In this document: positions 1 to 64,000 of the stretch, one piece after another | How the letters are laid out: every line of letters starts with the position of its first letter | How positions within the stretch are numbered: the stretch's first letter is position 1 | Assembly (NCBI RefSeq): GCF_023973145.1 | Contig: NZ_CP099546.1 | Location: 2,728,001-2,792,000, forward strand | Length of the DNA stretch: 64,000 bases | Direction of reading: 5' to 3' | Origin: Natronosalvus vescus | GTDB taxonomy: Archaea; Halobacteriota; Halobacteria; Halobacteriales; Natrialbaceae | Program-made: the position numbers and the translations under genes | Notes under the pieces: model-generated | The model's database searches: none | What the model was told of the DNA's origin: nothing | What the model saw: the letters and a program-made list of their open reading frames with translations, nothing else

Positions 1-11
1 GGCGATGACAC

Positions 12-551
12 ATGGATCACGCCGACAAACCCGCCGACACCGAGGACAAAACGCCGTGGCTACGCTTCGGCGAGCAACGCGAGGGGACGTTCCTCGAGTC
101 AGTCGCCCCGGAAATTGGACTGGACGCCGACCGAAACCCGGCCAAAGACGACGATCCAACCGCCCTCGACCTCCTCGTCGACGGCGAAGCGGCCGACCTG
201 AAGACCCAGGAGACGCCGTTTTTCACCGCGGAATCGAACTACGACCTCCCGCCGCAGTACGTCGTCACGTTCAACGCCAACGACTACCGTCGATACCAGC
301 GGAAGAACGACCCGGCTATCCTCTTCTGGGTACGATGGCACGACGAACTCAGCGGGTACGGAGCCTCCGTGGAGGAGATGGAGGGGGTCTGGCGGCTGTC
401 CTTCGACCGCCTCGAGTCGATGATCGAGTCCGGGGACGCACCGTTGCACCAGTACAGACGCCGCATCGGAGATCGAATGAACGCGAACGCATCCTACCTC
501 CTCGACCTGCGACGGATGGACTGTCTCGCCTGTTTCGTCGGCCCCTGTTGA
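12..551 (+). CDS. PD-(D/E)XK nuclease-like protein, unknown role
   Basis: A 179-aa soluble protein that I cannot name. Residues 50-66 read as a D-x(8)-D-L-K pattern (D53, D62, K64, Q66) preceded by acidic residues near 23-29. This arrangement is typical of PD-(D/E)XK nuclease folds, in which a beta hairpin carries the metal-binding acids and lysine. The following segment (about 82-110) alternates hydrophobic residues and ends in an F-W-V-R-W strand, as expected for such a fold. The ATG lies 11 bases from the window edge, so its promoter is not visible and an upstream partner could exist. It is in the same neighbourhood as the restriction-modification genes at 1.8-4.4 kb but on the other strand. 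The nuclease reading is an inference from fold-like motifs; the gene itself looks real because it has strong GC3 and acidic composition. Confidence 0.6.
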   Translation: MDHADKPADTEDKTPWLRFGEQREGTFLESVAPEIGLDADRNPAKDDDPTALDLLVDGEAADLKTQETPFFTAESNYDLPPQYVVTFNANDYRRYQRKNDPAILFWVRWHDELSGYGASVEEMEGVWRLSFDRLESMIESGDAPLHQYRRRIGDRMNANASYLLDLRRMDCLACFVGPC

Positions 552-615
552 GTGCCCTGAAACGAGTCACCAGCCACGACGATTCGTCCGTTTTCGTGTC
601 GACGACTTTCTGGTC

Positions 616-694
616 GCCAGTAAGGGATACTCGAGACCCAGGGTAGCAGTAAGGAACTCGAGACCCTGGATGGCGGTGAGAAGTTCGAGCGACG
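616..694. repeat. Three degenerate tandem repeats of about 26 bp
   Basis: Three successive units share CAGTAAGG-like and TCGAG cores. The first two are closest (CTCGAGACCC plus two or three shared bases after it), and the third is decayed. They sit in the 283-bp gap between the first gene and the Tat-exported protein gene. No gene is visible in the gap. Confidence 0.45.
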
Positions 695-834
695 AAATCC
701 CGACAGCGGCGCGTACCCGGAGGCAGAACGCACGTTCCTCAACCGGTTCGACTGCGGTGACCGTTCGGCCACGCCGGCAGTCAGACCGATCGCCTACATG
801 ATTTACAACCAGCGATGTCGTGCTACGCCGTGAC

Positions 835-1725
835 ATGGGAACCGAACGCGACAATCAGGTAATCCGCCGCCGAACGCTGCTTACGGTGGCGGCCGGGACA
901 GCGGGTCTGTCCGCATCGGGGATTGGAACGGCGACGGCGAACCGATCCGAGGGCTTCAGGAGCGTTTCGCGGTGTCCGGACGCGACGATCGGGACGGATA
1001 TGGCTCCCTGCGAGGGGGCGAGCGTGGACGGGTGTGCGGACGACCATCCGAAAACGATGGAACTCAGGGAGCGAGCGCGGGAGACGATCGACACCAGGTA
1101 CGACACCGTTGGGAAGTTGATCGATCGAGGTTTCGTTCCGTACTTCGACGTCAAACGCCCGGGTACCTCGTCCGGCTGGTCACACTGGTTGAACCCCGAG
1201 TACATCGGCGACCACGTGCTGCTCGACCCCGACCGCCCCGAATCCGTTCTCGTCGACAACGAGTTATGGCGACCGATCGGCCTCATGTTCATCGCAACCA
1301 TCGACGGCGATCCGGTCGACGTACCGCCGACGCTCTACACACAAGATGGGGCGGAGGATGGCATCGACGGCACCGACGACACGGACGACACGGACGGTCG
1401 ATGTTCTCCCTGGCACTATCACCGGGGGTTACCCGGTCGATTCGCCTGGAAGTACTACCGGCAGGTGTACGAACGCGACTATCGGGACGGGGAACTGTCG
1501 ATTCCGTGTCGAACCCCGTGCATGATGCACGTCTGGGCCGTTCCACATCCTGACGGAACACACGCTCACGGTGCGCCGCCGCCGGAGAATCGCGGCGGCC
1601 CGCCGGCGAACGACCCCGGGTTCGACACTGACGTGGATCCCGACGAGGAGCCACTCGGCTGGTCGGTGCTCCCTGACGCGGTCGTCCCTGACCGGAAGCC
1701 TCGAGACCTCTTTGGATCGTGGTGA
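835..1725 (+). CDS. Tat-exported protein of unknown function
   Basis: The 296-aa protein opens with a twin-arginine signal: an RRRTLL motif around residues 13-18 is followed by an Ala/Gly-rich hydrophobic stretch, so export in folded form is expected. The mature part has scattered Cys residues (for example in CEGASVDGC and CRTPC), a histidine-rich patch (HPDGTHAHG) and a Pro/Gly/Asn-rich acidic tail, all consistent with an extracellular protein. I chose the ATG at 835 rather than an in-frame codon 15 bases upstream because it places the RR motif at the usual distance from the N-terminus. No catalytic motif is recognised. It is transcribed convergently with the downstream C5 methyltransferase and shows no operon link. 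Confidence 0.75.
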   Translation: MGTERDNQVIRRRTLLTVAAGTAGLSASGIGTATANRSEGFRSVSRCPDATIGTDMAPCEGASVDGCADDHPKTMELRERARETIDTRYDTVGKLIDRGFVPYFDVKRPGTSSGWSHWLNPEYIGDHVLLDPDRPESVLVDNELWRPIGLMFIATIDGDPVDVPPTLYTQDGAEDGIDGTDDTDDTDGRCSPWHYHRGLPGRFAWKYYRQVYERDYRDGELSIPCRTPCMMHVWAVPHPDGTHAHGAPPPENRGGPPANDPGFDTDVDPDEEPLGWSVLPDAVVPDRKPRDLFGSW

Positions 1726-1830
1726 GGCTCGAGCGTCCGCCGGTCGTCGATCGTCGAAGCGGTGGCAGGTGCATGTAACGAGAGCAAACGGGCCTAGGTC
1801 AGGACGTTCTCAGAAGCGAGACGGCATCGC

Positions 1831-3195
1831 TCACTGCGGATGGGGTGGTTTCTTCCCCGCGATATCGAGTACGTGCTCCCCCAGCCGTTTTGCCATCAGC
1901 GGCGGTACCGCGTTCCCGATCTGATTGGCGACGTCGTCGAATCGACCCTCGAACACGAAGGTGTCCGGGAAGCTCTGAATTCGCGCTCCCTCGCGGAGCG
2001 AGAGTCCCCGGTTTTCGGTCGGATGCAGCTTGTCCCGTGGGTTGAAATCCGTCGTCATGATGGTGTTCGACTGGCCGTCCGGCTCGAGGCGCATGTACCG
2101 CGGCCGGATCCCCGATTTGGTGTTCAGGTCGTAGCCGAGGGTGCCATCTTCCTCGTCGGTACGGATCCACCCGTCGTCGTGGAGCCGCTCGAGTGCCTCG
2201 TAAACCTCGTCATCGTCGTGGTCGATCCCCTCGGCGATGAGATGGTCGGGCACCGCGCCGACGGACTTACCGTTCATCCTGTACGCCTTCCGGGTTCGGT
2301 GACGGGCGATGAAGTGGAGGGCGTCCCGTTCGACGGCGCTAAAGCGGTGTGCCAGCAGATCCCAAACCTGGCGATAGCGGTCGCCAAAGCGGCTCGAGCG
2401 GTACATCTCGCCTGGCTCGAGGGCGTCGACGATGTGGCGGGTGTCCTCGTCGGTCGCCGGCTCCTTCGCCGTGTGATTCTCGGTCGTGGTTGCACCGTCG
2501 CGTACGAGCGGGAGGTACTCGTTGTCGGGGAACTCGGACAGTGGCGGCAGGTCGACCGTCCCGTCTTCGGTCGGGTCGGGAAGATCCTCGAGGGCCGCCG
2601 AGACGGTCGTCCAGCCCTGCATCCGCTCGCCCTCGAGGGTCAGTTGCCCGCCCCCGCCTTCACTGTGGGTGCCGGTCGGGAGCGACGGCTCGACGGTGAG
2701 ATCCTCGCGGACGCCGCAGTAGATCACTCGCTCTCGGGTCTGTGGGACACCGAAGTCGGCGGCGTTCAGCGTCTCCCACTCGACCCGGTAGCCGGCGGCC
2801 GCGAACTCGGCTTCGATCGCCTCGAGGAACGCCTCGCCGATGGTGGTCATGCCGGCGACGTTCTCCATCATCACGTAGTCGGGTTCGAAGTGGGCGACCC
2901 ACTGGATGAAGGAGAAGACGAGCTGGTTGCGCTCGTCGTCCAGCCGCCTGGAGCCGCGAGCGTCGCTGAAGCCCTGGCAAGGTGGACTGCCGAAGACGAC
3001 GTCCACATCGAGATCCTTGATTTCTGAGGGAACGCCCTCGCTGATGTCGTGTAGAATGCCGGTTCCCTCGTGGTTGGCCTCGAAGCTCTCGAGGGCGCGC
3101 TCGTCGGTGTCGACCCCGTAGCGAACGTCGATGCCGGCGTCCTCGAAACCGGCGCTGAACCCACCCGCACCACAGAACAGGTCGATCGCGTTCAT
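1831..3195 (-). CDS. DNA (cytosine-5) methyltransferase of a type II R-M system
   Basis: The 454-aa enzyme transfers a methyl group from S-adenosylmethionine to C5 of cytosine. Motif I (DLFCGAGGFSAGFEDAG, residues 5-21) binds the cofactor. Motif IV (GSPPCQGFSDAR, catalytic C73), motif VI (ENV, 111-113), motif VIII (QTRERV) and the C-terminal GNAVPP motif X are all present. The long variable region (about 230-390) would recognise the target. A TATA box at 3221-3228 lies 26-33 bases before the ATG. The endonuclease-like gene 360 bp upstream on the same strand suggests a cognate pair. If the endonuclease is truly TdeIII-like, the expected site is GGNCC, but specificity cannot be read from this protein. 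The gene appears intact. Confidence 0.92.
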   Translation of the reverse strand: MNAIDLFCGAGGFSAGFEDAGIDVRYGVDTDERALESFEANHEGTGILHDISEGVPSEIKDLDVDVVFGSPPCQGFSDARGSRRLDDERNQLVFSFIQWVAHFEPDYVMMENVAGMTTIGEAFLEAIEAEFAAAGYRVEWETLNAADFGVPQTRERVIYCGVREDLTVEPSLPTGTHSEGGGGQLTLEGERMQGWTTVSAALEDLPDPTEDGTVDLPPLSEFPDNEYLPLVRDGATTTENHTAKEPATDEDTRHIVDALEPGEMYRSSRFGDRYRQVWDLLAHRFSAVERDALHFIARHRTRKAYRMNGKSVGAVPDHLIAEGIDHDDDEVYEALERLHDDGWIRTDEEDGTLGYDLNTKSGIRPRYMRLEPDGQSNTIMTTDFNPRDKLHPTENRGLSLREGARIQSFPDTFVFEGRFDDVANQIGNAVPPLMAKRLGEHVLDIAGKKPPHPQ

Positions 3196-3220
3196 TTCCT
3201 ATCCTCGATTGACTGCGGGG

Positions 3221-3229
3221 GTATATATG
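3221..3229 (-). promoter_or_regulatory. TATA box of the C5 methyltransferase gene
   Basis: On the minus strand the sequence GCATATATAC lies about 26-34 bases before the ATG at 3195, the spacing of archaeal promoters with little or no leader. Confidence 0.6.
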
Positions 3230-3312
3230 CATCGGGGAACGGCCGCGAGGTGTGTCTCGAGTTCGTATACACGCTGCTACCGTAGTTGGTTGAAATAATT
3301 TCTATTCAGCAC

Positions 3313-3320
3313 TTTAATAA
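3313..3320 (+). promoter_or_regulatory. TATA box of the small membrane gene
   Basis: TTTAATAA begins 32 bases before the ATG at 3345. The gene between methylase and endonuclease therefore seems to have its own promoter, with a probably leaderless transcript. Confidence 0.6.
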
Positions 3321-3344
3321 CTAACCGCCGATAACGCCTGATAC

Positions 3345-3545
3345 ATGGCATCCACGACGAATAGCGTGATGAAAACACTCGGGATCATAGCAGTGTTCGT
3401 ACTGCTGGGGGTACTTTTCACCGGTATAACGCTGCTGGACATCGGTGCGATGTATCCGGTCTTCCACACGACAGTCGTGTTGATTGTGCTGTATTTATTT
3501 TACAGGCTCGTGGTCGCCGTGGAGACGATCGCCAATAACGAGTGA
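3345..3545 (+). CDS. Small two-helix membrane protein inside the R-M locus
   Basis: The 66-aa protein has two hydrophobic helices (about residues 9-31 and 36-58) and a short polar tail, so it should be an integral membrane protein. No family is recognised. It lies between the methyltransferase and endonuclease genes on the opposite strand and ends 11 bases before the 3' end of the endonuclease gene. Its own TATA box lies about 30 bases upstream. Base composition is less GC-rich than its neighbours, which fits acquisition together with the R-M genes. A link to restriction is only positional. Confidence 0.65.
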   Translation: MASTTNSVMKTLGIIAVFVLLGVLFTGITLLDIGAMYPVFHTTVVLIVLYLFYRLVVAVETIANNE

Positions 3546-3555
3546 GTTGACAACG

Positions 3556-4404
3556 CTACAGCGTTTCGTCCCCGGCGAGCGCTTTCAGCTTCTCGATGTT
3601 GCCAGCTGACTCCTCGAGCAAGAAGTTAAAGAGCCCCTCCATCGTCCCCGGGCCGCCGATCCCGTCCCAAAACTCCTCGGCGATGAGCATCCCGTCGCTC
3701 GATTTGACGTCGAAAAACGCCTGCGGAGGCCACCAGCTATAGTCCTCGAGGCTGCCGTAGGGATTGAACGGGAAGACGTACCGACAGATCGGCGTCGGTT
3801 CCTTGCGGTGTTTGTAGGCGGCAACCGTCTTCAGCATCTGACGTTTCGACTCCATCGTCTGATCACGGTTGGGTTTCGGCGTCTTGATTTCGGCGGCGAG
3901 GGGCTGCCCGTTTCGAAAGTCCTCGATCCAGAGATCCCACGTAATCCGTCCGATCGGCTTGAAGCTCGACTGGCTCGAGTCGACCGCCAGCACCTCGGCC
4001 GTTTCGCGCTCCCAGTCGGGTTCACGGTCGCCGTCGGCTAGCTCACCGATGATCGTCTCGATTCGATTCTCCTCGGCGTGGCTCAACTCGAGGTCGGTAC
4101 AGGCGTGCTGGGTTTCGGCCGGGCCGACGGCGTCGTTCGTGTTCGCCACCGCGCGCCCGAACTCCTCGTACATCTGCTGGCCGAGTTTCTGGGTGAAACT
4201 GCGTTCGAAATTAGCGAGTACCCAGAACAGTGGCGAGGGCATCATGATCGCCTTGAACGCCTCGTTGCGCTTGAACTCCGGCCAGTCGAAGTTGCCAGCC
4301 TTCTCGAGGGGGCGCTCGAAGAAGCCGTCGGTCACCGCCCGTAGTTCCGCCTTCGTCGCCGGATCCAACTCTGTGTCACCGATGTGCTCGAACCGTTGCT
4401 CCAT
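3556..4404 (-). CDS. TdeIII-like type II restriction endonuclease
   Basis: The 282-aa protein resembles the TdeIII restriction endonuclease family, whose prototype cuts GGNCC. The best support is the metal-binding core: D157 in TWDLWIED, then E172-I-K174 in AEIKTPKPN, which is a clear D-(x)n-E-x-K nuclease motif followed by the DQ-x-SKRQML helix. An upstream helical region has FERSFTQKLGQQMYEEFGRAVAN, split here as FERSFTQKLG and EEFGRAVAN. The start at 4404 omits nine Arg/Lys-rich residues that could be added upstream. It is on the same strand as the C5 methyltransferase, and together they would protect and cut the same site. Family membership is recalled from motifs, not searched. Confidence 0.78.
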   Translation of the reverse strand: MEQRFEHIGDTELDPATKAELRAVTDGFFERPLEKAGNFDWPEFKRNEAFKAIMMPSPLFWVLANFERSFTQKLGQQMYEEFGRAVANTNDAVGPAETQHACTDLELSHAEENRIETIIGELADGDREPDWERETAEVLAVDSSQSSFKPIGRITWDLWIEDFRNGQPLAAEIKTPKPNRDQTMESKRQMLKTVAAYKHRKEPTPICRYVFPFNPYGSLEDYSWWPPQAFFDVKSSDGMLIAEEFWDGIGGPGTMEGLFNFLLEESAGNIEKLKALAGDETL

Positions 4405-4538
4405 CGACCGATCCTTACGCCGTCTCCGCAAAATGGTTTGGGTGTTTGACTGTCGGCTTTTATGGTGCGTCCTCGGTCTCTACGGAACCATCCACCACAT
4501 TCGATTCTCGGTCATCCTGCAACACCCACCGCAATCGA

Positions 4539-4811
4539 TTACTTCGTCAGCGAGACCAGCACGAGAATCAGCCCGCTCGAGACGATGACCGCCTGAATGA
4601 GGCCTGCAGAGAGGATCGACGTGCCAAAGACCAGGTAGATGAGTCCCTCACAAATCGCTCCCGCGCCGATGAAGACGAACCCGGCGGAGACGTACAGCAT
4701 CGGTTCGCGACCGTTGCGACGGTAGCCGTGGTAGGCGAGGTAGGCGACGGCGAGGCTTAACACGAGCGTAATCAGTTTCGCGAGTACGAACGGCGCCTCG
4801 ATCGAACTCAT
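4539..4811 (-). CDS. DUF7521-like three-helix membrane protein
   Basis: This 90-aa membrane protein has three hydrophobic helices (about 8-27, 39-61 and 66-88) and a short basic loop after the first. The start codon overlaps the stop of the upstream winged-helix gene (ATGA), so the two are translationally coupled. Such regulator/membrane pairs are common in haloarchaea and the protein fits the family I know as DUF7521. No enzymatic residues are visible. It may be a partner or target of the regulator, possibly a membrane sensor; this is inference from coupling alone. Confidence 0.75.
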   Translation of the reverse strand: MSSIEAPFVLAKLITLVLSLAVAYLAYHGYRRNGREPMLYVSAGFVFIGAGAICEGLIYLVFGTSILSAGLIQAVIVSSGLILVLVSLTK

Positions 4812-5182
4812 CGGTCGCCTCGTAATTCGTCCCACAGCGCCGTAAAGTTGTCAGCGAGTTCGTCACGCGTCTCGAGCGTGAGCGTCAACTCCCCGCCCGT
4901 GAGGCTGACGTGCAGTCCCTCGAGGACGGTCTCGAACTCGCTTCTGTGCGAGCCGTCGGGCCCGATCGTGGTGCGTTCCTCGAGGAGGTCGTGTTCCTGT
5001 AACATCGACACCCGTCGATAGATGGTCGCGAGCGAGGCGTCACACGCGTCGCTCAGCGCTTTTGCGGTCATCGGTTGTCGATCCGCCTCGAGCAGTATCT
5101 GGCGCGCGTAGTCGTCCGCGAGTACTTGGAAAATCTCCGACGACTCCGACGACCCACCGTGCGCGGTTCCCTTCGAATGCAC
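4808..5182 (-). CDS. Winged-helix (ArsR-like) transcriptional regulator
   Basis: The 124-aa regulator has a winged helix at about residues 15-85, including LSDACDASLATIYRRVSML, a helix-turn-helix recognition segment, followed by a C-terminal beta-rich part. I prefer the GTG at 5182 over the TTG at 5236 because TTATTTG on the minus strand lies about 25-31 bases before the GTG, which fits a leaderless promoter, and because a 17-bp palindrome (5221-5237) would otherwise lie inside the coding region. It is coupled to the membrane protein gene and divergent from the carbamoyltransferase gene. It is the best local candidate for binding the palindrome, a version of which recurs at 10069. Confidence 0.78.
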   Translation of the reverse strand: MHSKGTAHGGSSESSEIFQVLADDYARQILLEADRQPMTAKALSDACDASLATIYRRVSMLQEHDLLEERTTIGPDGSHRSEFETVLEGLHVSLTGGELTLTLETRDELADNFTALWDELRGDR

Positions 5183-5205
5183 GGTGGCCCGCTCACCGTT
5201 CTCAC

Positions 5206-5212
5206 ACAAATA
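5206..5212 (-). promoter_or_regulatory. TATA box of the winged-helix regulator gene
   Basis: Minus-strand TTATTTG lies 25-31 bases before the GTG at 5182 and immediately downstream, in transcription direction, of the palindrome at 5221-5237. It decides the choice of start codon. Confidence 0.5.
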
Positions 5213-5220
5213 AGCGGCGA

Positions 5221-5237
5221 TTTGCCTGGTCAGCAAA
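5221..5237. promoter_or_regulatory. Palindromic operator, copy 1
   Basis: TTTGCCTGGTCAGCAAA is an imperfect palindrome between the divergent regulator and carbamoyltransferase genes. With flanking bases, 5217-5238 matches 10065-10086 at 19 of 22 positions. Two further inverted repeats follow towards the carbamoyltransferase: CTGGT/ACCAG at 5244-5260 and TACCCT/AGGGTA at 5266-5279. Confidence 0.55.
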
Positions 5238-5298
5238 AGTCCACTGGTGTTTTGTACCAGTCCGTTACCCTAGAGGGTAGCGACGAATTCACGGAACC

Positions 5299-7020
5299 AT
5301 GACTGACTATCTGCTCGCATTTAAACCCGCGATCGGTCTCTACGGACAACACGACCCGAGTGCCGTCCTCTTCGAAGACGGCACGCCGGTGTTCGGTGTC
5401 GAGGAAGAGCGCTACACGCGGGAGAAACACGCCACCGAGACGTTCCCCGAAAACGCGATTCGAGCGTGCCTCGAGTATCGCGACCTCCACCTATCGGACG
5501 TCGACCGGATTCTGCTGCCGTACGATCCCTCCCTCCGTAGCGAGATTACCGGGCACTACCTGACCGACGCGATACGCGTCCCCGGCATCGTACGGAAAGC
5601 GTCGGCGCTCGAACACACCCTCGTCACGCAGGTGCGCAGCCGGTTCGTCCCGACCCGTCAGATCGAGTCCCGCCTCGAGGAGATCGGCACGCCGGTACCG
5701 CCGGTCGAAACGCTCGCACACCACCGCTGTCACGCTGCCAGTGCGTTCCACCCGTCTGGGTTCGACGAGGCCGTCGTCCTCACGATTGACGCCAAGGGGG
5801 AGTACGATTCGACGGTCGTCTGGTACGCCACACCCAACGGGCTCAGGCGAATACGGACGTACGATCACCCAAACAGTCTGGGCCTCCTTTTCGCCATCGT
5901 CACGGAGTTCCTCGGCTACAGGATGTTCAACGGGGAGGGGAAGGTGATGGGGCTCGCTCCCTACGGGGAGGACAACCCGCAGATCGAGCGCGTCCTTCGC
6001 GATCTAATCGAGACCGGCGTCGACTACGACGTCACCGAACTCACCAAACGATGGGGGACGGGCTACGGAATCGAACGGCTCGAGGATGCCTTCGGACGCT
6101 CGCGAAACGAGACGCGCGGGGAGTTCGACCAGTGGGAGAAAGACCTCGCCCACACCGTCCAGAAACTACTCGAGGAGACGGTCGTCGATATCGTCGAGGA
6201 CGCAGTAAGACAACTGGGCACTGCGAACGTCGCCCTGGCCGGCGGCGTCGCCCTCAACTGCAAGCTCAACAAGTACGTCCGGGAGTCCCCGGCGGTCGAC
6301 GACGTGTTCATCCAGCCGGTCGCCCACGACGCGGGGCTCGCACTGGGTGCCGGCTGGGCCGAGCAACGCTCCGACGCGGTCGACCGGCAGACGACCGTCT
6401 ACCTCGGCCCGTCCTACGACACCGAGGAGATTCGAGAGACCCTCGAGACGAACAAGATCGCCTACACGGAGCCGAACGACCTCGAGCGCTACGTCGCCGA
6501 GCGACTGGCCGACGGACAGCTCGTCGGCTGGTTCCAGGGACGGATGGAGATTGGGCCGCGTGCGCTGGGTAGTCGAAGCATCCTCGCCGATCCCAGAACG
6601 GCCGCCTCGCGCGACCGGGTCAACCGCTTCGTCAAGCACCGCGAGGAGTGGCGTCCGTTCGCCCCGTCGATGCTCGAGGAGGCAGCCCCGGAGTACCTCG
6701 TCGACGGCGGGCCCGCACCGTTCATGATCGACGCCTACGACACCAACCCGGACAGGGTGGACGACCTCGAGGCCGTGATCCACCCCGCTGACGATTCGAC
6801 GCGACCACAGACCGTTCGCGAGGAGCAACATCCCCGGTACTATCGACTCATCTCGGAGTTCGCGGACATCACCGGCGTCCCGGTCGTGCTCAACACCTCG
6901 TTCAACGACCACGCCGAACCGATCGTCCGGACGCCGACACACGCGATCAAAGACTTCTACGGGATGGGGCTGGACGTGCTCGTGCTCGAGGATCTCGTGG
7001 TCGAGAAGGGGTCATCGTAG
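5299..7020 (+). CDS. NodU/CmcH-family carbamoyltransferase
   Basis: The 573-aa protein belongs to the family that makes carbamoyl adenylate and transfers the carbamoyl group to a hydroxyl or amine of a small molecule or glycan. The N-terminal ASKHA-like domain carries HHRCHAASAF around residue 141, which contains the metal-binding histidines, and a GGVALNCKLN motif near 315. The C-terminal domain has RMEIGPRALGSRSI at 415-428 and NTSFND near 532. The length is typical. The 5' region contains three inverted repeats between 5221 and 5279, so expression is probably controlled. No sugar-nucleotide or antibiotic biosynthesis genes adjoin it, so the acceptor is unknown. Pairing with the divergent regulator is the only contextual clue. 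Confidence 0.88.
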   Translation: MTDYLLAFKPAIGLYGQHDPSAVLFEDGTPVFGVEEERYTREKHATETFPENAIRACLEYRDLHLSDVDRILLPYDPSLRSEITGHYLTDAIRVPGIVRKASALEHTLVTQVRSRFVPTRQIESRLEEIGTPVPPVETLAHHRCHAASAFHPSGFDEAVVLTIDAKGEYDSTVVWYATPNGLRRIRTYDHPNSLGLLFAIVTEFLGYRMFNGEGKVMGLAPYGEDNPQIERVLRDLIETGVDYDVTELTKRWGTGYGIERLEDAFGRSRNETRGEFDQWEKDLAHTVQKLLEETVVDIVEDAVRQLGTANVALAGGVALNCKLNKYVRESPAVDDVFIQPVAHDAGLALGAGWAEQRSDAVDRQTTVYLGPSYDTEEIRETLETNKIAYTEPNDLERYVAERLADGQLVGWFQGRMEIGPRALGSRSILADPRTAASRDRVNRFVKHREEWRPFAPSMLEEAAPEYLVDGGPAPFMIDAYDTNPDRVDDLEAVIHPADDSTRPQTVREEQHPRYYRLISEFADITGVPVVLNTSFNDHAEPIVRTPTHAIKDFYGMGLDVLVLEDLVVEKGSS

Positions 7021-7092
7021 CGTCGCTGGTTCGGTCGCCTGTTCGAGTCGTCCGACATCACCACACGATTTCTCGGTTCGAACCGACTGCGA

Positions 7093-7698
7093 TCAGCCGG
7101 GATCGCTGCTCGAGTCGATTTCCGGATCGCTCTCGGGGGGCGTCACGCCGAGTAGCCCCTCCACGAAAGCGGCGATGTCGGCGGCGAACGCCTCGACTTC
7201 GTTCCAGTCGGTGAACTCGATGTCGCCCGCTGGGTCGGGATCGGGTGGATCCTCGACCGTTCGCTTCGCAATTTGTTTCATCAGAAGTCGTTTGAGGAAG
7301 CCGTACTCCGAGTAGCGCAGCGCCCCGCCGAACAGCCCGATTCGGTCGGGATGCCAGCCCGTCTCCTCGATGAACGTCTCGACGTAACCTGCGGCCTGTT
7401 CGGCTCCCTGCTCGTCGGCAGAGGAGAGCGATACCTGGAAAAACGCCGTCGGCATCCCGGCCAGCGTATCTCGGTTCACCTGTACGAACTTCCTCACTGT
7501 AGATTGCTGTTTTCCGGCGTGGATGGACGACCCGACGAGTACCGCGTCGACATCCTCAAGCGCGACGTCGCCGTTCCGGACGCTCACGTCGACCGTCGTC
7601 GCTTGGTGTCCACGATCGGTGAGAACGTCGGCGATTCTGGACGCTACCTTCGCAGTCTGGCCTTCTCCAGTTCCGTAGACGATGTAAAACGAGCGCAT
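7093..7698 (-). CDS. Flavodoxin-domain protein (HemG-like)
   Basis: The 201-aa protein starts with a flavodoxin FMN-phosphate loop (YGTGEGQTAKVA, residues 8-19). It has an AVLVGSSIHAGK strand-loop near 53 and continues like menaquinone-dependent protoporphyrinogen oxidase HemG and its archaeal relatives (FGGALRYSEYGFLKRLLMK near 123-141). It probably binds FMN and carries electrons in the cytoplasm; a role in porphyrin oxidation is possible but not shown. The C-terminus ends in an acidic low-complexity tail. It is monocistronic, convergent with the carbamoyltransferase and divergent from the DUF2270 gene. Confidence 0.8.
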   Translation of the reverse strand: MRSFYIVYGTGEGQTAKVASRIADVLTDRGHQATTVDVSVRNGDVALEDVDAVLVGSSIHAGKQQSTVRKFVQVNRDTLAGMPTAFFQVSLSSADEQGAEQAAGYVETFIEETGWHPDRIGLFGGALRYSEYGFLKRLLMKQIAKRTVEDPPDPDPAGDIEFTDWNEVEAFAADIAAFVEGLLGVTPPESDPEIDSSSDPG

Positions 7699-7877
7699 GG
7701 GACACTCGAGGGGACTACTCGATCGAGGACGATAAAGGAAGGAGGCCAGCTATCGTCGACGATTGATGCCCGACTCGACCGGTGGCGTTCCCACAATCCG
7801 GGTCGCTCGAGACACCCTCCTCCCTAAATCCGGGGGACGTTATATCGCATCGCCGGTGGAAGGACGACCGATCGACG

Positions 7878-8642
7878 ATGCCCGAGACTTCCGACGACGG
7901 AACCGACACCGCTGGTAGCGGAACCGACAGTTCCGCCGACGGAACCGACACCGTCGACGAGGAGTCACCGGACGGCGAACTGGGTGCCAGACTGAGCGAG
8001 GACGAATCGGATCTCCAGTCGATTCTCGGCCACGCCTACCGTGGGGAACTCGACCGGGAGACGACCTGGCGGTCGCGGCTCGACCAAACGACCACCTGGA
8101 GCGTTACCGTCATGGCCGCTATTCTGACGTGGGCGTTCTCGAGCACTGACAACCCCCACTACGTACTCCTCGTTGGCGTCCTCGCGGTTGGACTGTTCCT
8201 TCTGATCGAAGCACGCCGGTACCGAGATTACGACGTCTACCGGGCGCGGGTACGACTGTATCAGCAGTATTTATTGGCGAACGCGCTGGATCCGTCGGAC
8301 ACGCTCGAGCGGGAGGACTGGCGAACCGAACTCGGCGACGATTATCGGCGCCCAACGCTCAAAATCTCGCTGTTCGAGGCGGTGGCGAACCGACTCCGAC
8401 GAATCTACCTCGCCCTGGTGAGCGTGCTCTGTCTCGCCTGGCTCTTCCGCGTGACGGCGTTTCTCGCCGATCAGCGCCTCCCGGAGTCGGCTTCGATCGG
8501 GACGGTTCCGGGTACCGTCGTCATCGCGGTTGTCGTCCTCGGCTACGGATCTCTCCTGGCGATCGTATTCTGGCCACACGAACGTGAGGCGAAAGGGGAG
8601 TTCCGAGATACCGAAATCGCCGACTGGAAGGATCGGGAGTGA
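7878..8642 (+). CDS. DUF2270 membrane protein
   Basis: The 254-aa protein has an acidic Thr/Asp/Ser-rich N-terminal region (about 1-45), then a DUF2270-type core with HAYRGELDRETTWRSRLD near 55-72. The core is followed by paired hydrophobic helices (about 80-115) and two more near 185-230. The function of the family is unknown; topology suggests an integral membrane protein with a cytoplasmic acidic head. I chose the ATG at 7878 because the upstream in-frame extension is not protein-like and a TATA-like GTTATATCG lies about 35 bases before it. The N-terminal DGTDTAGSGTDS-type repeats are low complexity. Confidence 0.8.
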   Translation: MPETSDDGTDTAGSGTDSSADGTDTVDEESPDGELGARLSEDESDLQSILGHAYRGELDRETTWRSRLDQTTTWSVTVMAAILTWAFSSTDNPHYVLLVGVLAVGLFLLIEARRYRDYDVYRARVRLYQQYLLANALDPSDTLEREDWRTELGDDYRRPTLKISLFEAVANRLRRIYLALVSVLCLAWLFRVTAFLADQRLPESASIGTVPGTVVIAVVVLGYGSLLAIVFWPHEREAKGEFRDTEIADWKDRE

Positions 8643-8759
8643 GCCTGGACTGAGCGGGCTGATATACTGATGCACCGTCGAACGCCGACGTCATAGCGGC
8701 TGGTCGATCGGAGCGTGCTGACAGCGATTTCCCAGCGCCCATCGGTCACTCCGGGGCGG

Positions 8760-9320
8760 TTACCGACGGCACCGCCGACACGTACGTCTGTGCCGGACGA
8801 CTATCAGCCCCGCGAGTATCGCCACCGAGAGTGCCCCGAGAATGGGACGGTACGGATCGAAGTACGTCATCAGGGTGGAGGAGCCGAACAACACCAGCAG
8901 GAACGCGTTACAGGTCGGGCAACCGACCGCCAGGAAGCCGCCGATCAGGCCGACGAACGCGCCGCGATCGGATTCGGTCGCGTCATCCCTCGCCGTGACG
9001 TTACCTGTCGTTCCGCCGGCCGTCGCGTCGTCAGATGTCGTTCCGGTTCCAGTAATTTTGTCACCCGTCTCGAGTTCGGATCCTGCGTCGTTCACCGTGA
9101 TGGAAACCCGTTGCGTTGCGTACCCCCCGGCTAACAGCGCCGTCAGCGTCAGGAACAGATATTCGACCGGCGTCCGGGGAACCATCCGCATATAGAACGG
9201 GTTTGGGATGAGGCCCGTGACGAACCCGAACAATCCGAACACGCCGACGGCGACCAGCGCTCCCAGACTGATGGCTCGTCGACCGGGTCGAATCGGGCGA
9301 CACGCGTAGTCGTCGGTCAC
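8760..9320 (-). CDS. Membrane protein with a GCPTC cysteine pair
   Basis: The 186-aa integral membrane protein has hydrophobic segments near residues 18-38, 46-66, 130-155 and 160-178. Its key feature is VGCPTCNAFLLVLF: a CxxC pair at the start of a membrane helix, resembling the reversed Cys pair of the preceding gene. A second CxxC (TCRRCRR) lies in the basic C-terminal tail. I place the start at the GTG at 9320 because it overlaps the stop codon of the previous gene (GTGA); a longer form from 9347 is possible. No family name is recognised. The CxxC position suggests thiol-disulfide exchange or copper binding at the membrane surface. This is inference, supported by the divergent DsbA-like gene. 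Confidence 0.75.
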   Translation of the reverse strand: MTDDYACRPIRPGRRAISLGALVAVGVFGLFGFVTGLIPNPFYMRMVPRTPVEYLFLTLTALLAGGYATQRVSITVNDAGSELETGDKITGTGTTSDDATAGGTTGNVTARDDATESDRGAFVGLIGGFLAVGCPTCNAFLLVLFGSSTLMTYFDPYRPILGALSVAILAGLIVVRHRRTCRRCRR

Positions 9321-9865
9321 GTCGCCCCCTCCGTTCCGAGCCGGCACCGTTCAGGATGGCCTGCCCGCCCTAAGAAGAAGAGGATGAGCGCCAATCCGGC
9401 GATCCGAAGGAGCGCACCTTCGTATGGGAGCATCGCCAGCCCGCCGGCGAATCCGAGAAAGCCGAGCAGGCCCGCACCACAACTTGCACACCCCGACGCG
9501 AGAAGACCGGGGAGCACGCCCGAGAGGTCGGCGAGACTCGAGGGGCCGACGATCCGAAGCTGTGCGACGACGTTGACGACCGCGACGCCCGTCAGGAGGG
9601 CGTAGAGGACGACGATGCCGAGGCCCGTCCAGCCGTCCGTTCGGTAGATGGTCTCCGTGAGCGAGCGAAGCACGTAGTCGAACCAGTGGAGGCCGTCCCC
9701 GAGCATCTGGATCGTGAACTCCGGCATCGTACTCAACACGAGGACGACGTAGGTCACGGCGGTGACGACCACCAGGCCAGCCGTCCCCCGCCAGGATTCG
9801 AACGGATACGTGACGGCCTCGTGGAGGTTCCTGACGAAGCCGTCGATCCGTTCGCGCCAGTTCAT
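9317..9865 (-). CDS. Membrane protein with a GCASCG cysteine pair
   Basis: The 182-aa protein has about five hydrophobic segments (roughly 25-47, 75-100, 105-125, 130-150 and 155-172). A short amphipathic N-terminus precedes them. LLASGCASCGAGLLGFLG places a CxxC inside or at the edge of a membrane helix, as in the next gene. It is translationally coupled on both sides: its ATG overlaps the stop of the 66-aa gene (ATGA) and its stop overlaps the GTG of the following gene. The shared Cys-pair architecture suggests the two larger proteins work as a pair. They look like a redox relay or metal-handling unit, but no described family is identified by eye. The tail ends in a short hydrophilic stretch. 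Confidence 0.78.
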   Translation of the reverse strand: MNWRERIDGFVRNLHEAVTYPFESWRGTAGLVVVTAVTYVVLVLSTMPEFTIQMLGDGLHWFDYVLRSLTETIYRTDGWTGLGIVVLYALLTGVAVVNVVAQLRIVGPSSLADLSGVLPGLLASGCASCGAGLLGFLGFAGGLAMLPYEGALLRIAGLALILFFLGRAGHPERCRLGTEGAT

Positions 9866-10062
9866 CGAACCCCCACCTCGTAGCGGGAATCGTCGGTCCG
9901 TCCCACGACCTCGATCAGTTTCACAAACGCGGTCAGTGGAGTCTCGAGCGACGAAACTGGTGCGGTGACCGGGAAAACGGCCTCGGGGGGCGAACAGGTA
10001 CCTGTCTCGCCGATCGACGTCACTGTTAGGTGGGAAAAGGGGGTCGATCCCCAAATGTCCAC
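9862..10062 (-). CDS. Small 66-aa protein, first gene of the Cys-pair operon
   Basis: A GTG-started reading frame of 66 codons ends with a four-base overlap (ATGA) onto the next gene, and that gene is in turn coupled to the third. The coupling is the main evidence that it is translated. The product is soluble, beta-rich in appearance, with a single Cys (C23). It matches no family I know. The palindrome at 10069-10085 lies just upstream of the GTG, and a TATA-like TTCTAAA lies further upstream at about 10097-10103. The operator would therefore sit between TATA and start codon, a repressor-like position for the whole operon. Confidence 0.55.
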   Translation of the reverse strand: MDIWGSTPFSHLTVTSIGETGTCSPPEAVFPVTAPVSSLETPLTAFVKLIEVVGRTDDSRYEVGVR

Positions 10063-10068
10063 CCGCGA

Positions 10069-10085
10069 TTTGCTGGGCCAGCAAA
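10069..10085. promoter_or_regulatory. Palindromic operator, copy 2
   Basis: TTTGCTGGGCCAGCAAA is a perfect 8-bp inverted repeat around one central base. It lies in the divergent promoter region between the Cys-pair membrane operon and the DsbA-like gene. It matches copy 1 at 5221-5237, including the flanking GCGA and A. Confidence 0.6.
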
Positions 10086-10134
10086 ACGGCGATTCCGTTT
10101 AGAACCGGGAGTATGTATGGGTGGTGAGAACGAT

Positions 10135-10863
10135 ATGTCGCTGGATCAGCCGTCGCGTCGAGCCGTCGTCGCCGGAGCTATCTTCGCCCTCGGTGGTGGG
10201 GGTGCCTACTACCTCTCACGCGCTGAAAACGACCCAGGTCACGCCGTGGATCCCGAGGTACACGCGAGCGATGAAATGTCTGACCTGGGCGTCGAACTGC
10301 GTGGTAAACCGATTCTGGGATCGCCCGATGCGCCGCTCGAGATCTACTACTGGACGGACTTTCAGTGTCCGTTCTGTGCACAGTTCGAACACGAGTCGCT
10401 GCCCGCCGTCGTTCGCGACCACATCGAACCGGGGCGGGTTCGCATGGTCGTCATCCCGTTGCCCTACTTCGGCGAGGACTCGATGACGTCGGCAGTCGCC
10501 TCGCGGTGCGTGTTCGAACACGTTCGAGGGGACGACCGCTCGACGTACTGGGACTGGCACGCGGCGGTCATCGATGCACAGGGTGAACGCAACTCGGGGT
10601 GGGCGGGGGCTGACAACCTCGTCGAGATCACCCGGTCGGTCGATGGCGTCGACGCGGGGGGACTCGAGGCGTGTCTCGACGACCAGCGGTCGACCTACGA
10701 GAGTGAGACCGAGGCCGACGCGGGGCAGGCACGGTCGTTCGGCGTCACGGGGACGCCGACGTTCGCCGTTTTCGACCCCGAGACGGAACGGGTCGGGACG
10801 CTCGTTGGGGCGCAGCCGCCGGAACGGTTCGACGAGGCGATCGACCGAATCGAGAACGAATAG
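10135..10863 (+). CDS. DsbA-like thiol-disulfide oxidoreductase, membrane-anchored
   Basis: The 242-aa protein starts with RRAVVAGAIFALGGGGAYYL, an Arg-pair plus hydrophobic segment that looks like a signal anchor or Tat-type signal. It is followed by a DsbA-type thioredoxin fold: YWTDFQCPFCAQFEHESLP carries the CPFC active site near residue 80, a helical insertion follows, and GTPTFAVF contains the conserved cis-proline near 206. It should act outside the cytoplasm, making or isomerising disulfides. I chose the ATG at 10135 because GGTGGTGAG precedes it at Shine-Dalgarno distance; an ATG at 10117 is an alternative. It is divergent from, and probably co-regulated with, the Cys-pair operon. 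Confidence 0.87.
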   Translation: MSLDQPSRRAVVAGAIFALGGGGAYYLSRAENDPGHAVDPEVHASDEMSDLGVELRGKPILGSPDAPLEIYYWTDFQCPFCAQFEHESLPAVVRDHIEPGRVRMVVIPLPYFGEDSMTSAVASRCVFEHVRGDDRSTYWDWHAAVIDAQGERNSGWAGADNLVEITRSVDGVDAGGLEACLDDQRSTYESETEADAGQARSFGVTGTPTFAVFDPETERVGTLVGAQPPERFDEAIDRIENE

Positions 10864-10951
10864 TTGTCGTTGCTGGCAGCGTCAAGGGGGTTACCGTAAG
10901 CGTTCGTCTCGAAACCCAACACCTCATTACGTGGTTGCAGATATCGTCAGT

Positions 10952-11194
10952 GTGACTACAGGCCCCTCTCACGACTAACTCGAGCACCTCAGAGAGCAGG
11001 TCGAGGCGGTAGAAGCCCGACTCGATGCACAATCCTCCCAGTTGCGACTGTTCTGGGGACTCCTCCTCGGTGGAATCGTGACCATCGTTCTCCTCTCGCT
11101 CTCGTTGCCAGTGACAGTCCTGGTGGTGTTGTTGGGCCCGCTGATCGTGGTCGTAGTGGCGCTTCTGTTTGCCGTTCTCAAGCGGGTGCGGTGA
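10952..11194 (+). pseudogene. Small coiled-coil membrane protein gene interrupted by an in-frame TAA
   Basis: From the GTG at 10952 the frame reads eight codons, hits TAA (10976-10978), then stays open for 71 more codons. The open part encodes LEHLREQVEAVEARL, a coiled-coil-like heptad segment, then a strongly hydrophobic region with two helices and a basic end. That is a typical haloarchaeal small membrane protein plan. After the TAA there is no ATG or GTG before the hydrophobic region (a TTG exists at codon 22), so an undamaged gene would need a sense codon at 10976 (GAA to TAA is one change). It is either a nonsense-killed gene, a sequence error, or a shorter TTG-started protein. Confidence 0.55.
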
Positions 11195-11379
11195 CAGCAG
11201 TCTGCACATTACCCACAGCCGCCGAATCGCCCGTCTCAGGTGCCTTCGGACGGTAGTCAAACACGCAGACACTGTTCTGCGAGCTATTGGGCGCTCCCTC
11301 GAGTCACGGCACGCGTCGACGATGGCTTGCACCGGCATGTGAGACGTTGATTGACCCGAGAGGTGTGCGTTTGCCCGTC

Positions 11380-11727
11380 ATGGCGGTAGAAGCTATTTCA
11401 CACGCGGACGACCAGATGCAGGAGTGTATCGACAACTGTCTCGAGGCAGCCCAGGTCTGTGAGTGGTGTGCGGACGCCTGTGCGGACGAAGGCGAAGCGA
11501 TGGCCGAGTGTATCCGCCTCTGTCGCGACGTCGCCGACCTGGCGACCCTCCACGCGCGGTTCATGGCTCGGAACTCGAGGTACCACGCCGACCTCGCGTC
11601 GATCTGTGCGGACGCGTGTGAGGCCTGCGCCGAGGAGTGTGCCCAACACGACCACGACCACTGCCAGGCCTGTGCCGAACTCCTCCCGGTGTGTGCGGAA
11701 ACCTGCCGCGAGATGGCCGCCCACTGA
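11380..11727 (+). CDS. Cys-rich four-helix-bundle copper-binding protein (DUF326/Csp-like)
   Basis: The 115-aa protein has about fifteen cysteines spaced along amphipathic helices (for example CIDNCLEAAQVCEWCADAC and CADACEACAEEC). That is the signature of DUF326 four-helix copper storage proteins related to Csp1/Csp3. Thiolates line the bundle core and bind Cu(I). There is no signal peptide, so the protein is probably cytosolic, like Csp3. The start at 11380 is the first ATG that begins the helical pattern; the 31-residue upstream extension looks non-coding. The DUF2243 gene begins three bases after its stop, so the two form an operon upstream of the rhodanese-lactamase and cytochrome oxidase genes. 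Confidence 0.88.
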   Translation: MAVEAISHADDQMQECIDNCLEAAQVCEWCADACADEGEAMAECIRLCRDVADLATLHARFMARNSRYHADLASICADACEACAEECAQHDHDHCQACAELLPVCAETCREMAAH

Positions 11728-11730
11728 TCG

Positions 11731-12258
11731 ATGGCGGATCGGGAGGATACCTGGTTCGGACTCTCCGAGCGAGTGAAACCGCTCGCGCAATCCGGAATCG
11801 TCCTCGGCGTCGGGCTGGGCGGTTTCGTCGACGGCATCGTCCTCCACCAGCTCCTTCAGACCCACCACATGCTGTCCGCTCGGACGGACACGACGAACCT
11901 CTCCGAGCTACAGCTGAACGTCCTCGCCGACGGCCTCTTTCACGTGGGCACGTTCCTCTTCACCGTCGTCGGCATCGGCCTACTGCTGCGCGCCTGGAGA
12001 CGACCCGACGTCCCGCCCTCGAGTCGCGTCTTCGCCGGCTCGATCCTCGTGGGCTGGGGCCTCTTCAACCTGGTCGAGGGGATCGTGAATCACCACGTCC
12101 TCGAGTTACACCGCGTCTGGCCCGATGGCCCCGGCGGCGCCCCCCTCTGGGACGTGGCGTTCTTGCTGTTCGGCGTCGCTTTGCTCGTGGCGGGCTACGG
12201 GCTCGCCCGGAGCGCGGACGCGTCGACGCCCGATTCACCCATCGATTTCGAGGGCTGA
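11731..12258 (+). CDS. DUF2243 membrane protein
   Basis: The 175-aa membrane protein has four hydrophobic helices. Its conserved polar residues are typical of DUF2243: GGFVDGIVLHQLLQTHHML (residues 29-47), LADGLFHVGTF (about 65-75), and NLVEGIVNHHVLELH. The paired histidines within membrane helices suggest metal or heme binding, but the family has no established function. It lies three bases after the copper-binding bundle protein gene, which hints at a metal-related role. The C-terminus is short and acidic. Confidence 0.85.
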   Translation: MADREDTWFGLSERVKPLAQSGIVLGVGLGGFVDGIVLHQLLQTHHMLSARTDTTNLSELQLNVLADGLFHVGTFLFTVVGIGLLLRAWRRPDVPPSSRVFAGSILVGWGLFNLVEGIVNHHVLELHRVWPDGPGGAPLWDVAFLLFGVALLVAGYGLARSADASTPDSPIDFEG

Positions 12259-12515
12259 CCCTCGAGTCGATTCTGCAGAGCCGCTGTCACGGTTGCCTGT
12301 GCAAGGGAGGGTGCTGTTTTGCGGAGCCGTGGACGACTACGAATCCTCGTACCTCCATATTAGGGGGTCTCTCGATCCGTGGCGACGAGATGTGACTGGT
12401 GCCGTGGGAAAACAGGTTTCCCGATGCGGGTCGAAACCGATCCCGCTAGCTTCCGGCACCCGCGCAAGGCCGAGCACTTTCACCGATCACGACATACTCC
12501 AACGAGACAATCCTC

Positions 12516-13667
12516 ATGGTATCCCAGATTTCGACGGCACAACTCGCAGAGCGGATCGACAGCGGCGAATCGTTTGCACTCATCGACACTCGTCTCGAAG
12601 ACAGCTACGACGGGTGGCACATCAACGGTTCAGCGAACGTCCCCTTCCATCCTGACGACGGACTCTCCGAGGACGACCTCGATCGGGTCGAGGCAGCCGC
12701 CGACGGACAACCGGTCGTCGCCATCTGTGGGAAGGGACTCACGTCGGCCCCATTCGCCTTCGCCCTCGAGGATCACGGCTACGACGTCACCGTCGTCAAA
12801 GGCGGGATGGAAGACTGGAGCACGGTCTACGAGGTCGTCCCGGTCGAAACGGCCACCGACGACCTCGTCGTTGTGCAGCTCCAGCGACGGGCGAAGGGCT
12901 GTCTCGGCTACGTTATCGGCTCGAAACGCGCCGGTGAGGCCGTCGTCGTCGACCCGACCCGCCAGACCGATCGGTTCAAAGTCGTCGCCCAGGAGGCTGG
13001 TCTCACCATCGACCGCGTCCTCGATACACACGTCCACGCCGATCACATCTCGGGCGGGGCAACGCTGGCCGGGGAACTCGAGGTACCCTACCACCTGGGC
13101 GAACACGCGACCGACCGAGCCGTCGAGTACGACTACGAACCGCTGGCAGATGGCGAGACGATCTCGGTTGGTGACGTCGAGATCGAGGTCACAACGCTGC
13201 ACACCCCGGGACACACGACCGAGATGGTCAACTACCTCGTCGACGGCGAGATCCTGTTGACCGGCGATACGTTGTTCGTCGAGTCGGTCGGCCGGACGGA
13301 GCTCCAGTTCGGCGACGAGGACGCCTCCGAGGGAGCTGCACTGCTGTACGAATCGCTCCACGAGACGATCCTCGAGTTGCCCGACGACACGCTCGCGTTG
13401 CCGGGACACGTCTCCGTCGCGGCCGACGGCACGTACGCGGTTGGCTCGCCGGGGGAGACGATCGGTGCCCACCTGGGAACGCTCCGCGAGGAACTCGAGT
13501 TGCTCGGACTGAGCGAGGACGAGTTCGTCGAACGGCTGACGGAGAACGCCCCCGAGAAGCCGGCGAACTACGAGCAGATCATCGCGATCAACACGGGGTC
13601 GGAGGCGCCAGACGACGAAAACGAGGCGACGGAACTCGAGACCGGGCCGAACAACTGCGCGGCTTGA
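12516..13667 (+). CDS. Rhodanese-metallo-beta-lactamase fusion (persulfide dioxygenase-like)
   Basis: The 383-aa protein has an N-terminal rhodanese domain (about 1-110; active-site Cys in AICGKGLTSAP near 70). It also has a metallo-beta-lactamase domain with THVHADHISGG near 170, HTPGHTTEM near 230, TGDTLFVESVGRTEL near 246 and LPGHVS near 290. This is the ETHE1-like metal-binding pattern of glutathione or low-molecular-weight persulfide dioxygenases. Domain order resembles CstB-type and related sulfur-handling fusions in reverse or partial form. It likely oxidises persulfides or transfers sulfane sulfur in the cytoplasm. It sits between the copper-binding/DUF2243 pair and cytochrome oxidase, which fits protecting the oxidase from sulfide, though that is inference. 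Confidence 0.88.
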   Translation: MVSQISTAQLAERIDSGESFALIDTRLEDSYDGWHINGSANVPFHPDDGLSEDDLDRVEAAADGQPVVAICGKGLTSAPFAFALEDHGYDVTVVKGGMEDWSTVYEVVPVETATDDLVVVQLQRRAKGCLGYVIGSKRAGEAVVVDPTRQTDRFKVVAQEAGLTIDRVLDTHVHADHISGGATLAGELEVPYHLGEHATDRAVEYDYEPLADGETISVGDVEIEVTTLHTPGHTTEMVNYLVDGEILLTGDTLFVESVGRTELQFGDEDASEGAALLYESLHETILELPDDTLALPGHVSVAADGTYAVGSPGETIGAHLGTLREELELLGLSEDEFVERLTENAPEKPANYEQIIAINTGSEAPDDENEATELETGPNNCAA

Positions 13668-13792
13668 TCGGCCGACGACGGTGCCCCAGTCCAAATCATC
13701 ACCCTACCGAACGGCGTCGTGACGGGGCGTATGCAGGTTGTACCTATTACTACCCGATGGATGTGTGAGTCAACGACACACGGGTCACTTCT

Positions 13793-16276
13793 ATGGCAGA
13801 CGACTTCCCGCCAATGACGTCGGCCAAGCGGTGGCTAGTTACCACCAACCACAAGGACGTGGGAATTCTCTACCTGGTGACCGCCCTCTTTATATTCGTA
13901 GCTGCTGGTCTGCTGGCGATGCTATTTCGCCTGCAGCTGTGGTCACCCGGCGGCGGTTTCCTGTCCGATAGCGCGTTCAATCAGGCCGTGACCGGCCACG
14001 GGATGTTGATGGTCTTTTGGTTCATCTCGCCGCTTGCCTCGGGCTTTGCGAACTACGTCGTCCCGCTACAGATTGGGGCCAAAGACCTCGCATTCCCCCG
14101 ACTGAACGCGCTGAGTTACTGGTTTTACCTGTTTTCCGCCATACTCGTTATACTCTCGTTTTTCGTGGGATCGACCTACGCCGGCGGGTGGACGATGTAC
14201 GCGCCGCTGAACGTGCCGACGTACACGCCGGCGATGCAGGCGACCACCGGTGGCAACGTCACCATCCTCGCGCTGATCATGTTTATTCTCTCGATCACCC
14301 TCGGGACGGTGAACTTCCTGACCACGATTCACCGCTCGCGGGCGGAGGGACTCGGGCTGTGGAACATGCCGCTGTTCACGTGGTCGTGGCTGCTGACGGT
14401 CTGGATGATGCTGTTCGCGTTCGCAACGCTACTCGCCGCCGTGGTGTTGCTCGCAACCGATCGCATCCTTCTAACCCAGTACTTCGCGACCGACCAGGGA
14501 TCGAGCCTGTTGTGGGCGCACCTCTTCTGGTTTTTCGGCCACCCGGAGGTGTACATCGTCTTCTTCCCCGCGCTGGGGATCATGTTCGAGACGTTCCAGA
14601 CGTTCTGTGGCCGGCGACTGGTCGGGCGCAAGTGGGTCATCATTTCGATGGTGCTCGTCGCGGTTCAGTCGTTCCTGGTCTGGATGCACCACATGTTCTT
14701 GACCTCGATCAACCTCGAGATCAAGACGCTGTTCATGGCGACGACGATCGGGATCTCGCTGCCGTTCGACCTGATGGTGTTCGCGCTGATCTACACGATG
14801 GTCAAGGGTCGAATACGGTTCACGACGCCGTTCCTGTTCAACCTGGGGGCCCTGGTATTGTTCATCCTCGGCGGTATCACCGGGGTGTTCCTGGGCGCGG
14901 TCGTCCTGGACTACGAGTTCCGTGGCACCTACTGGGTCGTCGCCCACTTCCACTACGTGATGTTCGCGGGTGGGACGGCACTGATCGGCGGTATCTACTA
15001 CTGGTGGCCCAAGATCACCGGGAAGATGTACGACGAAGCCCTCGGCAAGATTCACTTCGCCGTCTTCTTCGCTGGCTTCAACCTGCTGTACTTCCCGATG
15101 TTCCTCGCCTGGGAAACTCCGAGACGCGTTTTCCACTACCAGGAGGGACTGCAACTCTATCACCAGATGGCGACCGTCGGCGCGTTCGTCCTGGGGGGAT
15201 CGTTCCTGATCATGTTTTACGCACTCGGCAAGAGCCTGGTGGCTGGCCCCGACGCACCGGACAACCCCTGGGAGTTCTCCCGCACTGCCGAGTGGGCGAT
15301 CCCGTCGCCGCCACCGCTCGAGAACTGGGCCGGCCGGCCGAGCTACGCCAGCGGTCGCCTCGAGTTCGTCGATCAGCCGTCAGCGACGACCGACGGCGGT
15401 GCGTTGCCAACTGAAACGGGCACGATGGAGACCGGCACGGGTACGGCCGGTGAGCACGACGGCGAACACGTCGACCACGCCAGCATCTGGCCCTTCGGTA
15501 TCGGCCTCGCGATGTTCGTCTTCTTCCTCGGGTTGTCGGGGCTGACGCCGTATCTCGCGAATTTCGCCGAGCCGAGAGGGGCGACAATCGTCGATTCACC
15601 GGAGCCAAACGCGGTCTATCCGATTCTCACCCTGATCGGCCTCGCGATGCTGTTTTACACCCTCTGGCAGTTCGGAATGGAGCAGTTCAACGCCCCAGAT
15701 CAACCGATTGCCGAACGCTGGCCGTTCGACGGCGTCGGAAAGACGAAACTCGGCGTCTGGTTCTTCCTGGCCTCGGACGTGATGGTCTTCGGTGCCATCA
15801 TCGGCGCCTTCCTCTTCCTGCGGATTCATCTGGGCTGGAGCGAGTGGACGACCGTCCCGCCTGCCGCGTGGCCCGGCCTGCTCAACACCTACGTGCTGTT
15901 GACCTCGAGTTTCACGGTCATCCTCGCGCTCGTCATGGCCGAACGCGGCAACAAGAAGGGACTGCTGGCGGCGCTGTCGGCGACGATGCTCCTCGGACTG
16001 ACCTTCATGGGCGTGAAAGCCTGGGAGTACAGTTCGAAATTCGCCGAGGGCGATTACTGGTTCAGCGGCCTCGAGTACTCCGTGTACTACGTGACGACCG
16101 GCATGCATGGCTTGCACGTTCTCTTCGGCCTGTTCGTCGCCGGGTTCATGCTCGTTCGAATTGCGACGGTTGACGCCTACCTCGAAGATCCACGTCCAGT
16201 GGAGTTCTTCGGGCTTTACTGGCACTTCGTGGACATCGTCTGGGTGTTCCTGTTCCCGCTGTTCTACCTGATGTAG
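13793..16276 (+). CDS. Cytochrome c oxidase subunit I-III fusion (heme-copper oxidase)
   Basis: At 827 aa this is about the sum of subunits I and III. The first part has heme ligand GHGM near 68, the CuB region WFFGHPEVYI near 248-257, MHHMF near 299 and AHFHYVMF near 384-391. These are the conserved His set for the low-spin heme, CuB and high-spin heme. From about residue 600 it changes to subunit III, with PFDGVGKTKLGVWFFLASDV and GMHGLHVLFGL. A polar linker (about 520-570) joins them. It reduces oxygen to water and pumps protons at the membrane. Subunit II is not adjacent, so the electron entry subunit is encoded elsewhere. Upstream genes for copper binding and thiol chemistry could serve its assembly. 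Confidence 0.95.
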   Translation: MADDFPPMTSAKRWLVTTNHKDVGILYLVTALFIFVAAGLLAMLFRLQLWSPGGGFLSDSAFNQAVTGHGMLMVFWFISPLASGFANYVVPLQIGAKDLAFPRLNALSYWFYLFSAILVILSFFVGSTYAGGWTMYAPLNVPTYTPAMQATTGGNVTILALIMFILSITLGTVNFLTTIHRSRAEGLGLWNMPLFTWSWLLTVWMMLFAFATLLAAVVLLATDRILLTQYFATDQGSSLLWAHLFWFFGHPEVYIVFFPALGIMFETFQTFCGRRLVGRKWVIISMVLVAVQSFLVWMHHMFLTSINLEIKTLFMATTIGISLPFDLMVFALIYTMVKGRIRFTTPFLFNLGALVLFILGGITGVFLGAVVLDYEFRGTYWVVAHFHYVMFAGGTALIGGIYYWWPKITGKMYDEALGKIHFAVFFAGFNLLYFPMFLAWETPRRVFHYQEGLQLYHQMATVGAFVLGGSFLIMFYALGKSLVAGPDAPDNPWEFSRTAEWAIPSPPPLENWAGRPSYASGRLEFVDQPSATTDGGALPTETGTMETGTGTAGEHDGEHVDHASIWPFGIGLAMFVFFLGLSGLTPYLANFAEPRGATIVDSPEPNAVYPILTLIGLAMLFYTLWQFGMEQFNAPDQPIAERWPFDGVGKTKLGVWFFLASDVMVFGAIIGAFLFLRIHLGWSEWTTVPPAAWPGLLNTYVLLTSSFTVILALVMAERGNKKGLLAALSATMLLGLTFMGVKAWEYSSKFAEGDYWFSGLEYSVYYVTTGMHGLHVLFGLFVAGFMLVRIATVDAYLEDPRPVEFFGLYWHFVDIVWVFLFPLFYLM

Positions 16277-16438
16277 CGTCTCATTTTTGGGTGGTGATCC
16301 CCGATTCCCCATTCGAGCCTCCGGCAGCATTCCAGGTCGGAGAAATAGTTATGGTCGCTACGGCCTGACTGTATGCACGCGTGGATGGTCAGTCTCCGTG
16401 GCCCGTAGGGTAACTGACCGCAACACACTCGAAACCGC

Positions 16439-17260
16439 ATGAAAATTCTGTCGTGTAACGCGGGGTATCTGCTCGGCTATCAGAACGTGTGCTGGGGCTA
16501 CGTTCCCCCGCCGATTGGGTCGCTGGTCGGCGACGGGAACGTTGAACGCCAAAAGCTCGAGCAGCTCGTCTCGGTGATCGATCGCGAACGCCCCGACATC
16601 GTCTCGCTGCTCGAGGTCGACCAGGGCTCCCACCGGACGGTCACCGACGGGCAGTTCCGCACCATCATCGAGTCGCTCCGGGAACAGGGACTCTCGTACA
16701 CTGGTGCCGTGCGCAACAAGTACGGCAACGCTACCGGCAGCGCCAGCGACAAGGGCTACGGCTACACTGTTGGCCCCGAGTCACTCCCCTTCTTTCGCCA
16801 CCTGGGCAACGCCGTCCTCTCACACTCGAGTGTCGCCAGCACGCCGACGCCCCACTACCTGACGGCGGGTCGCAAACGGCTCGTCCTCGAGGTCGAGCTT
16901 ACGGCAAACCTGGTCGTGTTCGTGGTACATCTCTCCCTGGGATCCCGGAGTCGGGTACGACAACTGACCGAGCTGGCCGACCTCGTAGCCGACCGCTCCA
17001 ACGGGCGGAACGTCGTTGTGACCGGCGACTTCAACACGTACGACGAAACGGGTTCACTGGGCACCTTCGCCGACCGAACCGGCCTCGAGATCCGGGTTCC
17101 TGGCGAGACGGTTCCTGAGAGACCGTTCGACGACTTCTTCGTCGACTCCCGTAGCCTCGACCTGTTCGTGTGCTCGCCAGGTCTCGAGATCGACCGCTGT
17201 GACGTCCTCGACGTCCAGCTGTCGGATCACCGCCCGATCGTCCTCGAGACGAGTGGATGA
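16439..17260 (+). CDS. Endonuclease/exonuclease/phosphatase (EEP) family protein
   Basis: The 273-aa protein has the EEP catalytic set in order: SCNAG near residue 5 (Asn), LLEVDQGS near 60 (metal-binding Glu), VVHLSLGS near 162 (His), VTGDFNTYDE near 198 (Asp/Asn) and LSDHRPIV at the end (Asp-His). Such proteins hydrolyse phosphodiester or phosphomonoester bonds in nucleic acids, lipids or inositol phosphates. The substrate cannot be told. The PLD-like gene starts 61 bases later on the same strand, so the two may form an operon of two phosphodiesterases. No signal peptide is present. Confidence 0.87.
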   Translation: MKILSCNAGYLLGYQNVCWGYVPPPIGSLVGDGNVERQKLEQLVSVIDRERPDIVSLLEVDQGSHRTVTDGQFRTIIESLREQGLSYTGAVRNKYGNATGSASDKGYGYTVGPESLPFFRHLGNAVLSHSSVASTPTPHYLTAGRKRLVLEVELTANLVVFVVHLSLGSRSRVRQLTELADLVADRSNGRNVVVTGDFNTYDETGSLGTFADRTGLEIRVPGETVPERPFDDFFVDSRSLDLFVCSPGLEIDRCDVLDVQLSDHRPIVLETSG

Positions 17261-17321
17261 TTGGACGGGGCTCGAAATCGAATCAACTACACTGATTACC
17301 GTCGACGGTAGACACCAGCCA

Positions 17322-17978
17322 ATGAACGAGATCGAGGCCAGATCGTCCCATACACTCCTGGGAACGAACGACGGTGATCGACGCGTTCAGGCGGCGCTGG
17401 CCGACCTGCTTGCCGAGGACGGGACGGTCTACATCGTCAGCGGATACTTTACCTACCAGGGGTACCGCCAGATACGCGACCACGTCGTGTCCTTTCTCGA
17501 ACGATCTCGGGAGAACGAACTCGTCGTGGTCGTCGGCCCCGCATCCGACCAGTTCTCCTCGCGAATCGCCTACGACCTGTGGTCGCTGGACGGATACGAT
17601 CAGGTGTCCCTGTACAAGCAGCCGCGAGGACTGCACGCGAAGCTCTACGTCCGCGACGGGCCGAACCCACGGTGTATCCTCGGCTCGGCGAACATCACGC
17701 AGGTCGCGTTCGAGTACAACATCGAACTGGGTCTCGAGATGATCCGGGATAGTCCCGACCACCCGGACATCCGGCCGCTTCTCGAGTGGGTCGACGAGTT
17801 GGTGGCGACGTCCGAACCGCTCAGGCGACGCGACCTCTTCGGCCCCGTACAGGTCGGCAGTTCGTTCGTCAACTGGTCGAACAAAGCCCGATTGCTCCCC
17901 ATGCGGAACGTGGCGCTCAGGGTGATCCCGATTCTGTTGTTGATCTTCCTCTTTTCGGGACTGTTCCGCTTCGTGTGA
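17322..17978 (+). CDS. Phospholipase D-like protein with C-terminal membrane anchor
   Basis: The 218-aa protein has one HKD-like motif, LHAKLYVRDG near residue 105, then ILGSANIT, the usual PLD-domain Ser/Asn pattern. A single HKD usually means that two monomers build one active site. Near the C-terminus VIPILLLIFLFSGLFRF is a hydrophobic helix, so the enzyme is probably tail-anchored. PLD-like proteins include nucleases and lipid hydrolases. The start at 17322 is chosen because the longer frame overlaps the end of the EEP gene. It follows the EEP nuclease gene, and the pair could act on the same substrate. Confidence 0.83.
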   Translation: MNEIEARSSHTLLGTNDGDRRVQAALADLLAEDGTVYIVSGYFTYQGYRQIRDHVVSFLERSRENELVVVVGPASDQFSSRIAYDLWSLDGYDQVSLYKQPRGLHAKLYVRDGPNPRCILGSANITQVAFEYNIELGLEMIRDSPDHPDIRPLLEWVDELVATSEPLRRRDLFGPVQVGSSFVNWSNKARLLPMRNVALRVIPILLLIFLFSGLFRFV

Positions 17979-18114
17979 GTCCCAGCTCCGTCTCGAGACG
18001 GTCGCCCGTTCTCCGTGCCCTGCACCGGTATCGACTGCCGTCGTAGCCGCGTGAGCGTACCGGGTTCGATGACCAACGTCAGTGTATTTAGAGGCCGTTT
18101 CACAACAACTAGTC

Positions 18115-19689
18115 ATGACTCCCGAGGCGTTCGACTGGGTTCACGCACACGCGAACCGCACGCCGGAGCGAACCGCCGTCGTTGACACCGCCACCGGTGA
18201 TGAGCTGACCTACGAGGCCTTCGACGAACGAGCCAGTCGCTTCGCTGACGTCCTCCGGAACGCCCTCGAGGTCGACCCGGGAGCACGCGTCACGATCCTC
18301 GCCCACAACGGGGCCCGGTATCTCGAGGTGCTGTACGGCTGTGCCAAAGCCGAGACGCTGTACGTCGCGCTCAACTGGCGGCTGGCCCCGCCGGAACTCG
18401 AGTACGTCATCGACGACGCCTCGCCCGACGTGCTCGTCTACGATCCGGCGTTCGCCGACGCCGTCGAACAGCTTCGCTCGCGTATCGACGTCGACCATTA
18501 CATCTCCTTCGGGGAGCCCGATCACGACGATGACCGTGCCTACGACGCGGCGATGGAGCGCGCCAGCGGCGACCGGATCCGGATGCCCGACCGCGAGCGA
18601 ACCGACACGTGGGGACTGTTGTACACCTCGGGGACGACCGGCCGGCCGAAGGGCGTTCGCCAGACGTTCGACATGGTGCTCTACAACGCGCTCAACATCG
18701 GCATCCCGACCGACCTCACGGCACGGGACACGACGCTGAACGTGCTCCCGTTCTTCCACACCGGTGGACTGAACCTCTACACCAACCCGACGCTCATCCA
18801 GGGCGGTACCGCAATCGTGCAGCACTCGTTCGATCCCGGCGAAGCGCTGGCGATTCTCGAGGATCGGGCGACGGTGTTCTTCGGCGTCCCCGCCGTGTAC
18901 CGGGCGCTGTACGACCATCCGACGTTCGCGGAACGTGACCTGTCGTCGGTTCGCTCGTGGGCCTCCGGCGGGGCACCACTCCCGGTCAGCCTACTCGAGG
19001 CGTACGCCGACCATGATATCGTGATCCGCCAGGGCATGGGGATGACCGAAACCGGGCCGACAGTGACCCTGATCGACCGGGAACGGGCCCTCGAGAAGGC
19101 CGGCTCGATCGGCCAGGCGTCGCCGTTCGTTCGTACTCGAATCGTCGAGGTCGATGGGAGTGGTGATGGCGACGGCGATGATGGCGATACTGGCAATGCC
19201 GGTACCGCCGAGACGGTTCCACCCGGCGAAACCGGCGAACTCCAGGTCAAAGGGCCGGGCGTCACGCCCGGCTACTGGAACCGACCGGACGCCCAGGAGG
19301 AGGCGTTCACCGACGGCTGGCTCCACACCGGCGACGTCGCCAGACGGGACGAGGACGGCTACCTCTACATCGTCGATCGGCTGAAGAACATGTTCATCAG
19401 CGGGGGCGAGAACGTTTACCCGGCCGAGATCGAACACGCGCTGGACGAACACGACGGCATCGCTGAGGCTGCTGTCGTCCCCGTCCCCAACGACCAGTGG
19501 GGCGAGGTCGGGTACGCGTTCGTCGTCCCCGAACCCAACGTCGACCTCGACGAGGACGGCGTCCTCGCGTTCTGCCGCGGCCGACTCGCCGGCTACAAGG
19601 TACCGAAGACGGTCGACCTGATCGACGAACTGCCGCGAAACGCCGCGGGTAAGATCGAACGGCCGACGCTCGAGGAGCGGGCCCGATGA
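18115..19689 (+). CDS. Acyl-CoA synthetase (AMP-forming ligase)
   Basis: The 524-aa enzyme activates a carboxylic acid with ATP and joins it to CoA. It shows the P-loop-like motif YTSGTTGRPKGV near residue 171, GMTETGP near 306, and the hinge/adenylate motif GWLHTGDVARRDEDGYLYIVD, split as GWLHTGDVARRDEDG and YLYIVDRLKNM. It also has GGENVYPAEIE and the catalytic lysine region AAGKIERP near the C-terminus. A glycine/aspartate-rich insertion (about 347-366) is probably a surface loop. The ATG at 18115 is preferred to an upstream in-frame codon because GTGTATTTAGAGG lies about 25-35 bases upstream as a TATA element. It is followed by an enoyl-CoA hydratase gene, so it likely feeds beta-oxidation or side-chain degradation. 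Confidence 0.93.
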   Translation: MTPEAFDWVHAHANRTPERTAVVDTATGDELTYEAFDERASRFADVLRNALEVDPGARVTILAHNGARYLEVLYGCAKAETLYVALNWRLAPPELEYVIDDASPDVLVYDPAFADAVEQLRSRIDVDHYISFGEPDHDDDRAYDAAMERASGDRIRMPDRERTDTWGLLYTSGTTGRPKGVRQTFDMVLYNALNIGIPTDLTARDTTLNVLPFFHTGGLNLYTNPTLIQGGTAIVQHSFDPGEALAILEDRATVFFGVPAVYRALYDHPTFAERDLSSVRSWASGGAPLPVSLLEAYADHDIVIRQGMGMTETGPTVTLIDRERALEKAGSIGQASPFVRTRIVEVDGSGDGDGDDGDTGNAGTAETVPPGETGELQVKGPGVTPGYWNRPDAQEEAFTDGWLHTGDVARRDEDGYLYIVDRLKNMFISGGENVYPAEIEHALDEHDGIAEAAVVPVPNDQWGEVGYAFVVPEPNVDLDEDGVLAFCRGRLAGYKVPKTVDLIDELPRNAAGKIERPTLEERAR

Positions 19690-19805
19690 CGACGATCGGG
19701 CGTATTTCGGTTGGTACGCCAACGAGTACGAACGGAGGGGAGATGACGACGAATCGCGGCGTCTCGAGCCCACCGGCAGCAGGGTTCGACTGGGCCGACC
19801 GATGA
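19686..19805 (+). CDS. Candidate 39-aa protein bridging ligase and hydratase genes
   Basis: An ATG overlaps the stop of the acyl-CoA ligase (ATGA at 19686-19689) and opens a 39-codon frame whose TGA (19803-19805) overlaps the ATG of the enoyl-CoA hydratase at 19802. A second in-frame ATG at 19743 is preceded by GGAGGGGAG, a strong Shine-Dalgarno sequence, giving a 20-aa alternative. The peptide is Thr/Gly/Ser-rich and ends in GFDWADR. Exact end-to-end coupling on both sides argues for translation, perhaps only to carry ribosomes to the hydratase start. No similarity is recognised. Confidence 0.4.
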   Translation: MTTIGRISVGTPTSTNGGEMTTNRGVSSPPAAGFDWADR

Positions 19806-20608
19806 CCGCGAGCGAGTTCGTCGATACGTCCGTCTCGGAGGGGATTGCGACGATTCACGTCGATCGAGCCGACCGCCACAACAGCCTCGTCCCCTCGCTT
19901 CTAACGGAAATGCTCGAGGCGGTCGAGCGAACGGCCGATGACGAGTCCGTTCGCGTTATCGTCCTTCGGACGGCCGGACCGACGTTCTCGACCGGCGGCG
20001 ACGTCGCTTCCTTTTACGATCACTGGGAGTCGATCGTCGACTACTCGAGCGAGGTCGTCGGCGCGCTGAACGACGTTATCGTCGCGCTCCGGACGGCTCG
20101 CCCGCCCGTTATCGTCACCGTCGACGGACAGGTCACCGGCGGGTCACTCGGACTCCTGCTCGCGGCCGACATCGTGGTGATGAACCGGAAGGCGACAATC
20201 ACACCCTACTACCCCGTCGTCGGCTTCAGTCCGGACGGCGGCTGGACGGCTCTGCTTCCGGAAATTATCGGACGAACGCGGACGATGCGGATTCTCGCGA
20301 CGAACGAGACTATTTCCTCCGAACAGGCGCTCGAGTGGGGTTTGGCAAGCGAACTCGTCGGCGGTGATGGCGACGGAGACAGCGACAACATCGGCGAGGG
20401 CGACGGTGCCGTCCACGAGCGAACCGACGCCATCGCTCGAGAGATCGCCTCGATGAAGCCCGGCTCGATCGAGCGGTCGAAACGACTCGTGGGACTCGAG
20501 CTTGCCGAGGTCGAACGGCGGTTAGAACGCGAGCGCCGGGCCTTCATCGAGCAGATCCAGACCGAGGAGGCGCTGGAGGGAATGGCAGCGTTTCTCGAGA
20601 CGTTGTAA
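19802..20608 (+). CDS. Enoyl-CoA hydratase/isomerase family protein
   Basis: The 268-aa crotonase-fold protein has the oxyanion-hole strand TFSTGGDVASFYDHWES near residue 60-76 and a second oxyanion segment GQVTGGSLGLLLAADI near 108-123. The usual active-site region, VVGFSPDGGWTALLPEIIG near 138-156, follows. A Gly/Asp-rich loop (about 184-202) is inserted before the C-terminal helices. Canonical hydratase glutamates are not obvious, so isomerase or other CoA-ester activity is possible. It is in an operon with the acyl-CoA ligase and probably acts on the same acyl-CoA. Confidence 0.88.
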   Translation: MTASEFVDTSVSEGIATIHVDRADRHNSLVPSLLTEMLEAVERTADDESVRVIVLRTAGPTFSTGGDVASFYDHWESIVDYSSEVVGALNDVIVALRTARPPVIVTVDGQVTGGSLGLLLAADIVVMNRKATITPYYPVVGFSPDGGWTALLPEIIGRTRTMRILATNETISSEQALEWGLASELVGGDGDGDSDNIGEGDGAVHERTDAIAREIASMKPGSIERSKRLVGLELAEVERRLERERRAFIEQIQTEEALEGMAAFLETL

Positions 20609-20794
20609 GCTTCTGCGTATGTGGAATTTTCGGTGGATGAACGGGAATTGGTTGCTGAAAACAGACAACGAGTTCAGCACGAGAATGAGTTTTAGTTCAT
20701 CAGACTTTACTGAACAGCCATCCATTTCGGATCCAAACTAAGCGGTGGTAACAATTGATACTACGAGGGAGGATAGATCAGACTCCACTTCCGA

Positions 20795-21076
20795 TCAAGG
20801 GTTGTGGGACAGACTTTTAACGAGGGTAAATACGCCCAGTGAGAGGACTATTCCTCCAGCGAGGGACCAAATGAGCGTTTGATACAATCGGCTCGTTTCG
20901 ATTCCCGTGGCGTAACTATAAAAATGAATATACAGGTGAAGGCCCCGGACGAGCGCGAGTGCTCCGAGACCAATGAGCACTCCCGAACCGATCAGGTAAC
21001 CGCCAACCGTCATTCGTTGAACGACTTTCGATAGTGTGTCTCCGAAACTGGCGTTTGTTGTTTCAGTAGAATTCAT
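20795..21076 (-). CDS. Small two-helix membrane protein
   Basis: The 93-aa protein has two hydrophobic helices (about 25-47 and 66-88) separated by a polar loop containing LYIHFYSYATG. No family is recognised. It lies in a stretch poorer in GC than its surroundings (20.6-21.4 kb), which suggests recent acquisition or a rapidly changing gene. The ATG at 21076 is chosen because it starts the Thr/Ser-rich N-terminus directly before the first helix and removes an implausible Cys-containing extension. Confidence 0.6.
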   Translation of the reverse strand: MNSTETTNASFGDTLSKVVQRMTVGGYLIGSGVLIGLGALALVRGLHLYIHFYSYATGIETSRLYQTLIWSLAGGIVLSLGVFTLVKSLSHNP

Positions 21077-21380
21077 ATTCCGACTACATTGATACGGGGC
21101 AAAAGAATTACCCAAGTTAAAATGGTCACTTTAGGTACGAAGCGAGTGCTTCGCTCACTGCACTACCTGGATGTTACACACTGTTTTTGCCAGTTGGCGG
21201 TTGGGTCATATTTTATACCGATACACTACCAACCTGTATTGAGCGTTCGCCCCTCGCGTAGACCGCACTCTACCGAGTGCCATATTCGTACGTTGAGTTC
21301 AGCACGACAAATCTTGAAACGTATCAGTGATGCATGATTTCAACAGGATCACGTCTCTCGAGGCTCGTCACAACGGTGAC
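21077..21380. other. AT-rich intergenic region with hairpins
   Basis: No gene is seen in these 304 bases. They contain two clear inverted repeats, CGAAGC/GCTTCG at 21138-21153 and GCACT/AGTGC at about 21266-21281, and several TATA-like stretches. They could hold the promoter of the small membrane gene and a structured 3' end for yqeC. Confidence 0.4.
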
Positions 21381-22115
21381 TCACTCGAGTACGTCGATCA
21401 CCGGCTCCTCCTCGAGCAACCGCGTGATGACGACCCTCGAGACGGCCTCGTGCTGGCAGACGAGGTCGCCGATCTCACGTGCGGTCGCCACGAGGTCGGG
21501 GGTGTCGGCCATGTTGAGCAGGGGGATTACGGTTGCCCCATCGGGAACGCGTTTCAACCCGCCGCCCGGGCTCGTGAGGATTGTCGCCACATCCTCGACG
21601 CTGATGTGCTCACCGATCTCGAGGCCCGTGATTGCGGCGACTTCCTCCGGGCGATGAACCACTCGATCGTCCAGCACCTCGCCGACAGCTCTGACGCTGG
21701 CGATAGGAACGACCGTCGTCGCGGACGTAGGTAGCTGTGGCTCGCGCTCGTCCGGTGCTTTGAGCCACCGTGTCCGTGCCCCATCGGCTTTGACCAGGAT
21801 GGGGACGTCGACCTGTGCAGCGAGGTCGTCGATCACCGACGGCTCGTAGCCGCGGTATCGATCCCCTTCGTCAGCGGCGACCAGGCCGAGCGGCCAGTCT
21901 TCTGTGCGCTCGAGGGCGTCCTGGGGGGAGTCAGTTATCCTGACGGTGCTGACGTGTTCCTCGAACGGCGGGATGCGGACGGTCGCGGTGACCACCGCTC
22001 GCTCGAGTTGGTTCGCGAGGGCGTACAGCGTCGACTTCTTCCCGCCGGCGCCAACGACGCAGGTGACGCCACGGTCGGCCTCGAGGGTGTCGACCAGGGG
22101 AGCCGACGGCGGCAT
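21381..22115 (-). CDS. yqeC: YqeC-like selenium cofactor biosynthesis protein
   Basis: The 244-aa protein matches YqeC, associated with selenium-dependent molybdenum hydroxylase maturation. It has a P-loop-like VVGAGGKKSTLYALA (residues 20-34), ILVKADGARTRWLKAPDEREP near 106-126 (shown in part: VKADGARTRWLKAP), and a C-terminal LTSPGGGLKRVPDGA segment. It is probably a nucleotide-binding accessory protein. Neither selD nor molybdenum hydroxylase genes are in this window. Its ATG overlaps the stop of a 31-codon frame upstream (TGATG). The symbol is by family resemblance only. Confidence 0.82.
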   Translation of the reverse strand: MPPSAPLVDTLEADRGVTCVVGAGGKKSTLYALANQLERAVVTATVRIPPFEEHVSTVRITDSPQDALERTEDWPLGLVAADEGDRYRGYEPSVIDDLAAQVDVPILVKADGARTRWLKAPDEREPQLPTSATTVVPIASVRAVGEVLDDRVVHRPEEVAAITGLEIGEHISVEDVATILTSPGGGLKRVPDGATVIPLLNMADTPDLVATAREIGDLVCQHEAVSRVVITRLLEEEPVIDVLE

Positions 22116-22210
22116 CAGTCGTCCACCTCGAGCGAGCGAGCGGCTGTCTCGGCTGGTGACATCGACCCGTCCGGTGAAAGTGCCACCGTCGGGTGCTCGA
22201 GTCGGTTCAT
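22115..22210 (-). CDS. Candidate 31-aa protein coupled to yqeC
   Basis: An ATG at 22210 opens 31 codons whose TGA shares one base with the yqeC ATG (TGATG). The peptide starts MNRLEHPTVAL, is polar and acidic at its end (SLEVDD), and has the GC-rich third codon positions of its neighbours. Coupling and codon use support it; there is no known homologue to cite. It may be a real microprotein or a leader that sets yqeC translation. Confidence 0.45.
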   Translation of the reverse strand: MNRLEHPTVALSPDGSMSPAETAARSLEVDD

Positions 22211-22404
22211 GTGTCGTTCTTTCACTCGAGGTATATAGGTCTCAGTGCTTTCTCAGGCCGCTGAGACCACGGGGAGAGCGTGTGTCCCGAAAGGATCGAA
22301 TCGGTGTTTTGGCCGGCTGAACACCCCGATAAAAGCTGTATAACGAGATTGTACAATATTCGCACAACCCTTATAGCACTCCGGTTCCTACTCCGATCAA
22401 GAAC

Positions 22405-22809
22405 ATGGCAAATTCGATGGCTGAACAACTTCAGCAGGACATGGTCTGTGAGGGATTGCTGGAGTGTATCCACGGGCTGAAACAACTCGATAAGGACTGC
22501 TACCGGGTGCTCGTCGAAAGCGAGGAGCCGTTGACCATCGACGAGGTCGCCGACGAAGTCGACCGGGAGCGCTCGACGGCGTATCGCTCGATCCAGCGCC
22601 TGCTCCAGAGCGGGTTCATCCAGAAAGAACAGATCAACTACGAACAGGGCGGGTACTATCACGTCTACCGGCCGACCGACCCGTCACAGATCGCCAACGA
22701 CATGCAGCGCATGCTCAACGACTGGTACGCGAAGATGGGCCAACTCATCCAGGAGTTCGAGGACAAGTATTCGGAAACTGCCGAGACGACCCCCATCGCC
22801 GAAAGCTAA
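22405..22809 (+). CDS. Winged-helix transcriptional regulator (TrmB-like)
   Basis: The 134-aa protein has a winged helix at about residues 25-80 (LTIDEVADEVDRERSTAYRSI, cited in part as EVADEVDRERSTAYRS) and a wing GGYYHVYRPTD. A C-terminal helix follows (MQRMLNDWYAKMGQLIQEFE, cited in part), suited to dimerisation. There is no sensor domain, so it probably responds by expression level or protein contacts. The upstream region is AT-rich (CCTTATAGCACTCC around 22370), giving a TATA element about 30 bases before the ATG. The M20 peptidase starts four bases after its stop, so they are probably co-transcribed. Confidence 0.82.
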   Translation: MANSMAEQLQQDMVCEGLLECIHGLKQLDKDCYRVLVESEEPLTIDEVADEVDRERSTAYRSIQRLLQSGFIQKEQINYEQGGYYHVYRPTDPSQIANDMQRMLNDWYAKMGQLIQEFEDKYSETAETTPIAES

Positions 22810-22813
22810 TCCC

Positions 22814-24055
22814 GTGTCGTCTCCAGACGCTGCTTTTCACCTCGAGTCCGCGGCCATCGCCGAGACCACGCTCGAACTGGTGGCCTTCGATACGACCAAC
22901 CCGCCCGGAGACACCCGCGAGATCGTTCGCTGGATCGAGTCGACGTTCGACGACCTCGGCCTTGAGTCAGAGCGGGTGACTGCCGACCCTGCGAAACCGA
23001 ATTTACTTGCGACGCTTCCCGGCGAGAGCGAGCGAACGCTGTTGCTCAGCGGCCACCTCGACACCGTACCGTACGACCTCGGTGGCTGGTCGTACGATCC
23101 GCTCGGCGAACGCGTCGGCGACCGGATCTACGGCCGGGGGACGACCGACATGAAAGGGGCGGTCGCGGCTATGGTACACGTCGCTCAAGCGTTCGTCGAG
23201 TCCAACACCCGGCCACCGGTCACGCTCGGCTTCGCATTCGTCAGCGACGAGGAGGTTGCCGGCGATGCAGGGCTCGAGGCCGTCCTCGAGGCTGGCCGCC
23301 TCGCCGTCGACGGTTGTGTGATCGGTGAGCCGACGGGATCGGTCGGCGCCCAGTCGGTGACCGTCGCCGACCGGGGCAGCATCTGGCTCACCCTCGAGGC
23401 GACCGGCGAGGCCGCCCACGGCTCCCGACCGATGTTGGGCGTGAACGCTATCGACCGGCTCTGGAACGCAATCGAGGTAATCAGAACGCGTCTCGAGGGT
23501 CGGTCGCTCTCGGTTCCCGACCCCGTCGAACCGATTATCGAGGAGTCAGTCGACTACTACGAACCCTCGATGGGTGCCGAAAACGCGCGGCTGCTGTTCG
23601 AACATCCCACCGTCAATCTCGGCACGATCGAGGGCGGCGAGACGGTCAACAGCGTTCCGCGCTTCGCACAAGCCCGCCTCGACATTCGGCTTACTGCAGG
23701 CGTCGAGACGCCAGCCGTCCTCGCGGCTATCCGCGAGTGGATCGACGACTGTGAGGGCGTCTCGATCGCCGCCGTCAGCTCGAGCGTCGGCACCTACGAG
23801 TCGCCCGACTCGCCACTGGTCGCCGCGACGGTCGACGTGGCGACCGACGTCCTCGAGGAGCCGGTGTATCGCCGGAGCGCCACCGGTGGTGGCGACGCCA
23901 AACGGCTCAGAAACGCGGGAATTCCGACTATCGAGTTCGCCGTCGGCACCGAAACGGTTCACGCCTGCGACGAGTACACGACGCTCGAGGCGCTCGAGAG
24001 AACCGCCGAAACCTACGCTCGGTTGCCGGCAGCGTTCGCCTCGCGTCTCGAGTGA
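22814..24055 (+). CDS. M20-family metallopeptidase/deacylase (ArgE/DapE-like)
   Basis: The 413-aa enzyme starts with GTG and shows the M20 di-zinc set: SGHLDTVPYD near residue 78 (His, Asp), GTTDMKGAVAAM near 112 (bridging Asp), SDEEVAGDAG near 143 (catalytic Glu pair), VIGEPTG near 170 and ETVHACDEYT near the end (His). The dimerisation lid lies in the middle (about 185-300). Members cleave N-acyl groups or dipeptides, for example N-acetylornithine or succinyl-diaminopimelate; the substrate is not determinable. It follows a TrmB-like regulator gene by four bases. Confidence 0.9.
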   Translation: MSSPDAAFHLESAAIAETTLELVAFDTTNPPGDTREIVRWIESTFDDLGLESERVTADPAKPNLLATLPGESERTLLLSGHLDTVPYDLGGWSYDPLGERVGDRIYGRGTTDMKGAVAAMVHVAQAFVESNTRPPVTLGFAFVSDEEVAGDAGLEAVLEAGRLAVDGCVIGEPTGSVGAQSVTVADRGSIWLTLEATGEAAHGSRPMLGVNAIDRLWNAIEVIRTRLEGRSLSVPDPVEPIIEESVDYYEPSMGAENARLLFEHPTVNLGTIEGGETVNSVPRFAQARLDIRLTAGVETPAVLAAIREWIDDCEGVSIAAVSSSVGTYESPDSPLVAATVDVATDVLEEPVYRRSATGGGDAKRLRNAGIPTIEFAVGTETVHACDEYTTLEALERTAETYARLPAAFASRLE

Positions 24056-24098
24056 ACGGTGTGCAATGGTGTGTAAAACCGATTTTCGCCGTCCACCC

Positions 24099-25205
24099 CT
24101 ACAACGCCTCGAGCAGCGCGTCGATGTCGTCTCTGGTGTTGAACGCGTGCACTGACACCCTGACCGCCTCCGGGTACGGCAGCGATCTGACGACGACGTC
24201 CTGGTCGGCGAGTCGTTCGACGGTCTCCACTGGGTCGTTGACGTCGATCGTGACGAGGCCGGATTCGAACGATCGCGGGCTGAGCAAGGCGCTCTCGTCG
24301 ATCCCGTCTTTCAGGTACGCTGTGAGTTCCGCGATCCGGGATTCGATGGCGTCCGTACCGAGTTCGTGGTGGAGGTCGATGGCGGCCTCGAGCCCGGCGA
24401 AGGGTGCCGGACTGGTCGTTCCGACCTCGAACCGTCCCGCGCCGGGGGCGTACTCGTAGTCTGCGGCGTAGGCCTCGACGACGCTTCGGAAGCCGATTTC
24501 GTGGGGGATGCAATCGTGCTCGAGCCCCTCCCGAACGTAGAGGAAGCCGGCGCCGAACGGCCCGAGGAGCCACTTGTGGCCGGCTCCGACGACAAAGTCC
24601 GCGCCCCATTCTGTGACGTCGACGGCGACCTGACCCGGCGACTGGACGGCGTCGACGAGTACCAGTGCGTTAGCATCGTGGGCGACGTCGACGATCTCGC
24701 TGATCGGTACCTGGGTGCCGTGTGTCCAGGTAATCGAACTTACGACCAACAGCGTCGCGTCCTCGGCGACGGCTTTGACGGCCTCGAGATCCACGCGGCC
24801 GCGATCGGTTTCGAGGACGCGGACGTTGATTCCCCGCGTGTCCGCGAGTAGTTGCCACGGCAGGATGCCGGCTGGGTGCTCGAGATCGGTTCGAACGACG
24901 ACGTCGTCCTCGTCCCACTCGAGGGCGCCGGCGACGCGGTTGATACCGTCGGTCGTGCTCTGGGTGAGCGCGATTTCAGACTCTTTTGCGCCGAGCAACT
25001 CGGCCACGGTGGCTTTGGTGGCGTCGTACTGGCTGCCGACGGCCTGGTACATGCCCTCGGCCATCGGGGCGTCGTACTCGTGATGTTCGAGGGAGGCAGT
25101 TGCCGCGTCGACGACCTGCCGTGGGCTCGGCCCACCGGCACCGGTGTTGAGGTAGATGCCGTGATCGAGAGCGGGAATCCGCGTTCGAAGTATGTCGAAG
25201 TCCAT
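24099..25205 (-). CDS. Class V aminotransferase-fold PLP enzyme
   Basis: The 368-aa protein has the class V aminotransferase/cysteine desulfurase fold. It starts with YLNTGAGGPSPRQVVDA, and STTDGINRV binds the PLP phosphate near 84. VLVDAVQSPGQVAVDV carries the conserved Asp, and GAGHKWLLGPFGAGFLYV contains the Schiff-base lysine near 206. No active-site Cys loop typical of desulfurases is evident, so an isopenicillin-epimerase-like or aminotransferase role is more likely. It is convergent with the M20 gene. Substrate unknown. Confidence 0.87.
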   Translation of the reverse strand: MDFDILRTRIPALDHGIYLNTGAGGPSPRQVVDAATASLEHHEYDAPMAEGMYQAVGSQYDATKATVAELLGAKESEIALTQSTTDGINRVAGALEWDEDDVVVRTDLEHPAGILPWQLLADTRGINVRVLETDRGRVDLEAVKAVAEDATLLVVSSITWTHGTQVPISEIVDVAHDANALVLVDAVQSPGQVAVDVTEWGADFVVGAGHKWLLGPFGAGFLYVREGLEHDCIPHEIGFRSVVEAYAADYEYAPGAGRFEVGTTSPAPFAGLEAAIDLHHELGTDAIESRIAELTAYLKDGIDESALLSPRSFESGLVTIDVNDPVETVERLADQDVVVRSLPYPEAVRVSVHAFNTRDDIDALLEAL

Positions 25206-25255
25206 TGTGGTGTACTCTCTGAGTGGATGATTATGAATGGTGGTTCCGCGGCCGT

Positions 25256-25846
25256 TTAGACGCCGGGGATCGGCGCGAGCGTGATGCCGTACATCGCGGC
25301 GATCGTGATCCCGATGACGCCGACGACGACCGGCGGCCAGATGCGGGTGCTCGAGATGGTCGGCGCGCTGTGGCCGCCACCGAGGTACTTCACGATGACC
25401 TCGATCGTAAACAGGCTCGTCGTCGCGGCCGCCGAGAGCATACAGAACGGACAGATCGCGCCGATAACGCCCAGCTGGAGGTAGACGAAGTACGCCGACG
25501 CACCGAGGCCACCCAGCGTGATCAGGAAGATCCCGCGCTCGAGCAGTTCGTGTTTAGTCTCGAGCCAGAGACCGCCCATGACGATCATCGTTACGTAGTA
25601 GCCGGCGCCGAGGAGGGCGAGCGGGATCGGGCCGACGTACGCCCACGCGCTGGTGATGACGGCCATGCTGCCTTCGGGTTCGATGCCGGTCGGGAGCGGG
25701 AGCGCCCAGAAGTGGACGGCAGTGAGGAAGATGCTGGCGCCCCAACCGATGATCGCGATGCCCAGGAACGCGCCCAGGAGTTTGTTCACGTACGGCTGTC
25801 CGGTATAGGATTGCGTCGCAGTGCTTGTCGAAACGGTATCGCTCAT
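25256..25846 (-). CDS. VKOR-family membrane protein
   Basis: The 196-aa integral membrane protein has four to five helices and the VKOR signature ICPFCMLSAAATT near residue 129, where the CxxC would react with a quinone or partner thiol. The two extra loop cysteines of bacterial VKORs, normally before the second helix, are missing: the N-terminal half has no Cys. That suggests a different electron partner. A second oddity is its lack of a fused thioredoxin domain. TATA-like CTTAAG at 25874-25879 lies about 30 bases upstream. It may reoxidise exported DsbA-like proteins such as the one at 10135. Confidence 0.87.
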   Translation of the reverse strand: MSDTVSTSTATQSYTGQPYVNKLLGAFLGIAIIGWGASIFLTAVHFWALPLPTGIEPEGSMAVITSAWAYVGPIPLALLGAGYYVTMIVMGGLWLETKHELLERGIFLITLGGLGASAYFVYLQLGVIGAICPFCMLSAAATTSLFTIEVIVKYLGGGHSAPTISSTRIWPPVVVGVIGITIAAMYGITLAPIPGV

Positions 25847-25873
25847 TGTATCTGGATCTCTCTTCCGTTTCAC

Positions 25874-25879
25874 CTTAAG
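25874..25879 (-). promoter_or_regulatory. TATA-like element of the VKOR gene
   Basis: CTTAAG lies 28-33 bases before the ATG at 25846. Confidence 0.5.
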
Positions 25880-26118
25880 TCTTTGCACGAACGTTACAAT
25901 ACCACACAATACTAAATGCTATTGGCTCGACGACTAGTATCACGAGCATATACACTAAACGGTTAAACTCGGCGCTTTATTCCCGGTTGTACGATGCGAG
26001 CAGTGCTATGTAAATTTTAGCTCAGGACTCCAATTGTGGTGTTATAACAATATTATCGCTTCGAATTCGATACGGCGGATCAACCACGGTGATGCTCACA
26101 TCGGGTCGCCGACGGTGA

Positions 26119-27144
26119 TCAGTCGCTCGAGTTGGCCATCGGCGTGACGGGTTCGATGACGGGATCGGTGGTCTCGAGCCAGTCCTCGGCGTCGAGGGCG
26201 GCCATACTGCCTGTCCCGGCCGCGGTAATCGCCTGCCGATAGTCGGGATCCATCACGTCGCCGGCACCGAAGACGCCCTCGACGGCCGTCTCGGTCGTCA
26301 TCCCGTCTCGCGTCACGAGGTAGCCCTCGTCGTCGAGATCGACCGACGTTGCCTCGAGGAAATTCGTGTTCGGGACGTGGCCGACACCGTAGAAGACCCC
26401 GCCGACCTCGACGTCTTCGTGCGTGACGTCCTCGTCGAGTTTGGCCGTCGGGTGTCCGTCGGGGTGACTGACGAGCGTCGCACCCGTCACGCCGGTCTCC
26501 TGAGAGCCGTGGATCTCGAGCAGTTCGGTGTTCCACCGAAATTCGATCGAGTCGTGCTCGAGGGCACGTCGGGACATGATGTCCGAGGCCCGGAGTTCGT
26601 CCCGGCGGTGGACGACCGTGACGCTGTCGGCGAACTTCGCGAGGAAGAGCGCCTCCTCCATCGCACTGTCGCCGCCGCCAATGACGAGGACGTCGTCGCC
26701 GCGATGGAACGCGCCGTCACACGTCGCACACGTCGACAGTCCGTACCCCATCAGTTCGTCTTCGTTCTCGGCACCAACCCAGCGTGCGCTCGCGCCGGTA
26801 GCGACGATCAGCGACCGCGTTCGGACGGTGTCGCCGGTCGAAAGCTCGAGTTCGAATGGGCGCTCCTCGAGGTCGGTCCCCTCGACGGTGCCGTGGGTGA
26901 ACTCGGCGCCGAATCGACTGGCCTGTGCTTTGCCCTGCTGGATCAGCTCCATCCCGCCGACGCCCTCGGGGAAGCCGAGGTAGTTCTCGACCTCCGTGGT
27001 GAGCGTCAGCTGGCCGCCGGGTTCCGGTCCCTCGAGGACGAGGGGCTCGAGGTCGGCGCGGGCGGCGTAGACGGCCGCCGAGAGACCCGCCACGCCGGAG
27101 CCGACGATGACGATCTCGTGGACGTCGTCTCGTGTGTCGCTCAT
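26119..27144 (-). CDS. trxB: Thioredoxin-disulfide reductase
   Basis: The 341-aa flavoenzyme has an FAD-binding GSGVAGLSAAVYAARA (residues 15-30), the redox motif CATCDGAFHRG near 137-147, a second Rossmann motif VIGGGDSAMEEALFLAKF for NAD(P)H, and the C-terminal FAD motif GVFGAGDVMDPDYRQ. It passes electrons from NAD(P)H to thioredoxin in the cytoplasm. Its ATG overlaps the stop of the thioredoxin gene (ATGA), so the two are one operon expressed from the TATA box before trxA. Confidence 0.95.
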   Translation of the reverse strand: MSDTRDDVHEIVIVGSGVAGLSAAVYAARADLEPLVLEGPEPGGQLTLTTEVENYLGFPEGVGGMELIQQGKAQASRFGAEFTHGTVEGTDLEERPFELELSTGDTVRTRSLIVATGASARWVGAENEDELMGYGLSTCATCDGAFHRGDDVLVIGGGDSAMEEALFLAKFADSVTVVHRRDELRASDIMSRRALEHDSIEFRWNTELLEIHGSQETGVTGATLVSHPDGHPTAKLDEDVTHEDVEVGGVFYGVGHVPNTNFLEATSVDLDDEGYLVTRDGMTTETAVEGVFGAGDVMDPDYRQAITAAGTGSMAALDAEDWLETTDPVIEPVTPMANSSD

Positions 27145-27503
27145 TCGCTCGTGTAACCCTCGATCAGTGTCCGCAGCTGTGGTTCGGGCAGGACGCCGAC
27201 GTGCTGTTCGACCTGTTCGCCATTGGCGAAGACGACCATCGTCGGCACGCCGCGCACGCCGAACTCGGCGGCGAGTGGCTGGTGCTGGTCGACGTCGACC
27301 TTGGCGATGACGGCGTCTGTCTCGTCAGCGAGCCCCTCGAGGACGGGGTCGAGCATCTTACACGGGCCACACCAGGTGGCGAAGAAGTCCACGAGGACGA
27401 CCTCGTGGTCACTCACGACGTCCTGGAGGTGCGCGCCGCCGTCGATATAGACGGGTTCGTCAGTCGACTGTACCGGTGATCCGCTGTGTGCATCTGTTGC
27501 CAT
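27141..27503 (-). CDS. trxA: Thioredoxin
   Basis: The 120-aa protein has the canonical FFATWCGPCKMLDPVLE motif (Cys pair near residues 46-49), the VDVDQHQPLAAEFGV strand and RGVPTMVVFANG with the cis-proline. There is no signal peptide, so it works in the cytoplasm. The N-terminus has a short polar extension of about 20 residues. TTTAAA lies about 26-31 bases before the ATG, matching a leaderless message. It is coupled to trxB. Confidence 0.93.
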   Translation of the reverse strand: MATDAHSGSPVQSTDEPVYIDGGAHLQDVVSDHEVVLVDFFATWCGPCKMLDPVLEGLADETDAVIAKVDVDQHQPLAAEFGVRGVPTMVVFANGEQVEQHVGVLPEPQLRTLIEGYTSE

Positions 27504-27528
27504 CACGACCTCGTATGGGTCGAGACCG

Positions 27529-27534
27529 TTTAAA
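27529..27534 (-). promoter_or_regulatory. TATA box of the trxA-trxB operon
   Basis: TTTAAA is centred about 28 bases before the ATG at 27503. The 200 bp upstream to the ABC gene are AT-rich and hold no gene. Confidence 0.55.
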
Positions 27535-27760
27535 GGTTTGCATAGTATTTACAATATTGAACAACTGGAATTGCCTGCCGAAGGCCATAAAATACGAATG
27601 TTCGCACAATGGGCGTTGTGCTGGTGTCCAGAAGATCTCTCTCAAACATTGGTATCGTATACTTTGTGCAATACACTGGAACCGTGGCGTGTGTGGGGGA
27701 ATACCAACTCAACACCCCACGCACCCATACACACAAATGGATCGACACGAACCCTACCGT

Positions 27761-28684
27761 ATGGTCGCAATCGAACTCGAGGGGCTCACCAAGGACTACG
27801 GCTCGGTGCTCGGTGCCGATTCGTTAACGTTCGATGTCGAGCGTGGGGAAATCTTTGGCTTTCTCGGCCCGAACGGTGCCGGGAAGACGACGACGATTCG
27901 AATGCTTCTGGGATTTATCTCGCCGACTGCCGGTTCCGCCCGGATACTCGGCCACGATATCCGCGATCGGAAAGCGTTGCTCGAGGCCAAACGGAACATC
28001 GGCTACCTCTCGGACGACCCCGGCTTCGACGAACAGGCGACCGGCACTGAGATCCTCGACCTCCACGCGGCGGTCAAAGGCGACGAACGCCGCGAGGAGC
28101 TCCTCGAACTGTTCGACCCGCCGCTCGAGCGCAAGATTCGGGAGTACTCCAGGGGCAACATCCAGAAACTGGGGCTCGTCACGACGTTCATGCACGAGCC
28201 GGAGCTGGTGATCCTCGACGAACCCACGAGCGGGCTCGATCCGCTGATGAAACAGCGGTTCGCTGACTTCCTCCGGGCGGAACAACAACGCGATGTGACG
28301 GTCTTTTTCTCCTCGCACATTCTGAGCGAGGTGCGCCGCCTCTGTGATCGGGTCGCCATCATCCGTGACGGACGGCTCACGACGATCGATCCGATCGACG
28401 CCTTGCTCACCCGCAGCGGCAAATCGATCCGCATCCACAGCGCCGATCCGATTCCGACGACTGCGCTCGACCTCGAGGGCGTCCACGACCTCGAGGTGGG
28501 CATCAGCGAGTCATCCGAGGCACGCGAAGCCGACGTGTTCACCGAATGTGCGTTCACGTTTACCGGCGACATCAACCACCTGCTCGGTCGCGTGTCGGGG
28601 TACGACCTGCTCGATCTCTCCATCGAGGAAGCTCCGCTCGAGGACGTGTTTATGCGGTTTTACGGGGGTGACGACGATGTTTGA
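27761..28684 (+). CDS. ABC transporter ATP-binding protein
   Basis: The 307-aa ATPase has Walker A GPNGAGKTTT near residue 40, signature YSRGNIQKLGL near 130, Walker B LVILDEPTSGLDPL near 150 and the H-loop SSHILSEVRRLCDR near 187. A C-terminal domain of about 100 residues is typical for DrrA/CcmA-type exporters and for lantibiotic or Cu-processing ABC-2 systems. The ATG at 27761 is preferred; an ATG 24 bases upstream would add eight residues. Its stop overlaps the permease gene by eight bases. The cargo is unknown. Confidence 0.93.
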   Translation: MVAIELEGLTKDYGSVLGADSLTFDVERGEIFGFLGPNGAGKTTTIRMLLGFISPTAGSARILGHDIRDRKALLEAKRNIGYLSDDPGFDEQATGTEILDLHAAVKGDERREELLELFDPPLERKIREYSRGNIQKLGLVTTFMHEPELVILDEPTSGLDPLMKQRFADFLRAEQQRDVTVFFSSHILSEVRRLCDRVAIIRDGRLTTIDPIDALLTRSGKSIRIHSADPIPTTALDLEGVHDLEVGISESSEAREADVFTECAFTFTGDINHLLGRVSGYDLLDLSIEEAPLEDVFMRFYGGDDDV

Positions 28685-29462
28685 GTTCTTCCGCTACGAC
28701 GCGCGCAAACGGATCCGTGGGAGCGTCTACATGATCCTCGGACTCAGCCTGCTCGTGGCGATGATCTTCTGGGTGTACCCTTCCTTCCGGGATTCGTTCC
28801 AGGAGGACGAACTGCTCGAGGCGTATCCGGAGCAGATGCTACAGTTGTTCGACATCCAGACGATGGCATCGCTCGAAGGCTTTCTCGCGTTCGAGGTCTA
28901 CGTCTTCGGCTGGATCATCCTACTCGGCCTCTATTTCGCGTACAGCGCGTCAGGGCTCATCGCCGACGACGTCGATCGTGGCCGGATGGACACGACGCTG
29001 GCGATGCCGGTGTCTCGTCCACGGCTGCTGGCCGAGAAGTTCGCCGCGATTGGCGTCCCGATCGTCACGATCAACCTCGTGATGCCAGTGGTCGTTCTGG
29101 TCGGGGCCTGGCTGATCGACGAATCTCTCGCTGTCGCCGACATCTTCGCCATCCACCTGTTGTCGATTCCGTACCTGTTCGCTTGTGCCGGAATCGGGCT
29201 GGTCTGTTCGGTCGTGTTCAATCGGGCGACGATCGCGCAGCGGGTCGCCCTCGCAACGGTCTTCGGGCTATTCATGCTCGAATCCTTGCTCGAGGGGACG
29301 GACTACGAATTCGTTGGCGCGATCGCCCCGATGCGCTACTTCGATCCGAACGAGATCCTCCTCGAGAGCAGCTACGACCTCGTCGGTGCTGGCGTCATGA
29401 TTGCGATGACGCTCGTCTTCGTCGGCGTCAGTCAGTTCTGGTTCGTTCGAAAGGATATTTGA
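28677..29462 (+). CDS. ABC-2 type transporter permease
   Basis: The 261-aa membrane protein has about six helices, starting at residues 15-35 after the amphipathic FEFFRYDARKRIRGS. The central DDVDRGRMDTTLAMPVSRPRLL segment (cited in part as DRGRMDTTLAMPVSRPRLL) is the conserved cytoplasmic element of ABC-2 permeases. The ATG overlaps the end of the ATPase gene, so the two form one exporter. A winged-helix regulator gene lies convergently downstream. Confidence 0.9.
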   Translation: MFEFFRYDARKRIRGSVYMILGLSLLVAMIFWVYPSFRDSFQEDELLEAYPEQMLQLFDIQTMASLEGFLAFEVYVFGWIILLGLYFAYSASGLIADDVDRGRMDTTLAMPVSRPRLLAEKFAAIGVPIVTINLVMPVVVLVGAWLIDESLAVADIFAIHLLSIPYLFACAGIGLVCSVVFNRATIAQRVALATVFGLFMLESLLEGTDYEFVGAIAPMRYFDPNEILLESSYDLVGAGVMIAMTLVFVGVSQFWFVRKDI

Positions 29463-29546
29463 GGGGTATCCGATTTGCGTGAATGAAACGAGGGAACGAA
29501 AACGACGAGAGCGACGAGAGCTACGAGAGCAGGAACAAACGGAGAC

Positions 29547-29918
29547 TCAGGCGCTCAGACAGTGTGAGAGTTCGAGTTCGACGCCTGCGTCTGGCGTCAC
29601 CGAGATTTTGACGTCGTCGATGGAGTGGCCGTACTCGCTCGTGTGCTTCCCGGAGCGACGAATCCGCAGTTGTTCTTCGACCAGGGACGCCTCGGTGAGC
29701 AACTCGACCTTTCTGTAGGTCGTCGACAGCGGCACGTCACAGCGTTCCGAGAGTTCAGACGCGGAGAGAAACGCGTCGGTGTTGCGGAGTTCCTCGAGAA
29801 TCGTCCGGCAGTCGCCGTCGTTGAGTGCGTTCAACACGGTGGTGATATCTTCTTCGCCGGAGACGGTGATTTCGCCGTTCGTCAATCCATTGTGACCGTA
29901 CTGGCTGGTTGCTGCCAT
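29547..29918 (-). CDS. Winged-helix transcriptional regulator
   Basis: The 123-aa regulator has a winged helix (about residues 35-95: ASELSERCDVPLSTTYRKVE) and a short beta C-terminus that ends in ELELSHCLSA, resembling the regulator at 4808. I chose the ATG at 29918 because AGTATAGC lies about 30-37 bases upstream; an ATG at 29933 would add five residues. An inverted repeat (29970-29984) and a stronger TATA element (TATATAAAC, 29989-29997) lie further upstream, so two promoters or a leadered form are possible. It may control the neighbouring ABC exporter. Confidence 0.75.
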   Translation of the reverse strand: MAATSQYGHNGLTNGEITVSGEEDITTVLNALNDGDCRTILEELRNTDAFLSASELSERCDVPLSTTYRKVELLTEASLVEEQLRIRRSGKHTSEYGHSIDDVKISVTPDAGVELELSHCLSA

Positions 29919-29969
29919 CGGCGATTGGCTCATACACTATGGTGGGGGCTATACTGCCTCCAGTGTACA

Positions 29970-29984
29970 CCACCGATATGGTGG
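29970..29984. promoter_or_regulatory. Inverted repeat in the regulator promoter
   Basis: CCACC-GATAT-GGTGG lies directly next to the TATA-like TTTATATAC (29990-29998). Placement suggests autoregulation of the winged-helix gene. Confidence 0.45.
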
Positions 29985-29998
29985 GTTGTTTATATACC

Positions 29999-30495
29999 CC
30001 CGGTGTGCCGGGTGACAACCGATCCGATCTGAAACGCGATTTGACACTAACTCGGTGCCGTGTGACCTGGTCGCGCACTGTGTCCACGGACTGCGGTCCG
30101 GTCAGTGGCGTCATCGTTGTGAGTCGGGGTGAGTCGTCGCCTGTGTAGGATACCTCGGCCTACTGCGAGCACTACCCTGCGACGGATCCCGGCCTCGAGG
30201 AGCCACACTCTTGAGACGCACCTCGAGGGAACGAAGCGCCCCGGGAGAACGCAATGATGAATCCGACGGTGTGACCACGACGACTTCGGCTCGAGAGCTG
30301 TGTACTCGCCAGCCCGTTCGATCAGCTACTATCCTCGACAGCCACAGATCACACGGGCCTCACAACAGTTCCCGTACGGCTACAGCAGCTTTCGCACGGC
30401 CGCGCCAACGATCCCAGCAAGAGCTCACGGCGTGAAAATGAAAAATCGCAATCGATCGTCGAGATCAGTGACTCGAATCGAGAGGGGTCGTCCCC
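29999..30495. other. Region without a recognised gene
   Basis: About 500 bases between the winged-helix gene's promoter and the end of rpsJ contain short frames with no protein-like pattern and no tRNA fold that I can see. GC is near the average. It may include the 3' untranslated region of the tuf-rpsJ transcript. Confidence 0.5.
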
Positions 30496-30804
30496 TTAGT
30501 CCTCGAGGACGATCTCGATCGAGACGTCGTTTGGCACCTGGATGCGCATGAGCTGTCGGAGTGCGCGTTCGTCGGCGTCCAGATCGATCAGGCGCTTGTG
30601 GACGCGCATCTCCCAGTGCTCCCACGTGGCGGTGCCTTCGCCGTCAGGTGACTTTCGCGCTGGCACCTCGAGCGTCTTCGTCGGCAGCGGAATCGGACCG
30701 CTGAGGTTGACGCCGGTGTTGTTCGCAATCTCGCGGACGTCCGCACAGATGTCGTCCAGATCGCCTGGGTTGGTGCCCGCGAGTCGAACGCGTGCCTGCT
30801 GCAT
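30496..30804 (-). CDS. rpsJ: 30S ribosomal protein S10
   Basis: The 102-aa protein has the S10 features [17 protein letters not shown] at the N-terminus, [21 protein letters not shown] in the middle (cited in part as [18 protein letters not shown]) and [13 protein letters not shown] in the conserved loop. It is a component of the small ribosomal subunit head and sits directly after EF-1alpha with a four-base overlap (ATAA), the standard archaeal arrangement. Confidence 0.97.
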
Positions 30805-32069
30805 TATTTCTCGTCGACGCTCAGGACTTTGCCAGCGGCGATGGTCTGACCCATGTCGCGGATGGCGAAGCTCCCGAGCTCGGGGATCTCGCTTGCTGGC
30901 TCGATGCTGAGGGGCTTCTGCGGTCGAATCGTCACGACGGCAGCGTCACCCGACTGGATGAAGTCGGGGTTCTCCTCGGCAACCTCGCCGCTCGAGGGAT
31001 CCATCTTCTTGTCGATCGACTCGATCGTACACGCGACCTGGCTCGTGTGAGCGTGGAAGACCGGCGTGTAGCCAGCGGTGATCACCGACGGGTGCTGCAT
31101 GACGATGATCTGGGCCTGGAACGTCTCGGCGACGCTCGGTGGGTCGTCGGCGGGACCACAGACGTCACCGCGGCGGATGTCGTCTTTGCCGATGCCGCGG
31201 ACGTTGAATCCGACGTTGTCACCGGGGCCGGCCGAGGGCACTTCCTCGTGGTGCATCTCGATCGTCTTGACCTCGCCGCCAACGTCGCTTGGCTGGAAGG
31301 AGACGTTGTCGCCGACGTTCATCGTCCCGGTCTCGAGTCGCCCGACTGGGACGGTACCGATGCCGGAGATGGTGTAGACGTCCTGGATTGGCAGACGCAG
31401 CGGTGCGTCGGATGGCTCGTCGGTCTCTGGCAGGTCGTTGAGGGACTCGAGGAGGGTACGGCCGTCGTACCATGGCGTGTTGTCGGAGGCCTCGGCGATG
31501 TTGTCGCCTTCGAACGCCGAGATCGGGACGAACGAGTCGTCCGAAACCTGGAACTGTACCTGGTTGAGGAGCTGGTTGACTTCCTCTTTGACCTCGTTGA
31601 AGGTGTCCTCGGAGTAGTCGACGACGTCCATCTTGTTGACACCGATGATCAGTTCGTTGATACCGAGGGTACGAGCCAGGAAGACGTGCTCCTGAGTCTG
31701 GGGTGCGACACCGTCGTCTGCGGCGACGACGAGGACGGCGTTGTCCGCCTGGGACGCGCCCGTGATCATGTTCTTGACGAAGTCACGGTGACCAGGACAG
31801 TCGACGATGGTGAAGTAGTACTTGTCCGTGTCGAACTCCTGGTGGGCGATGTCGATGGTGACACCACGCTCTCGCTCCTCAGCGAGGTTGTCCATGACGT
31901 AGGCGAACTCGAATCCGCCTTTGCCTTTCTCTTCGGCTTCCTGTCGGTGCTGCTCGATGACGTGCTCGGGTACGCTTCCCGTCTCGAACAGGAGGCGTCC
32001 GACCAGCGTACTCTTTCCGTGGTCGACGTGGCCGATAATGGCCAGGTTCTGGTGCGGTTTGTCGCTCAT
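30804..32069 (-). CDS. tuf: Translation elongation factor EF-1alpha
   Basis: The 421-aa GTPase has G1 GHVDHGKST (residues 13-21), G3 DCPGH near 87 and G4 NKMD near 147, followed by two beta-barrel domains. It delivers aminoacyl-tRNA to the ribosome. TTATAT at 32095-32100 lies 26-31 bases before the ATG. The gene is co-transcribed with rpsJ. Codon use is extremely biased, as expected for a highly expressed gene. Confidence 0.98.
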
Positions 32070-32094
32070 TGTTGTAGCTCACGCGCAAAGGCGC

Positions 32095-32100
32095 TTATAT
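32095..32100 (-). promoter_or_regulatory. TATA box of the tuf-rpsJ operon
   Basis: CGATATAAGC on the minus strand is centred about 28 bases before the tuf ATG. Confidence 0.6.
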
Positions 32101-32297
32101 CGGTCTCTTTTGCCCGATGCGGTTAAAACCATTTCGAAAGCGTATTCGAGCCACCCCCGCGCTTGCTTGCGGTTTGTGAGTCTGACACACGCATTGAGCA
32201 ACCGTCGGATTGAACGGTCACGATCGCTGGCAGCCCAGGATGCCCCCGCTCAAACCACAGAATCGACGGGCAGCGGTGGTGACGCCCCTGTCACCGG

Positions 32298-33242
32298 TTA
32301 CAGCCGGCCAATATCCGAGAGTACCGCCGTCGCCGTCTCCGGCCCGCCGGCACCTCGCCCGCTCGAGTACAGGTCGCCCGCGTGCCGGGTCTGGATCTGG
32401 ACGATGTTCTGGGTGCCCGAGACTGCCATTGCGCCGTTTTCGGGGACAAGTCGTGGGCCGACGCGGACGCCATCTCGCGTCGCCTCGCCGACCAGCCGAA
32501 TCGTCCGGCCGTCCTCGGCCGCGAGTTCGAGCGCCGTTGGTGGGAGGGCCTGAATGCCCTCGACGTCAGCGTCTGCGAGGGAGAAGCCGCCGTCGGCGAG
32601 CACGTTCGCCAGGATGACGCACTTCAAGGCGGCGTCGGTGCCGTCGACGTCGAAGGTCGGATCGGCCTCGGCGACGCCCAGATCCTGAGCTTCCGCGAGG
32701 ACGTGTTCGTAGTCGAGCCCTTCGGTTGCCATCCGCGTCAGGATGAAGTTCGCGGTGCCGTTGAGGACGCCTCGAACTGCGGACACGGCCTGTGGCGTGC
32801 AGTCTTCTATCGTCGAGAGGACGGGGATCGCCCCGCCGACGGCGGCCTCGAACCGGAGCGAGCCGGAACTGTCTCGCTCGAGTGCGCGCACCTCGTCGTA
32901 GCGTTCGGCCACGGGGCCTTTGTTCGCGAGTACGACGTGTTTGTCGTCCTCTAGCGCCCGCCGTACGTGTGAAAAGCCTGGTTCGGCGTCTCCGAGCGTG
33001 GTGGGGGTCGCTTCGACCAGGACGTCGTAGTCGGTCTCGAACACGGTCTCGGGCTCAGCGGTGCCGAGCGGTTCACCGCCGGCTTTCCGCTCGAGAGCCG
33101 CTTCGACGTCGAGTTGCTCGGCGTCGGCAGCGATAGTTGCTCGGCTCGAGTCCGCTAGCGCGACGACCTCGTGGCCGTACTCGGCAGCGAGGTCGGTGAC
33201 GGCGGCGCCGACGGCGCCGGCACCCAGTATGGCGAGGCGCAT
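32298..33242 (-). CDS. Homoserine dehydrogenase
   Basis: The 314-aa protein has an N-terminal Rossmann motif LAILGAGAVGAAVTDLA, a catalytic-domain region with NKGPVAERYDE near 107, and GTANFILTRMATEGLDYE near 163-180, which is typical of homoserine dehydrogenase. It reduces aspartate semialdehyde to homoserine for threonine and methionine. It has no C-terminal ACT domain; instead an ACT-domain protein gene sits immediately upstream, with its stop sharing a base with this ATG. This suggests a split enzyme/regulatory subunit arrangement. A GTG three bases earlier is an alternative start. Confidence 0.92.
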   Translation of the reverse strand: MRLAILGAGAVGAAVTDLAAEYGHEVVALADSSRATIAADAEQLDVEAALERKAGGEPLGTAEPETVFETDYDVLVEATPTTLGDAEPGFSHVRRALEDDKHVVLANKGPVAERYDEVRALERDSSGSLRFEAAVGGAIPVLSTIEDCTPQAVSAVRGVLNGTANFILTRMATEGLDYEHVLAEAQDLGVAEADPTFDVDGTDAALKCVILANVLADGGFSLADADVEGIQALPPTALELAAEDGRTIRLVGEATRDGVRVGPRLVPENGAMAVSGTQNIVQIQTRHAGDLYSSGRGAGGPETATAVLSDIGRL

Positions 33243-33820
33243 CACCGATCACCTCCCGCCAGCGGTTCGACGAGACAGAGGTCTTTCGCGTCCGCGAGGC
33301 GCTGGAGGTGGTTCAGGACAGGACGAGCACTGTCAGTGTCGACCGCGAGGCGCAACCGCGCACTCGAGGTGGCATCCATGCCGTCCGGCGCGGCGAGTGA
33401 GAGGTCGAGCACAGACGCGTTCGCGTCGCGTTCGATCGTCGAGAGCGTATCCGAGAGGTCGGTTTCGACGAGGTGGCCGACGAGCACGACCGTCAGTTCC
33501 TCGCCGTAGCGTTCCGGCCCGGCCTGGATCACGTTGATGCCTGCCTCGCGCAACGCGGCGACGATGTCATCGAACCGGCCGGGGGCACACTCGAGGTCGA
33601 CCTCGACGGGGATGTGCCCGCGCGGGGTGATGTTGCCGCGTTCGTGGTGAATACTGAGGAGGTTGCCCCCGTTCTCGCTGATGGGTGCCAGTGCCCGAAG
33701 TAATTCGCCTGGCTCGTCGACGAGTTCGAGGCGGACGGTGTACGCCTGGACGCCACCATCCGTCTCGGGTGGATAGTCGGCGTCAGCTGTCGATTCACCG
33801 GCAGCGAACTCGTCACTCAT
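33242..33820 (-). CDS. ACT-domain protein paired with homoserine dehydrogenase
   Basis: The 192-aa protein has an acidic N-terminus (about 1-25) and then an ACT domain (YTVRLELVDEPGELLRALAP near 27-46), with GGNLLSIHHERGN as the ligand loop. A second ACT-like half covers residues 105-180. ACT domains bind amino acids, so this may be the feedback subunit for the coupled homoserine dehydrogenase, sensing threonine or another end product. The start at 33820 is the ATG that begins the acidic leader; an upstream codon would add nine residues. Confidence 0.87.
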   Translation of the reverse strand: MSDEFAAGESTADADYPPETDGGVQAYTVRLELVDEPGELLRALAPISENGGNLLSIHHERGNITPRGHIPVEVDLECAPGRFDDIVAALREAGINVIQAGPERYGEELTVVLVGHLVETDLSDTLSTIERDANASVLDLSLAAPDGMDATSSARLRLAVDTDSARPVLNHLQRLADAKDLCLVEPLAGGDR

Positions 33821-33957
33821 CGACGATGCCTCCCGGTGGGCGTCCACGCGTTTTCATGGGTACGTCTGGGCAACGGGACTAAAAAAACGTATAGGCGGTC
33901 GCAAAACTGACCGGGCGTGTGAACAGGGTGCACGCTCGAGTCACACAGTCGGAAGGT

Positions 33958-33986
33958 GGAAGCCCACGACCGAAGTCGTGGCTTCC
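33958..33986. mobile_element. Solitary IS200/IS605-type terminal hairpin (PATE-like relic)
   Basis: GGAAGCCCACGAC and GTCGTGGCTTCC form an almost perfect hairpin (one bulged C) with a CGAA loop. This is the kind of palindrome found at an end of haloarchaeal TnpB-type elements. No tnpB is nearby, so it is a relic or a palindrome-associated small element. A second short inverted repeat, CGTCAC/GTGACG, follows at 34001-34028. Confidence 0.6.
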
Positions 33987-34054
33987 TGATAATACGCTCG
34001 CGTCACGACACGGACTCGACCTGTGACGGCCACGAACAGCCCGCTCGAGCCGCC

Positions 34055-34417
34055 TCAGATGTGATCTTTGCCGGGATTCGACGATCCCCAGTCGCCCCGA
34101 CCGCCCTCCGTACGGTCGATACCCATTATCGATTCGGCCTGTTGGGGCCCGCCGAGACTCTCGCGTGGATCAGGAACCCGAACCGTCACGTCCGTGATCT
34201 CGGGCCAGGTGAGCAACTCGGCTTCGATGTTTCCCGTCGTGATGTCGGCAACCTCACAGCCGCTACAGCCGCCCCCGAGTTCGATGATTACCTCACCGGT
34301 TTCCGGGTCGGCCTCTCGAACCGCACTCGTGCCGCCGTGCATCTTGATTATCGGCATCTCGCGGGTCAGCCACTGCTCGACGCGTTCGTTGAGCGGGGCG
34401 TCGTCGGCGTCGGTCAT
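34055..34417 (-). CDS. NifU-type Fe-S scaffold-domain protein
   Basis: The 120-aa protein has the NifU C-terminal-domain pattern: MHGGTSAVREAD near 26, ELGGGCSGCEVADITTGNIE near 45-64 (the CSGC pair that binds a [4Fe-4S] cluster) and a C-terminal Gly/Asp-rich tail. It probably delivers or stores Fe-S clusters in the cytoplasm. It has no N-terminal IscU-like domain. The ATG at 34417 removes seven unconvincing residues. Confidence 0.88.
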   Translation of the reverse strand: MTDADDAPLNERVEQWLTREMPIIKMHGGTSAVREADPETGEVIIELGGGCSGCEVADITTGNIEAELLTWPEITDVTVRVPDPRESLGGPQQAESIMGIDRTEGGRGDWGSSNPGKDHI

Positions 34418-34503
34418 TATCGGCGTTAGGCGACCCACCGCTGAAAGGGTTTGGTTTGGCGACCGGTGTCGAGGCGGCTCTCGTGGCCGGACGAGTCGTC
34501 CAA

Positions 34504-36060
34504 TCAGTCGTTCTCGCTATTCTCCGTTCGAGTTCGACGCCGACGCTCGAGGGCGGCCACACCACCAGCGATGCCGGTCGCTGTCGCGAGCGAGGTAAAC
34601 CCTGGAATCGGATCGTCTTCCGTGGTGTCGTCCGCGGCCGGTGCCGTTCCGCTCGAGTCGTCCGCATCCGTCGTCTCGTCGGTGTCGCCAGTGTCGTCGT
34701 CTCCACTTTGATCCTCGTCAGATTCCCCGGTATCGTCGCCGTCGCCAGTATCGACACCACTATCATCGGTGTCGTCCGCCTCCTCGAACGCCGGCGGGTC
34801 GACCTGTTCGCCGGGCTCGCTCGGGAACACGTACAGCGCGCCGTCGATTCCAGCACCGGGAATGAGTGGCGTGGAACTGGCGACGAACGTTTCCCCCGAC
34901 TGGGCGACGCGGGCCGTCCAGAAGCCAGCCGCTGTGGGGTCGCGCCAGGCGGTAATCTCCTCGGGTTCTTCGAGCACCGAGAGGTCGTGAATCGTCACGC
35001 CACCCTGATACCACGACGAGTAGAGCCAGCCGTCTCGAATCTCGAAGTTGTGTGCTGTCGTCCACTGGCCGCCCTGGTAGGTGGCATCCGGCGAGTCGGG
35101 GGCCTCGATAGAGGCCGCGAACACCGGGTCAGTAGGATCGCTGACGTCGAAGAGATCGATGCCACCCGGCCCGTCTGCTTCCGGAGCGTCGGTCTCCCAG
35201 GCTTCTCGACCAACCGCGAGGATCGTCCCCGTGTCGTCGACGGCCGAGTAGTGGTCGTTCCCCGGGAGGCCGAGCTGATAATCGGATTCTTCCCCCTCGT
35301 CGATCTCGAGCTGGGACTCGACCGTCGTCTCTGTAACGTGTGACAGATAGGTGGGGTCGGCCGGTTCGCTCACGTCGAGCAGATAGGTGCCGGCGTTCCA
35401 GTACGCCAGGTAGGCGATCCCCGATTGAACGTAGACGTCGTGGAGATACCAGATATACGGACTGACGTCCGCCCATCGAGGTTCGTGTTCGAGCAGCGAC
35501 CAGCGACCGACCTCTTCGGGCTCGTCGTCGCTGACGTCGAAGATGGCGAGGGGATTTTCCTCGAGGTCGTTGGCGACGAGGTAGAGTCGGTCGTCCTCGA
35601 GAAAGCAGTTGTGGATGTGATAGCCCGTCTCGTAGGGTTCGCTCACCTGAACGGGGTCGGCGGGATCGCTGACGTCATAGAGGACGAACCCGTTGAATAG
35701 CGACGGGTTGACGCCGCCAGGACCGACGACCGCGAGTCGATCGCCACTGACCTTGACGTCGAGGATATCACTGAACTCTGGATAGTCGTCTTCGAGGAGG
35801 TTGCGACGGTCGGCGAGGATCGTCGGGTCACTTGGATCGGAGATGTCGACCGTGACGAAGCCGTCGATCGCCGCGATGTAGACCGTCTCCCCGTCGTCAC
35901 CGACGACGGCTTCACACGCGCCATCGACGTCGACGACGCCGAGGGGTTCGTAGGACTCCTGGGCAGTCGTTCGCGTTGCCTGTGCGCTCGAGGCGGAGAG
36001 GCCGAGAGCTGTTCCCGCGGTAGCAACGCCGAGAGAACGAAGGAGGGCTCGTCGTTCCAT
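34504..36060 (-). CDS. LVIVD-repeat surface protein with Tat-like signal and PGF-CTERM
   Basis: The 518-aa protein begins with a twin-arginine-like signal (RRALLRSLGVATAGTALGL). A series of repeats follows that contain V-D-V-S-D/E-P-x-D-P, for example YDVSDPADPVQVSEPYETG and LDVSEPADPTYLSH; these are LVIVD repeats forming a beta propeller. The C-terminal region (about 430-480) is an Asp/Thr/Glu-rich stalk. It ends in DPIPGF, a hydrophobic helix and an Arg cluster, the PGF-CTERM signal for archaeosortase processing and lipid attachment. It is probably a cell-surface binding protein. Ligand unknown. Confidence 0.87.
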   Translation of the reverse strand: MERRALLRSLGVATAGTALGLSASSAQATRTTAQESYEPLGVVDVDGACEAVVGDDGETVYIAAIDGFVTVDISDPSDPTILADRRNLLEDDYPEFSDILDVKVSGDRLAVVGPGGVNPSLFNGFVLYDVSDPADPVQVSEPYETGYHIHNCFLEDDRLYLVANDLEENPLAIFDVSDDEPEEVGRWSLLEHEPRWADVSPYIWYLHDVYVQSGIAYLAYWNAGTYLLDVSEPADPTYLSHVTETTVESQLEIDEGEESDYQLGLPGNDHYSAVDDTGTILAVGREAWETDAPEADGPGGIDLFDVSDPTDPVFAASIEAPDSPDATYQGGQWTTAHNFEIRDGWLYSSWYQGGVTIHDLSVLEEPEEITAWRDPTAAGFWTARVAQSGETFVASSTPLIPGAGIDGALYVFPSEPGEQVDPPAFEEADDTDDSGVDTGDGDDTGESDEDQSGDDDTGDTDETTDADDSSGTAPAADDTTEDDPIPGFTSLATATGIAGGVAALERRRRTRTENSEND

Positions 36061-36164
36061 ATTCACAACACGTACTGATGGCATAAAACGCTGTGTGCTT
36101 TGGCGTTGATCCCGGTCGCTCGTCGCTCGTGGTCACGAACAGCAGCCTACCGGTCGGTCGAGCC

Positions 36165-37142
36165 TTACGACCGCATCAGCCGTCGGTCACCCGTCCCCTC
36201 GGTGAGCGCACTCGCTAGCGCCCCCTCGAGAACCACGTCGTCACCTTGTTCGGTCACCGTGATCTGGGGAACGTTCGACATCACCATGTCGGGGACGCGC
36301 TCGCGAATCGGATCGACCACCAGTTCCTCGTTGTTGAGGACGACCGCTCCTCCCAGCGAGACGACCAGTGGGGCGTAGGAGTGGACGATGTTCGCGATGC
36401 CGATCGCGTTCCAGTGAGCGAGCTGTTCGATCGTGTGGTCGGCCAGTTCGTCGTCTCCGGCCAGCTCGAAGACGTCTTTGGCAGTGAAGTCGGGATCCTC
36501 GAGCGGGAGGTCGGTCTCGATGGTCGGATCGTCCTCGGCGAGCAACTTGGCGTAGCGGGGGATGTTGTTTCCGGAGCAGTAGCCTTCCCAGTGGCCGTCT
36601 TTCCCACAGCCACAGGTGAGTCGCCCGCGCGGGTCGACGACGCAGTGGCCGACTTCGCCAGCGTTGCCGTCCCAGCCGTCGATGATGTGGCCGTCACAGC
36701 ACACACCCGCGCCGATCCCCGAGGAGATCGTGACGTACACCATGTCATCGGGATTGCGATCGGAATGAAATCGTTCACCGATGACGCCCGCGTTGGTGTC
36801 GTTGTGGAGGTACACCTCCGCGGAGTCGACGAGCTTCGAAATCGGCCCCGTCAGCGGGATTCGATCGATCGTATCGGGAAGGTTTGCGGGATCGATCACC
36901 GCGCCCTCGGCGAGGTCGAACGGGCCGATCGAGCCGATCCCGACGGCCTCGACCCGTGTCGGTTCGACTCCTGCCTCGTCGCAGGCGTCCCGCAGCGTCG
37001 CCAGCACTTTCTCGGTGACGTCGATCCCGGTCGGGCCTCGTGGCGTCCCGTTTCGGCTCTGACCGAGGCACCGGCCGTCGCCGTCGCCGACGATCGCTCG
37101 AACGTTGGTTGCGCCCAGATCGACGCCCGCGTAGTAGACCAT
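36165..37142 (-). CDS. ROK-family sugar kinase (glucokinase-like)
   Basis: The 325-aa protein has the ATP-binding motif AGVDLGATNVRAIVGD (residues 4-19), GIGSIGPFDLAEG near 60-72, sugar-binding region GEVGHCVVDPRG near 169-180, and the ROK cysteine-rich loop CGCGKDGHWEGYCSG near 184-198, in which one of the usual zinc Cys is replaced by His. It phosphorylates a hexose, probably glucose. Its start at 37142 excludes a 13-residue extension. Confidence 0.9.
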   Translation of the reverse strand: MVYYAGVDLGATNVRAIVGDGDGRCLGQSRNGTPRGPTGIDVTEKVLATLRDACDEAGVEPTRVEAVGIGSIGPFDLAEGAVIDPANLPDTIDRIPLTGPISKLVDSAEVYLHNDTNAGVIGERFHSDRNPDDMVYVTISSGIGAGVCCDGHIIDGWDGNAGEVGHCVVDPRGRLTCGCGKDGHWEGYCSGNNIPRYAKLLAEDDPTIETDLPLEDPDFTAKDVFELAGDDELADHTIEQLAHWNAIGIANIVHSYAPLVVSLGGAVVLNNEELVVDPIRERVPDMVMSNVPQITVTEQGDDVVLEGALASALTEGTGDRRLMRS

Positions 37143-37403
37143 TCCTATCCGTGAACGCGACGGCCCGACACTTAACTGCACACATTGTTACTCGAGATCG
37201 AGTAGCCCTCACATTCCCCGTGTCATCGGGGAACGTACCGGCACAGAATTTCGGGAGTGGAGCGGCTCGAGATCGGTGTCTCGAGGGCGTGCTCTGTTCG
37301 GGACGATCCGTTTTGGTCGTCGCTCTGTTAAAGACGACCCGCGTTGGAGGTCACACCGTCTGCGTGACGATCCGACAAAAACGATCTCCTTCGGTCGATC
37401 GCG

Positions 37404-38540
37404 TTACTCGACCTCGAACTCGATTGCCGCGCCCTGGCCGAATCCGACACAGAGCGTCGCCAGACCACGGCCGCCGCCGCGCTCGTGGAGTTCGTGGATC
37501 AAGGTTACCGGCAACCGGGCACCGGAGGCACCGAGCGGGTGACCGATCGCGATCGCCCCGCCGTTGACGTTGAATTTCTCTGGACCGACGCCGAGTTCGT
37601 CGCGGCTGTAGACACACTGGCTCGCGAACGCCTCGTTGAGTTCCACCAGATCGTAGTCGTCGATCGCTCGACCCGTCCGGTCGAGCAGCCCGCGGGTGGC
37701 CGGCACCGGGCCGATACCCATCACGGTCGGGTCGACGCCCGCCACGTTGTTGCTGCCGACGGTCGCCAGGATCTCGAGGTCGTGTTCCTCGGCGAACGCC
37801 TCGCTCGTGACCATCACGCCGGCCGCGCCGTCGGAGATCTGGGAGGCGTTGCCGGGGGTGACCGTCCCGTCACCTTTGAACACCGTGGGGAGACCCGCGA
37901 GCGTCTCGAGGTCGGTGTCCGGACGGATGCCCTCGTCCTCGGTGATCGTCCCTTCGTCGGTCTCGATGGGGACGATCTGGTTCTCAAAGCGACCCTCCTC
38001 GGTCGCCGCGTGCGCGCGCCGGTGACTCTCCAGGGCGTACTCGTCCTGGGTTTCCCGGTCGACGTCGTACACTTCGGCGACCTTCTCGGCGGTCATCCCC
38101 ATCTGGAGTTCGCCGACGTTGTACTCGGTGGCCAGCTGTGGGTGGAGGTGGACGTGGCCCTCTCCCATCGGGTTCCGGGACATGTTCTCGACCCCGCCCG
38201 CGATGATGCACTCGCGCTGGCCGGCGCGGATGGCGTCCGACGCCGACATGATCGTCTGCATGGACGAGGCACACCAGCGGTTGATCGTCGTCGCCGGGAC
38301 GGACTCGCCGAGGTCGGAGAGCAAGGCGATGACTCGAGCCACGTTGTTGTCCTGCTCGCCCCGCTGCTGGGCGCAGCCCCACATCAGGTCGTCGATGTCA
38401 TCCCCCGAGAGCCCCGTCTCTGTGAGTATCTCGTTGACGATCGGAATCGACAGATCCTCGCTTCGCACGTCGGCGAACACGCCGCCGTCTTTCCCCTGTG
38501 GCGTCCGCAGCGCCTGCACGATCACTGGTGTCTGTGACAT
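37404..38540 (-). CDS. Acetyl-CoA C-acyltransferase (thiolase)
   Basis: The 378-aa thiolase has the acyl-accepting Cys in NRWCASSMQTI near residue 88, the NGGAIAIGHPLGASGAR motif with the catalytic His near 338 and the second Cys in LCVGFGQG near the C-terminus. It cleaves or condenses acyl-CoA and acetyl-CoA in beta-oxidation or synthesis. Length is a little shorter than bacterial thiolases but complete. It stands alone; 260 bases on its 3' side hold no gene. Confidence 0.93.
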   Translation of the reverse strand: MSQTPVIVQALRTPQGKDGGVFADVRSEDLSIPIVNEILTETGLSGDDIDDLMWGCAQQRGEQDNNVARVIALLSDLGESVPATTINRWCASSMQTIMSASDAIRAGQRECIIAGGVENMSRNPMGEGHVHLHPQLATEYNVGELQMGMTAEKVAEVYDVDRETQDEYALESHRRAHAATEEGRFENQIVPIETDEGTITEDEGIRPDTDLETLAGLPTVFKGDGTVTPGNASQISDGAAGVMVTSEAFAEEHDLEILATVGSNNVAGVDPTVMGIGPVPATRGLLDRTGRAIDDYDLVELNEAFASQCVYSRDELGVGPEKFNVNGGAIAIGHPLGASGARLPVTLIHELHERGGGRGLATLCVGFGQGAAIEFEVE

Positions 38541-38881
38541 ACGTGCTCAAAGGTTCTTCACGGACTTAAATGGCCGTAGAACTGTCGGGGACGCGAGCGG
38601 AGTTTACTGGCTCAGTTCGGTGGCGTGGCTCGAGCGTCGTCGACAAGCTATTTTCTCGAGCGGTCGTGCTTTTGCCGGTTGTAGACAGTAAGATGCTAAA
38701 CTACAGAAAGTGACGTTTTTATGTAATTGGTACTGTCACGCAATTGGATCCGATGGCCTGGCGGATGCACGCGATCGAGAGTCACCAGCATCGCCATCGA
38801 TGGTACCTGTCGCAAGCGAACCCACAGACCGATCCTGATCGGGCGAGTTCTCACGACCTCAGAACAAGAGGTGGGAACTTA
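38541..38881. other. Intergenic region with no recognised gene
   Basis: About 340 bases between the thiolase and a small zinc-ribbon gene contain AT-rich stretches and no convincing frame. The right edge contains the promoter of the zinc-ribbon gene. Confidence 0.4.
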
Positions 38882-38907
38882 TTACTGAACAGTGTATCAC
38901 TCAGTAA
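38882..38907. promoter_or_regulatory. Perfect 7-bp inverted repeat before the zinc-ribbon gene
   Basis: TTACTGA and TCAGTAA are separated by 12 bases and end two bases before the ATG at 38910. The sequence ACTTATTACTG provides a TATA-like element within it. The position is that of an operator overlapping the promoter and start site. Confidence 0.5.
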
Positions 38908-38909
38908 CA

Positions 38910-39080
38910 ATGAGCACAAGTGAGGACTTCATCTTCGTCTGTCCGGAGTGTACACAGTCCATCACGGTCAACGCCTCCATGCGAAACGCACTCGTCGAAA
39001 ACGGGTGTGTCGTGTGTGGGTCGACCGTGAGCCCAGATCATTTCGAAACCGCACCGGAGGAGTCACGACCTGAGACCTGA
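38910..39080 (+). CDS. Small zinc-ribbon protein (DUF7560-like)
   Basis: The 56-aa protein has two CxxC pairs, CPECTQ near residue 11 and CVVCGS near 33, about 20 residues apart: a zinc ribbon. The rest is polar. It resembles the haloarchaeal DUF7560 zinc-ribbon family. Such proteins may bind nucleic acid or protein. The ATG at 38910 begins directly after the inverted repeat. Confidence 0.75.
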   Translation: MSTSEDFIFVCPECTQSITVNASMRNALVENGCVVCGSTVSPDHFETAPEESRPET

Positions 39081-39265
39081 CACCAGAGACTGTTCGAACG
39101 GCCGACCTCTCTTCTCTCTCCTGTCGACTATCCAGATACATTTGAATACGGGCAGGATCATTGAGTGGCGGCATCTCCGCGATAGAACGGCACGCTAACG
39201 ACCCCATTCTCGAGTGCTGGTGGCTGAATCCTTTTGTATCTGCTCGAGGTACGTCTACCCGTCCC

Positions 39266-39904
39266 ATGTCCTCCGATCCCGGCACCGGGAGTCCGATCCT
39301 CGAGACGCTCGCGCTCTTCACCATCGTGTTTGTCCTCCAGGCGATCACCTCCCTGTTCAGCATGGCCATGATGGCAGGACTGTTCGTCCTCGAGGTTCCC
39401 ATCGAGAACCAGCCGTGGACGATCGTGACGAGCGTCTACGCCCATGCAGGCGTCGGGCACCTCCTCTCGAACAGTATCGGTCTGGTGCTCTTCGGGTGGC
39501 CGATCGCCCGGGCGACGACGCGCGTGCGATTCCACACGTTCTTCATCACGATGGGGGCGATCGCCGGCGTCTCCCAGGTGGTCATCACGAGTGCGCTGGC
39601 CTCGCTGGCTGGATCGGGTGGAGCAGCGGGCGTCCTCGGGGCGAGCGGTGCCGTCTTCGCCCTGATGGGGTATCTGCTGGCCGGGAACCGGCTGTCGGAC
39701 GGATTGGCGTCCCGGATCCAGGTGCCGCTGTGGATGACCCTCGTCGTCTTTCTCGTGCTCGCCGGGGCCACTACGATCCTGACGGCGGCCCCGCAAGTAG
39801 CCCTGATTGCCCACTTCACCGGCTTTTTCCTCGGGTTGGTCGCCGGCCGTGCGGGCCTGCTCGAGGTGTCGCGGACGAGACAGCCGACGGGGCGGGCGGC
39901 TTGA
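39266..39904 (+). CDS. Rhomboid-family intramembrane serine protease
   Basis: The 212-aa membrane protein has six helices. The rhomboid set is visible: HAGVGHLLSNSIGLVLFG near residues 62-79, the catalytic GASGAVFALMG near 122-132 (Ser in GxSG), and LIAHFTGFFLGL with the catalytic His near 179. It cleaves transmembrane segments of other proteins. The ATG at 39266 is preferred to an in-frame codon 105 bases upstream. Together with the LVIVD and other surface proteins it may take part in envelope turnover, but no target is visible. Confidence 0.9.
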   Translation: MSSDPGTGSPILETLALFTIVFVLQAITSLFSMAMMAGLFVLEVPIENQPWTIVTSVYAHAGVGHLLSNSIGLVLFGWPIARATTRVRFHTFFITMGAIAGVSQVVITSALASLAGSGGAAGVLGASGAVFALMGYLLAGNRLSDGLASRIQVPLWMTLVVFLVLAGATTILTAAPQVALIAHFTGFFLGLVAGRAGLLEVSRTRQPTGRAA

Positions 39905-39970
39905 GAGGCAGTGACGGCCACTTTGGCGAAACACAAGGTACAAATACAAACCGCGGGTAGGAATGCTCGA

Positions 39971-40042
39971 GGGCTCGTAGATCAGTGGCAGATCGCTTCC
40001 TTCGCAAGGAAGAGGCCCCGGGTTCAAATCCCGGCGAGTCCA
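39971..40042 (+). tRNA. tRNA-Ala (CGC anticodon)
   Basis: A full cloverleaf of 72 bases can be folded: acceptor GGGCTCG with CGAGTCC, anticodon stem CTTCC/GGAAG enclosing TTCGCAA (anticodon CGC), T stem CCGGG/CCCGG with TTCAAAT, and discriminator A at 40042. Position 3 pairs G with T70, the G3:U70 identity element of alanine tRNA. CCA is not encoded and there is no intron. Its 3' side borders a decayed accessory island, a common arrangement for integrated elements. Confidence 0.95.
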
Positions 40043-40075
40043 TCACGATTCTGACACGTTTCGAATTATCCCGTT

Positions 40076-40094
40076 AGTCGCTTCTATAGCGACT
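40076..40094. terminator. Hairpin downstream of tRNA-Ala
   Basis: AGTCGCT-TCTAT-AGCGACT is a perfect 7-bp hairpin 34 bases after the tRNA. It could aid transcript ending or be an end feature of the adjoining island. Confidence 0.4.
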
Positions 40095-40225
40095 CATTTC
40101 CATTGTGCGTTCGGGGAACGGGTGTAATTTTCCAGCGATTTGAGACGAGTGGTTCCCGCGCGGGTCTCGCCTCGACGCTGTACGCCAATTCGGTCGAAGG
40201 AAAACGGGGGGTGGTCGCTGTGGCA

Positions 40226-40450
40226 GTGAGTCACCGGCCGTCCTCGAGCGGATCGACGTGCCGCCACTGTGGAGCCCACGTAACCACCCAGTTCACTCGG
40301 GTGTTCGGTGACGATCGCGACCGCGCCCACCGCTGTGGCGAGTGCGATTCCTACCAACGGCTGTCACGCGGGAGCGGCGCGGGGGTCGACGTCGCGATTC
40401 CAGATCCCGAGACGTCGCCCGGTCGTCACGGGGGTGAGTCCGATGTCTGA
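40226..40450 (+). CDS. DUF7563-like zinc-ribbon protein
   Basis: The 74-aa protein has CRHCGAHVTTQFTRVFGD and CGECDSY: two CxxC knuckles spaced about 24 residues apart, as in DUF7563. That family is frequent in haloarchaeal proviruses and integrative elements. GTG at 40226 is the closest start to the domain; GTGs at 40211 and 40220 are alternatives. Its stop overlaps the ATG of the J-domain-type gene by eight bases, so they form an operon. Its location beside tRNA-Ala supports an integrated-element origin. Confidence 0.7.
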   Translation: MSHRPSSSGSTCRHCGAHVTTQFTRVFGDDRDRAHRCGECDSYQRLSRGSGAGVDVAIPDPETSPGRHGGESDV

Positions 40451-40901
40451 CCTGGAGTGGCCGGATGCCTTACTGCGGACGGCTGAGGAAGACCGTGAAT
40501 CCTATCCAGGGAACTTCCGCGTTCAGACTCGGCGCGCGTTCCAGAACATCCTCGGCGAGCTGAAGACGTGGGACGGTGTCACCGACGTCCAACTCGAAAG
40601 CGGGGCAGATCACCTCAAACATAATTCGAACCTCTCGTACGCTAACGCTTCGAAACCGGATGATCCGGGCGTCGTCGCCTACTTCACGAAAGACGGCGAG
40701 CAGATGGCTGCGGCGTGTGATCGGTGGGATAACCTGCGCGACAACGCCCAGGATATCTACCACTACCTGCACGAAACTCGGATGCAGAAACAGCGCGGGA
40801 CGGTCACCGCCGAAAGCGAGTACCAGACATTTCGACTCCCGAGCGCTGGTGAGGCCGTCGAAGCCACCGCATCACCGTACGCTGTCCTCGAGGTTGCGTG
40901 A
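40443..40901 (+). pseudogene. Truncated J-domain-type provirus protein gene
   Basis: The 152-aa product closely follows a family seen in haloarchaeal proviruses: a DWP-like start (LEWPDALLRTAE), FRVQTRRAFQNILGEL, a KPDDPGVVAYFTKDGEQMA core and ACDRWDNLRDNAQDIYHYL. In the complete proteins, a C-terminal J domain begins with a P-P-x-x-V-L-G-V-like sequence. Here the frame reaches SPYAVLEVA and stops, exactly where the J domain should begin. The next bases belong to a 5'-truncated acetyltransferase in another frame, so a deletion seems to have joined two genes near 40890-40900. The family link is from memory. Confidence 0.65.
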
Positions 40902-40902
40902 A

Positions 40903-41217
40903 ATGATCGATGACGGATACCGACTCTTCGCCGTCTCCGTAGATGACGAAATAGTTGCGCTCGCAGGCGTCGGGATTCAGGTGAACATGTACTACGGTCG
41001 CCACGTATGGGTCTATGAACTGGTGACGGACGCCGACCATCGATCGGAGGGGCACGGTCTCAAACTCCTCTCTTTCGTCGAAGACTGGGCAGAGGAGAAC
41101 AACTGTGAACTCGTCGCGCTCTCTTCGGGTCTCCAGCGGGAGGATGCACATCGCTTCTATGAGGAACGGGCCGGGATGGAACGGGCCAGCTACGTGTACA
41201 AACAACCGCTGGAATAG
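40903..41217 (+). pseudogene. 5'-truncated GNAT acetyltransferase gene
   Basis: From ATG 40903 the frame encodes 104 residues that match the middle and end of a GNAT domain: strand-rich DEIVALAGVGIQ, YELVTDADHRSEGHGLKLL (acetyl-CoA-binding segment) and AHRFYEERAGMERASYVYKQ. In-frame sequence before the ATG (LREM...) continues the domain for a few residues only. The N-terminal strands and helices that should precede it are missing. Together with the truncated J-domain gene this marks a deletion junction. It could still be expressed from the internal ATG but would lack the usual first 40 or so residues. Confidence 0.65.
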
Positions 41218-41344
41218 CCTGTCGTCGCATGCCAGGTCTTGATAGCTGCTCTAATCACCGCTCGTCACGTTACTCATCTTTGTTCAAGTCTCGGACTGGT
41301 GTTACAGTTATCGCACATTTTGCCGTTTCAAGCTGCGAGGCAGA

Positions 41345-41845
41345 TTAGACAGACCGTTTGAGCCGAAGTGAATTTCGGTCGCTTGTATCGCTGTAGGCCT
41401 CTCGCTCTCCAACACTCTCAAATCCATGTTTTTGGTAGAACGATTTGCCAATTTTGTTGTTAGGCACGATAGAAACCCATTGTTCGGTCGCACCGTGCTC
41501 GAGTTGCTGTTTCGTTATCGCTTCGAGCAATCGGGTACCAATTCCTCGGCGTTTTGCTGATGGGGCAACGTAGAGGACGAATACCTCGCCGACGTTCGGT
41601 TCGGTGAGACCACCACCACCCGCACCAACGACTTCCTTGTCATTGAGCGCGACGAGCCAGCCATCCCAGTCCTCTGGTGAGCGTACTTCCTGCGCCACTC
41701 GCTCGGGAGTGTAGAACTCCTCTATGGTCGCTTCGATTTCTTCGTCGGGAAGGATACCGGCGTACGTCTCGCGCCAGCCTTCAGCACAGACACGACAGAT
41801 TCCATCGACGTGCTGCTGTTCCGCTGGGGCGATGACGACATCCAT
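41345..41845 (-). CDS. GNAT-family N-acetyltransferase
   Basis: The 166-aa protein has a complete GNAT fold: N-terminal helices (CRVCAEGWRETYAGILPDEE), substrate strands WLVALNDKEVVGAGGG, the acetyl-CoA pyrophosphate loop VAPSAKRRGIGTRLLEAI near 103-120 and the C-terminal FYQKHGFE. Substrate unknown. The gene is clearly poorer in GC than its neighbours, which supports horizontal acquisition within the tRNA-associated island. Confidence 0.85.
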   Translation of the reverse strand: MDVVIAPAEQQHVDGICRVCAEGWRETYAGILPDEEIEATIEEFYTPERVAQEVRSPEDWDGWLVALNDKEVVGAGGGGLTEPNVGEVFVLYVAPSAKRRGIGTRLLEAITKQQLEHGATEQWVSIVPNNKIGKSFYQKHGFESVGEREAYSDTSDRNSLRLKRSV

Positions 41846-41969
41846 ACCAATAAAAACTCTTCAAGACGACAAAATTACTCCGATGATTCCGTCTCAGTCA
41901 CCGCTCTCACCCTGGTCAACAACCCCGACCTCAAGGGTCGGGGCTTGTCAGTGAACTCCCGCTCTGCCG

Positions 41970-43193
41970 CTAGACAGCGGAGGCGTTGAAATCGCCGTTC
42001 GCGTTCACCGTTCCTGACTTCAGGGCTAGTTGACTGGTAGCCCGTCCAGACCCAGACTTGAGCCAGTTCTGGACAAGACGCCACGCCACATTTCGAGCCG
42101 CATTGTAATCCGCGTGCAACTCCCTCCCGCACTTCAGACACTCGAACTCGTCGCCATCACGGTTGTCCTCGTGAGTGAACCCACACTCGCCGTGACTGCA
42201 TCGCTGTGACGTGTACTGTGGAGCAACGGTATCGACGTCGATACCGTGTTCCTCGGCCTTGTACTCGACCTGTCGCTGAATCTCGCGGAACGCCCACTGC
42301 TGGAACTTCGAAGCATTCGAGATGCGCGTCCAAATCCACGTTAACCGCTCAAACGCGATATGCGTGCAGTCGTTCTCGATGGTTTCTCGAACGATACCGT
42401 TCGACACATCGTGTAAGCGGTGACGACTCCACTCGGCAAACCTGTCACCGATTGACTGGATGGTGAGGTGTGCCGAGCGTGTGCCTGTTTGTTGCAGGTT
42501 TCCACGGCGACGTTCGTACTCGTCTCGCCTGTGGTTGAGTTCGTCCGCGTTGCCGAGGAACGCTCCTGTGCTGGTAACGGCGAGGTAGCCGTCCACGTTG
42601 AGGTCAACGCCGAGAACCACTCCGTTCTCGGTCTTCTCGTCCGTAGAAACAGGGTCAACGTCTTTCTCGACGGCAACGTGGAGATAGTATTCTCCGTCAC
42701 GCTTGTGGAGCGTGGCCTCTTTCTTCTCCCACTTGTCCTCGTTCCAGTACTCCTCAAACGGTGTTCCCTCGTCGTGGTATGGGAAGACGTACTCGGCTTT
42801 CACGCGACCTTCCACGGTGGAGAGTGTCACATGGTCGTCGTTGTACGTGATGGTGCGCCCGTTGTACACGATGACAGTACCCCGGAACTCTGGTTTGCTC
42901 GTGTTCTTAGTGTCTCCGAGCAAGTCGTGGCAGTTCGACAAGGCGTCGGCGGCGAGGTTTCTCGCAGATTGGACGAGACTGGCTTGGAGATTGGTCTGTT
43001 CGCGGACTTCGGTGTACGTGGCTTTGTGGAGTTTGTTTTTGGCTTTGACAAGGTGGTCTGGGTCGTCGCTCCATCCGTGGTCTGCGACGTGTTGGGCGGC
43101 GTGTCGGAACTCTTCAAACGTCTGGTCAACAGTCGAGTGTTGTGACTCGGGGATGGTGAGTTTGACTTGGATGTTCCTGACCACCTCTGCCAT
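41970..43193 (-). CDS. tnpB: TnpB RNA-guided endonuclease
   Basis: The 407-aa protein has the TnpB plan: an N-terminal wedge/HTH region, a split RuvC nuclease with D197 in LGVDLNVDGY, E282 in AFERL and D362 in ADYNAARN, and a zinc ribbon with C332, C337, C352 and C355 between the second and third catalytic acids. All three acids are present, so the nuclease is predicted active. In related systems the guide (omega) RNA is read from the 3' end of tnpB and beyond into the right end, here about 41920-42000. TnpB promotes element retention by cutting empty donor sites. There is no tnpA partner. Confidence 0.9.
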   Translation of the reverse strand: MAEVVRNIQVKLTIPESQHSTVDQTFEEFRHAAQHVADHGWSDDPDHLVKAKNKLHKATYTEVREQTNLQASLVQSARNLAADALSNCHDLLGDTKNTSKPEFRGTVIVYNGRTITYNDDHVTLSTVEGRVKAEYVFPYHDEGTPFEEYWNEDKWEKKEATLHKRDGEYYLHVAVEKDVDPVSTDEKTENGVVLGVDLNVDGYLAVTSTGAFLGNADELNHRRDEYERRRGNLQQTGTRSAHLTIQSIGDRFAEWSRHRLHDVSNGIVRETIENDCTHIAFERLTWIWTRISNASKFQQWAFREIQRQVEYKAEEHGIDVDTVAPQYTSQRCSHGECGFTHEDNRDGDEFECLKCGRELHADYNAARNVAWRLVQNWLKSGSGRATSQLALKSGTVNANGDFNASAV

Positions 43194-43296
43194 ACTTCAT
43201 TAGACGAGACATAACTATTTAATGATTAGTGTTTGGCAGCGTGGGGGAGTTAGCCGTCCTGTGATGCGTGGTTATATTCCCAAGTGTCGGCTTCCT

Positions 43297-43371
43297 CCCC
43301 GAGGTCAAGTCGTTCGAGAATCGGAGATTCTCGTGATCACGGAAACCTCAGGTTTCCGAACGACCTCGGGG
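43297..43371. repeat. Nested multi-hairpin structure at the left end of the TnpB element
   Basis: An outer inverted repeat, CCCCGAGGTC (43297-43306) with GACCTCGGGG (43362-43371), encloses two perfect hairpins: CGAGAATC/GATTCTCG (43315-43333) and GGAAACCT/AGGTTTCC (43341-43357). The self-complementary CGTGATCACG lies between them. The whole can fold as a cloverleaf, unusual for a simple IS end. Confidence 0.65.
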
Positions 43372-43404
43372 TATCCGCCTCGACCGCCGATGAATTCGCT
43401 CCGA

Positions 43405-43520
43405 CTATTGAATCCCCGTCCTTGCCACGTGTCTTCGATTTCGTCGAGAAACGACCGTGTGACTTTGAAGTTCACCGTGAGGATCTCGTCGTCGCCATTG
43501 TTCGTGGCCGCTTCAGACAT
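43405..43520 (-). pseudogene. Ribbon-helix-helix regulator, 3' part lost to insertion
   Basis: The first 37 or so codons encode a CopG/Arc-type start: acidic leader, then ILTVNFKVTRSFLDEIEDTW and GRGFNSRSEFI. In ribbon-helix-helix proteins the SRSEFIR motif continues into a second helix. Here it is followed by GGRGGYPEVV, which is encoded by the structured left end of the TnpB element. The open frame itself runs to 43305. Insertion has therefore replaced the C-terminal half. The inverted repeat ACGCT/AGCGT at 43521-43539 abuts the start. Confidence 0.65.
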
Positions 43521-43539
43521 ACGCTAGTATTACCAGCGT
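43521..43539. promoter_or_regulatory. Inverted repeat abutting the ribbon-helix-helix start
   Basis: ACGCT and AGCGT with a nine-base AT-rich centre (AGTATTACC) lie immediately before the ATG at 43520. A self-binding operator is plausible for this kind of regulator. Confidence 0.4.
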
Positions 43540-43618
43540 GTTACTGTAGGTGTTTGGGCGCTCAAACATTGACGCCATCGGAAGGTGGGACAAGAGTGCA
43601 CAACGACTGTGTTGCTTG

Positions 43619-43978
43619 CTACCGATTCTCGCGCTGGTGTACTTTGTTCAACTCGATCAACAATCTGAATATCGCCTTCACGAGATTTGCATCAACGTCG
43701 AAACGATCGGCGTTCTCTCCGGCTCGATCCATCACGCGAGTCTCCTGGCTCTCGTCGGTCGTTGGGAGTCCTTCGGCATCTTTGACCTGGGCGATCGTAT
43801 CGGCCACGTACGTTCGTCGCGCGATGAGTTCGACGATGTCGCTATCGATCTCCTGAATCTCCTCGCGCAACTCCTCGAGATCCATCTCATCGGGCGTTCG
43901 CGTGTTGGGGTCGCTTTCGCTTCCGGTTTCCGAGCCAGTGCCGTCGTCCGCATCCGCTGTAGGGGTATCGTTCGTCAT
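43619..43978 (-). CDS. Chorismate mutase (AroQ type)
   Basis: The 119-aa protein has an acidic Thr/Asp-rich leader (about 1-27) followed by an AroQ-type helical domain: LREEIQEIDSDIVELIARRT near 34-53, then TIAQVKDAEGLP and a C-terminal helix (AIFRLLIELNKVHQREN). It converts chorismate to prephenate for phenylalanine and tyrosine. The ATG at 43978 overlaps the stop of the shikimate kinase gene (ATGA), so two steps of the aromatic pathway are coupled. Confidence 0.9.
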   Translation of the reverse strand: MTNDTPTADADDGTGSETGSESDPNTRTPDEMDLEELREEIQEIDSDIVELIARRTYVADTIAQVKDAEGLPTTDESQETRVMDRAGENADRFDVDANLVKAIFRLLIELNKVHQRENR

Positions 43979-44841
43979 ATCGTCTTTGTGCCGTCGTTTC
44001 GCGTTCGAACCAGTCGGGTCTCGCCCGGTCGCTCGTTCCACCGTTCACACACCGTCTCGAGCGCCGTCCGATCGCCGACGGCGACGTAACTTGGCCCGGT
44101 GCCAGACAGCGAGACGCCGTCGGCCTCGGGGAGGGCCTCGAGCATCGGTTCCGTCGATTGTTCGAGTGCGCCACAGAAGGCGAAGCCGTTGACGGTCATG
44201 GCCTCCCCGTAGCGCCCATCGAGGGCGAGTTCGGCGACGAGGTCGGCGGTCGTGGCGATTTTGGTGCAGGCGTCGACGTCGGCGTCGGCGCTGAACGATT
44301 GGGTCGGTGGGGTGTACACCGCGGCGTGCCAGTCGGCTGGCTCGCGTTCGAGCAGGCGGTCGTCGGTGTTCTCGGTGATCGTCACGCCGCCGAGCATGCT
44401 CGCGCTCGCATCGTCGAGCGCGCCCGTGACGGTGACGCCGGCGTCGCGGGCCGCCTCGACGCCGAGCAGGCAGGCCTCGAGGGGGTCGACCTCGTCGGCC
44501 AGTCCCAGTGCGTCGAGGGTGGCGAGCACGGTCGCGTTGGCTGCTGCGCTCGAGCTTTTGAGGCCGGAGGCCATCGGCACCTCGCTCTCGGTGGTGACGC
44601 GAGCGTCCATCGCCGAACTGGCGTAGCGCTCGAGGGTTATCTCGACACAGCGTTCGATCAGGGTGGTGTCGGCGTCGGGAGCGTCGGCGACGCTGCCGGT
44701 GGTCTCGTTAGTGCCATCGTCACCGTCGATCAACTCGACCGTCGCCGTCGTCTCGAGGTCGATGGCGAACGCCGAGCCGGTGCCGGTGGCGAGGGCGTTG
44801 AGTACGGTGCCTGCCGCTGGTGCAACCGCCCGACCGTCCAT
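43975..44841 (-). CDS. Shikimate kinase, archaeal GHMP type
   Basis: The 288-aa protein belongs to the GHMP kinase superfamily. It has an N-terminal AVAPAAGTVLNALATGTGSAFA segment (cited in part: APAAGTVLNALATGTGS), the phosphate loop VPMASGLKSSSAAANATVLA near 88-107, and SLSGTGPSYVAVGD near the C-terminus. This is the archaeal non-orthologous shikimate kinase. It phosphorylates shikimate, upstream of chorismate mutase with which it is coupled. Confidence 0.93.
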   Translation of the reverse strand: MDGRAVAPAAGTVLNALATGTGSAFAIDLETTATVELIDGDDGTNETTGSVADAPDADTTLIERCVEITLERYASSAMDARVTTESEVPMASGLKSSSAAANATVLATLDALGLADEVDPLEACLLGVEAARDAGVTVTGALDDASASMLGGVTITENTDDRLLEREPADWHAAVYTPPTQSFSADADVDACTKIATTADLVAELALDGRYGEAMTVNGFAFCGALEQSTEPMLEALPEADGVSLSGTGPSYVAVGDRTALETVCERWNERPGETRLVRTRNDGTKTI

Positions 44842-44974
44842 ACAGCCACTCTGTCGGAGGGACTACTTACGACTGGTGGTCGGTGCGGTTCTGGCCGCAA
44901 CACAGATTCCGCCCGCTTGCGAGACGAACGCCGAGTTCGTGGTGTTTTTGACGACAGCGCCCGAGCGTTCTGGT

Positions 44975-45403
44975 ATGAGCACCCGCAGTAACGTCGCCCC
45001 GAGCACGCTTCCGGTCGAGCTCGTCGACGGCGGCGTCGTCGTCCGCTACCTCGACGGTCGTGAAACGTTCTACAACGGCGTCCCCGACCCCACCGAAGGG
45101 AGCGTTCGGTCACCACCGGGCAAAGAGGTACACGTGCTGGTCACCGATCCCGACGGCGTCGAAGGCGTGATGACCTACGTCAACGACCGCAACACCCACG
45201 AGGACATCCTCGAGTCGACGGGCGTCGGGCGGGTCATGCTCGAGTCGACCGACGAGGAGGAGTTGTTCCCCGGCGTAACCGTCACCACGGAGGGGTATTC
45301 GGTTCGCGTCGAGGCCGACTTCTCGATCGTCGACGGCCGGGTGTTCGTCTTCGCCGAGGACGAGATGAGCGAACACGCCTACGAACTCGTCGACGAGGAC
45401 TGA
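44975..45403 (+). CDS. DUF5796 family protein
   Basis: The 142-aa soluble protein has the pattern I associate with DUF5796: STLPVELVDGGVVVRYLDGR near 10-29, YNGVP, GKEVHVLVTDPD near 51 and DRNTHEDILESTGVGRVMLE near 72-91. Function unknown; it is a widely conserved haloarchaeal protein. Its stop overlaps the ATG of the next small gene (TGATG), so the two are co-translated. Confidence 0.85.
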   Translation: MSTRSNVAPSTLPVELVDGGVVVRYLDGRETFYNGVPDPTEGSVRSPPGKEVHVLVTDPDGVEGVMTYVNDRNTHEDILESTGVGRVMLESTDEEELFPGVTVTTEGYSVRVEADFSIVDGRVFVFAEDEMSEHAYELVDED

Positions 45404-45657
45404 TGCCGCTTCGAAAACCCTGGCGCGACCTCGATCGGACGACGGTCGCCCGTGCGCCGGATCGCCCCGGCGTCTACGAATTGAGCGATGACGAAGGGAC
45501 GATTCAGTCGGTCGGTGCCGGCGTCCTCCGCGACGACCTCAAGACGGCGCTGGCCTACGGCGACGGCGAGCGCGTCCGCTGGGAGACGACGCACACGCTC
45601 GAGGCGGCCGAGGAGCAGGCCGCCGAACACCGGCGTCGGGCCGGTCTGGACGGATAG
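45403..45657 (+). CDS. DUF7508 small protein (GIY-YIG-like start)
   Basis: The 84-aa protein reads PDRPGVYELSDDEGTIQSVG near residue 20, similar to the beginning of GIY-YIG-like or UvrC-like folds, but it lacks the full catalytic set. It fits the haloarchaeal DUF7508 family. It shares a base with the stop of the DUF5796 gene. Confidence 0.8.
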   Translation: MPLRKPWRDLDRTTVARAPDRPGVYELSDDEGTIQSVGAGVLRDDLKTALAYGDGERVRWETTHTLEAAEEQAAEHRRRAGLDG

Positions 45658-45774
45658 TTGGGTGCCGATTGTCGATTATCGATCGTTGATGGGGGTTTAT
45701 CGCCTGTCGATTCCGACCGTCGGCAACCGGTCGTCGATGCGACTGGTACGGGTACTGCAGTGAGAGTCCAGGGA

Positions 45775-45909
45775 CTACTGGATGTACGACGGGCCGGCCG
45801 CGTCACAGTGTCGTTCGTGTTCCTCGGCGTCGGTCTCGAGGTCGAACAACAGCCCGCACTCTTCGCACTCGTACCAGGTGGCGTCGTCACGCTGGGTGGA
45901 GACCACCAT
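45775..45909 (-). CDS. DUF7128-like single zinc-finger protein
   Basis: The 44-aa protein has one C2H2-like finger, CEECGLLFDLETDAEEHERHC, cited in part as CEECGLLFDLETDAEEH: two Cys, then His and a terminal His-Cys. It resembles the DUF7128 family. The ATG at 45909 begins just before VVSTQRDDATWYE. Likely zinc binding; role unknown. Confidence 0.78.
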   Translation of the reverse strand: MVVSTQRDDATWYECEECGLLFDLETDAEEHERHCDAAGPSYIQ

Positions 45910-45984
45910 ACCGACGTATGACACACACAGCGGCAAAACCGTTTCTCCACCTCTCACCCCTCGAGCCGATTGACTCTGCCGATT

Positions 45985-46578
45985 TCAATCCTCGCGGTCG
46001 ACTCGCTCGGCCGCCGTCTCGAACGCGGCTTCCTCGAGTTCGCGACTGCGTCGTCCCTCCTGAGCGGCGAGTGCCTCCGGATCCGGCGCGACGTCGTCGG
46101 TGATTCGGGCCCACGACCCGTGCACCTTCGCGTGGCACCATCGACAGAGGTAGACGGTGATCTCGTGGCTGAGCGTTCGCCCGTCCCGGGCGTACGACAG
46201 GTGGTGTTCCTCGAGTAGCGGACGGATGCCTGTTCCATCCGCTCCGGTGTGCTCGGATCCGATGCGACGTTCCTCGAGGCCACAGCGGACGCACTCGCGG
46301 TCGTGGTTGCGCGAGCGGAAATGGGGGCAGATTCCCCACTCCGGCACGTCATCCGCGTTTGCAACCGACGAACAGCCACCACAACTGCCCTCGCTCTCTG
46401 GATCGACGACCGGACACGCGTAGTCGTGGGCTGCCCGCTCGCGGGCGAACTCGGGGTCGTGCTGGTAGTGGTCGTAGGCGTACCGGCAGCGCCCGTCGCT
46501 CGTCAGGTAATCGCAGACGCCAGCGAACGCGTAGGGGTCGTCGACACCTACTGACGTTCCTCGTGGCGTTTTCTCCAT
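45985..46578 (-). CDS. Cys-rich HNH-like protein (DUF7097-like)
   Basis: The 197-aa protein starts MEKTPRGTSVGVDDPYAFAG and carries many Cys/His pairs: CDYLTSDGRC near 23, CGGCSSV near 70, CPHF and CVRCG near 88-104, then LLEEHHLSYARDG near 122, and LCRWCHAKVHGSW near 145. The last two segments resemble an HNH/zinc finger nuclease module (HH...CxxCH...H). I think it corresponds to DUF7097. Nuclease activity is not certain. The ATG at 46578 is preferred to a longer frame. Confidence 0.75.
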   Translation of the reverse strand: MEKTPRGTSVGVDDPYAFAGVCDYLTSDGRCRYAYDHYQHDPEFARERAAHDYACPVVDPESEGSCGGCSSVANADDVPEWGICPHFRSRNHDRECVRCGLEERRIGSEHTGADGTGIRPLLEEHHLSYARDGRTLSHEITVYLCRWCHAKVHGSWARITDDVAPDPEALAAQEGRRSRELEEAAFETAAERVDRED

Positions 46579-46700
46579 ACCTGTGTCGTTGGCGCGAGAC
46601 TGTTTGAATCTGCTGTCTCCGTTCGTGGCCACTGTCTCTGGTTCTCGTGGGCTCGGCTCGATCCTGGATCCGGCCCTGGGATCGACCCCTCTCGAGACCG

Positions 46701-46946
46701 CTACCGCTGGTTCGATCGGTTCGACCAGTACAACGGGATCAACAGGACGAGAAACACCGTCCCCATCGCGGCGATCGAGACCCAGATGGTCGCGATAATT
46801 CGCTGGTCGAGGTAGCCGGCGATCTCGAGCACCCACAGGAGGCTGTACAGTCCCGCGACGATCACGACGGTCACGTATATTCGGAACGCAAGGCCTGTGA
46901 GGTGATACAGCAGCGTTTTCGACGGGATGAGTCGGTCGTATCTCAT
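46701..46946 (-). CDS. Two-helix membrane protein
   Basis: The 81-aa protein has two hydrophobic helices (about 21-43 and 51-74) with an Asp-Gln-Arg loop between. Unknown family. The 44-aa gene immediately upstream ends two bases before its ATG, so they look like a small membrane operon. Confidence 0.6.
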   Translation of the reverse strand: MRYDRLIPSKTLLYHLTGLAFRIYVTVVIVAGLYSLLWVLEIAGYLDQRIIATIWVSIAAMGTVFLVLLIPLYWSNRSNQR

Positions 46947-46947
46947 A

Positions 46948-47082
46948 TCACAGGGGAAGAAAGTCGAACTCGACGCTGATGAGGACGGTACCGACGACGG
47001 CGATCACCACGACCGCTGCCGAAATAACCAGAATCCACCACGCGAGTGGGCTGAGATCGTCCCGGAAACTGGTCAGTCCCAT
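46948..47082 (-). CDS. 44-aa single-helix membrane protein
   Basis: From ATG 47082 the frame encodes a charged start (MGLTSFRDDLSP), then one hydrophobic helix (about residues 14-35) and a short tail ending in FDFLPL. Its TGA lies one base before the ATG of the 81-aa membrane gene. The composition and tight spacing make it a convincing small gene. Two tiny membrane proteins in tandem could form a complex. Confidence 0.55.
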   Translation of the reverse strand: MGLTSFRDDLSPLAWWILVISAAVVVIAVVGTVLISVEFDFLPL

Positions 47083-47235
47083 CGTTGACTGTCTGTGAAA
47101 GGTAAGTATGACATAATAAATGCACTGGTCGGGAGGATAGTTCAGTGCTCGAGGCGTCCATTCGACCTGTTACCACCGTCGTTACGCGAGTAACCGTGCA
47201 CGGTGGCCTGTAGGTGAGTGCGGCTCGGTGAACTA

Positions 47236-48633
47236 CTCCTGCCTACTCAGCCGCTTACACGGCTTCCTTGAGGCAGGAGCTTCCTGTTTCAACGACACGA
47301 CTTGCAGACACAGAACGAACGTCCACAGCGGTCGCAGTCTTCACAGGCGTACCTTTGGAGTGAACCACTCCTAGTTTCTCCAAACCACGAGATTTGACGT
47401 TCAGCGCCGCGTTCCAATCCCTATCCAACTCGAACCCACAGGATGGGCACGAGTGTTCCCGAACCCACAGCGGCTTCGCAGTCTCTACCCCACAACACGC
47501 ACACTCTTTCGTCGTGCCGTGAGCAGTCACTTCCACGTAGTGTGTGCCGTGCTTGTCACAGTGGTGTTCAAGAATCGAACGGAAATCGCTCCATCCGACC
47601 TCGGATTTGTTCCGAGCGTTCCCCTCGGATTCGAGCATCGACTTCACGTCGAGGTTCTCAACGAACACAGCGTCGTACTCTGTCGCGTAGAAGTGCGCGA
47701 GCTTGTGCTTGTAATCGCGCTTCTTGTTCGACATCCGAGCGTGAACCTCGGCCACTCGACGGCGTTGTTTCTCCCAGTTGTTTGACTCATATTGCTCGCG
47801 TTCGAGTCGCTCTCGCTCATCTGATAAGTCGATTCGCCCAATGGAAAGCCCGTCAGAATCGTGAACGAAGTTGAGCACACCGAGGTCGAATCCCACAGTG
47901 TCCTCCTCATCGATGTCTTCTGGGTCTGGTTTCTCAGGTTCCTCAGTACTGATGCAGAACGAGGCGTACCACGCGCCAGTCGGCTCTTTCTTCACCGTGA
48001 TCTCTTTGATAGCGTCGTGCTCTGGGAGGTTTCGGTGGAGTCGGATTGGAATTTCAAGTGTATCGCCGCGAACCTTTTTGAGTCTCAGAATTGCTCGGTC
48101 TCTCGGGCCACTCTTCGTGTCGAGTTCGAAGCCCGATTGCCGATACGTGAAACTCTGAAATTCACGCGGTTACTTCCAGTTCAACGAGCCAACGCTGTAT
48201 CCTTTGGCTTTCAGTTTGCCGAGGTTGTTGATGTTGGTTCGGATGCGTTCGACGGCTTTCTGTAACACTGTGGAGTAGACTTGTTTCAGGTCAATCCACT
48301 GTTGTTTGAGTCTGGGTAAGTCGTCTCGGACTTGCCAGACGCGCTGTCGAAGCGTTCCGTCGTCTTCTGGTATCTTGTTGAATTCGTGGAGTGCGTGGTT
48401 GTAAACTTGTCGCACGGTGTTACGAGTCCAGTCGAGTCTCTCCCGCTGTTCGCTCGTCGGGAAGAGTCGACATTTTGGACTGTACTCCATGTGACTTGTC
48501 TCCTGCTAGTGGTTGTGGTTAGTTAAGCGTTTTGATTAGAACCGTTTGATATGTGTGCGGGCGCTGTATCCCCGCCCTACTCGTTCACTCCGCGTTGCTT
48601 CGTTCGCTCCTTGAGGACGGGGGCTTAGCGCCC
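47236..48633 (-). mobile_element. Second TnpB-only element (IS200/IS605 group), nonsense-damaged
   Basis: The right side has a hairpin formed by CTCCTGCCT (47236-47244) and AGGCAGGAG (47271-47279); the tnpB stop lies inside it. The left side has the outer repeat GGGCGCT/AGCGCCC (48559-48633) around a CCCCG/CGGGG stem. It carries one tnpB-like gene broken by a stop. It lies between the small membrane operon and the CTAG-type methylase gene. Confidence 0.7.
47255..48490 (-). pseudogene. tnpB: TnpB gene with an in-frame stop (TAA)
   Basis: From ATG 48490 the frame encodes a TnpB N-terminus (KCRLFPTSEQRERLDWTRNT, VRQVYNHALHEFN) for 106 codons and meets TAA at 48170-48172. The frame then stays open in phase to 47255. 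It reads PREFQSFTYRQSGFELDT, the normal TnpB continuation, then RuvC residues in GFDLGVLNFVHD, VFVENLDVKSM and DRDWNAALNV, with CACCG...CPSCG zinc knuckles. Restoring one codon (for example AAA) would give a 411-aa protein. The internal ATG at 47995 could yield a 246-aa RuvC-plus-zinc fragment. The guide RNA region at its 3' end is still present. Confidence 0.8.
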
Positions 48634-48710
48634 TATCTTTCAGCTAAACACCACACTCCGGCGGCGTTCGGTAAGAAGACCTAAGGGTTCGACGCCGACA
48701 GAGAGAACCA

Positions 48711-49778
48711 ATGGAGACGACCCACCGCGTCGTCGTCGGCGACGCTCGAGACCTCACACAGGTCGGCGACGAGTCGGTCGAACTCGTCGTCACGTCGCCG
48801 CCGTATCCGATGATCGAGATGTGGGACGACCTCTTTCGACGGCTCGACCCGGCGATCGGAGACGCCCTCGAGGCCGGGGACGGTCGCGAGGCGTTCGAGG
48901 CGATGCACGCCCAGCTCGACCAGGTCTGGTCGGAACTCGAGCGCGTGCTCGTCGACGGTGGCATCGCCTGCATCAACGTCGGCGACGCGACCCGGACGCT
49001 GGACGGTAGCTTTCGAGTGTATCCGAACCACGCCCGGATCCTCGAGGCGTTCGAGACACGTGGCTTCGACCCGCTCCCGGACATCCTCTGGCGAAAGCCG
49101 GCCAACAGCGCCGCGAAGTTCATGGGCAGCGGGATGATCCCCCCGAACGCGTACGTCACCCTCGAGCACGAGTACGTCCTCGTCTTCCGAAAGGGGAACA
49201 CCCGGCGGTCGTTCCCGCCCGGCGACGACGACCGGTACCAGGCGGCGTACTTCTGGGAGGAACGAAACCGCTGGTTCACCGACCTCTGGACGGACGTCAC
49301 CGGTGAACTCCAGACGCTCGAGCACCCAGACGACGACGTTCGGGAACGCTCGGCAGCCTACCCACTCGAGATCCCCTATCGGCTGTGCTGTATGTACTCG
49401 GCGTACGGCGACACCGTCCTCGATCCGTTCTGGGGAACGGGGACGACGTCGCTCGCGGCGATGTGTGCCGGGCGCCACTCTGTCGGCTACGAACTCGAGG
49501 AGGCGTTCGTCTCGGTGTTCGACGATCGACTCGGGCAGGTACCGGATCTCGCGCGCTCGGTGGCGACCCGCCGCCTGGAGCGTCATCGGGCGTTCGTCGA
49601 GGCCGAGCGGAAACGATCGGACGGGACGAGCCTCGAGTACGACGCTGAGTACTACGACACGCCGGTGGTCACGCAGATGGAGTCGGGCATCCGGCTGTAC
49701 ACCGTGGCGAACGTCGACTCGACGGAGGACGGCTATCGGGTCGCCCACATCCCGCTCGAGGACGATTCGGTGGAGTGA
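48711..49778 (+). CDS. zim: Orphan DNA N4-cytosine methyltransferase, CTAG-type
   Basis: The 355-aa beta-class methyltransferase has motif IV TSPPYPMIEMWDD near residue 29 and motif I VLDPFWGTGTTSLAAM near 237. TSPPY favours an N4-cytosine product. Further family features are INVGDATRTLDGSFRVYPNH, cited in part, and LWRKPANSAAKFMGSGMIPP. This resembles the conserved haloarchaeal CTAG modification methylase Zim. No restriction gene is adjacent, in keeping with an orphan. The CTAG tetranucleotide also looks rare in this window. Symbol assigned by resemblance. Confidence 0.8.
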   Translation: METTHRVVVGDARDLTQVGDESVELVVTSPPYPMIEMWDDLFRRLDPAIGDALEAGDGREAFEAMHAQLDQVWSELERVLVDGGIACINVGDATRTLDGSFRVYPNHARILEAFETRGFDPLPDILWRKPANSAAKFMGSGMIPPNAYVTLEHEYVLVFRKGNTRRSFPPGDDDRYQAAYFWEERNRWFTDLWTDVTGELQTLEHPDDDVRERSAAYPLEIPYRLCCMYSAYGDTVLDPFWGTGTTSLAAMCAGRHSVGYELEEAFVSVFDDRLGQVPDLARSVATRRLERHRAFVEAERKRSDGTSLEYDAEYYDTPVVTQMESGIRLYTVANVDSTEDGYRVAHIPLEDDSVE

Positions 49779-49901
49779 TTCGTGCCCGCTCGAGGTACTC
49801 GTCCTGTACGTAGTCGCCTCGAGCCAACATGTGCCGCCCTCGATAACGGATTAATCGGCTCCCTCCACCTTTTCGTTGAATTAGTATACTATCGATGAAA
49901 T

Positions 49902-49908
49902 TATACTA
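49902..49908 (+). promoter_or_regulatory. TATA box of the GTG-started sensor kinase
   Basis: ATTATAC lies 21-27 bases before GTG at 49929, consistent with a leaderless start. Confidence 0.5.
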
Positions 49909-49928
49909 CGCCGCACTAATACTGCGCT

Positions 49929-51785
49929 GTGACATCTCCGGTGCACGTAGTCATCGTCGCGGGTGACGCCACCCTCGCCAGCCAGCTCCGGGCTGCGCTG
50001 ACCGACGGTAAAGCGCCGATCGAGGTCTGTCTCGAGCCTGATCCCCAGGCGGCAATCGCTCGAGCGGCCGATCACGTCGAGAACCCGGTCGACTGTCTCG
50101 TCGCCACCGAGGATCTGGGCTCGACGACCGGACTCGACATCCTCGAGGCTATCCGACGGACACGACCGGGATTTCCGGGCGTGTTCGTGACCGACGGCGC
50201 AGTCGATGCGATAACGCGGATGGCCCACACCGAAAAAGCAACCGACTACGTGTTCAAACAGTCGGTCGCAGCCGGCACCGGTGAGCTTCAGACCCGAATA
50301 GTACAGACGTGTCGTGACGCCGATCGAAACGAAACCGATCGCCACGAACGGATTCTCGCTGAACGAACCAAAGAGCTCTCGGCGATCCACCAGGCCGCTG
50401 AACTGCTGTTATCCACCGATCAACCATTCGAGTCGCTCCTCGAGGAGTTCGTCAATATCGTGAGACGCGCGTTCTGGTCGCCCGCGCTAACTGACGTTCG
50501 AGTGGCTATCAACGACCGGGTGGCATCGACGGGAACGTTCGACACTGGCGAACATTCGATACTCGCGACCGAGACGACCTCCGACGGAACCGTCGTCGAA
50601 CTCGAGGTCGTCCACCACGATGACCCAGAGACGCCCACCTCGTCGCCGTTTCTCGAGGAAGAACAGCACCTGATCGAAACGTTGCTCACGCTGTTTGCGG
50701 GTCGACTCGAGCGCCAGCAGTACGTCGCCGAACTCGAGCGGGCTCGCGAACTGTTTCACAACGCCGAGAAACTCGGGAAGGTCGGAGCCTGGGAGATCGA
50801 CTTTCGGACGGACGACCTCTACTGGACCGACGGTACCCGGCGCATCCACGACGTCCCGCTGTCGTACGAACCGACCCTCCAGAAGGCGTTCGCCTTCTAC
50901 CATCCGGAGGATCGTGAGCGGGTCGAGTCGATCATCGCCGCCTGCCGGGAGACGGGCGAAACGATCAGCGGCGAGTTTCGGCTGGTCACGGCCCAGAACG
51001 CAGAAAAGTACGTTCACATCTACGGCGAACCCGTGACCGACGAGACACAGGACGTGACCTACCGTGGCTACATCCAGGATCTCACCGAGAGCGTCCAGCG
51101 CACCTACCACATCGACGTCCTCGATCGTATGCTCCGGCACAATCTCCGCAACGACCTCAACATCGTCTCCGGGTATGCCGAGGAGATTGCATCCAGGGGA
51201 GATCGTACGGTCGCTGAGTCCGCGGCGCATCTGCAACGAACCGTGTCGAAATTGCTCGATTCGGTGAACAAGGGGCGAAAAGCCTCGAAAATTCTGTTCG
51301 ATACGCAGCGACCCACGTCGATCGACCTCACCGAGGCGATTCCGCGATGGGCACGCGATCTACAGCGGAGACATCCCGGTGCCGAGATAACCATCACCCC
51401 GGCATCGACGGACTCACCGCTCGTCGCCGTGAGCCCCGGCCTCAGACAGGCGGTGACAGAACTCGTCGAAAACAGCGTCGAACACAGCGATCGGGACACT
51501 CCACACGTCCAACTCGATCTCGAGGCCAACGCGGAGACGATCGAGATACACGTCCGAGACGACGGGCCGGGTATCCCCCGTCACGAACGAACGCTCGTCC
51601 TCGATGACGTCCCGGTCTCGCCACTCGAGCACAGTAGCGGCATCGGGCTCTGGCTGACGAAACTGCTGGTCGACCGAACCGGTGGGATGCTCTCGTTCCC
51701 GGACGATCAGTCGAACGGGGGTGTCGTGACGATCACGCTTCCTCGCGACGAAGGGTCGGATCGACCGGAACTCGAGATGGAGTGA
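49929..51785 (+). CDS. Sensor histidine kinase with degenerate receiver, GAF-like and PAS domains
   Basis: The 618-aa soluble protein has three sensory parts before the kinase. First comes a receiver-like domain (about 1-120). Its expected phosphorylated Asp is replaced: PVDCLVATEDLG has Thr where related haloarchaeal proteins have V-S-D-Y-D-M-P. A GAF-like region (about 150-260) follows, then a PAS domain (about 285-395; GKVGAWEIDFRTDDLYWTDG, cited in part). The kinase has the H-box MLRHNLRNDLN (His near 404), N-box ELVENSVEH near 517 and G-box DDGPGIP near 544. There are no membrane helices, so it senses a cytoplasmic or diffusible signal. GTG start fits the TATA spacing. No partner response regulator is nearby. 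Confidence 0.88.
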   Translation: MTSPVHVVIVAGDATLASQLRAALTDGKAPIEVCLEPDPQAAIARAADHVENPVDCLVATEDLGSTTGLDILEAIRRTRPGFPGVFVTDGAVDAITRMAHTEKATDYVFKQSVAAGTGELQTRIVQTCRDADRNETDRHERILAERTKELSAIHQAAELLLSTDQPFESLLEEFVNIVRRAFWSPALTDVRVAINDRVASTGTFDTGEHSILATETTSDGTVVELEVVHHDDPETPTSSPFLEEEQHLIETLLTLFAGRLERQQYVAELERARELFHNAEKLGKVGAWEIDFRTDDLYWTDGTRRIHDVPLSYEPTLQKAFAFYHPEDRERVESIIAACRETGETISGEFRLVTAQNAEKYVHIYGEPVTDETQDVTYRGYIQDLTESVQRTYHIDVLDRMLRHNLRNDLNIVSGYAEEIASRGDRTVAESAAHLQRTVSKLLDSVNKGRKASKILFDTQRPTSIDLTEAIPRWARDLQRRHPGAEITITPASTDSPLVAVSPGLRQAVTELVENSVEHSDRDTPHVQLDLEANAETIEIHVRDDGPGIPRHERTLVLDDVPVSPLEHSSGIGLWLTKLLVDRTGGMLSFPDDQSNGGVVTITLPRDEGSDRPELEME

Positions 51786-51816
51786 CGAAGGGGTCGGATC
51801 CGACAGCGAGCGGCCC

Positions 51817-52887
51817 CTACCGTTTGAGTCGAACGACGCGTTCGCTCTCGTTGGCGTCGTCACTCGAGGAACCACGGTCTTCTTCCGGATCAGCGTGGAT
51901 ACCGCGTGATCGCGTCTCGAGTTCCACGAGTCCGTCCGTTTCGAGATCCTCGAGCAGTCCCTCGAGCCACTCCCGGCCGTGGTCGCCGTCTGGCGTGTAA
52001 TCGACGCGGATGCGCGGCCCCAGTTCGTCGAGGGCGAGTTCGTCGTAGGACTCGAGCGTTCGAATTACGCGACCGCGGAACTGGCGGCGACTCCCCTCGA
52101 AGGTCGATTGCGTTGGGACGTCCGGAGCGGAGAAATCGCCGGTGGCGTAGGCGCGACACCATTGCCTCCAGGGACAGCCGGTCGCCTCGCAGCGTGGCTG
52201 TTTGCCACAGGCGACCGCCCCCAGTTCCATGACGGCGTTGTTCCACACTCGAGAGCGGTCCTCGGGCAGGAGGTGGTTCGCGGCCGTCGCGAACTGGTCG
52301 TCGTCGTCTGGGACGCTGAATGCACGGAAACAGACGCGCTTGACGTTCGTATCCACGACGGCATCGCCGTTGTTGAACGCAAAGCTCGCGACGGCGTTGG
52401 CCGTGTACGGGCCGACGCCCATCAACGACTGCAGCGCCTCGGGCGTCTCCGGAAACGTCCCGTCGAATTCGGTCTCGATCTGCCGCGCTGCCTCGTGGAG
52501 GTACTTCGCCCGGTTGTTGTAGCCGAGGCTGTGACTCGACCAGAAGCCGACGACGTCGGCTCGGTCGGCGTCAGCCAGCGCGGCGGTGGTCGGCCAGCGC
52601 TCGAGAAAGGCCTCCCAGGCGTCGACGACCCGGTCGAGCTGTGTTTGCTGGCTCATCACCTCGCTAACGAGGATCGCGTACGGGTCGTCGGTCTGTCGCC
52701 ACGGGTACTCGCGGTGATCGTCCTCGTACCACTCGATGAGCGCCGACTGGATCGCCTCAAGGTCGTCGCCGGTCGGGAGCGGGGCCGATTCGCGAGCGGT
52801 GTCACTGTCACCGTTTCCGTCACCACCGCCACGATCCGTCGGCTCGTTCTCACCGTTGGGCTCGTCACCACCCTCGCGTGGACTCAT
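51817..52887 (-). CDS. mutY: A/G-specific adenine glycosylase
   Basis: The 356-aa DNA repair enzyme removes adenine mispaired with 8-oxoguanine. It has an acidic Gly/Glu-rich leader (1-40), YPWRQTDDPYAILVSEVMSQQTQ with catalytic Glu near 74, the helix-hairpin-helix GVGPYTANAVASFAF and catalytic Asp in AVVDTNVKRV. A four-Cys [4Fe-4S] loop follows (ACGKQPRCEATGCPWRQWC), with spacing 5-4-5 instead of the bacterial 6-2-5, as I recall for haloarchaeal proteins. The C-terminal domain is shortened and winged-helix-like rather than a full MutT-type domain. Confidence 0.92.
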   Translation of the reverse strand: MSPREGGDEPNGENEPTDRGGGDGNGDSDTARESAPLPTGDDLEAIQSALIEWYEDDHREYPWRQTDDPYAILVSEVMSQQTQLDRVVDAWEAFLERWPTTAALADADRADVVGFWSSHSLGYNNRAKYLHEAARQIETEFDGTFPETPEALQSLMGVGPYTANAVASFAFNNGDAVVDTNVKRVCFRAFSVPDDDDQFATAANHLLPEDRSRVWNNAVMELGAVACGKQPRCEATGCPWRQWCRAYATGDFSAPDVPTQSTFEGSRRQFRGRVIRTLESYDELALDELGPRIRVDYTPDGDHGREWLEGLLEDLETDGLVELETRSRGIHADPEEDRGSSSDDANESERVVRLKR

Positions 52888-53012
52888 TGCTCGAGGTTGC
52901 GAATCGATGACCTTACCCCTGGCGGTTTCCGGGATCGGCAGGAAACTGGTGAACGCAGCAGCGCCGACCCAAGCGCGAAAGGTCTATCCGTTGCCCTCGA
53001 GTCACCCCTGGT

Positions 53013-53336
53013 ATGAGTCTCGAGGAGCTGAATTCGGAGATGAACGAGACGTACGCCGACCTCGGCGATGAGCTATCGGTCGCCCTCGATCGAGAGACGC
53101 GAAACGAACTGGCACTGTTGCAAGCGGCCCTCGAACCGGAGTCGACCGACGAACTCGTCCGGCGAGCGGTGCACATGCTGTTCCAGACGACCGTGGATAC
53201 GGGCAAACTCGACTTCCAGCTTCGCTCCGGCTACGACGTCACGTACGACGAGTATCTCTCGGGTATGACGTTCGAAGAGATGACCGGCGCGAACGCGTAC
53301 CCGAAGATGGACGACGAACGACGGTACCAGTTTTAA
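53013..53336 (+). CDS. Small acidic protein of unknown function
   Basis: The 107-aa protein is soluble and helical in its first half (LDRETRNELALLQAALEPES, STDELVRRAVHMLFQ), and its second half has YDVTYDEYLSGMTFEEMTG. It may be a ribbon-helix-helix-like or helical-bundle protein; I cannot name it. It is convergent with the downstream kinase and overlaps its 3' end by four bases. Confidence 0.75.
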   Translation: MSLEELNSEMNETYADLGDELSVALDRETRNELALLQAALEPESTDELVRRAVHMLFQTTVDTGKLDFQLRSGYDVTYDEYLSGMTFEEMTGANAYPKMDDERRYQF

Positions 53337-54943
53337 TCGCCTGGGTCGCCCCCACCACGTTTGAAAACGACCTCGACGACGCCGCCCTCCGCACCCGCCG
53401 GGAACGTAAGCGCCCCGTCGTACCGGCTAACCGTCCAGTCGACGAGCCAGAGGCCGATCCCCGCCGAGTGGTTGAGCGGCGAGATATCGCTGTCCCCGGT
53501 AAGGAGTGCAGCCGTTTCCTCGGGTATACCAGGTCCGTCGTCGGCGAATTGCATGCTGACGGTCGCGTCCGTAACCGTCACCGTGATCTCGATCGTCGCG
53601 TCGTCACCCGCGTGCTCGACGACGTTCTCGAGCAGTTCGTCGACGACCAGTTCGAGTTCCTCGCCACCGACGACGACTGCGTTCGCGGGGGTCTCGAGGT
53701 CGACGGTCACTCCCGGATGCGCTTCCGTAAACGCCTCGACGCGATCGGTGACTACGTCGACGAGATCAATCTCTGGTGGGTTCGAACTCGGTCGATCGAG
53801 CAAGTGTTCGGTCGTTCGGGCTCGGTCTGCGAGGTCGAGGAGATCGGTCGCCGCCAGTCGGATGTCCGTCGCCGCGGTCGACTCCTCGTCCTCGAGGGTC
53901 GCTTCGAGGTGAGCGGCGTAGCCGGTAATGATGTTGAGTTCGTTGCGGAGGTTGTGCCGAAGGATTCGGTTGTAGACGAGCAACATCTGCTCGCGACGCT
54001 CGAGCGAGCGGGCCAGCCGGTCGAGCGCCCGATCGATCCGACGCCACTCTGCCGGCCCACCGACGGGCTCCGTTTCGTCGTACGCCCGGCGCTCGAGTGC
54101 GCCGACACGCCGAGATAGCCGTTGAATCCGCTGAATCTGTGAGTGATACACCCACAGCCCGAAGCCACCGACGGTGCCGAGGAGGAGGACTCCGGTGGCG
54201 ATCTGGAACGTCCGCAATCGATCCAGTGTCTCGCCCAACGCGGCCTGATCGTGATGGACGGTGACCGTCCAGTCCACCATCTCGAGGTCGGCCTGTCGGT
54301 CGATGGTTTCCTCGAAGCGTTCGCGGTCGCTGTAGAGCACCGACTCGTCAGCGGTGACCGTCATCCCTGTTCGCTCCGCTGAGCCGACGAGCGGATCGAA
54401 GAAGGTCGTCTCAGTGAGGTGATAGGCGGCATTGACCGTGCCGACGATCTCACCATCGTCGCGTACCGGCACGCTGATTACCACGATGTGGTTGTCCGTT
54501 TCGGCCATGAACGGATCGCTGATACAGGATCGATTGGCCAGGGCACACTGGACGTACTCCCGATCGCTGAAGTCGGCGCCGATGAGATCGTCGGAAGCCG
54601 CACCGTCGTCCCCGGTCGTAATCGCCCGGACGGTTCCAGACGAATCGACGACGCTTGCCCCGTCGAACGCGGAGGTCTCGACCAGCGCTTCGATCGCGCT
54701 CGCTTGTTCGTCGCTCTCGTGATCGATGAGGGCGTCGTTGGTCGCGGCGACCTCGAGCGTTTCGACCTGACCGCGAAGTCGGTCGTCGAGGACGTCGGCA
54801 GACTGATCGGCCTGGGCCTCGATCGACCCATCGGTGTAGTCGGTGACGTCGTTTCGGTGGGCATCGAATGTTGCGACGAGTACGGCGCTCGTAACCAGGA
54901 AAACGACGAGGAACGCCACCAGAAACCGGTGGGCCGTTTTCAT
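53333..54943 (-). CDS. Membrane sensor histidine kinase with extracellular Cache-like domain
   Basis: The 536-aa protein has an N-terminal helix (about 7-26), a large external domain (27-245) of Cache type (AAYHLTETTFFDPLV and GASVVDSSGTVRAIT are typical strands), and a second helix (about 247-270). A HAMP-like linker follows, then a kinase with H-box RILRHNLRNELN (His near 335), N-box ELLENVVEHAG and G-box DDGPGIP. The kinase half resembles the soluble kinase 1.5 kb upstream (same HNLRN(D/E)LN motif). It would sense an extracellular ligand such as a small organic acid. No regulator gene is paired. Confidence 0.88.
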   Translation of the reverse strand: MKTAHRFLVAFLVVFLVTSAVLVATFDAHRNDVTDYTDGSIEAQADQSADVLDDRLRGQVETLEVAATNDALIDHESDEQASAIEALVETSAFDGASVVDSSGTVRAITTGDDGAASDDLIGADFSDREYVQCALANRSCISDPFMAETDNHIVVISVPVRDDGEIVGTVNAAYHLTETTFFDPLVGSAERTGMTVTADESVLYSDRERFEETIDRQADLEMVDWTVTVHHDQAALGETLDRLRTFQIATGVLLLGTVGGFGLWVYHSQIQRIQRLSRRVGALERRAYDETEPVGGPAEWRRIDRALDRLARSLERREQMLLVYNRILRHNLRNELNIITGYAAHLEATLEDEESTAATDIRLAATDLLDLADRARTTEHLLDRPSSNPPEIDLVDVVTDRVEAFTEAHPGVTVDLETPANAVVVGGEELELVVDELLENVVEHAGDDATIEITVTVTDATVSMQFADDGPGIPEETAALLTGDSDISPLNHSAGIGLWLVDWTVSRYDGALTFPAGAEGGVVEVVFKRGGGDPGD

Positions 54944-55119
54944 ACGGGCACTGGGCGCTCACAGGGACTGCGGCCGGTCGAACGGTACAGCGCGCCGTAG
55001 AGTGCCATTTGCTACCATGGCTGTTGTTGATCAGGTTATAAAAACATAGTGCCCGGTGCGACCGAACGTCTCGACCAGCCTGAACGTGAAAGACGGGTGA
55101 ATCGATCGCAACGAACCGC

Positions 55120-56475
55120 TCAGACGGGTGCGGGCTGTTCCGCAGCCACCGAGTCGATCGCTTCGAAGAGCAGCCGCGTGGCGAGGTCGATTTCGCGCTC
55201 GGTGACGTCGAGCGGTGGCAACAGCCGAAGCGTTTTGTGGCCACAGCCGAGGGTGAGCAGACCGCGTTTCATCGCCGCCTCGACCACTGCCTCACGTCGG
55301 TCTTTGGTGTCGAACTCGATCGCCAGCATCAGTCCACGTCCGCGGACGTCGATGACGCCCTCGGCGTCACGCTCCTCGAGGATCGACCGAAGCTGGTCAC
55401 CGCGCGTCCGGACGTTCGACAGCAGGTTTTGCTCGCGGATGGCGTCGATCGTCAACACGCCCTGCATCGACGCGATGAGGTCGCCGGCCCCCCAGGTCGA
55501 GGAGATGCGCCCCTTCTCTTCGGGAAACACGTCGGATCGGGAGATCGTCGCGCCGACGCGAAGCCCCTTGGCGCTGGTGATGACGTCCGGCGTCAGGTCG
55601 AGGTGGTCGATGGCCCACATCTCGCCGGTACGGCCCAGCCCGGACTGGATCTCGTCGGCGATGACCTTCAGCCCGAACCGGTCGCGAAGCGCCTCGACGT
55701 CACGAGCGAAGTCGGGGTGGGGGACGCGGTAGCCGCCCTCTCCCTGGACGGGCTCTAGGATCAGGTAGGCGACTTCGTCTGGGTCGATAACCCCCAGGTC
55801 AGGGTCGAGTTTGTCGGCGACGACGTTGCCGCCCGGGCCGTCAGTCGACCAGTCGGTGTTGTACTCATCCTGGGTCGAGGGGTACGGAACGCTCACGACG
55901 CCGGGTACTTCGGGATACCCTTTGCGGTGGACGGCTTTCGATCGGTTGAGCGAGAGAACCCCGAGTGTCCGGCCGTGGAACGCGCCATCGAAGGTGAACG
56001 CCCGATGCCCACCCGAGGCGTAACAGATCTTGATGGCGTTCTCGACCGCTTCGGCACCCGAGTTCGAGAGGAACACCCGATCCATCCCGTAGTGATCGGT
56101 GAGGTCGACGAGCCGATCCATCAACTGGGTCGGGCCCGGAAAGTCCGCATCAGCGGGACCACCGCCACCGCCACTGACGTAGAAATCCTGTCCAGCGATT
56201 TTCAGCGGATCGACGAGGTCGAACTCCTCGAGACGCTCGCGGACGGCGGGGTTGTTGTAGCCGAGCGGGGCCGCGGCGACGTGACTCGTAAAGTCCATGA
56301 GGACGTTGCCGTCGACGTCGGTGCAGAACGGCCCAATGGCGTCTTCCCCTGCGTCCCAGACGAATTCGTAGACGTAGGTGCTCGGTGCGGAGAACTGGTG
56401 GTGATAGTCAACCCACTGCGTTGCCCGTTTCCCAGGAATCGTCTCGACTCGAGGTTCGACCGTGTCTCGATCCAT
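55120..56475 (-). CDS. Class III aminotransferase (aspartate aminotransferase family)
   Basis: The 451-aa PLP enzyme has the class III plan: FLSNSGAEAVENAIKI near 125-140 binds PLP phosphate, LILEPVQGEGGY near 235, the Asp motif VIADEIQSGLGRTG near 265-278 and Schiff-base Lys in ITSAKGLRVG near 301. Relatives act on ornithine, acetylornithine, 4-aminobutyrate or diaminobutyrate. The ATG at 56475 is the first to give the family's typical N-terminus. It is monocistronic. Substrate cannot be told. Confidence 0.9.
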   Translation of the reverse strand: MDRDTVEPRVETIPGKRATQWVDYHHQFSAPSTYVYEFVWDAGEDAIGPFCTDVDGNVLMDFTSHVAAAPLGYNNPAVRERLEEFDLVDPLKIAGQDFYVSGGGGGPADADFPGPTQLMDRLVDLTDHYGMDRVFLSNSGAEAVENAIKICYASGGHRAFTFDGAFHGRTLGVLSLNRSKAVHRKGYPEVPGVVSVPYPSTQDEYNTDWSTDGPGGNVVADKLDPDLGVIDPDEVAYLILEPVQGEGGYRVPHPDFARDVEALRDRFGLKVIADEIQSGLGRTGEMWAIDHLDLTPDVITSAKGLRVGATISRSDVFPEEKGRISSTWGAGDLIASMQGVLTIDAIREQNLLSNVRTRGDQLRSILEERDAEGVIDVRGRGLMLAIEFDTKDRREAVVEAAMKRGLLTLGCGHKTLRLLPPLDVTEREIDLATRLLFEAIDSVAAEQPAPV

Positions 56476-56642
56476 ACGATAGCTCAGCCGGCCACTAAGT
56501 AAAAATATTCGTTGTGGTTCGCGCAATTCTTCTGGGAACCGTTGTGGCTCACGCCATCGTCGACCCCATCGATCGGTGGCTATCGGCGATTGCTTGGGGT
56601 ACGAACGAAACCTGTCTCGGCTCTCCGAGCCGTTCACGGTTC

Positions 56643-57938
56643 CTAGATGACGACGGCCACCGTCGCGATCGCCCCGCCAATCAACAGGAGTGCGCTCGAG
56701 ATTGCCACCTGCCGTTTGAACGTCCGATTGGTCGAGCTGGCGGCGAGCAGTGCCTTGACGATGATACTGGAAACCGTCGCGAGCAAGATCGCGATCGTCG
56801 CCTCGGGTGCGGCGAGTTGGCCACCGCGGTAGAGGACGACCGCCGAGGTCGTCGCCCCGGCACTCGAGATGAGGCCGCTCGCCACGGCCGTCGCGTAGAA
56901 TCCGAGCGTCCCGAACCACGTTTCGGCCAGCGACCCGAACACGAGGACGACCAGGAATACCGCTCCGAACGCGAGGGCGTTTTTCATCGAGAACGGGCTC
57001 TCGAGTTCCATCGGCGTCGACTCGCCCCAGTCGGCGATGTAGCCGGCGACGACGAACGCGACGAGGATAACCGCACCGAGCGGGGCGACCGCCTCGAGCA
57101 GGGGTGAGACGTCGCTACCGATCGTGAACGCGACCGCGATCCCGAGGTTTCTGGCGGCCATCGCGGCGTTCGCGAGTAGGATGGCGGCCACGGCATAAGA
57201 AGCCGCGGCCGGTCGCTGGTTGACGTGGTCGAGCATCGTCCCGACGACGGCCGTCGAGGAGGCGAGGCCGCCGAAAAAGCCAGTGACGGCGATCCCGCGT
57301 CCGCCGTAACTCGAGACGATGGCGTAGTTGACGATGCCGATTCCGGCGACCGCGACGACCATGAGCCAGATGATCTGTGGCTCGATCGGAATCACCAGCT
57401 CGCCGAACTCGAGCGTCGTTTCGGCGGGCAACAGTGGGTAGATGACGAACGCCAAGATGGCGAACTCGGTCGTCGAGCGCATCTCCGCCCGGGTGAGTCC
57501 CCAGGCGAACTCGTGGAGTTCGCGTTTGAGCACCAACAACAGCGACGAGAGGACGGCGATGGTCACCCCCTCGAGGATGAACCCGGCGGCGACGAGTGCG
57601 CCCACGCCGTAGGCGACCAGCATCGAGACGGACGTCGTCAGCGAGAGACCAGTGTCCTCCTCGCCCATAAGGCCCTGTGCGGCGAGCAAGACGCCCTGGA
57701 CGATGACGAGCAACCCGCCGAGGAGTAACAGACTCTCGCCGACCTCCGTCTCGAGGACGAGGATCGTAAAGAGCGCGCCGAGCAGACTAATTAGCGAGAA
57801 GGTTCGGATCCCCGCAGATTTCTGTGACCACTCGCGCTCGAGGCCGAGGAACATCCCGAGCGCGCCGGCAAGCGCGATTCGGACGACCGTCTCGTCGAGG
57901 GGGGCGTCGATCGTCTGGAGGGGGACGTCTGTCAGCAT
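56643..57938 (-). CDS. MgtC/SapB-family membrane protein with DUF4010
   Basis: The 431-aa membrane protein has an N-terminal MgtC-like domain (ALAGALGMFLGLEREWSQK near 26-44, with SLISLLGALFTILV), and about eleven to twelve helices in all. The second half fits DUF4010 (NYAIVSSYGGRGIAVTGFF and GGLASSTAVVGTM). Such proteins are thought to transport ions or small molecules or regulate Mg2+ homeostasis; none is proven here. Divergent from the PadR regulator? No: both are on the minus strand, with PadR upstream, so PadR may control it. Confidence 0.88.
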   Translation of the reverse strand: MLTDVPLQTIDAPLDETVVRIALAGALGMFLGLEREWSQKSAGIRTFSLISLLGALFTILVLETEVGESLLLLGGLLVIVQGVLLAAQGLMGEEDTGLSLTTSVSMLVAYGVGALVAAGFILEGVTIAVLSSLLLVLKRELHEFAWGLTRAEMRSTTEFAILAFVIYPLLPAETTLEFGELVIPIEPQIIWLMVVAVAGIGIVNYAIVSSYGGRGIAVTGFFGGLASSTAVVGTMLDHVNQRPAAASYAVAAILLANAAMAARNLGIAVAFTIGSDVSPLLEAVAPLGAVILVAFVVAGYIADWGESTPMELESPFSMKNALAFGAVFLVVLVFGSLAETWFGTLGFYATAVASGLISSAGATTSAVVLYRGGQLAAPEATIAILLATVSSIIVKALLAASSTNRTFKRQVAISSALLLIGGAIATVAVVI

Positions 57939-58031
57939 TCGATGTGGCTCGTGTGGTAGGTGGTCGTCTGCAGTCGGTGGTCGTCTGGAGACGGTAGTTG
58001 CAGTATGAAAAGGATCGGTGTCGACTTACAC

Positions 58032-58307
58032 TTACAGGTCGACGTACTGTCCTTCCCAGTCCCGGCGGGCCTCGAGTTCACGTCGGCCACGGCGGGTGAG
58101 CGTATAGAAGTTCGTCCGGCGGTCGCGGCTGCCCTTCTCGACGAGGCCCTTATCGACCAGTGTGTCGAGGTTCGGGTAGAGGCGACCGTGGTGGATTTCC
58201 TTCTCGTAGTACTGCTCGAGTTCTTCTTTGATGGCGAGTCCGTGTGGTTCTTCTTCACCGGCGATCACGTACAACAGATCTCGCTGGAATCCTGTCAGGT
58301 CGTACAT
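58032..58307 (-). CDS. PadR-family transcriptional regulator
   Basis: The 91-aa protein is a minimal PadR winged helix: DLTGFQRDLLYVIAGEEEP, HGLAIKEELEQYYEKEIHHG, LYPNLDTLVDKGLVEKG and the wing RRTNFYTLTRRG. It lacks the C-terminal dimerisation helices of larger PadR proteins. An AT-rich promoter (TTTATTAAAATT, 58336-58347) lies 29-40 bases before the ATG. It probably represses its own promoter and perhaps the membrane protein gene downstream. Confidence 0.9.
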   Translation of the reverse strand: MYDLTGFQRDLLYVIAGEEEPHGLAIKEELEQYYEKEIHHGRLYPNLDTLVDKGLVEKGSRDRRTNFYTLTRRGRRELEARRDWEGQYVDL

Positions 58308-58347
58308 TGGGAACGTACCACCTGTACTTCTTGTCGAATTTTAATAA

Positions 58348-58805
58348 AGATATCGGGTTACGATCGAATCTACCCGGATAGCTCGGTGCATACCACTATT
58401 ATCGTTGTCATCAAATCGTAAGCTCTCCGACGAGTTTTCTTCGACAGACGCATAATACACACCTCATGTTTAGCATACAGAGCGTTTTTTATCTGATTAT
58501 TCTATATTGATTCGGCAACCACGTTCAGGATCCGCTCTCGAGGATTACGCGAGAATTCGAGGATAACAGTACAACTCTGGCTCGCGGGCCGAACGCTGGT
58601 CACGCCCCGTGTTCCTCGTGTTCGCGAGACCCCTTCGCTCAGTAGTAACAACTGAAACGATTCACACACTGATCGCCGACAGGTCTGGCGATCGGGTGTG
58701 CGTTGACTTGCAGTGGCTACTATAGGTTCGACCACGAACACGAACGGCCGGGTACAACTCCCGCAACCCACAGCAGTCGCTCGCTGTGTGATCGTAAACA
58801 GGAAA
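58348..58805. other. AT-rich intergenic region without a recognised gene
   Basis: About 460 bases with T-rich runs (GCGTTTTTTATCTG near 58482) hold no protein-like frame. Its lower GC suggests foreign or decaying sequence leading into the hairpin cluster at 58806. Confidence 0.4.
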
Positions 58806-58915
58806 GCAAACCGTACGGCATGAAAAGGGCCGTACGATTGCTTGCCGCCCTGAATTGGTCCCCGCTGACGCTTCGGCCCTCCAAAGCGAAGCGTCAAGTG
58901 AGAAAATTCACTCGG
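58806..58915. repeat. Cluster of three hairpins, possible IS relic or structured RNA
   Basis: Three inverted repeats follow each other: CGTACGG/CCGTACG (58812-58836, extendable to GCAAACCGTACGG against CCGTACGATTGC), the perfect 9-bp GACGCTTCG/CGAAGCGTC (58867-58895) and AGTGA/TCACT (about 58898-58913). The following 100 bases have a frame ending STGSRGA that recalls a TnpB tail, so this may be a TnpB-element relic. Confidence 0.45.
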
Positions 58916-59016
58916 GAGACTTAAAGGTAACGACACCGCCACGGGCGATGATACGTCGGGAACCGAACTCGTTCGGCGTTTCTACGGGAAGCCGTGGGGC
59001 TTGACCCCGAGCCGGT

Positions 59017-59163
59017 TCACATATGTTCTTCCTCGAGCACCCAACCGAGCGCCCGTCGATAGTGGGTGAACATCTTTCTGACTCCTTCGTGGCGCATCTC
59101 TTCGCTCTCGAGCTCGTCGACGAGAAATTCGTACTGCTCGCGGATTTCTTCCTCATCGCGCAT
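59017..59163 (-). CDS. Small acidic helical protein
   Basis: The 48-aa protein is almost all helix: charged MRDEEEIREQYEFLVDELE, then RHEGVRKMFTHYRRALGWVLEEEH. It looks like a coiled-coil or helical hairpin and has typical haloarchaeal acidity. I chose ATG 59163; a longer form would add 20 unlikely residues. No family is known to me. Confidence 0.6.
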   Translation of the reverse strand: MRDEEEIREQYEFLVDELESEEMRHEGVRKMFTHYRRALGWVLEEEHM

Positions 59164-59209
59164 AGGACACACTCGACGTTCCACGCTAAAAAAGGGGCGG
59201 GCGGTCGGC

Positions 59210-59699
59210 TTACTCGTGCTCATGGGGCGGCGCTAGCGATGAATCTAGGGCTGTCTTTCGTCCCGTCAGTGGCTGGCGTTGCACGAGTTTACACGCGAAC
59301 GCGGGGTGCTCGAGCAGGTGCCAGAGGAGTATGTGTCGCCGAGAGCCGGTTACCCCGTCGTAGTCGACGTCCGAGACGGTAAACGTCGACGGCAACTCCT
59401 GGTACAACTGCTTCACCGCCTCGAACGAATCGAACACTTTTCGATGGCCACTCGAGGTCGCCCCGCGGCGGGCGACGACGTACGTGCCGTCGCCCCGACG
59501 GGTCGCCGTGGTATGGGTAAACTCCTCGGTGCGCTCGAGTGCCTCGGTGAGTTGGTTGCGAAGCCGGCTGACGTCGCCGGTGGTCAACGGATAGGTGTCG
59601 GAACCGACGACGAGAACGATGGTTTCCCCGTCCGTCTGGACGGAGAGGGTGCGATTATCGACGAATTTCTCGATCAGGAGTGAGGCTACTCCGTGTCAT
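59210..59699 (-). pseudogene. DUF7528-like protein gene with a 5' frameshift
   Basis: The conserved part (TTGDVSRLRNQLTEALERTE, then TYVVARRGATSSGHRKVFDS and SRRHILLWHLLEHPAFACKL) resembles a haloarchaeal family I recall as DUF7528. Its only available start in frame is TTG at 59587, yet coding-like sequence (TLSVQTDGETIVLVVGSDTY) continues upstream of that TTG in the same frame to about 59670 without ATG, GTG or TTG. An ATG at 59699 has a TATA box (59723-59729) at leaderless distance, but its frame ends after 14 codons. A one-base loss (or two-base gain) between the two would restore a protein of about 160 residues. Confidence 0.6.
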
Positions 59700-59722
59700 C
59701 GTCTGATCGTTTCACACGGTGG

Positions 59723-59729
59723 ATATAAA
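59723..59729 (-). promoter_or_regulatory. TATA box for the ATG at 59699
   Basis: TTTATATCC on the minus strand is centred about 27 bases before the ATG at 59699, marking that ATG as the original start of the frameshifted gene. Confidence 0.55.
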
Positions 59730-59832
59730 TTCTTGCGGAGGCGTCACCCATGTTAGCATATCGGGCCAATTTTGCACGAGGATGGGAACCGTGTGAATGG
59801 CACTCGTTTCACACTGAAAAAGACAATCCAAA

Positions 59833-59840
59833 AATAATTA
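59833..59840 (+). promoter_or_regulatory. TATA box of the UPF0104 gene
   Basis: AATAATTA lies 25-32 bases before the ATG at 59865. Confidence 0.55.
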
Positions 59841-59864
59841 ATGGGTGGCCACAATGTTAGGAAT

Positions 59865-60873
59865 ATGAAACGTCGGTTCGTGCTTGGCGTCGGCGTTGCC
59901 GCCGCCTTGCTTGCCCTCCTCCTGTCGCTCGTCGGGAGCGACACCGTGTTCGCCGAACTCGCTGCTGCCGACCGCCGCTTGCTCGGCGTCGGACTGCTCT
60001 CTGGAGCGCTCGCGTTGACCTTTCGCGGACTGGTCTGGGTGCAGTTCCTGACCCTGGTCGACGACTCGCTCCGTCGACGGCAGGTGGGAATGTTGTTCCT
60101 GACGGCGATGTTCATCAAATACGTCACCCCCTACGGACAGGTCACGACGGAGCCACTCGTCGCCTACCTCGTCACTCGTGAGGGGGAACTCGCCTACGAA
60201 GACGGCCTCGCTGGCGTGTTGGCGGCGGACGTCCTGACACTACCTACCGTACTACTCGTTTGGCTTTCTCGGCGTGGCGTCCATCGTCGCCGGTGGAACC
60301 ATTGCGACCGCGTTCGTGAGTCGATTGGCCGTCTTCGGGGTGGCCTTCCTGATCGTCGTCGCGGTGCTGGCGGTCGTGCTCTGGCGACGAGCAGTCGTGT
60401 ACTGGCTCGTCCTCGGAGCGGTCGCCGTCGTTGCCCGGGTCACCTGCTCCGTGACCGATCGATTCGACGCCCTGTTGTGTCCCGACATGGTTCGCGGTCG
60501 TCTCGATGGCTTCTACGCGACCATCGACGCAATCGGTGCCAACCGGCGCACGCTCGCGGTGGCGACGGTGTCTGCACACCTGGGGATGGCCTTCCTCATG
60601 TTGCCCGTCTACATCGGTGCGAGCGCCCTCGGTTACCACCTGTCCCTGGGCGTCGTCGCCGTAACAGTGGCCGTCGGTAAACTCGGGGCCCTCGTCCCGG
60701 CACCCGGTGGCACCGGCGGCGTCGAAGCCATCGTCACTGCCAGCCTGACGACGCTCGGCCACCTCGAGGTGGGGGCTGCGCTCTCGGTTGCCCTCGTTTA
60801 CCGATTGTGTACATACTGGCTCACCATCGGCATCGGTGGCGTCTGTGCGTTCCCAGCCTTCTACAGGAACTGA
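59865..60873 (+). pseudogene. UPF0104/LPG-synthase-like membrane protein, frameshifted by a CTAC duplication
   Basis: The first frame (59865 to about 60245) encodes MKRRFVLGVGVAAALLALLL, then FRGLVWVQFLTLVDDSLRRR and FIKYVTPYGQVTTEPLVAYL, as in UPF0104/lysylphosphatidylglycerol synthase-type membrane proteins. The same protein continues in the next frame from about 60252 to 60873, with VTVAVGKLGALVPAPGGTGG and GVEAIVTASLT. At 60240-60247 the sequence CTACCTAC is a tandem copy of four bases. Removing one copy joins the frames as VLTLPYYSFGFLGVAS and gives exactly 334 residues. So the break is one 4-bp duplication. The family flips or modifies lipids. The duplication could be a mutation, phase variation or a sequence error. 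Confidence 0.85.
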
Positions 60874-60927
60874 CGGCCGGAAACCACACCGATGGGTCTT
60901 TTGAACTCGCGGCGCTACACTCGCGTG

Positions 60928-61644
60928 ATGAACATTCGCGGGGAGCGTGAGTGTACCGACTGTGGCACCCGCTGGTCGTACTTCGAGACCGGCAGCGTCG
61001 GCTGCCCGGCCTGTGGCAGTCTTCGTAGCGTCGGCACGGGCGAGCGCTCGAGTCACACCGACCGACCCACCGACTTCGATCTCACCGCCGTTCGGGGGGC
61101 TATCGACGACTGCTCGAACGAGGAACTGGCCGACCGGGCCCGGGCCGCGTGTCGGGAGTACCTCCGAAACCGGGGCTTCGTCAGCGGCGGTCGCCTCCGC
61201 GAACTGGACGAGGCGTATCTCGCCGCGGCGGAACTCAACCACGTCGCGGATCTGGTCGCCCGAACGTCCCAGCCCACGGAGGACGAGGAACTGTACTTTC
61301 TCGCGTTGCTCCGGGATGCGGACGCGGGCAAGCGCCCCGACGCGGTGACGATACCAGCGTCCTTCCGGGAGGGTCGCGGACTCGCCGTCGCGGACTCGAT
61401 TCGGGACTACCGGCGCGATATTCGGCTCTGGATCGAGGAAACAGATCGCACGCTCAGCGACGCGGCTCGAAGCACGCTCGAGATCCTGATCGATCACGAG
61501 ACCAGACTGCGCATGCTCGACGGTGACGTCGATCCGGGGACGGCCGAGACGCTGCTCGAGGCGGCGCGTCACCTGGGGAACGGTGTTCGTGGCGACGAGT
61601 ACGAACTCGAATTGGCTCAGGAACGCCTCGAGACGGTTTTTTGA
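60928..61644 (+). CDS. DUF7117-like protein with N-terminal zinc ribbon
   Basis: The 238-aa protein begins with CTDCGTRWSYFETGSVGCPACG, cited in part as CTDCGTRWSYFETG and GCPACG: a zinc ribbon. The remaining 200 residues are helical (AELNHVADLVARTSQPTEDE and EYELELAQERLETVF near the end). It fits DUF7117. No enzyme motif is visible; a nucleic-acid or protein-binding role is possible. ATG at 60928. Confidence 0.85.
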   Translation: MNIRGERECTDCGTRWSYFETGSVGCPACGSLRSVGTGERSSHTDRPTDFDLTAVRGAIDDCSNEELADRARAACREYLRNRGFVSGGRLRELDEAYLAAAELNHVADLVARTSQPTEDEELYFLALLRDADAGKRPDAVTIPASFREGRGLAVADSIRDYRRDIRLWIEETDRTLSDAARSTLEILIDHETRLRMLDGDVDPGTAETLLEAARHLGNGVRGDEYELELAQERLETVF

Positions 61645-61707
61645 GGAATCCTCTCGCAGTCTCGTCTGAACGGGATCGACGTCGCAACGTGGTGGTTGAA
61701 GCGTGAA

Positions 61708-62601
61708 TTAAGGTAGATCGACGTCGATCCCCGTCTGCAGGCTGGCCGCCTTGACCGTATTGTACAGCAACATCGCCCGCGTCATCGGTCCGACACCGCC
61801 CGGAACGGGTGTGATCGCGCTCGCTCGCGCTTTTGCACTCTCGAAGTCGACGTCACCCACCAGTTCGTACCCCTTCTCCGTGTCGGCGTCGACGCGGTTG
61901 ACGCCGACGTCGATGACCACTGCGTCCTCGCCGATCATCGAGCCGTCGAGCAACTCGGGGACGCCGACGGCGGCCACGACGACGTCGGCACTGCGGGTCT
62001 TTTCGCCGAGGTCATCGGTTCGGGAGTGACACACCGTGACCGTCGCGTTCCCGTCGTCGGCCTTCTGAATGAGCAGGTTCGCCAGCGGCTTGCCGACGAT
62101 GTCGGATCGGCCGACGATGGTGATATCCGCCCCCTCGGTGTCCACGTCCGCGGCCTCGAGGAGTTTCTGGACGCCGTGAGGGGTACAGGGGCGGAACCTG
62201 GCGTCGCCGGCGACGAGACGGCCGACGTTCTCGGGATGGAAGCCATCGACGTCTTTGAGTGGGTCGATTCGACGGATGACCTCCCGGTACTCGACGTGAT
62301 CCGGAACCGGTGCCTGCACGAGGTAGCCGTGGACGTCGGGGTTCTCGTTGAGGTCGTCGATGGTCTCGTAGAGGGTTTCGGGCGCGGCGTCGCCGGGAAC
62401 GTCGACGTGGTGGGGTTCGATGCCGACCTCCTCGCAGTCGCGCTGTTTCATCGAGACGTAGGTCTGACTCGCAGGGTCATCTCCCATCAACACGGTGGCC
62501 AGACCGGGACGCGAGCCAGCGTCGGCAAGCGTTTCGATGGCGTCGCCGAGGTCGTCCCGTATCTCGCTCGCGACCGCGTTCCCGTCGATGATTCGTGTCA
62601 T
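61708..62601 (-). CDS. folD: Methylenetetrahydrofolate dehydrogenase/cyclohydrolase
   Basis: The 297-aa bifunctional enzyme interconverts methylene-, methenyl- and formyl-tetrahydrofolate. It has the substrate-binding YVSMKQRDCEEVGIEP near 48-63 (with catalytic Lys), VQAPVPDHVEYREV near 95, DPLKDVDGFHPENVGRLVAG, NADP-binding GRSDIVGKPLANLL near 164 and C-terminal TPVPGGVGPMTRAML. The gene is intact and monocistronic. Confidence 0.95.
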   Translation of the reverse strand: MTRIIDGNAVASEIRDDLGDAIETLADAGSRPGLATVLMGDDPASQTYVSMKQRDCEEVGIEPHHVDVPGDAAPETLYETIDDLNENPDVHGYLVQAPVPDHVEYREVIRRIDPLKDVDGFHPENVGRLVAGDARFRPCTPHGVQKLLEAADVDTEGADITIVGRSDIVGKPLANLLIQKADDGNATVTVCHSRTDDLGEKTRSADVVVAAVGVPELLDGSMIGEDAVVIDVGVNRVDADTEKGYELVGDVDFESAKARASAITPVPGGVGPMTRAMLLYNTVKAASLQTGIDVDLP

Positions 62602-62825
62602 TACGTGAATTCGGGAGGGCGAGCGTCATTAATGCTCGGGTTCGTGCCTATCTCGTGGAAATGCGTTCTGATTATATCCATGTCTGTGCATTATTTTTCC
62701 GGTCGCGTGGATTGCCACCAGCGTTCGACCGGCCAGCAGGCACTCAAGCAGGTCATTGTCGGTCGAGGCACCGTCACCAACGACGGTTCAACACCGTTAT
62801 TTTCGACGAGAGCCTTCCGTTCTCC

Positions 62826-63458
62826 GTGGAGAACGTAACGGAACGACGGAGCAACCCCTTCGGCATGCGACCGCCGTTTGCAAAGAACGACCCGGGTGCC
62901 CACCCGGCGGTCTTCGGCTACGGTGACGCCAACGCGGATTTTCACCTGATCGGTGATCATCCGGGTGTTCACGGCGGGACGACTACGGGGGTACCGTTCA
63001 CCGAAGTCGATTCGTCGGAGACCCTCTTCGAGGTCTTTCGCCAGGCAGGGTTCAGTAGCGGCCCGCTCGCGGATCCCGACCTCTCGAATCTCTTCGTGAA
63101 CTACCTGCACATGTGTACACTCCCCGGCGACCGGGCACCGACGCGAGCGGAGTACGACGAACTCGAGCGATACTTCGACGCGGAACTGCGCGCGATCAAC
63201 GCCCACATCCTGTTACCGGTCGGCGCGAGGGCGACCGACCACGTCCTCCGGGAGTACACGACCCAGCGCCACCGGATTGACCTCGAGATGCCCGCCCTCC
63301 ACGCTCGTGAGTTCCGCGGCCGCGGATTCATGGTCGTGCCGATTCTCGATCCTGCGGAGTGGGAGTCCGGTGACCGCGCCCGGTTAGCCGCGAAGCTCGA
63401 GGCGATTCTGGCGTCCGATTACCGCCAGACGAAGGGCGTGGCGACGCGAGTGGGCTGA
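62826..63458 (+). CDS. Uracil-DNA glycosylase family protein
   Basis: The 210-aa protein starts at a GTG with TTATTTT about 25-30 bases upstream, a leaderless arrangement. It has GYGDANADFHLIGDHPGVHGG, cited in part as DANADFHLIGDHPGVHGG, near residues 35-53, which is the glycosylase water-activating and phosphate-contact region in this subfamily. It also has LFVNYLHMCTLPGDRAPTRAE and ILLPVGARATDHVL. It probably removes uracil or related bases from DNA, or is a structural homologue with another substrate. No [4Fe-4S] Cys set is seen. Confidence 0.83.
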   Translation: MENVTERRSNPFGMRPPFAKNDPGAHPAVFGYGDANADFHLIGDHPGVHGGTTTGVPFTEVDSSETLFEVFRQAGFSSGPLADPDLSNLFVNYLHMCTLPGDRAPTRAEYDELERYFDAELRAINAHILLPVGARATDHVLREYTTQRHRIDLEMPALHAREFRGRGFMVVPILDPAEWESGDRARLAAKLEAILASDYRQTKGVATRVG

Positions 63459-63468
63459 GCCTCTCCTG

Positions 63469-64000
63469 CTAGCGACGGAAGTGCGTCCGGATGCTCACCC
63501 GCATCGGCAACCCGAGCGCGCCGACCAATGGGATGACGACGAACAATGCGAGATCAGCCGCAAGCGTGCCGTAACCCGCAGCGCTCAGCCCGAACCCAGC
63601 GAGGGGCGCCGAGACACAGACGACGTACAGATACGATGGCGACCAGCCCGGAAGCTGGTGGGTTCGGTGGACGATGACGCCGAAAAACAGCGGCATCAAC
63701 ACGGCACCGGCCAGGAACGGCCCGCCGAGCAACAGCGTCACTGCCGCGAGCGCGATGGCTACCACGATGGTCTCGTCGAGGGAGACGGGGCCCCACGTAT
63801 GTGTTCGCCACGCGATACGTGCAGCGAGCACGACGAGCAGGGCAGTGAGGACGATGCCGGCCAGCGCGCCGTACCACTGGACGGGCTCGATCGGTGGGGT
63901 GAAAAACTCGACCCCGGAGACGAAGCCGATGGCGGTGGCGATTCCGTGGCGGCTACTCGATAGCAGCGTCCAGACCGTAGCCAGATCCGTACCAGCGGCC
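63469..64000 (-). CDS. Membrane protein, 5' end beyond the window
   Basis: The frame is open from the TAG at 63469 to the end of the window (177 codons visible). It encodes at least five hydrophobic helices with polar loops (for example VEFFTPPIEPVQWYGALAG, then LLGGPFLAGAVLMPLFFGV). No family is recognised. The C-terminus is basic (MRVSIRTHFRR). An internal ATG at 63831 could start a shorter form, but the upstream sequence is clearly membrane-protein coding. Confidence 0.7.
   Translation of the reverse strand, partial: AAGTDLATVWTLLSSSRHGIATAIGFVSGVEFFTPPIEPVQWYGALAGIVLTALLVVLAARIAWRTHTWGPVSLDETIVVAIALAAVTLLLGGPFLAGAVLMPLFFGVIVHRTHQLPGWSPSYLYVVCVSAPLAGFGLSAAGYGTLAADLALFVVIPLVGALGLPMRVSIRTHFRR

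Follow-up and report, generated by a model that had tools for sequence, protein, structure and literature searches.

The restriction endonucleases TdeIII and MjaII recognise GGNCC, and a member of the Pfam family PF09520 was also found in Methanocaldococcus jannaschii by a control search. The literature search found nothing on TdeIII and no report of a small gene between the endonuclease and methyltransferase genes of a restriction-modification (R-M) system. For haloarchaea, GGW(m5C)C was determined by MspJI cleavage in the methylome of Salarchaeum sp. JOR-1 and the product was named M.SspJOR1III (PMC6992872). GGNCC was not found in the main text of a survey of archaeal R-M systems (PMC10609329) or in that of PMC6471742.

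The window analysed here, a stretch of 64,000 nucleotides, belongs to a genome of 3.84 Mb in a single contig, haloarchaeal judging by its relatives, and positions given without a stretch label refer to it. A C5 cytosine DNA methyltransferase of 454 aa (M; 1831-3195, minus strand) was identified by its match to PF00145 (E = 5.3e-65), and a TdeIII-family Type II restriction endonuclease of 282 aa (R; 3556-4404, minus strand), upstream of M, by its match to PF09520 RE_TdeIII (E = 2.2e-40). The PF09520 score of R was 139.3 bits against a curated cut-off of 27.2, which places R in the TdeIII family, and the match covered positions 28-236 of 242. The two genes are adjacent as in Type II R-M systems, and the same pair was present at six further loci. 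Between them, a gene for a 66-aa two-helix membrane protein, probably a passenger, was located at 3345-3545 on the plus strand. A sequence-only reading of this DNA had described a C5 methyltransferase and a TdeIII-like endonuclease around an opposite-strand 66-aa two-helix gene, and a Type II system with a TdeIII-like endonuclease; both descriptions were borne out. M was the sole C5 methylase match in a search of the whole genome. The PPC, ENV and QxRxR motifs of M were invariant across six aligned sequences (M included) and the WDLW...EIK stretch of R was retained in all four compared sequences (R included); by eye, these were read as putative catalytic motifs. On the M strand, ATATATAC at roughly 3217-3226 was likewise read by eye as a possible TATA box of M. 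No match for R was found among the solved structures searched. In addition, a 179-aa ORF was present at 12-551, at a distance of 1.3 kb from M. It matched nothing in Pfam, NCBIfam or PADLOC, and its stretch LDLLVDGEAADLKTQ resembles a PD-(D/E)XK nuclease core by eye.

The six other loci with both enzymes belonged to genomes G010, G220 and G217, Halonotius roseus (G231), Halonotius aquaticus (G065) and a Haloferacaceae MAG. The R homologues at these loci adjoined M and were 65-83% identical. None of the six loci contained a relative of the 66-aa gene. The gaps from the R stop codon to M were 46, 46, 85 and 90 bp at four of the loci, leaving no room for the gene, and 388 bp in G010. In G217, where R and M are divergent, the gap was 451 bp. 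Both larger gaps contained a regulator-like ORF antisense to M (G010, L034 7833-8221; G217, L030 7306-7593). These two ORFs were homologous, with 51% identity over 81 aa, and Pfam support was weak, with a Penicillinase_R match for the G217 ORF (E = 3.5e-5) and nothing significant for the G010 ORF. The regulator-like ORF could be the archaeal equivalent of C-protein control. G010 is probably Salarchaeum sp. JOR-1 and its C5 methylase probably M.SspJOR1III. The likely TATA element of M in G010 was flanked by two CGGGTACCCG palindromes (L034 8174-8183 and 8212-8221), and one CGGGTACCCG palindrome was retained in G220 (L033 7368-7453), which does not have the regulator-like ORF. No palindrome resembling those of G010 was found near M in the window. 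A seventh genome, G122, had an M 70% identical (L112 4735-7547) next to a phage-type integrase, and a search of that genome gave no PF09520 match. A tRNA end was suspected by eye beside this integrase, and ARAGORN found none. An inverted repeat, GTAGGC-N6-GCCTAC, was observed upstream of M in G122 (L112 6108-6125) and before R in G217 (L030 7292-7309), two genomes that otherwise differ, and could be an operator. Its one match in the window had three mismatches and was at 29943, far from the R-M genes.

Site avoidance was determined from observed motif counts compared with a Markov expectation in sampled stretches of each genome. The pooled GGNCC ratio was 0.51 in this genome compared to 0.78-0.85 in four congeners. 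This pooled depletion seemed to support GGNCC, the specificity of TdeIII and MjaII, as the target, and the sequence-only reading had suggested GGNCC methylation. However, the ratios by middle base were 0.07 for GGACC, 0.07 for GGTCC, 0.77 for GGCCC and 0.97 for GGGCC, so that only GGWCC was below the congeners and all of the excess depletion was in GGWCC (0.07), while the GGSCC ratio of 0.87 was inside the congeners' range of 0.77-0.91. GGW(m5C)C is also the motif measured in JOR-1 (PMC6992872). GGNCC as the target of the system is thus most improbable, and the methylation proposed by the earlier reading was replaced by GGWCC on the basis of site avoidance and the methylome of the probable G010 organism. 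The GGNCC specificity of TdeIII and MjaII was not reflected in the site counts, which concerns specificity and not membership in the sequence family.

Overall, 25 GGWCC sites were seen in 164 kb of this genome against 354.7 expected, a 14-fold depletion. Four congeners without the system (80 kb each) had 181/238.1, 199/266.3, 192/244.2 and 150/189.1 observed to expected sites (0.75-0.79). Of the 484 5-mers expected 40 times or more, GGACC/GGTCC was the lowest, and the next-lowest, TAGGA, had a ratio of 0.46 here and was similarly low in the congeners (0.47). In tiles of 20 kb, the congeners had 22-65 GGWCC sites and this genome had 1-3 outside the window; within the window, successive 16 kb segments had 1, 7, 2 and 6. 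In other genomes with M, the counts were 30/244.2 in G010, 34/260.6 in G220, 9/101.3 in G231, 6/111.5 in G065 and 12/157.4 in G122, a loss of 8- to 19-fold in five of the six other genomes with this methylase. The sixth, G217, had 48/121.9 (2.5-fold) and the most distant methylase, 51-53% identical. The MAG contig had 2/6.5 and was too short to judge. Haloarchaea without the system had 155/168.5 in G003 and G012 taken together and 323/379.0 in thirteen other stretches. The split between W and S as middle base was repeated in G010, G220, both Halonotius genomes and G122. CCWGG was also depleted in G122 (0.11) and G217 (0.14; 59 kb, L145-L147), which indicates that other systems act in those two genomes. 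Against a simple reading, the depletion was weaker in G217, and G122 was strongly depleted of GGWCC (0.08) though R was not found there; a methylase with GGWCC still depleted looks as if R had been lost. From these sequence comparisons, we infer that the target of M is GGWCC. For R, the site avoidance and the JOR-1 methylome bear on the target indirectly. Site avoidance is described as increasing with the residence time of an R-M system in a genome (PMC4687349), which suggests, given the depth of the depletion, that this system has long been resident. GGWCC is also described as absent from all haloviruses of the HF1 group but HRTV-7 (PMC7230728).

The reality of the 66-aa gene was supported by profile searches. 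A profile that left out the window protein scored it at E = 1.6e-16 in a set of 1370 ORFs. With a profile from 14 members that only profile searching had recovered, the value was E = 1.7e-11; the two profiles are not fully independent since both derive from a search seeded with the 66-aa protein. In the controls, none of the same 1370 ORFs gave an E-value as low as 1 when reversed, and among 2000 shuffles the best value was 0.011-0.03. Based on these values, the reading of 3345-3545 as a chance ORF was rejected. The predicted model of the protein was a two-helix hairpin (H5-26 and H33-65) with a mean pLDDT of 76.6 and a pTM of 0.45. The protein shared with its family the two-helix layout and a YR(L/F)VxAhExIA stretch at the C-terminus. 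The start regions of M and the 66-aa gene were divergent within 149 bp (3196-3344). On the plus strand, TTTAATAA at 3313-3320 may serve the small gene as a TATA element, and its spacing fits that of leaderless haloarchaeal genes. Within the AT-rich gap 3230-3345, 23% of positions carried six consecutive A/T bases in this frame, compared to 1.2% window-wide. Of the own TATA box claimed earlier, the plausible spacing of TTTAATAA therefore stood, and its distinctiveness was reduced by the 23% chance rate, leaving the element plausible but weak as a promoter. PADLOC gave no match for the 66-aa protein, the best being CorA-like (E = 0.19).

A single-protein search matched 19 of 391 genomes of the class, its own included. 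The 66-aa protein and 16 of the 18 others were aligned (A1); the two omitted were a near-duplicate and a close relative. In a profile search with A1, 143 of 292 haloarchaeal genomes contained members of the two-helix family, mostly at one copy per genome, and this genome carried a second copy at C1:1161979-1162191. A Pfam search with 17 members produced scattered weak matches only, to four families (best E = 0.0011). To our knowledge, this family with its YR(L/F)VxAhExIA stretch corresponds to no clear Pfam family and has no known function. Among the genomes with the homologous M, one member each was present in G065 and G231, in both on another contig than M, and in G122 (approximately 328 kb from M), and none was found genome-wide in G010, G220 and G217. 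Around approximately 39 other family places, 68 stretches with approximately 1.5 to 5 kb of flanking DNA were searched for relatives of M and R. Some of the places were represented twice, and no relative was found at E ≤ 1e-3. The neighbours of the family members were varied among the matches listed. The best match of the small family in solved structures was Na+/H+ antiporter subunit B, which was not significant (E = 0.33). The 66-aa protein was not found in plasmids, and in viral contigs 31 stretches fitted the family pattern with none confirmed. The literature on haloarchaeal small membrane proteins returned no title on the two-helix family.

Across the class, R occurred in 6 of 391 genomes, among them this one, and a search of the 124 other genomes of its taxonomic family did not find it. 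A patchy distribution of this kind is described for haloarchaeal R-M genes (PMC6471742). R was not found in plasmids or viral contigs; M was not found in phages and, at a limit of 1e-30, matched three bacterial plasmid records with less than 39% identity. On the R side of the locus, the flank at 4539-7020, which carries a DUF7521 gene, a regulator and a carbamoyltransferase, was conserved at 76-77% in three congeners (G174, G277 and G250). The window DNA left of 4539 had no match in the compared stretches of these congeners. The adjoining 2.1 kb was common to two of the three at 92% and was different in the third, and a phage-type integrase was present further along from the conserved flank in G277. 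Two more congeners (G253 and G045) matched only from approximately 5300 onward. The differing DNA beside the conserved flank indicates that the locus position varies within the genus, and the edge at approximately 4539 (L047-L049 in the congeners) looks like an insertion-prone place. The regulator at 4808-5236 was considered as a controller of the R-M system and rejected, since it is part of the flank in congeners without R-M. We regard the locus as an ordinary Type II system that was gained by horizontal transfer.

The reading with the strongest backing, which we regard as very probable, is that of a horizontally acquired Type II pair for GGWCC with the 66-aa gene as a passenger between R and M. 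An orthodox R-M pair would have arrived by horizontal transfer at a site that varies, next to a flank that is conserved. M would methylate GGWCC at the inner C and so protect its own sites, and R would cut unmethylated GGWCC in incoming DNA; we infer the enzyme activity, the cutting at GGWCC and the protection. The 66-aa gene would have ended up between the two genes by a chance insertion. Its product probably forms a small hairpin in the membrane with cytoplasmic termini, judging from helix layout and charges, and, if active at all, probably acts independently of restriction, for example (as a guess) as an accessory to another membrane complex. Since the family occurs independently of this M and R, the gene here is most simply a passenger. 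Against the passenger reading, the gene lies in the gap that holds the regulator-like ORF at two homologous loci. It also has no close relative, and a recent recruitment in this lineage would look the same.

This gap, shared with the ORFs of G010 and G217 together with the orientation relative to M, would be expected if the 66-aa gene had taken over a control slot, where divergent transcription or its product tunes M and R levels in place of the regulator-like ORF; the divergent start regions of M and the 66-aa gene within 149 bp also fit. However, four homologous loci have no gene at all in the gap, the membrane hairpin has no DNA-binding part and palindromes of the G010 type are absent near M in the window, so that a control function appears improbable. 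The position between R and M is also what would be expected of a back-up to the R-M system, in which the 66-aa protein would be a membrane toxin or abortive effector that is silent until M is lost or infection occurs. The possible promoter of its own and the hydrophobic two-helix hairpin suit this role, and small membrane toxins exist in type I toxin-antitoxin systems (PMC3874152). Here the small gene was linked to the pair at none of the six homologous loci, its family is widespread, mostly single-copy and without this M or R nearby, no antitoxin was identified and PADLOC gave no match, and we therefore consider a back-up toxin quite unlikely. Both the fail-safe toxin and the occupant of the control slot have no comparative support. 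There is likewise only a slim chance that, in this lineage alone, the family hairpin replaced the regulator and works with the R-M pair, for example as a membrane fail-safe divergent from M.

The sequence-only reading had offered an added R-M component and chance cargo among its alternatives. The former was contradicted by the absence of the gene at all six homologous loci and by a family that occurs without this M and R, and the same absence together with the wide independent family made chance cargo the best supported of these alternatives. That reading had also named in advance what would speak against it, namely the small gene being absent or independent of R-M genes elsewhere, and methylation at a different motif. 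Both came out against it, the second through GGWCC as indicated by site avoidance and the JOR-1 methylome, and the interpretation as a membrane component is thus not supported. The results argue against a membrane component of R-M and replace a guessed target with GGWCC as read from the genome. They also suggest that not all TdeIII-family endonucleases are GGNCC enzymes. Comparison of site depletion between genomes with and without the methylase allowed the target to be found without a methylome of this strain. The candidate archaeal R-M regulator of the homologous loci and the palindromes at the M promoter there may merit testing more than the membrane gene.

In comparison with known systems, the 66-aa protein is short and hydrophobic like the small membrane toxins Hok and TisB described in type I toxin-antitoxin systems (PMC3874152). 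It differs from them in that no antisense antitoxin was identified and in belonging to a wide family whose neighbourhoods were varied among the matches listed. C-protein R-M systems are resembled by the two homologous loci with a regulator-like ORF between R and M, while the window has no such ORF there. R resembles TdeIII-family endonucleases by its match to PF09520; the specificity is GGNCC for TdeIII and MjaII, whereas GGWCC is the probable target here. Finally, the locus is like that of M.SspJOR1III in that the only C5 methylase of G010 is 78-79% identical to M and its adjoining R is 80% identical, and unlike it in that G010 carries the regulator-like ORF between R and M and not the 66-aa gene.

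Follow-up and report, generated by a model that had tools for sequence, protein, structure and literature searches.

A conserved pair of cysteine-bearing membrane proteins beside a haloarchaeal DsbA-like gene: a possible Scs-like envelope thiol module

Little is known about the route by which reducing power gets to the outer face of the membrane in archaea. In bacteria, the DsbA-like protein ScsC, which binds Cu(I), is held reduced by ScsB (PMC8900818). Our literature search found no paper dealing with haloarchaeal DsbA together with disulfide bond formation and none on the set formed by a DsbA family protein, CcdA, copper, and multicopper oxidase. We describe here a locus of Natronosalvus vescus in which a DsbA-like protein (D) is encoded opposite two membrane proteins carrying Cys pairs (A and B). 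The window analyzed is a stretch of 64,000 nucleotides (62% GC), and the closest relatives of the locus belong to the Natrialbaceae. Gene calls and clusters were made with our own script and match public annotation where loci were compared. The features are as follows.

4539-4811, minus strand: DUF7521 small membrane protein (PF24365, E = 3.8e-17), paired with the wHTH gene
4808-5182, minus strand: wHTH regulator (HTH_20) of ~124 aa, candidate operator reader, with a single conserved Cys in CDASL
5221-5237, strandless: imperfect second operator copy with 2 mismatches, flanked by the carbamoyltransferase and wHTH-DUF7521 genes
5299-7020, plus strand: NodU/CmcH-type carbamoyltransferase, with the operator 78 bp upstream here and ~61 bp in relatives
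8760-9320, minus strand: protein B, 186 aa, GTG start, MerT-like hairpin (probable), GCPTCN in TM3, DPYRP turn, C-terminal CRRC
9317-9865, minus strand: protein A, 182 aa, predicted four-TM membrane protein, GCASCG (C126, C129) in TM3, C174 after TM4
10069-10085, strandless: operator TTTGCTGGGCCAGCAAA, between D and A, palindrome kept in relatives
10117-10863, plus strand: protein D, DsbA-like with a thioredoxin fold, exported or membrane anchored, with CPFC and a GTP cis-Pro loop
11374-11727, plus strand: Csp-like Cys-rich four-helix-bundle copper protein, neighbor of D, DUF326, Csp1 model E = 4.5e-9 (below cutoff)

On the minus strand, a GTGA overlap joins the stop of A to the start of B, and D is divergent from both. 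In many relatives, the ATG of B lies across the stop of A (e.g., A at 7001-7549 and B from 7546 in L038), so that this coupling recurs. The three-gene operon proposed in the initial annotation is reduced to A and B. Its third member, a 66-aa open reading frame (9862-10062), was rejected as a gene because it has no relatives even at E = 0.1, because D and A are separated by only ~100 to 110 bp in many relatives, leaving little or no room for it, and because open frames at the same place in other loci encode unrelated peptides.

Protein D is a thioredoxin-fold, DsbA-like protein, as had been read from the sequence: it matches Thioredoxin_4 (E = 3.3e-19), carries the CPFC motif, and has an export signal that was read by eye as a twin-arginine-type motif or, in many relatives, as a lipobox. 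C84, C87, and the cis-Pro P214 are invariant among 32 members, and relatives align starting at the Met at 10135. These CPFC and GTP features fit an oxidase and a reductase alike. The top NCBIfam match of D is the Rcas_1661 thioredoxin-like (seleno)lipoprotein family (NF041057, E = 8.1e-27), but its score of 94 against a cutoff of 190 makes it a nonmember by that model.

The co-occurrence with DsbA, whose absence would have refuted the initial annotation, was clearly found in the relatives. D immediately adjoins A in 51 of the 61 loci with a called A (30 on the same strand and 21 divergent) and lies within two genes of it in 55; in L038 and L048, it is farther away but keeps its own copy of the operator. 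Even A relatives that match only weakly (E near 1e-4; e.g., L083 to L090, L092, and L095) directly follow a DsbA-like gene. The distances of D and A are correlated at 0.95 (n = 56 loci; the highest of 1,000 permutations reached 0.28) and at 0.89 among distant pairs only, a mirror-tree correlation that partly reflects shared vertical descent. As side observations, two DsbA-like genes flank A in one haloarchaeon (L099, 6183-8283), and in several relatives a large gene, bordered on both sides by an operator copy, separates D from A (L038, 5003-6574; L107, 4992-6884, annotated as a polysaccharide deacetylase).

Both A and B are publicly annotated as "hypothetical protein," and their initial placement outside described families stood up. 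Neither they nor the 66-aa frame reached a Pfam or NCBIfam cutoff, a PDB sequence search returned no notable match to A or B, and when 34 diverse members of A and 23 of B were scanned with Pfam, the matches were few and weak, with no consistent family; those to DUF5676, DUF3561, holin, and similar families were rejected as weak, inconsistent, and under cutoff. The AlphaFold models of A and B have low confidence (pLDDT of 45.8 and 59.4). Relatives of A occur in 63 of 125 genomes of the family and in 116 of 391 genomes of the class, the latter count taking in weak matches of ~E 1e-4, and relatives of A and B were absent from the viral contigs searched.

The CxxC pairs first reported, GCASCG in A and GCPTC in a hydrophobic segment of B, are both present, but that inventory overlooked the second, C-terminal CxxC of B as well as C174 of A. 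Among 61 A proteins, C126, C129, and C174 are retained in 60, 61, and 60, respectively; in B, CPxCN is invariant (47/47), and the C-terminal Cys pair is looser (34/47 and 42/47). Hydropathy and positive-inside K/R counts predict four helices in A with both termini inside, which would place C174 at the cytoplasmic end and the CxxC within TM3.

Compared with the known membrane partners of DsbA-like proteins, A matched neither VKOR (PF07884; 0 matches in the Pfam scan of 34 members, hhalign E = 0.53 against haloarchaeal VKOR), nor DsbB (PF02600; no Pfam match, hhalign E = 0.63 against 8 haloarchaeal DsbB), nor CcdA/DsbD_TM (PF02683; no Pfam match). A first hhalign alignment of A and of B with CcdA at E = 1e-20 was rejected, since what aligned was the uneven C-terminal end of the CcdA set; once the CcdA profile was trimmed, the signal was gone (E = 0.71 for A and 0.56 for B), and the earlier match was thus an artifact. 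Within the N. vescus genome, neither DsbD_TM/CcdA (PF02683) nor DsbB was found; a search for MerT gave no match, but its control was silent as well. A VKOR is encoded in this genome, inside the window (25256-25909). VKOR-bearing and A-bearing genomes overlap, VKOR being found with or without A, and no simple complementarity between the two was seen; DsbB is common outside the family of the window and rare within it. The idea that A plainly replaces DsbB or VKOR, put forward at the outset, is therefore unlikely, as the genome already has a VKOR. This VKOR homologue, on the minus strand, seems to be without the loop Cys pair and to carry CPFC only, as do haloarchaeal relatives (L109 to L111). 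It lies in a minus-strand series (24099-27506), ~13 to 17 kb from D, of class V aminotransferase-like, VKOR, thioredoxin reductase, and thioredoxin genes, identities that were assigned by eye except for VKOR.

In profile-profile comparison, A and B align over their C-terminal halves, at E = 8e-6 first and at 6e-8 to 6e-7 with more members, and we regard these halves as homologous with moderate confidence. The B profile in turn aligns with MerT at E = 1.4e-7 and 2.2e-6, for a MerT set of five sequences only. The scores of 47.6 and 39.7 compare with at most 28.5 and 28.1 in 60 block-shuffled MerT controls, and reversed MerT controls also score below the real match. This similarity goes beyond composition and spans the helix with the cysteines, the D/EPYRP turn, and the later cysteines. 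B is probably MerT-like, again with moderate confidence. At the level of family models, the B protein of the window has no Pfam match to MerT (PF02411), and weak matches, under the curated cutoff, occur in 2 of 23 haloarchaeal B members (best E = 0.017); in a mainly bacterial B set, Pfam gave weak MerT matches in 6 of 14 (best E = 9e-4) and NCBIfam a best E of 9.5e-5. A compared directly with MerT gave E = 0.13 and is linked to it only via B.

The bacterial relatives of B are plasmid borne and come from Actinomycetota, Alphaproteobacteria, and Thermomicrobium. They are found in a Trx-CcdA-B operon in Arthrobacter, in a DsbA-CcdA-B operon in Pseudonocardia, opposite CcdA-Trx in Rhodococcus, in a DsbD-DsbA-B operon in Azospirillum, and with TlpA in Mycolicibacterium, with DsrE, DUF302, rhodanese, TauE, multicopper oxidase, copper-binding protein, DUF305, and L,D-transpeptidase genes as neighbors; some loci, in Sinorhizobium, Thermomicrobium, and Natrononativus, have no such B partners. 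On bacterial plasmids (L105, L114, L115, and L118), genes for envelope enzymes (L,D-transpeptidases, lnt/lgt, or mrdA) are found close to B. L,D-transpeptidases are inhibited by copper, and copper drives nonnative disulfides (PMC9302775).

The shared palindromic operator noticed at first sight is real and conserved. TTTGCTGGGCCAGCAAA (10069-10085) is a perfect palindrome whose arms are 8 bases long. No other exact match to TTTGCTGnnnCAGCAAA occurs in the 3.84-Mb genome, and a palindrome between D and A is kept in nearly all divergent loci. In relatives, the operator stands ~50 bp before D, ~60 bp before A, ~55 bp before the wHTH gene, and ~61 bp before the carbamoyltransferase gene; in this window, its distance to A is ~204 bp. 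With up to 3 mismatches, TTTGCTGnnnCAGCAAA has 5 matches in the window against 0.7 expected. Its recurrence at fixed distances before D, A, wHTH-DUF7521, and the carbamoyltransferase probably marks a small regulon, and we infer that the wHTH protein is the operator binder. The carbamoyltransferase gene (5299-7020, plus strand) has an operator in common with D-A in many relatives. In L050 (~7681-8223), B and the wHTH regulator appear to be joined in one frame (210-aa call), probably via a deletion. Altogether, the existence of the locus, its conservation, the linkage of D to A, and the operator are established with high confidence, and the initial view is upheld in that the membrane thiol system is conserved, coregulated, linked to a DsbA-like protein, and without a counterpart in the family libraries that were searched.

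We propose, with a probability of roughly 0.4, that D, A, and B form a stress-regulated envelope thiol module similar to bacterial ScsB-ScsC or Trx-CcdA, in which A reduces D and B handles soft cargo. D would be an exported DsbA-like thiol protein that is kept reduced. A would carry reducing equivalents from cytosolic thioredoxin to C174, then to C126/C129 in TM3, and finally to D, thus filling the place taken by CcdA or DsbD/ScsB in bacterial operons. B would act as a MerT-like cysteine hairpin for a soft cargo, most likely Cu(I) or alternatively sulfane sulfur, and the thiols of this cargo would be those that D keeps reduced. Acting at TTTGCTGnnnCAGCAAA, the wHTH protein would control D, A-B, its own wHTH-DUF7521 pair, and the carbamoyltransferase. 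The topology, the direction of the electrons, and the identities of cargo and regulator are all inferred, and our confidence in the direction of electron flow, the cargo, and the signal is low. The order D-A-B of several haloarchaea (L077, L079, L080, and L101) compares with Trx/DsbA-CcdA-B in bacteria (L104, L106, and L117), so that A occupies the CcdA position. With no DsbD_TM found in the genome, a reductive relay is our preferred reading. This equivalence is positional only, as A has no detectable homology to CcdA or DsbD, and A would not be a strict substitute for CcdA, which lies near A-D in some haloarchaea (L108).

Other readings share much of this evidence. A and B could be soft-metal transporters, that is, MerT-like importers or channels loading cuproproteins, with D as an extracellular Cys-pair metallochaperone comparable to MerP and metal passing from D to the TM3 cysteines and then to the C-terminal cysteines. 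The B-MerT match does keep the order of helix Cys pair, D/EPYRP turn, and following Cys pair, the bacterial B set has its weak MerT matches in Pfam and NCBIfam, and the neighbors include a Csp-like protein, multicopper oxidase, and copper genes. Moreover, transport by MerE and MerT depends on a pair of cysteines in TM helix 1 (PMC5715351), a precedent that leaves room for such a role. We nevertheless consider transport unlikely: D has a DsbA-like thioredoxin fold and not the HMA type of MerP, neither MerA nor MerP stands beside A-D in annotated loci, the direct comparison of A with MerT gave no clear match, and the CcdA or DsbD proteins of the bacterial operons are redox proteins, not transporters. 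In another reading, the cargo would be sulfur: D and A/B would move persulfide sulfur through the membrane, or reduce it, to serve TusA, DsrE, rhodanese, and MBL-fold (ETHE1-like) enzymes of the cytoplasm. DUF302, DsrE, TusA-like, rhodanese, TauE, and MBL-fold neighbors recur in haloarchaea and bacteria, and in the window, D and an MBL-rhodanese gene are 1.7 kb apart. However, copper genes recur as well, and several A-D loci (e.g., L083 to L090) have neither gene set in the clusters examined, which makes a dedicated persulfide relay quite improbable. The context genes as a whole (Csp-like protein, which adjoins the locus in several relatives too, multicopper oxidase, DsrE, DUF302, rhodanese, TauE, and MBL-fold) mix copper with sulfur, and no single one fixes the cargo.

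Least probable in our view is an oxidative role, in which A would reoxidize D and pass the electrons to menaquinone, a third way of doing what DsbB and VKOR do. A four-TM CxxC protein closely paired with a DsbA-like protein would suit it, as would the fact that DsbB was not found in this genome. Yet a VKOR is encoded in the same genome and window and occurs with or without A, and A has one CxxC and one further Cys where VKOR and DsbB have two redox pairs, and these two facts make this role less likely. C174 is also predicted to be cytoplasmic by positive-inside counts, A is unlike the DsbB and VKOR profiles, and the bacterial B operons contain reductive CcdA or DsbD.

Returning to the reductive module, D-A-B looks like an undescribed relay guarding the cell surface against copper- or sulfur-type thiol stress. 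More tentatively still, A may represent a new transmembrane thiol relay based on a hairpin of the MerT type, unrelated to CcdA/DsbD, DsbB, and VKOR, that powers an exported archaeal DsbA-like protein, and B an unrecognized third component of Trx-CcdA/Scs copper-thiol operons. The conserved A-D pair and its defined operator offer a direct genetic handle on envelope reduction in archaea. The "hypothetical protein" B, for its part, suggests an overlooked component of the copper and persulfide operons of exported thioredoxins and CcdA, and it ties two fields together by setting a MerT-like cysteine hairpin beside exported thioredoxins and CcdA in archaea and bacteria.

Each of the known systems is matched in part. 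Like MerT/MerTP (PF02411), B has in its C-terminal half a Cys-pair helix, a D/EPYRP turn, a second helix, and a Cys pair; unlike MerT, it begins with an additional pair of helices, carries CPxCN where MerT has CC, lacks the third MerT helix, stands next to neither MerP nor MerA, and scores only weakly with the family models. With the quinone-linked oxidases VKOR and DsbB, A shares small size, four TMs, a CxxC, and pairing with a DsbA-like partner, but neither their profile similarity nor a second Cys pair (its conserved cysteines being C126, C129, and C174 only), and VKOR is separately encoded in the genome. The CcdA-thioredoxin systems (SoxV/SoxW, CcdA-TlpA) resemble the locus by the order Trx/DsbA, membrane relay, B, as in Arthrobacter and Pseudonocardia, whereas A has its CxxC in TM3 and one Cys after TM4. 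As for ScsB-ScsC, the haloarchaeal partner A differs by having no CcdA/DsbD homology, a DsbD-type gene occurring only with a bacterial B relative, and by the addition of the MerT-like B. In both systems, nevertheless, a membrane thiol protein is genetically linked to an exported DsbA-like protein in a copper-gene context, and in Azospirillum an ScsB-like gene (DsbD_N, DsbD_TM, Trx) precedes DsbA and B.
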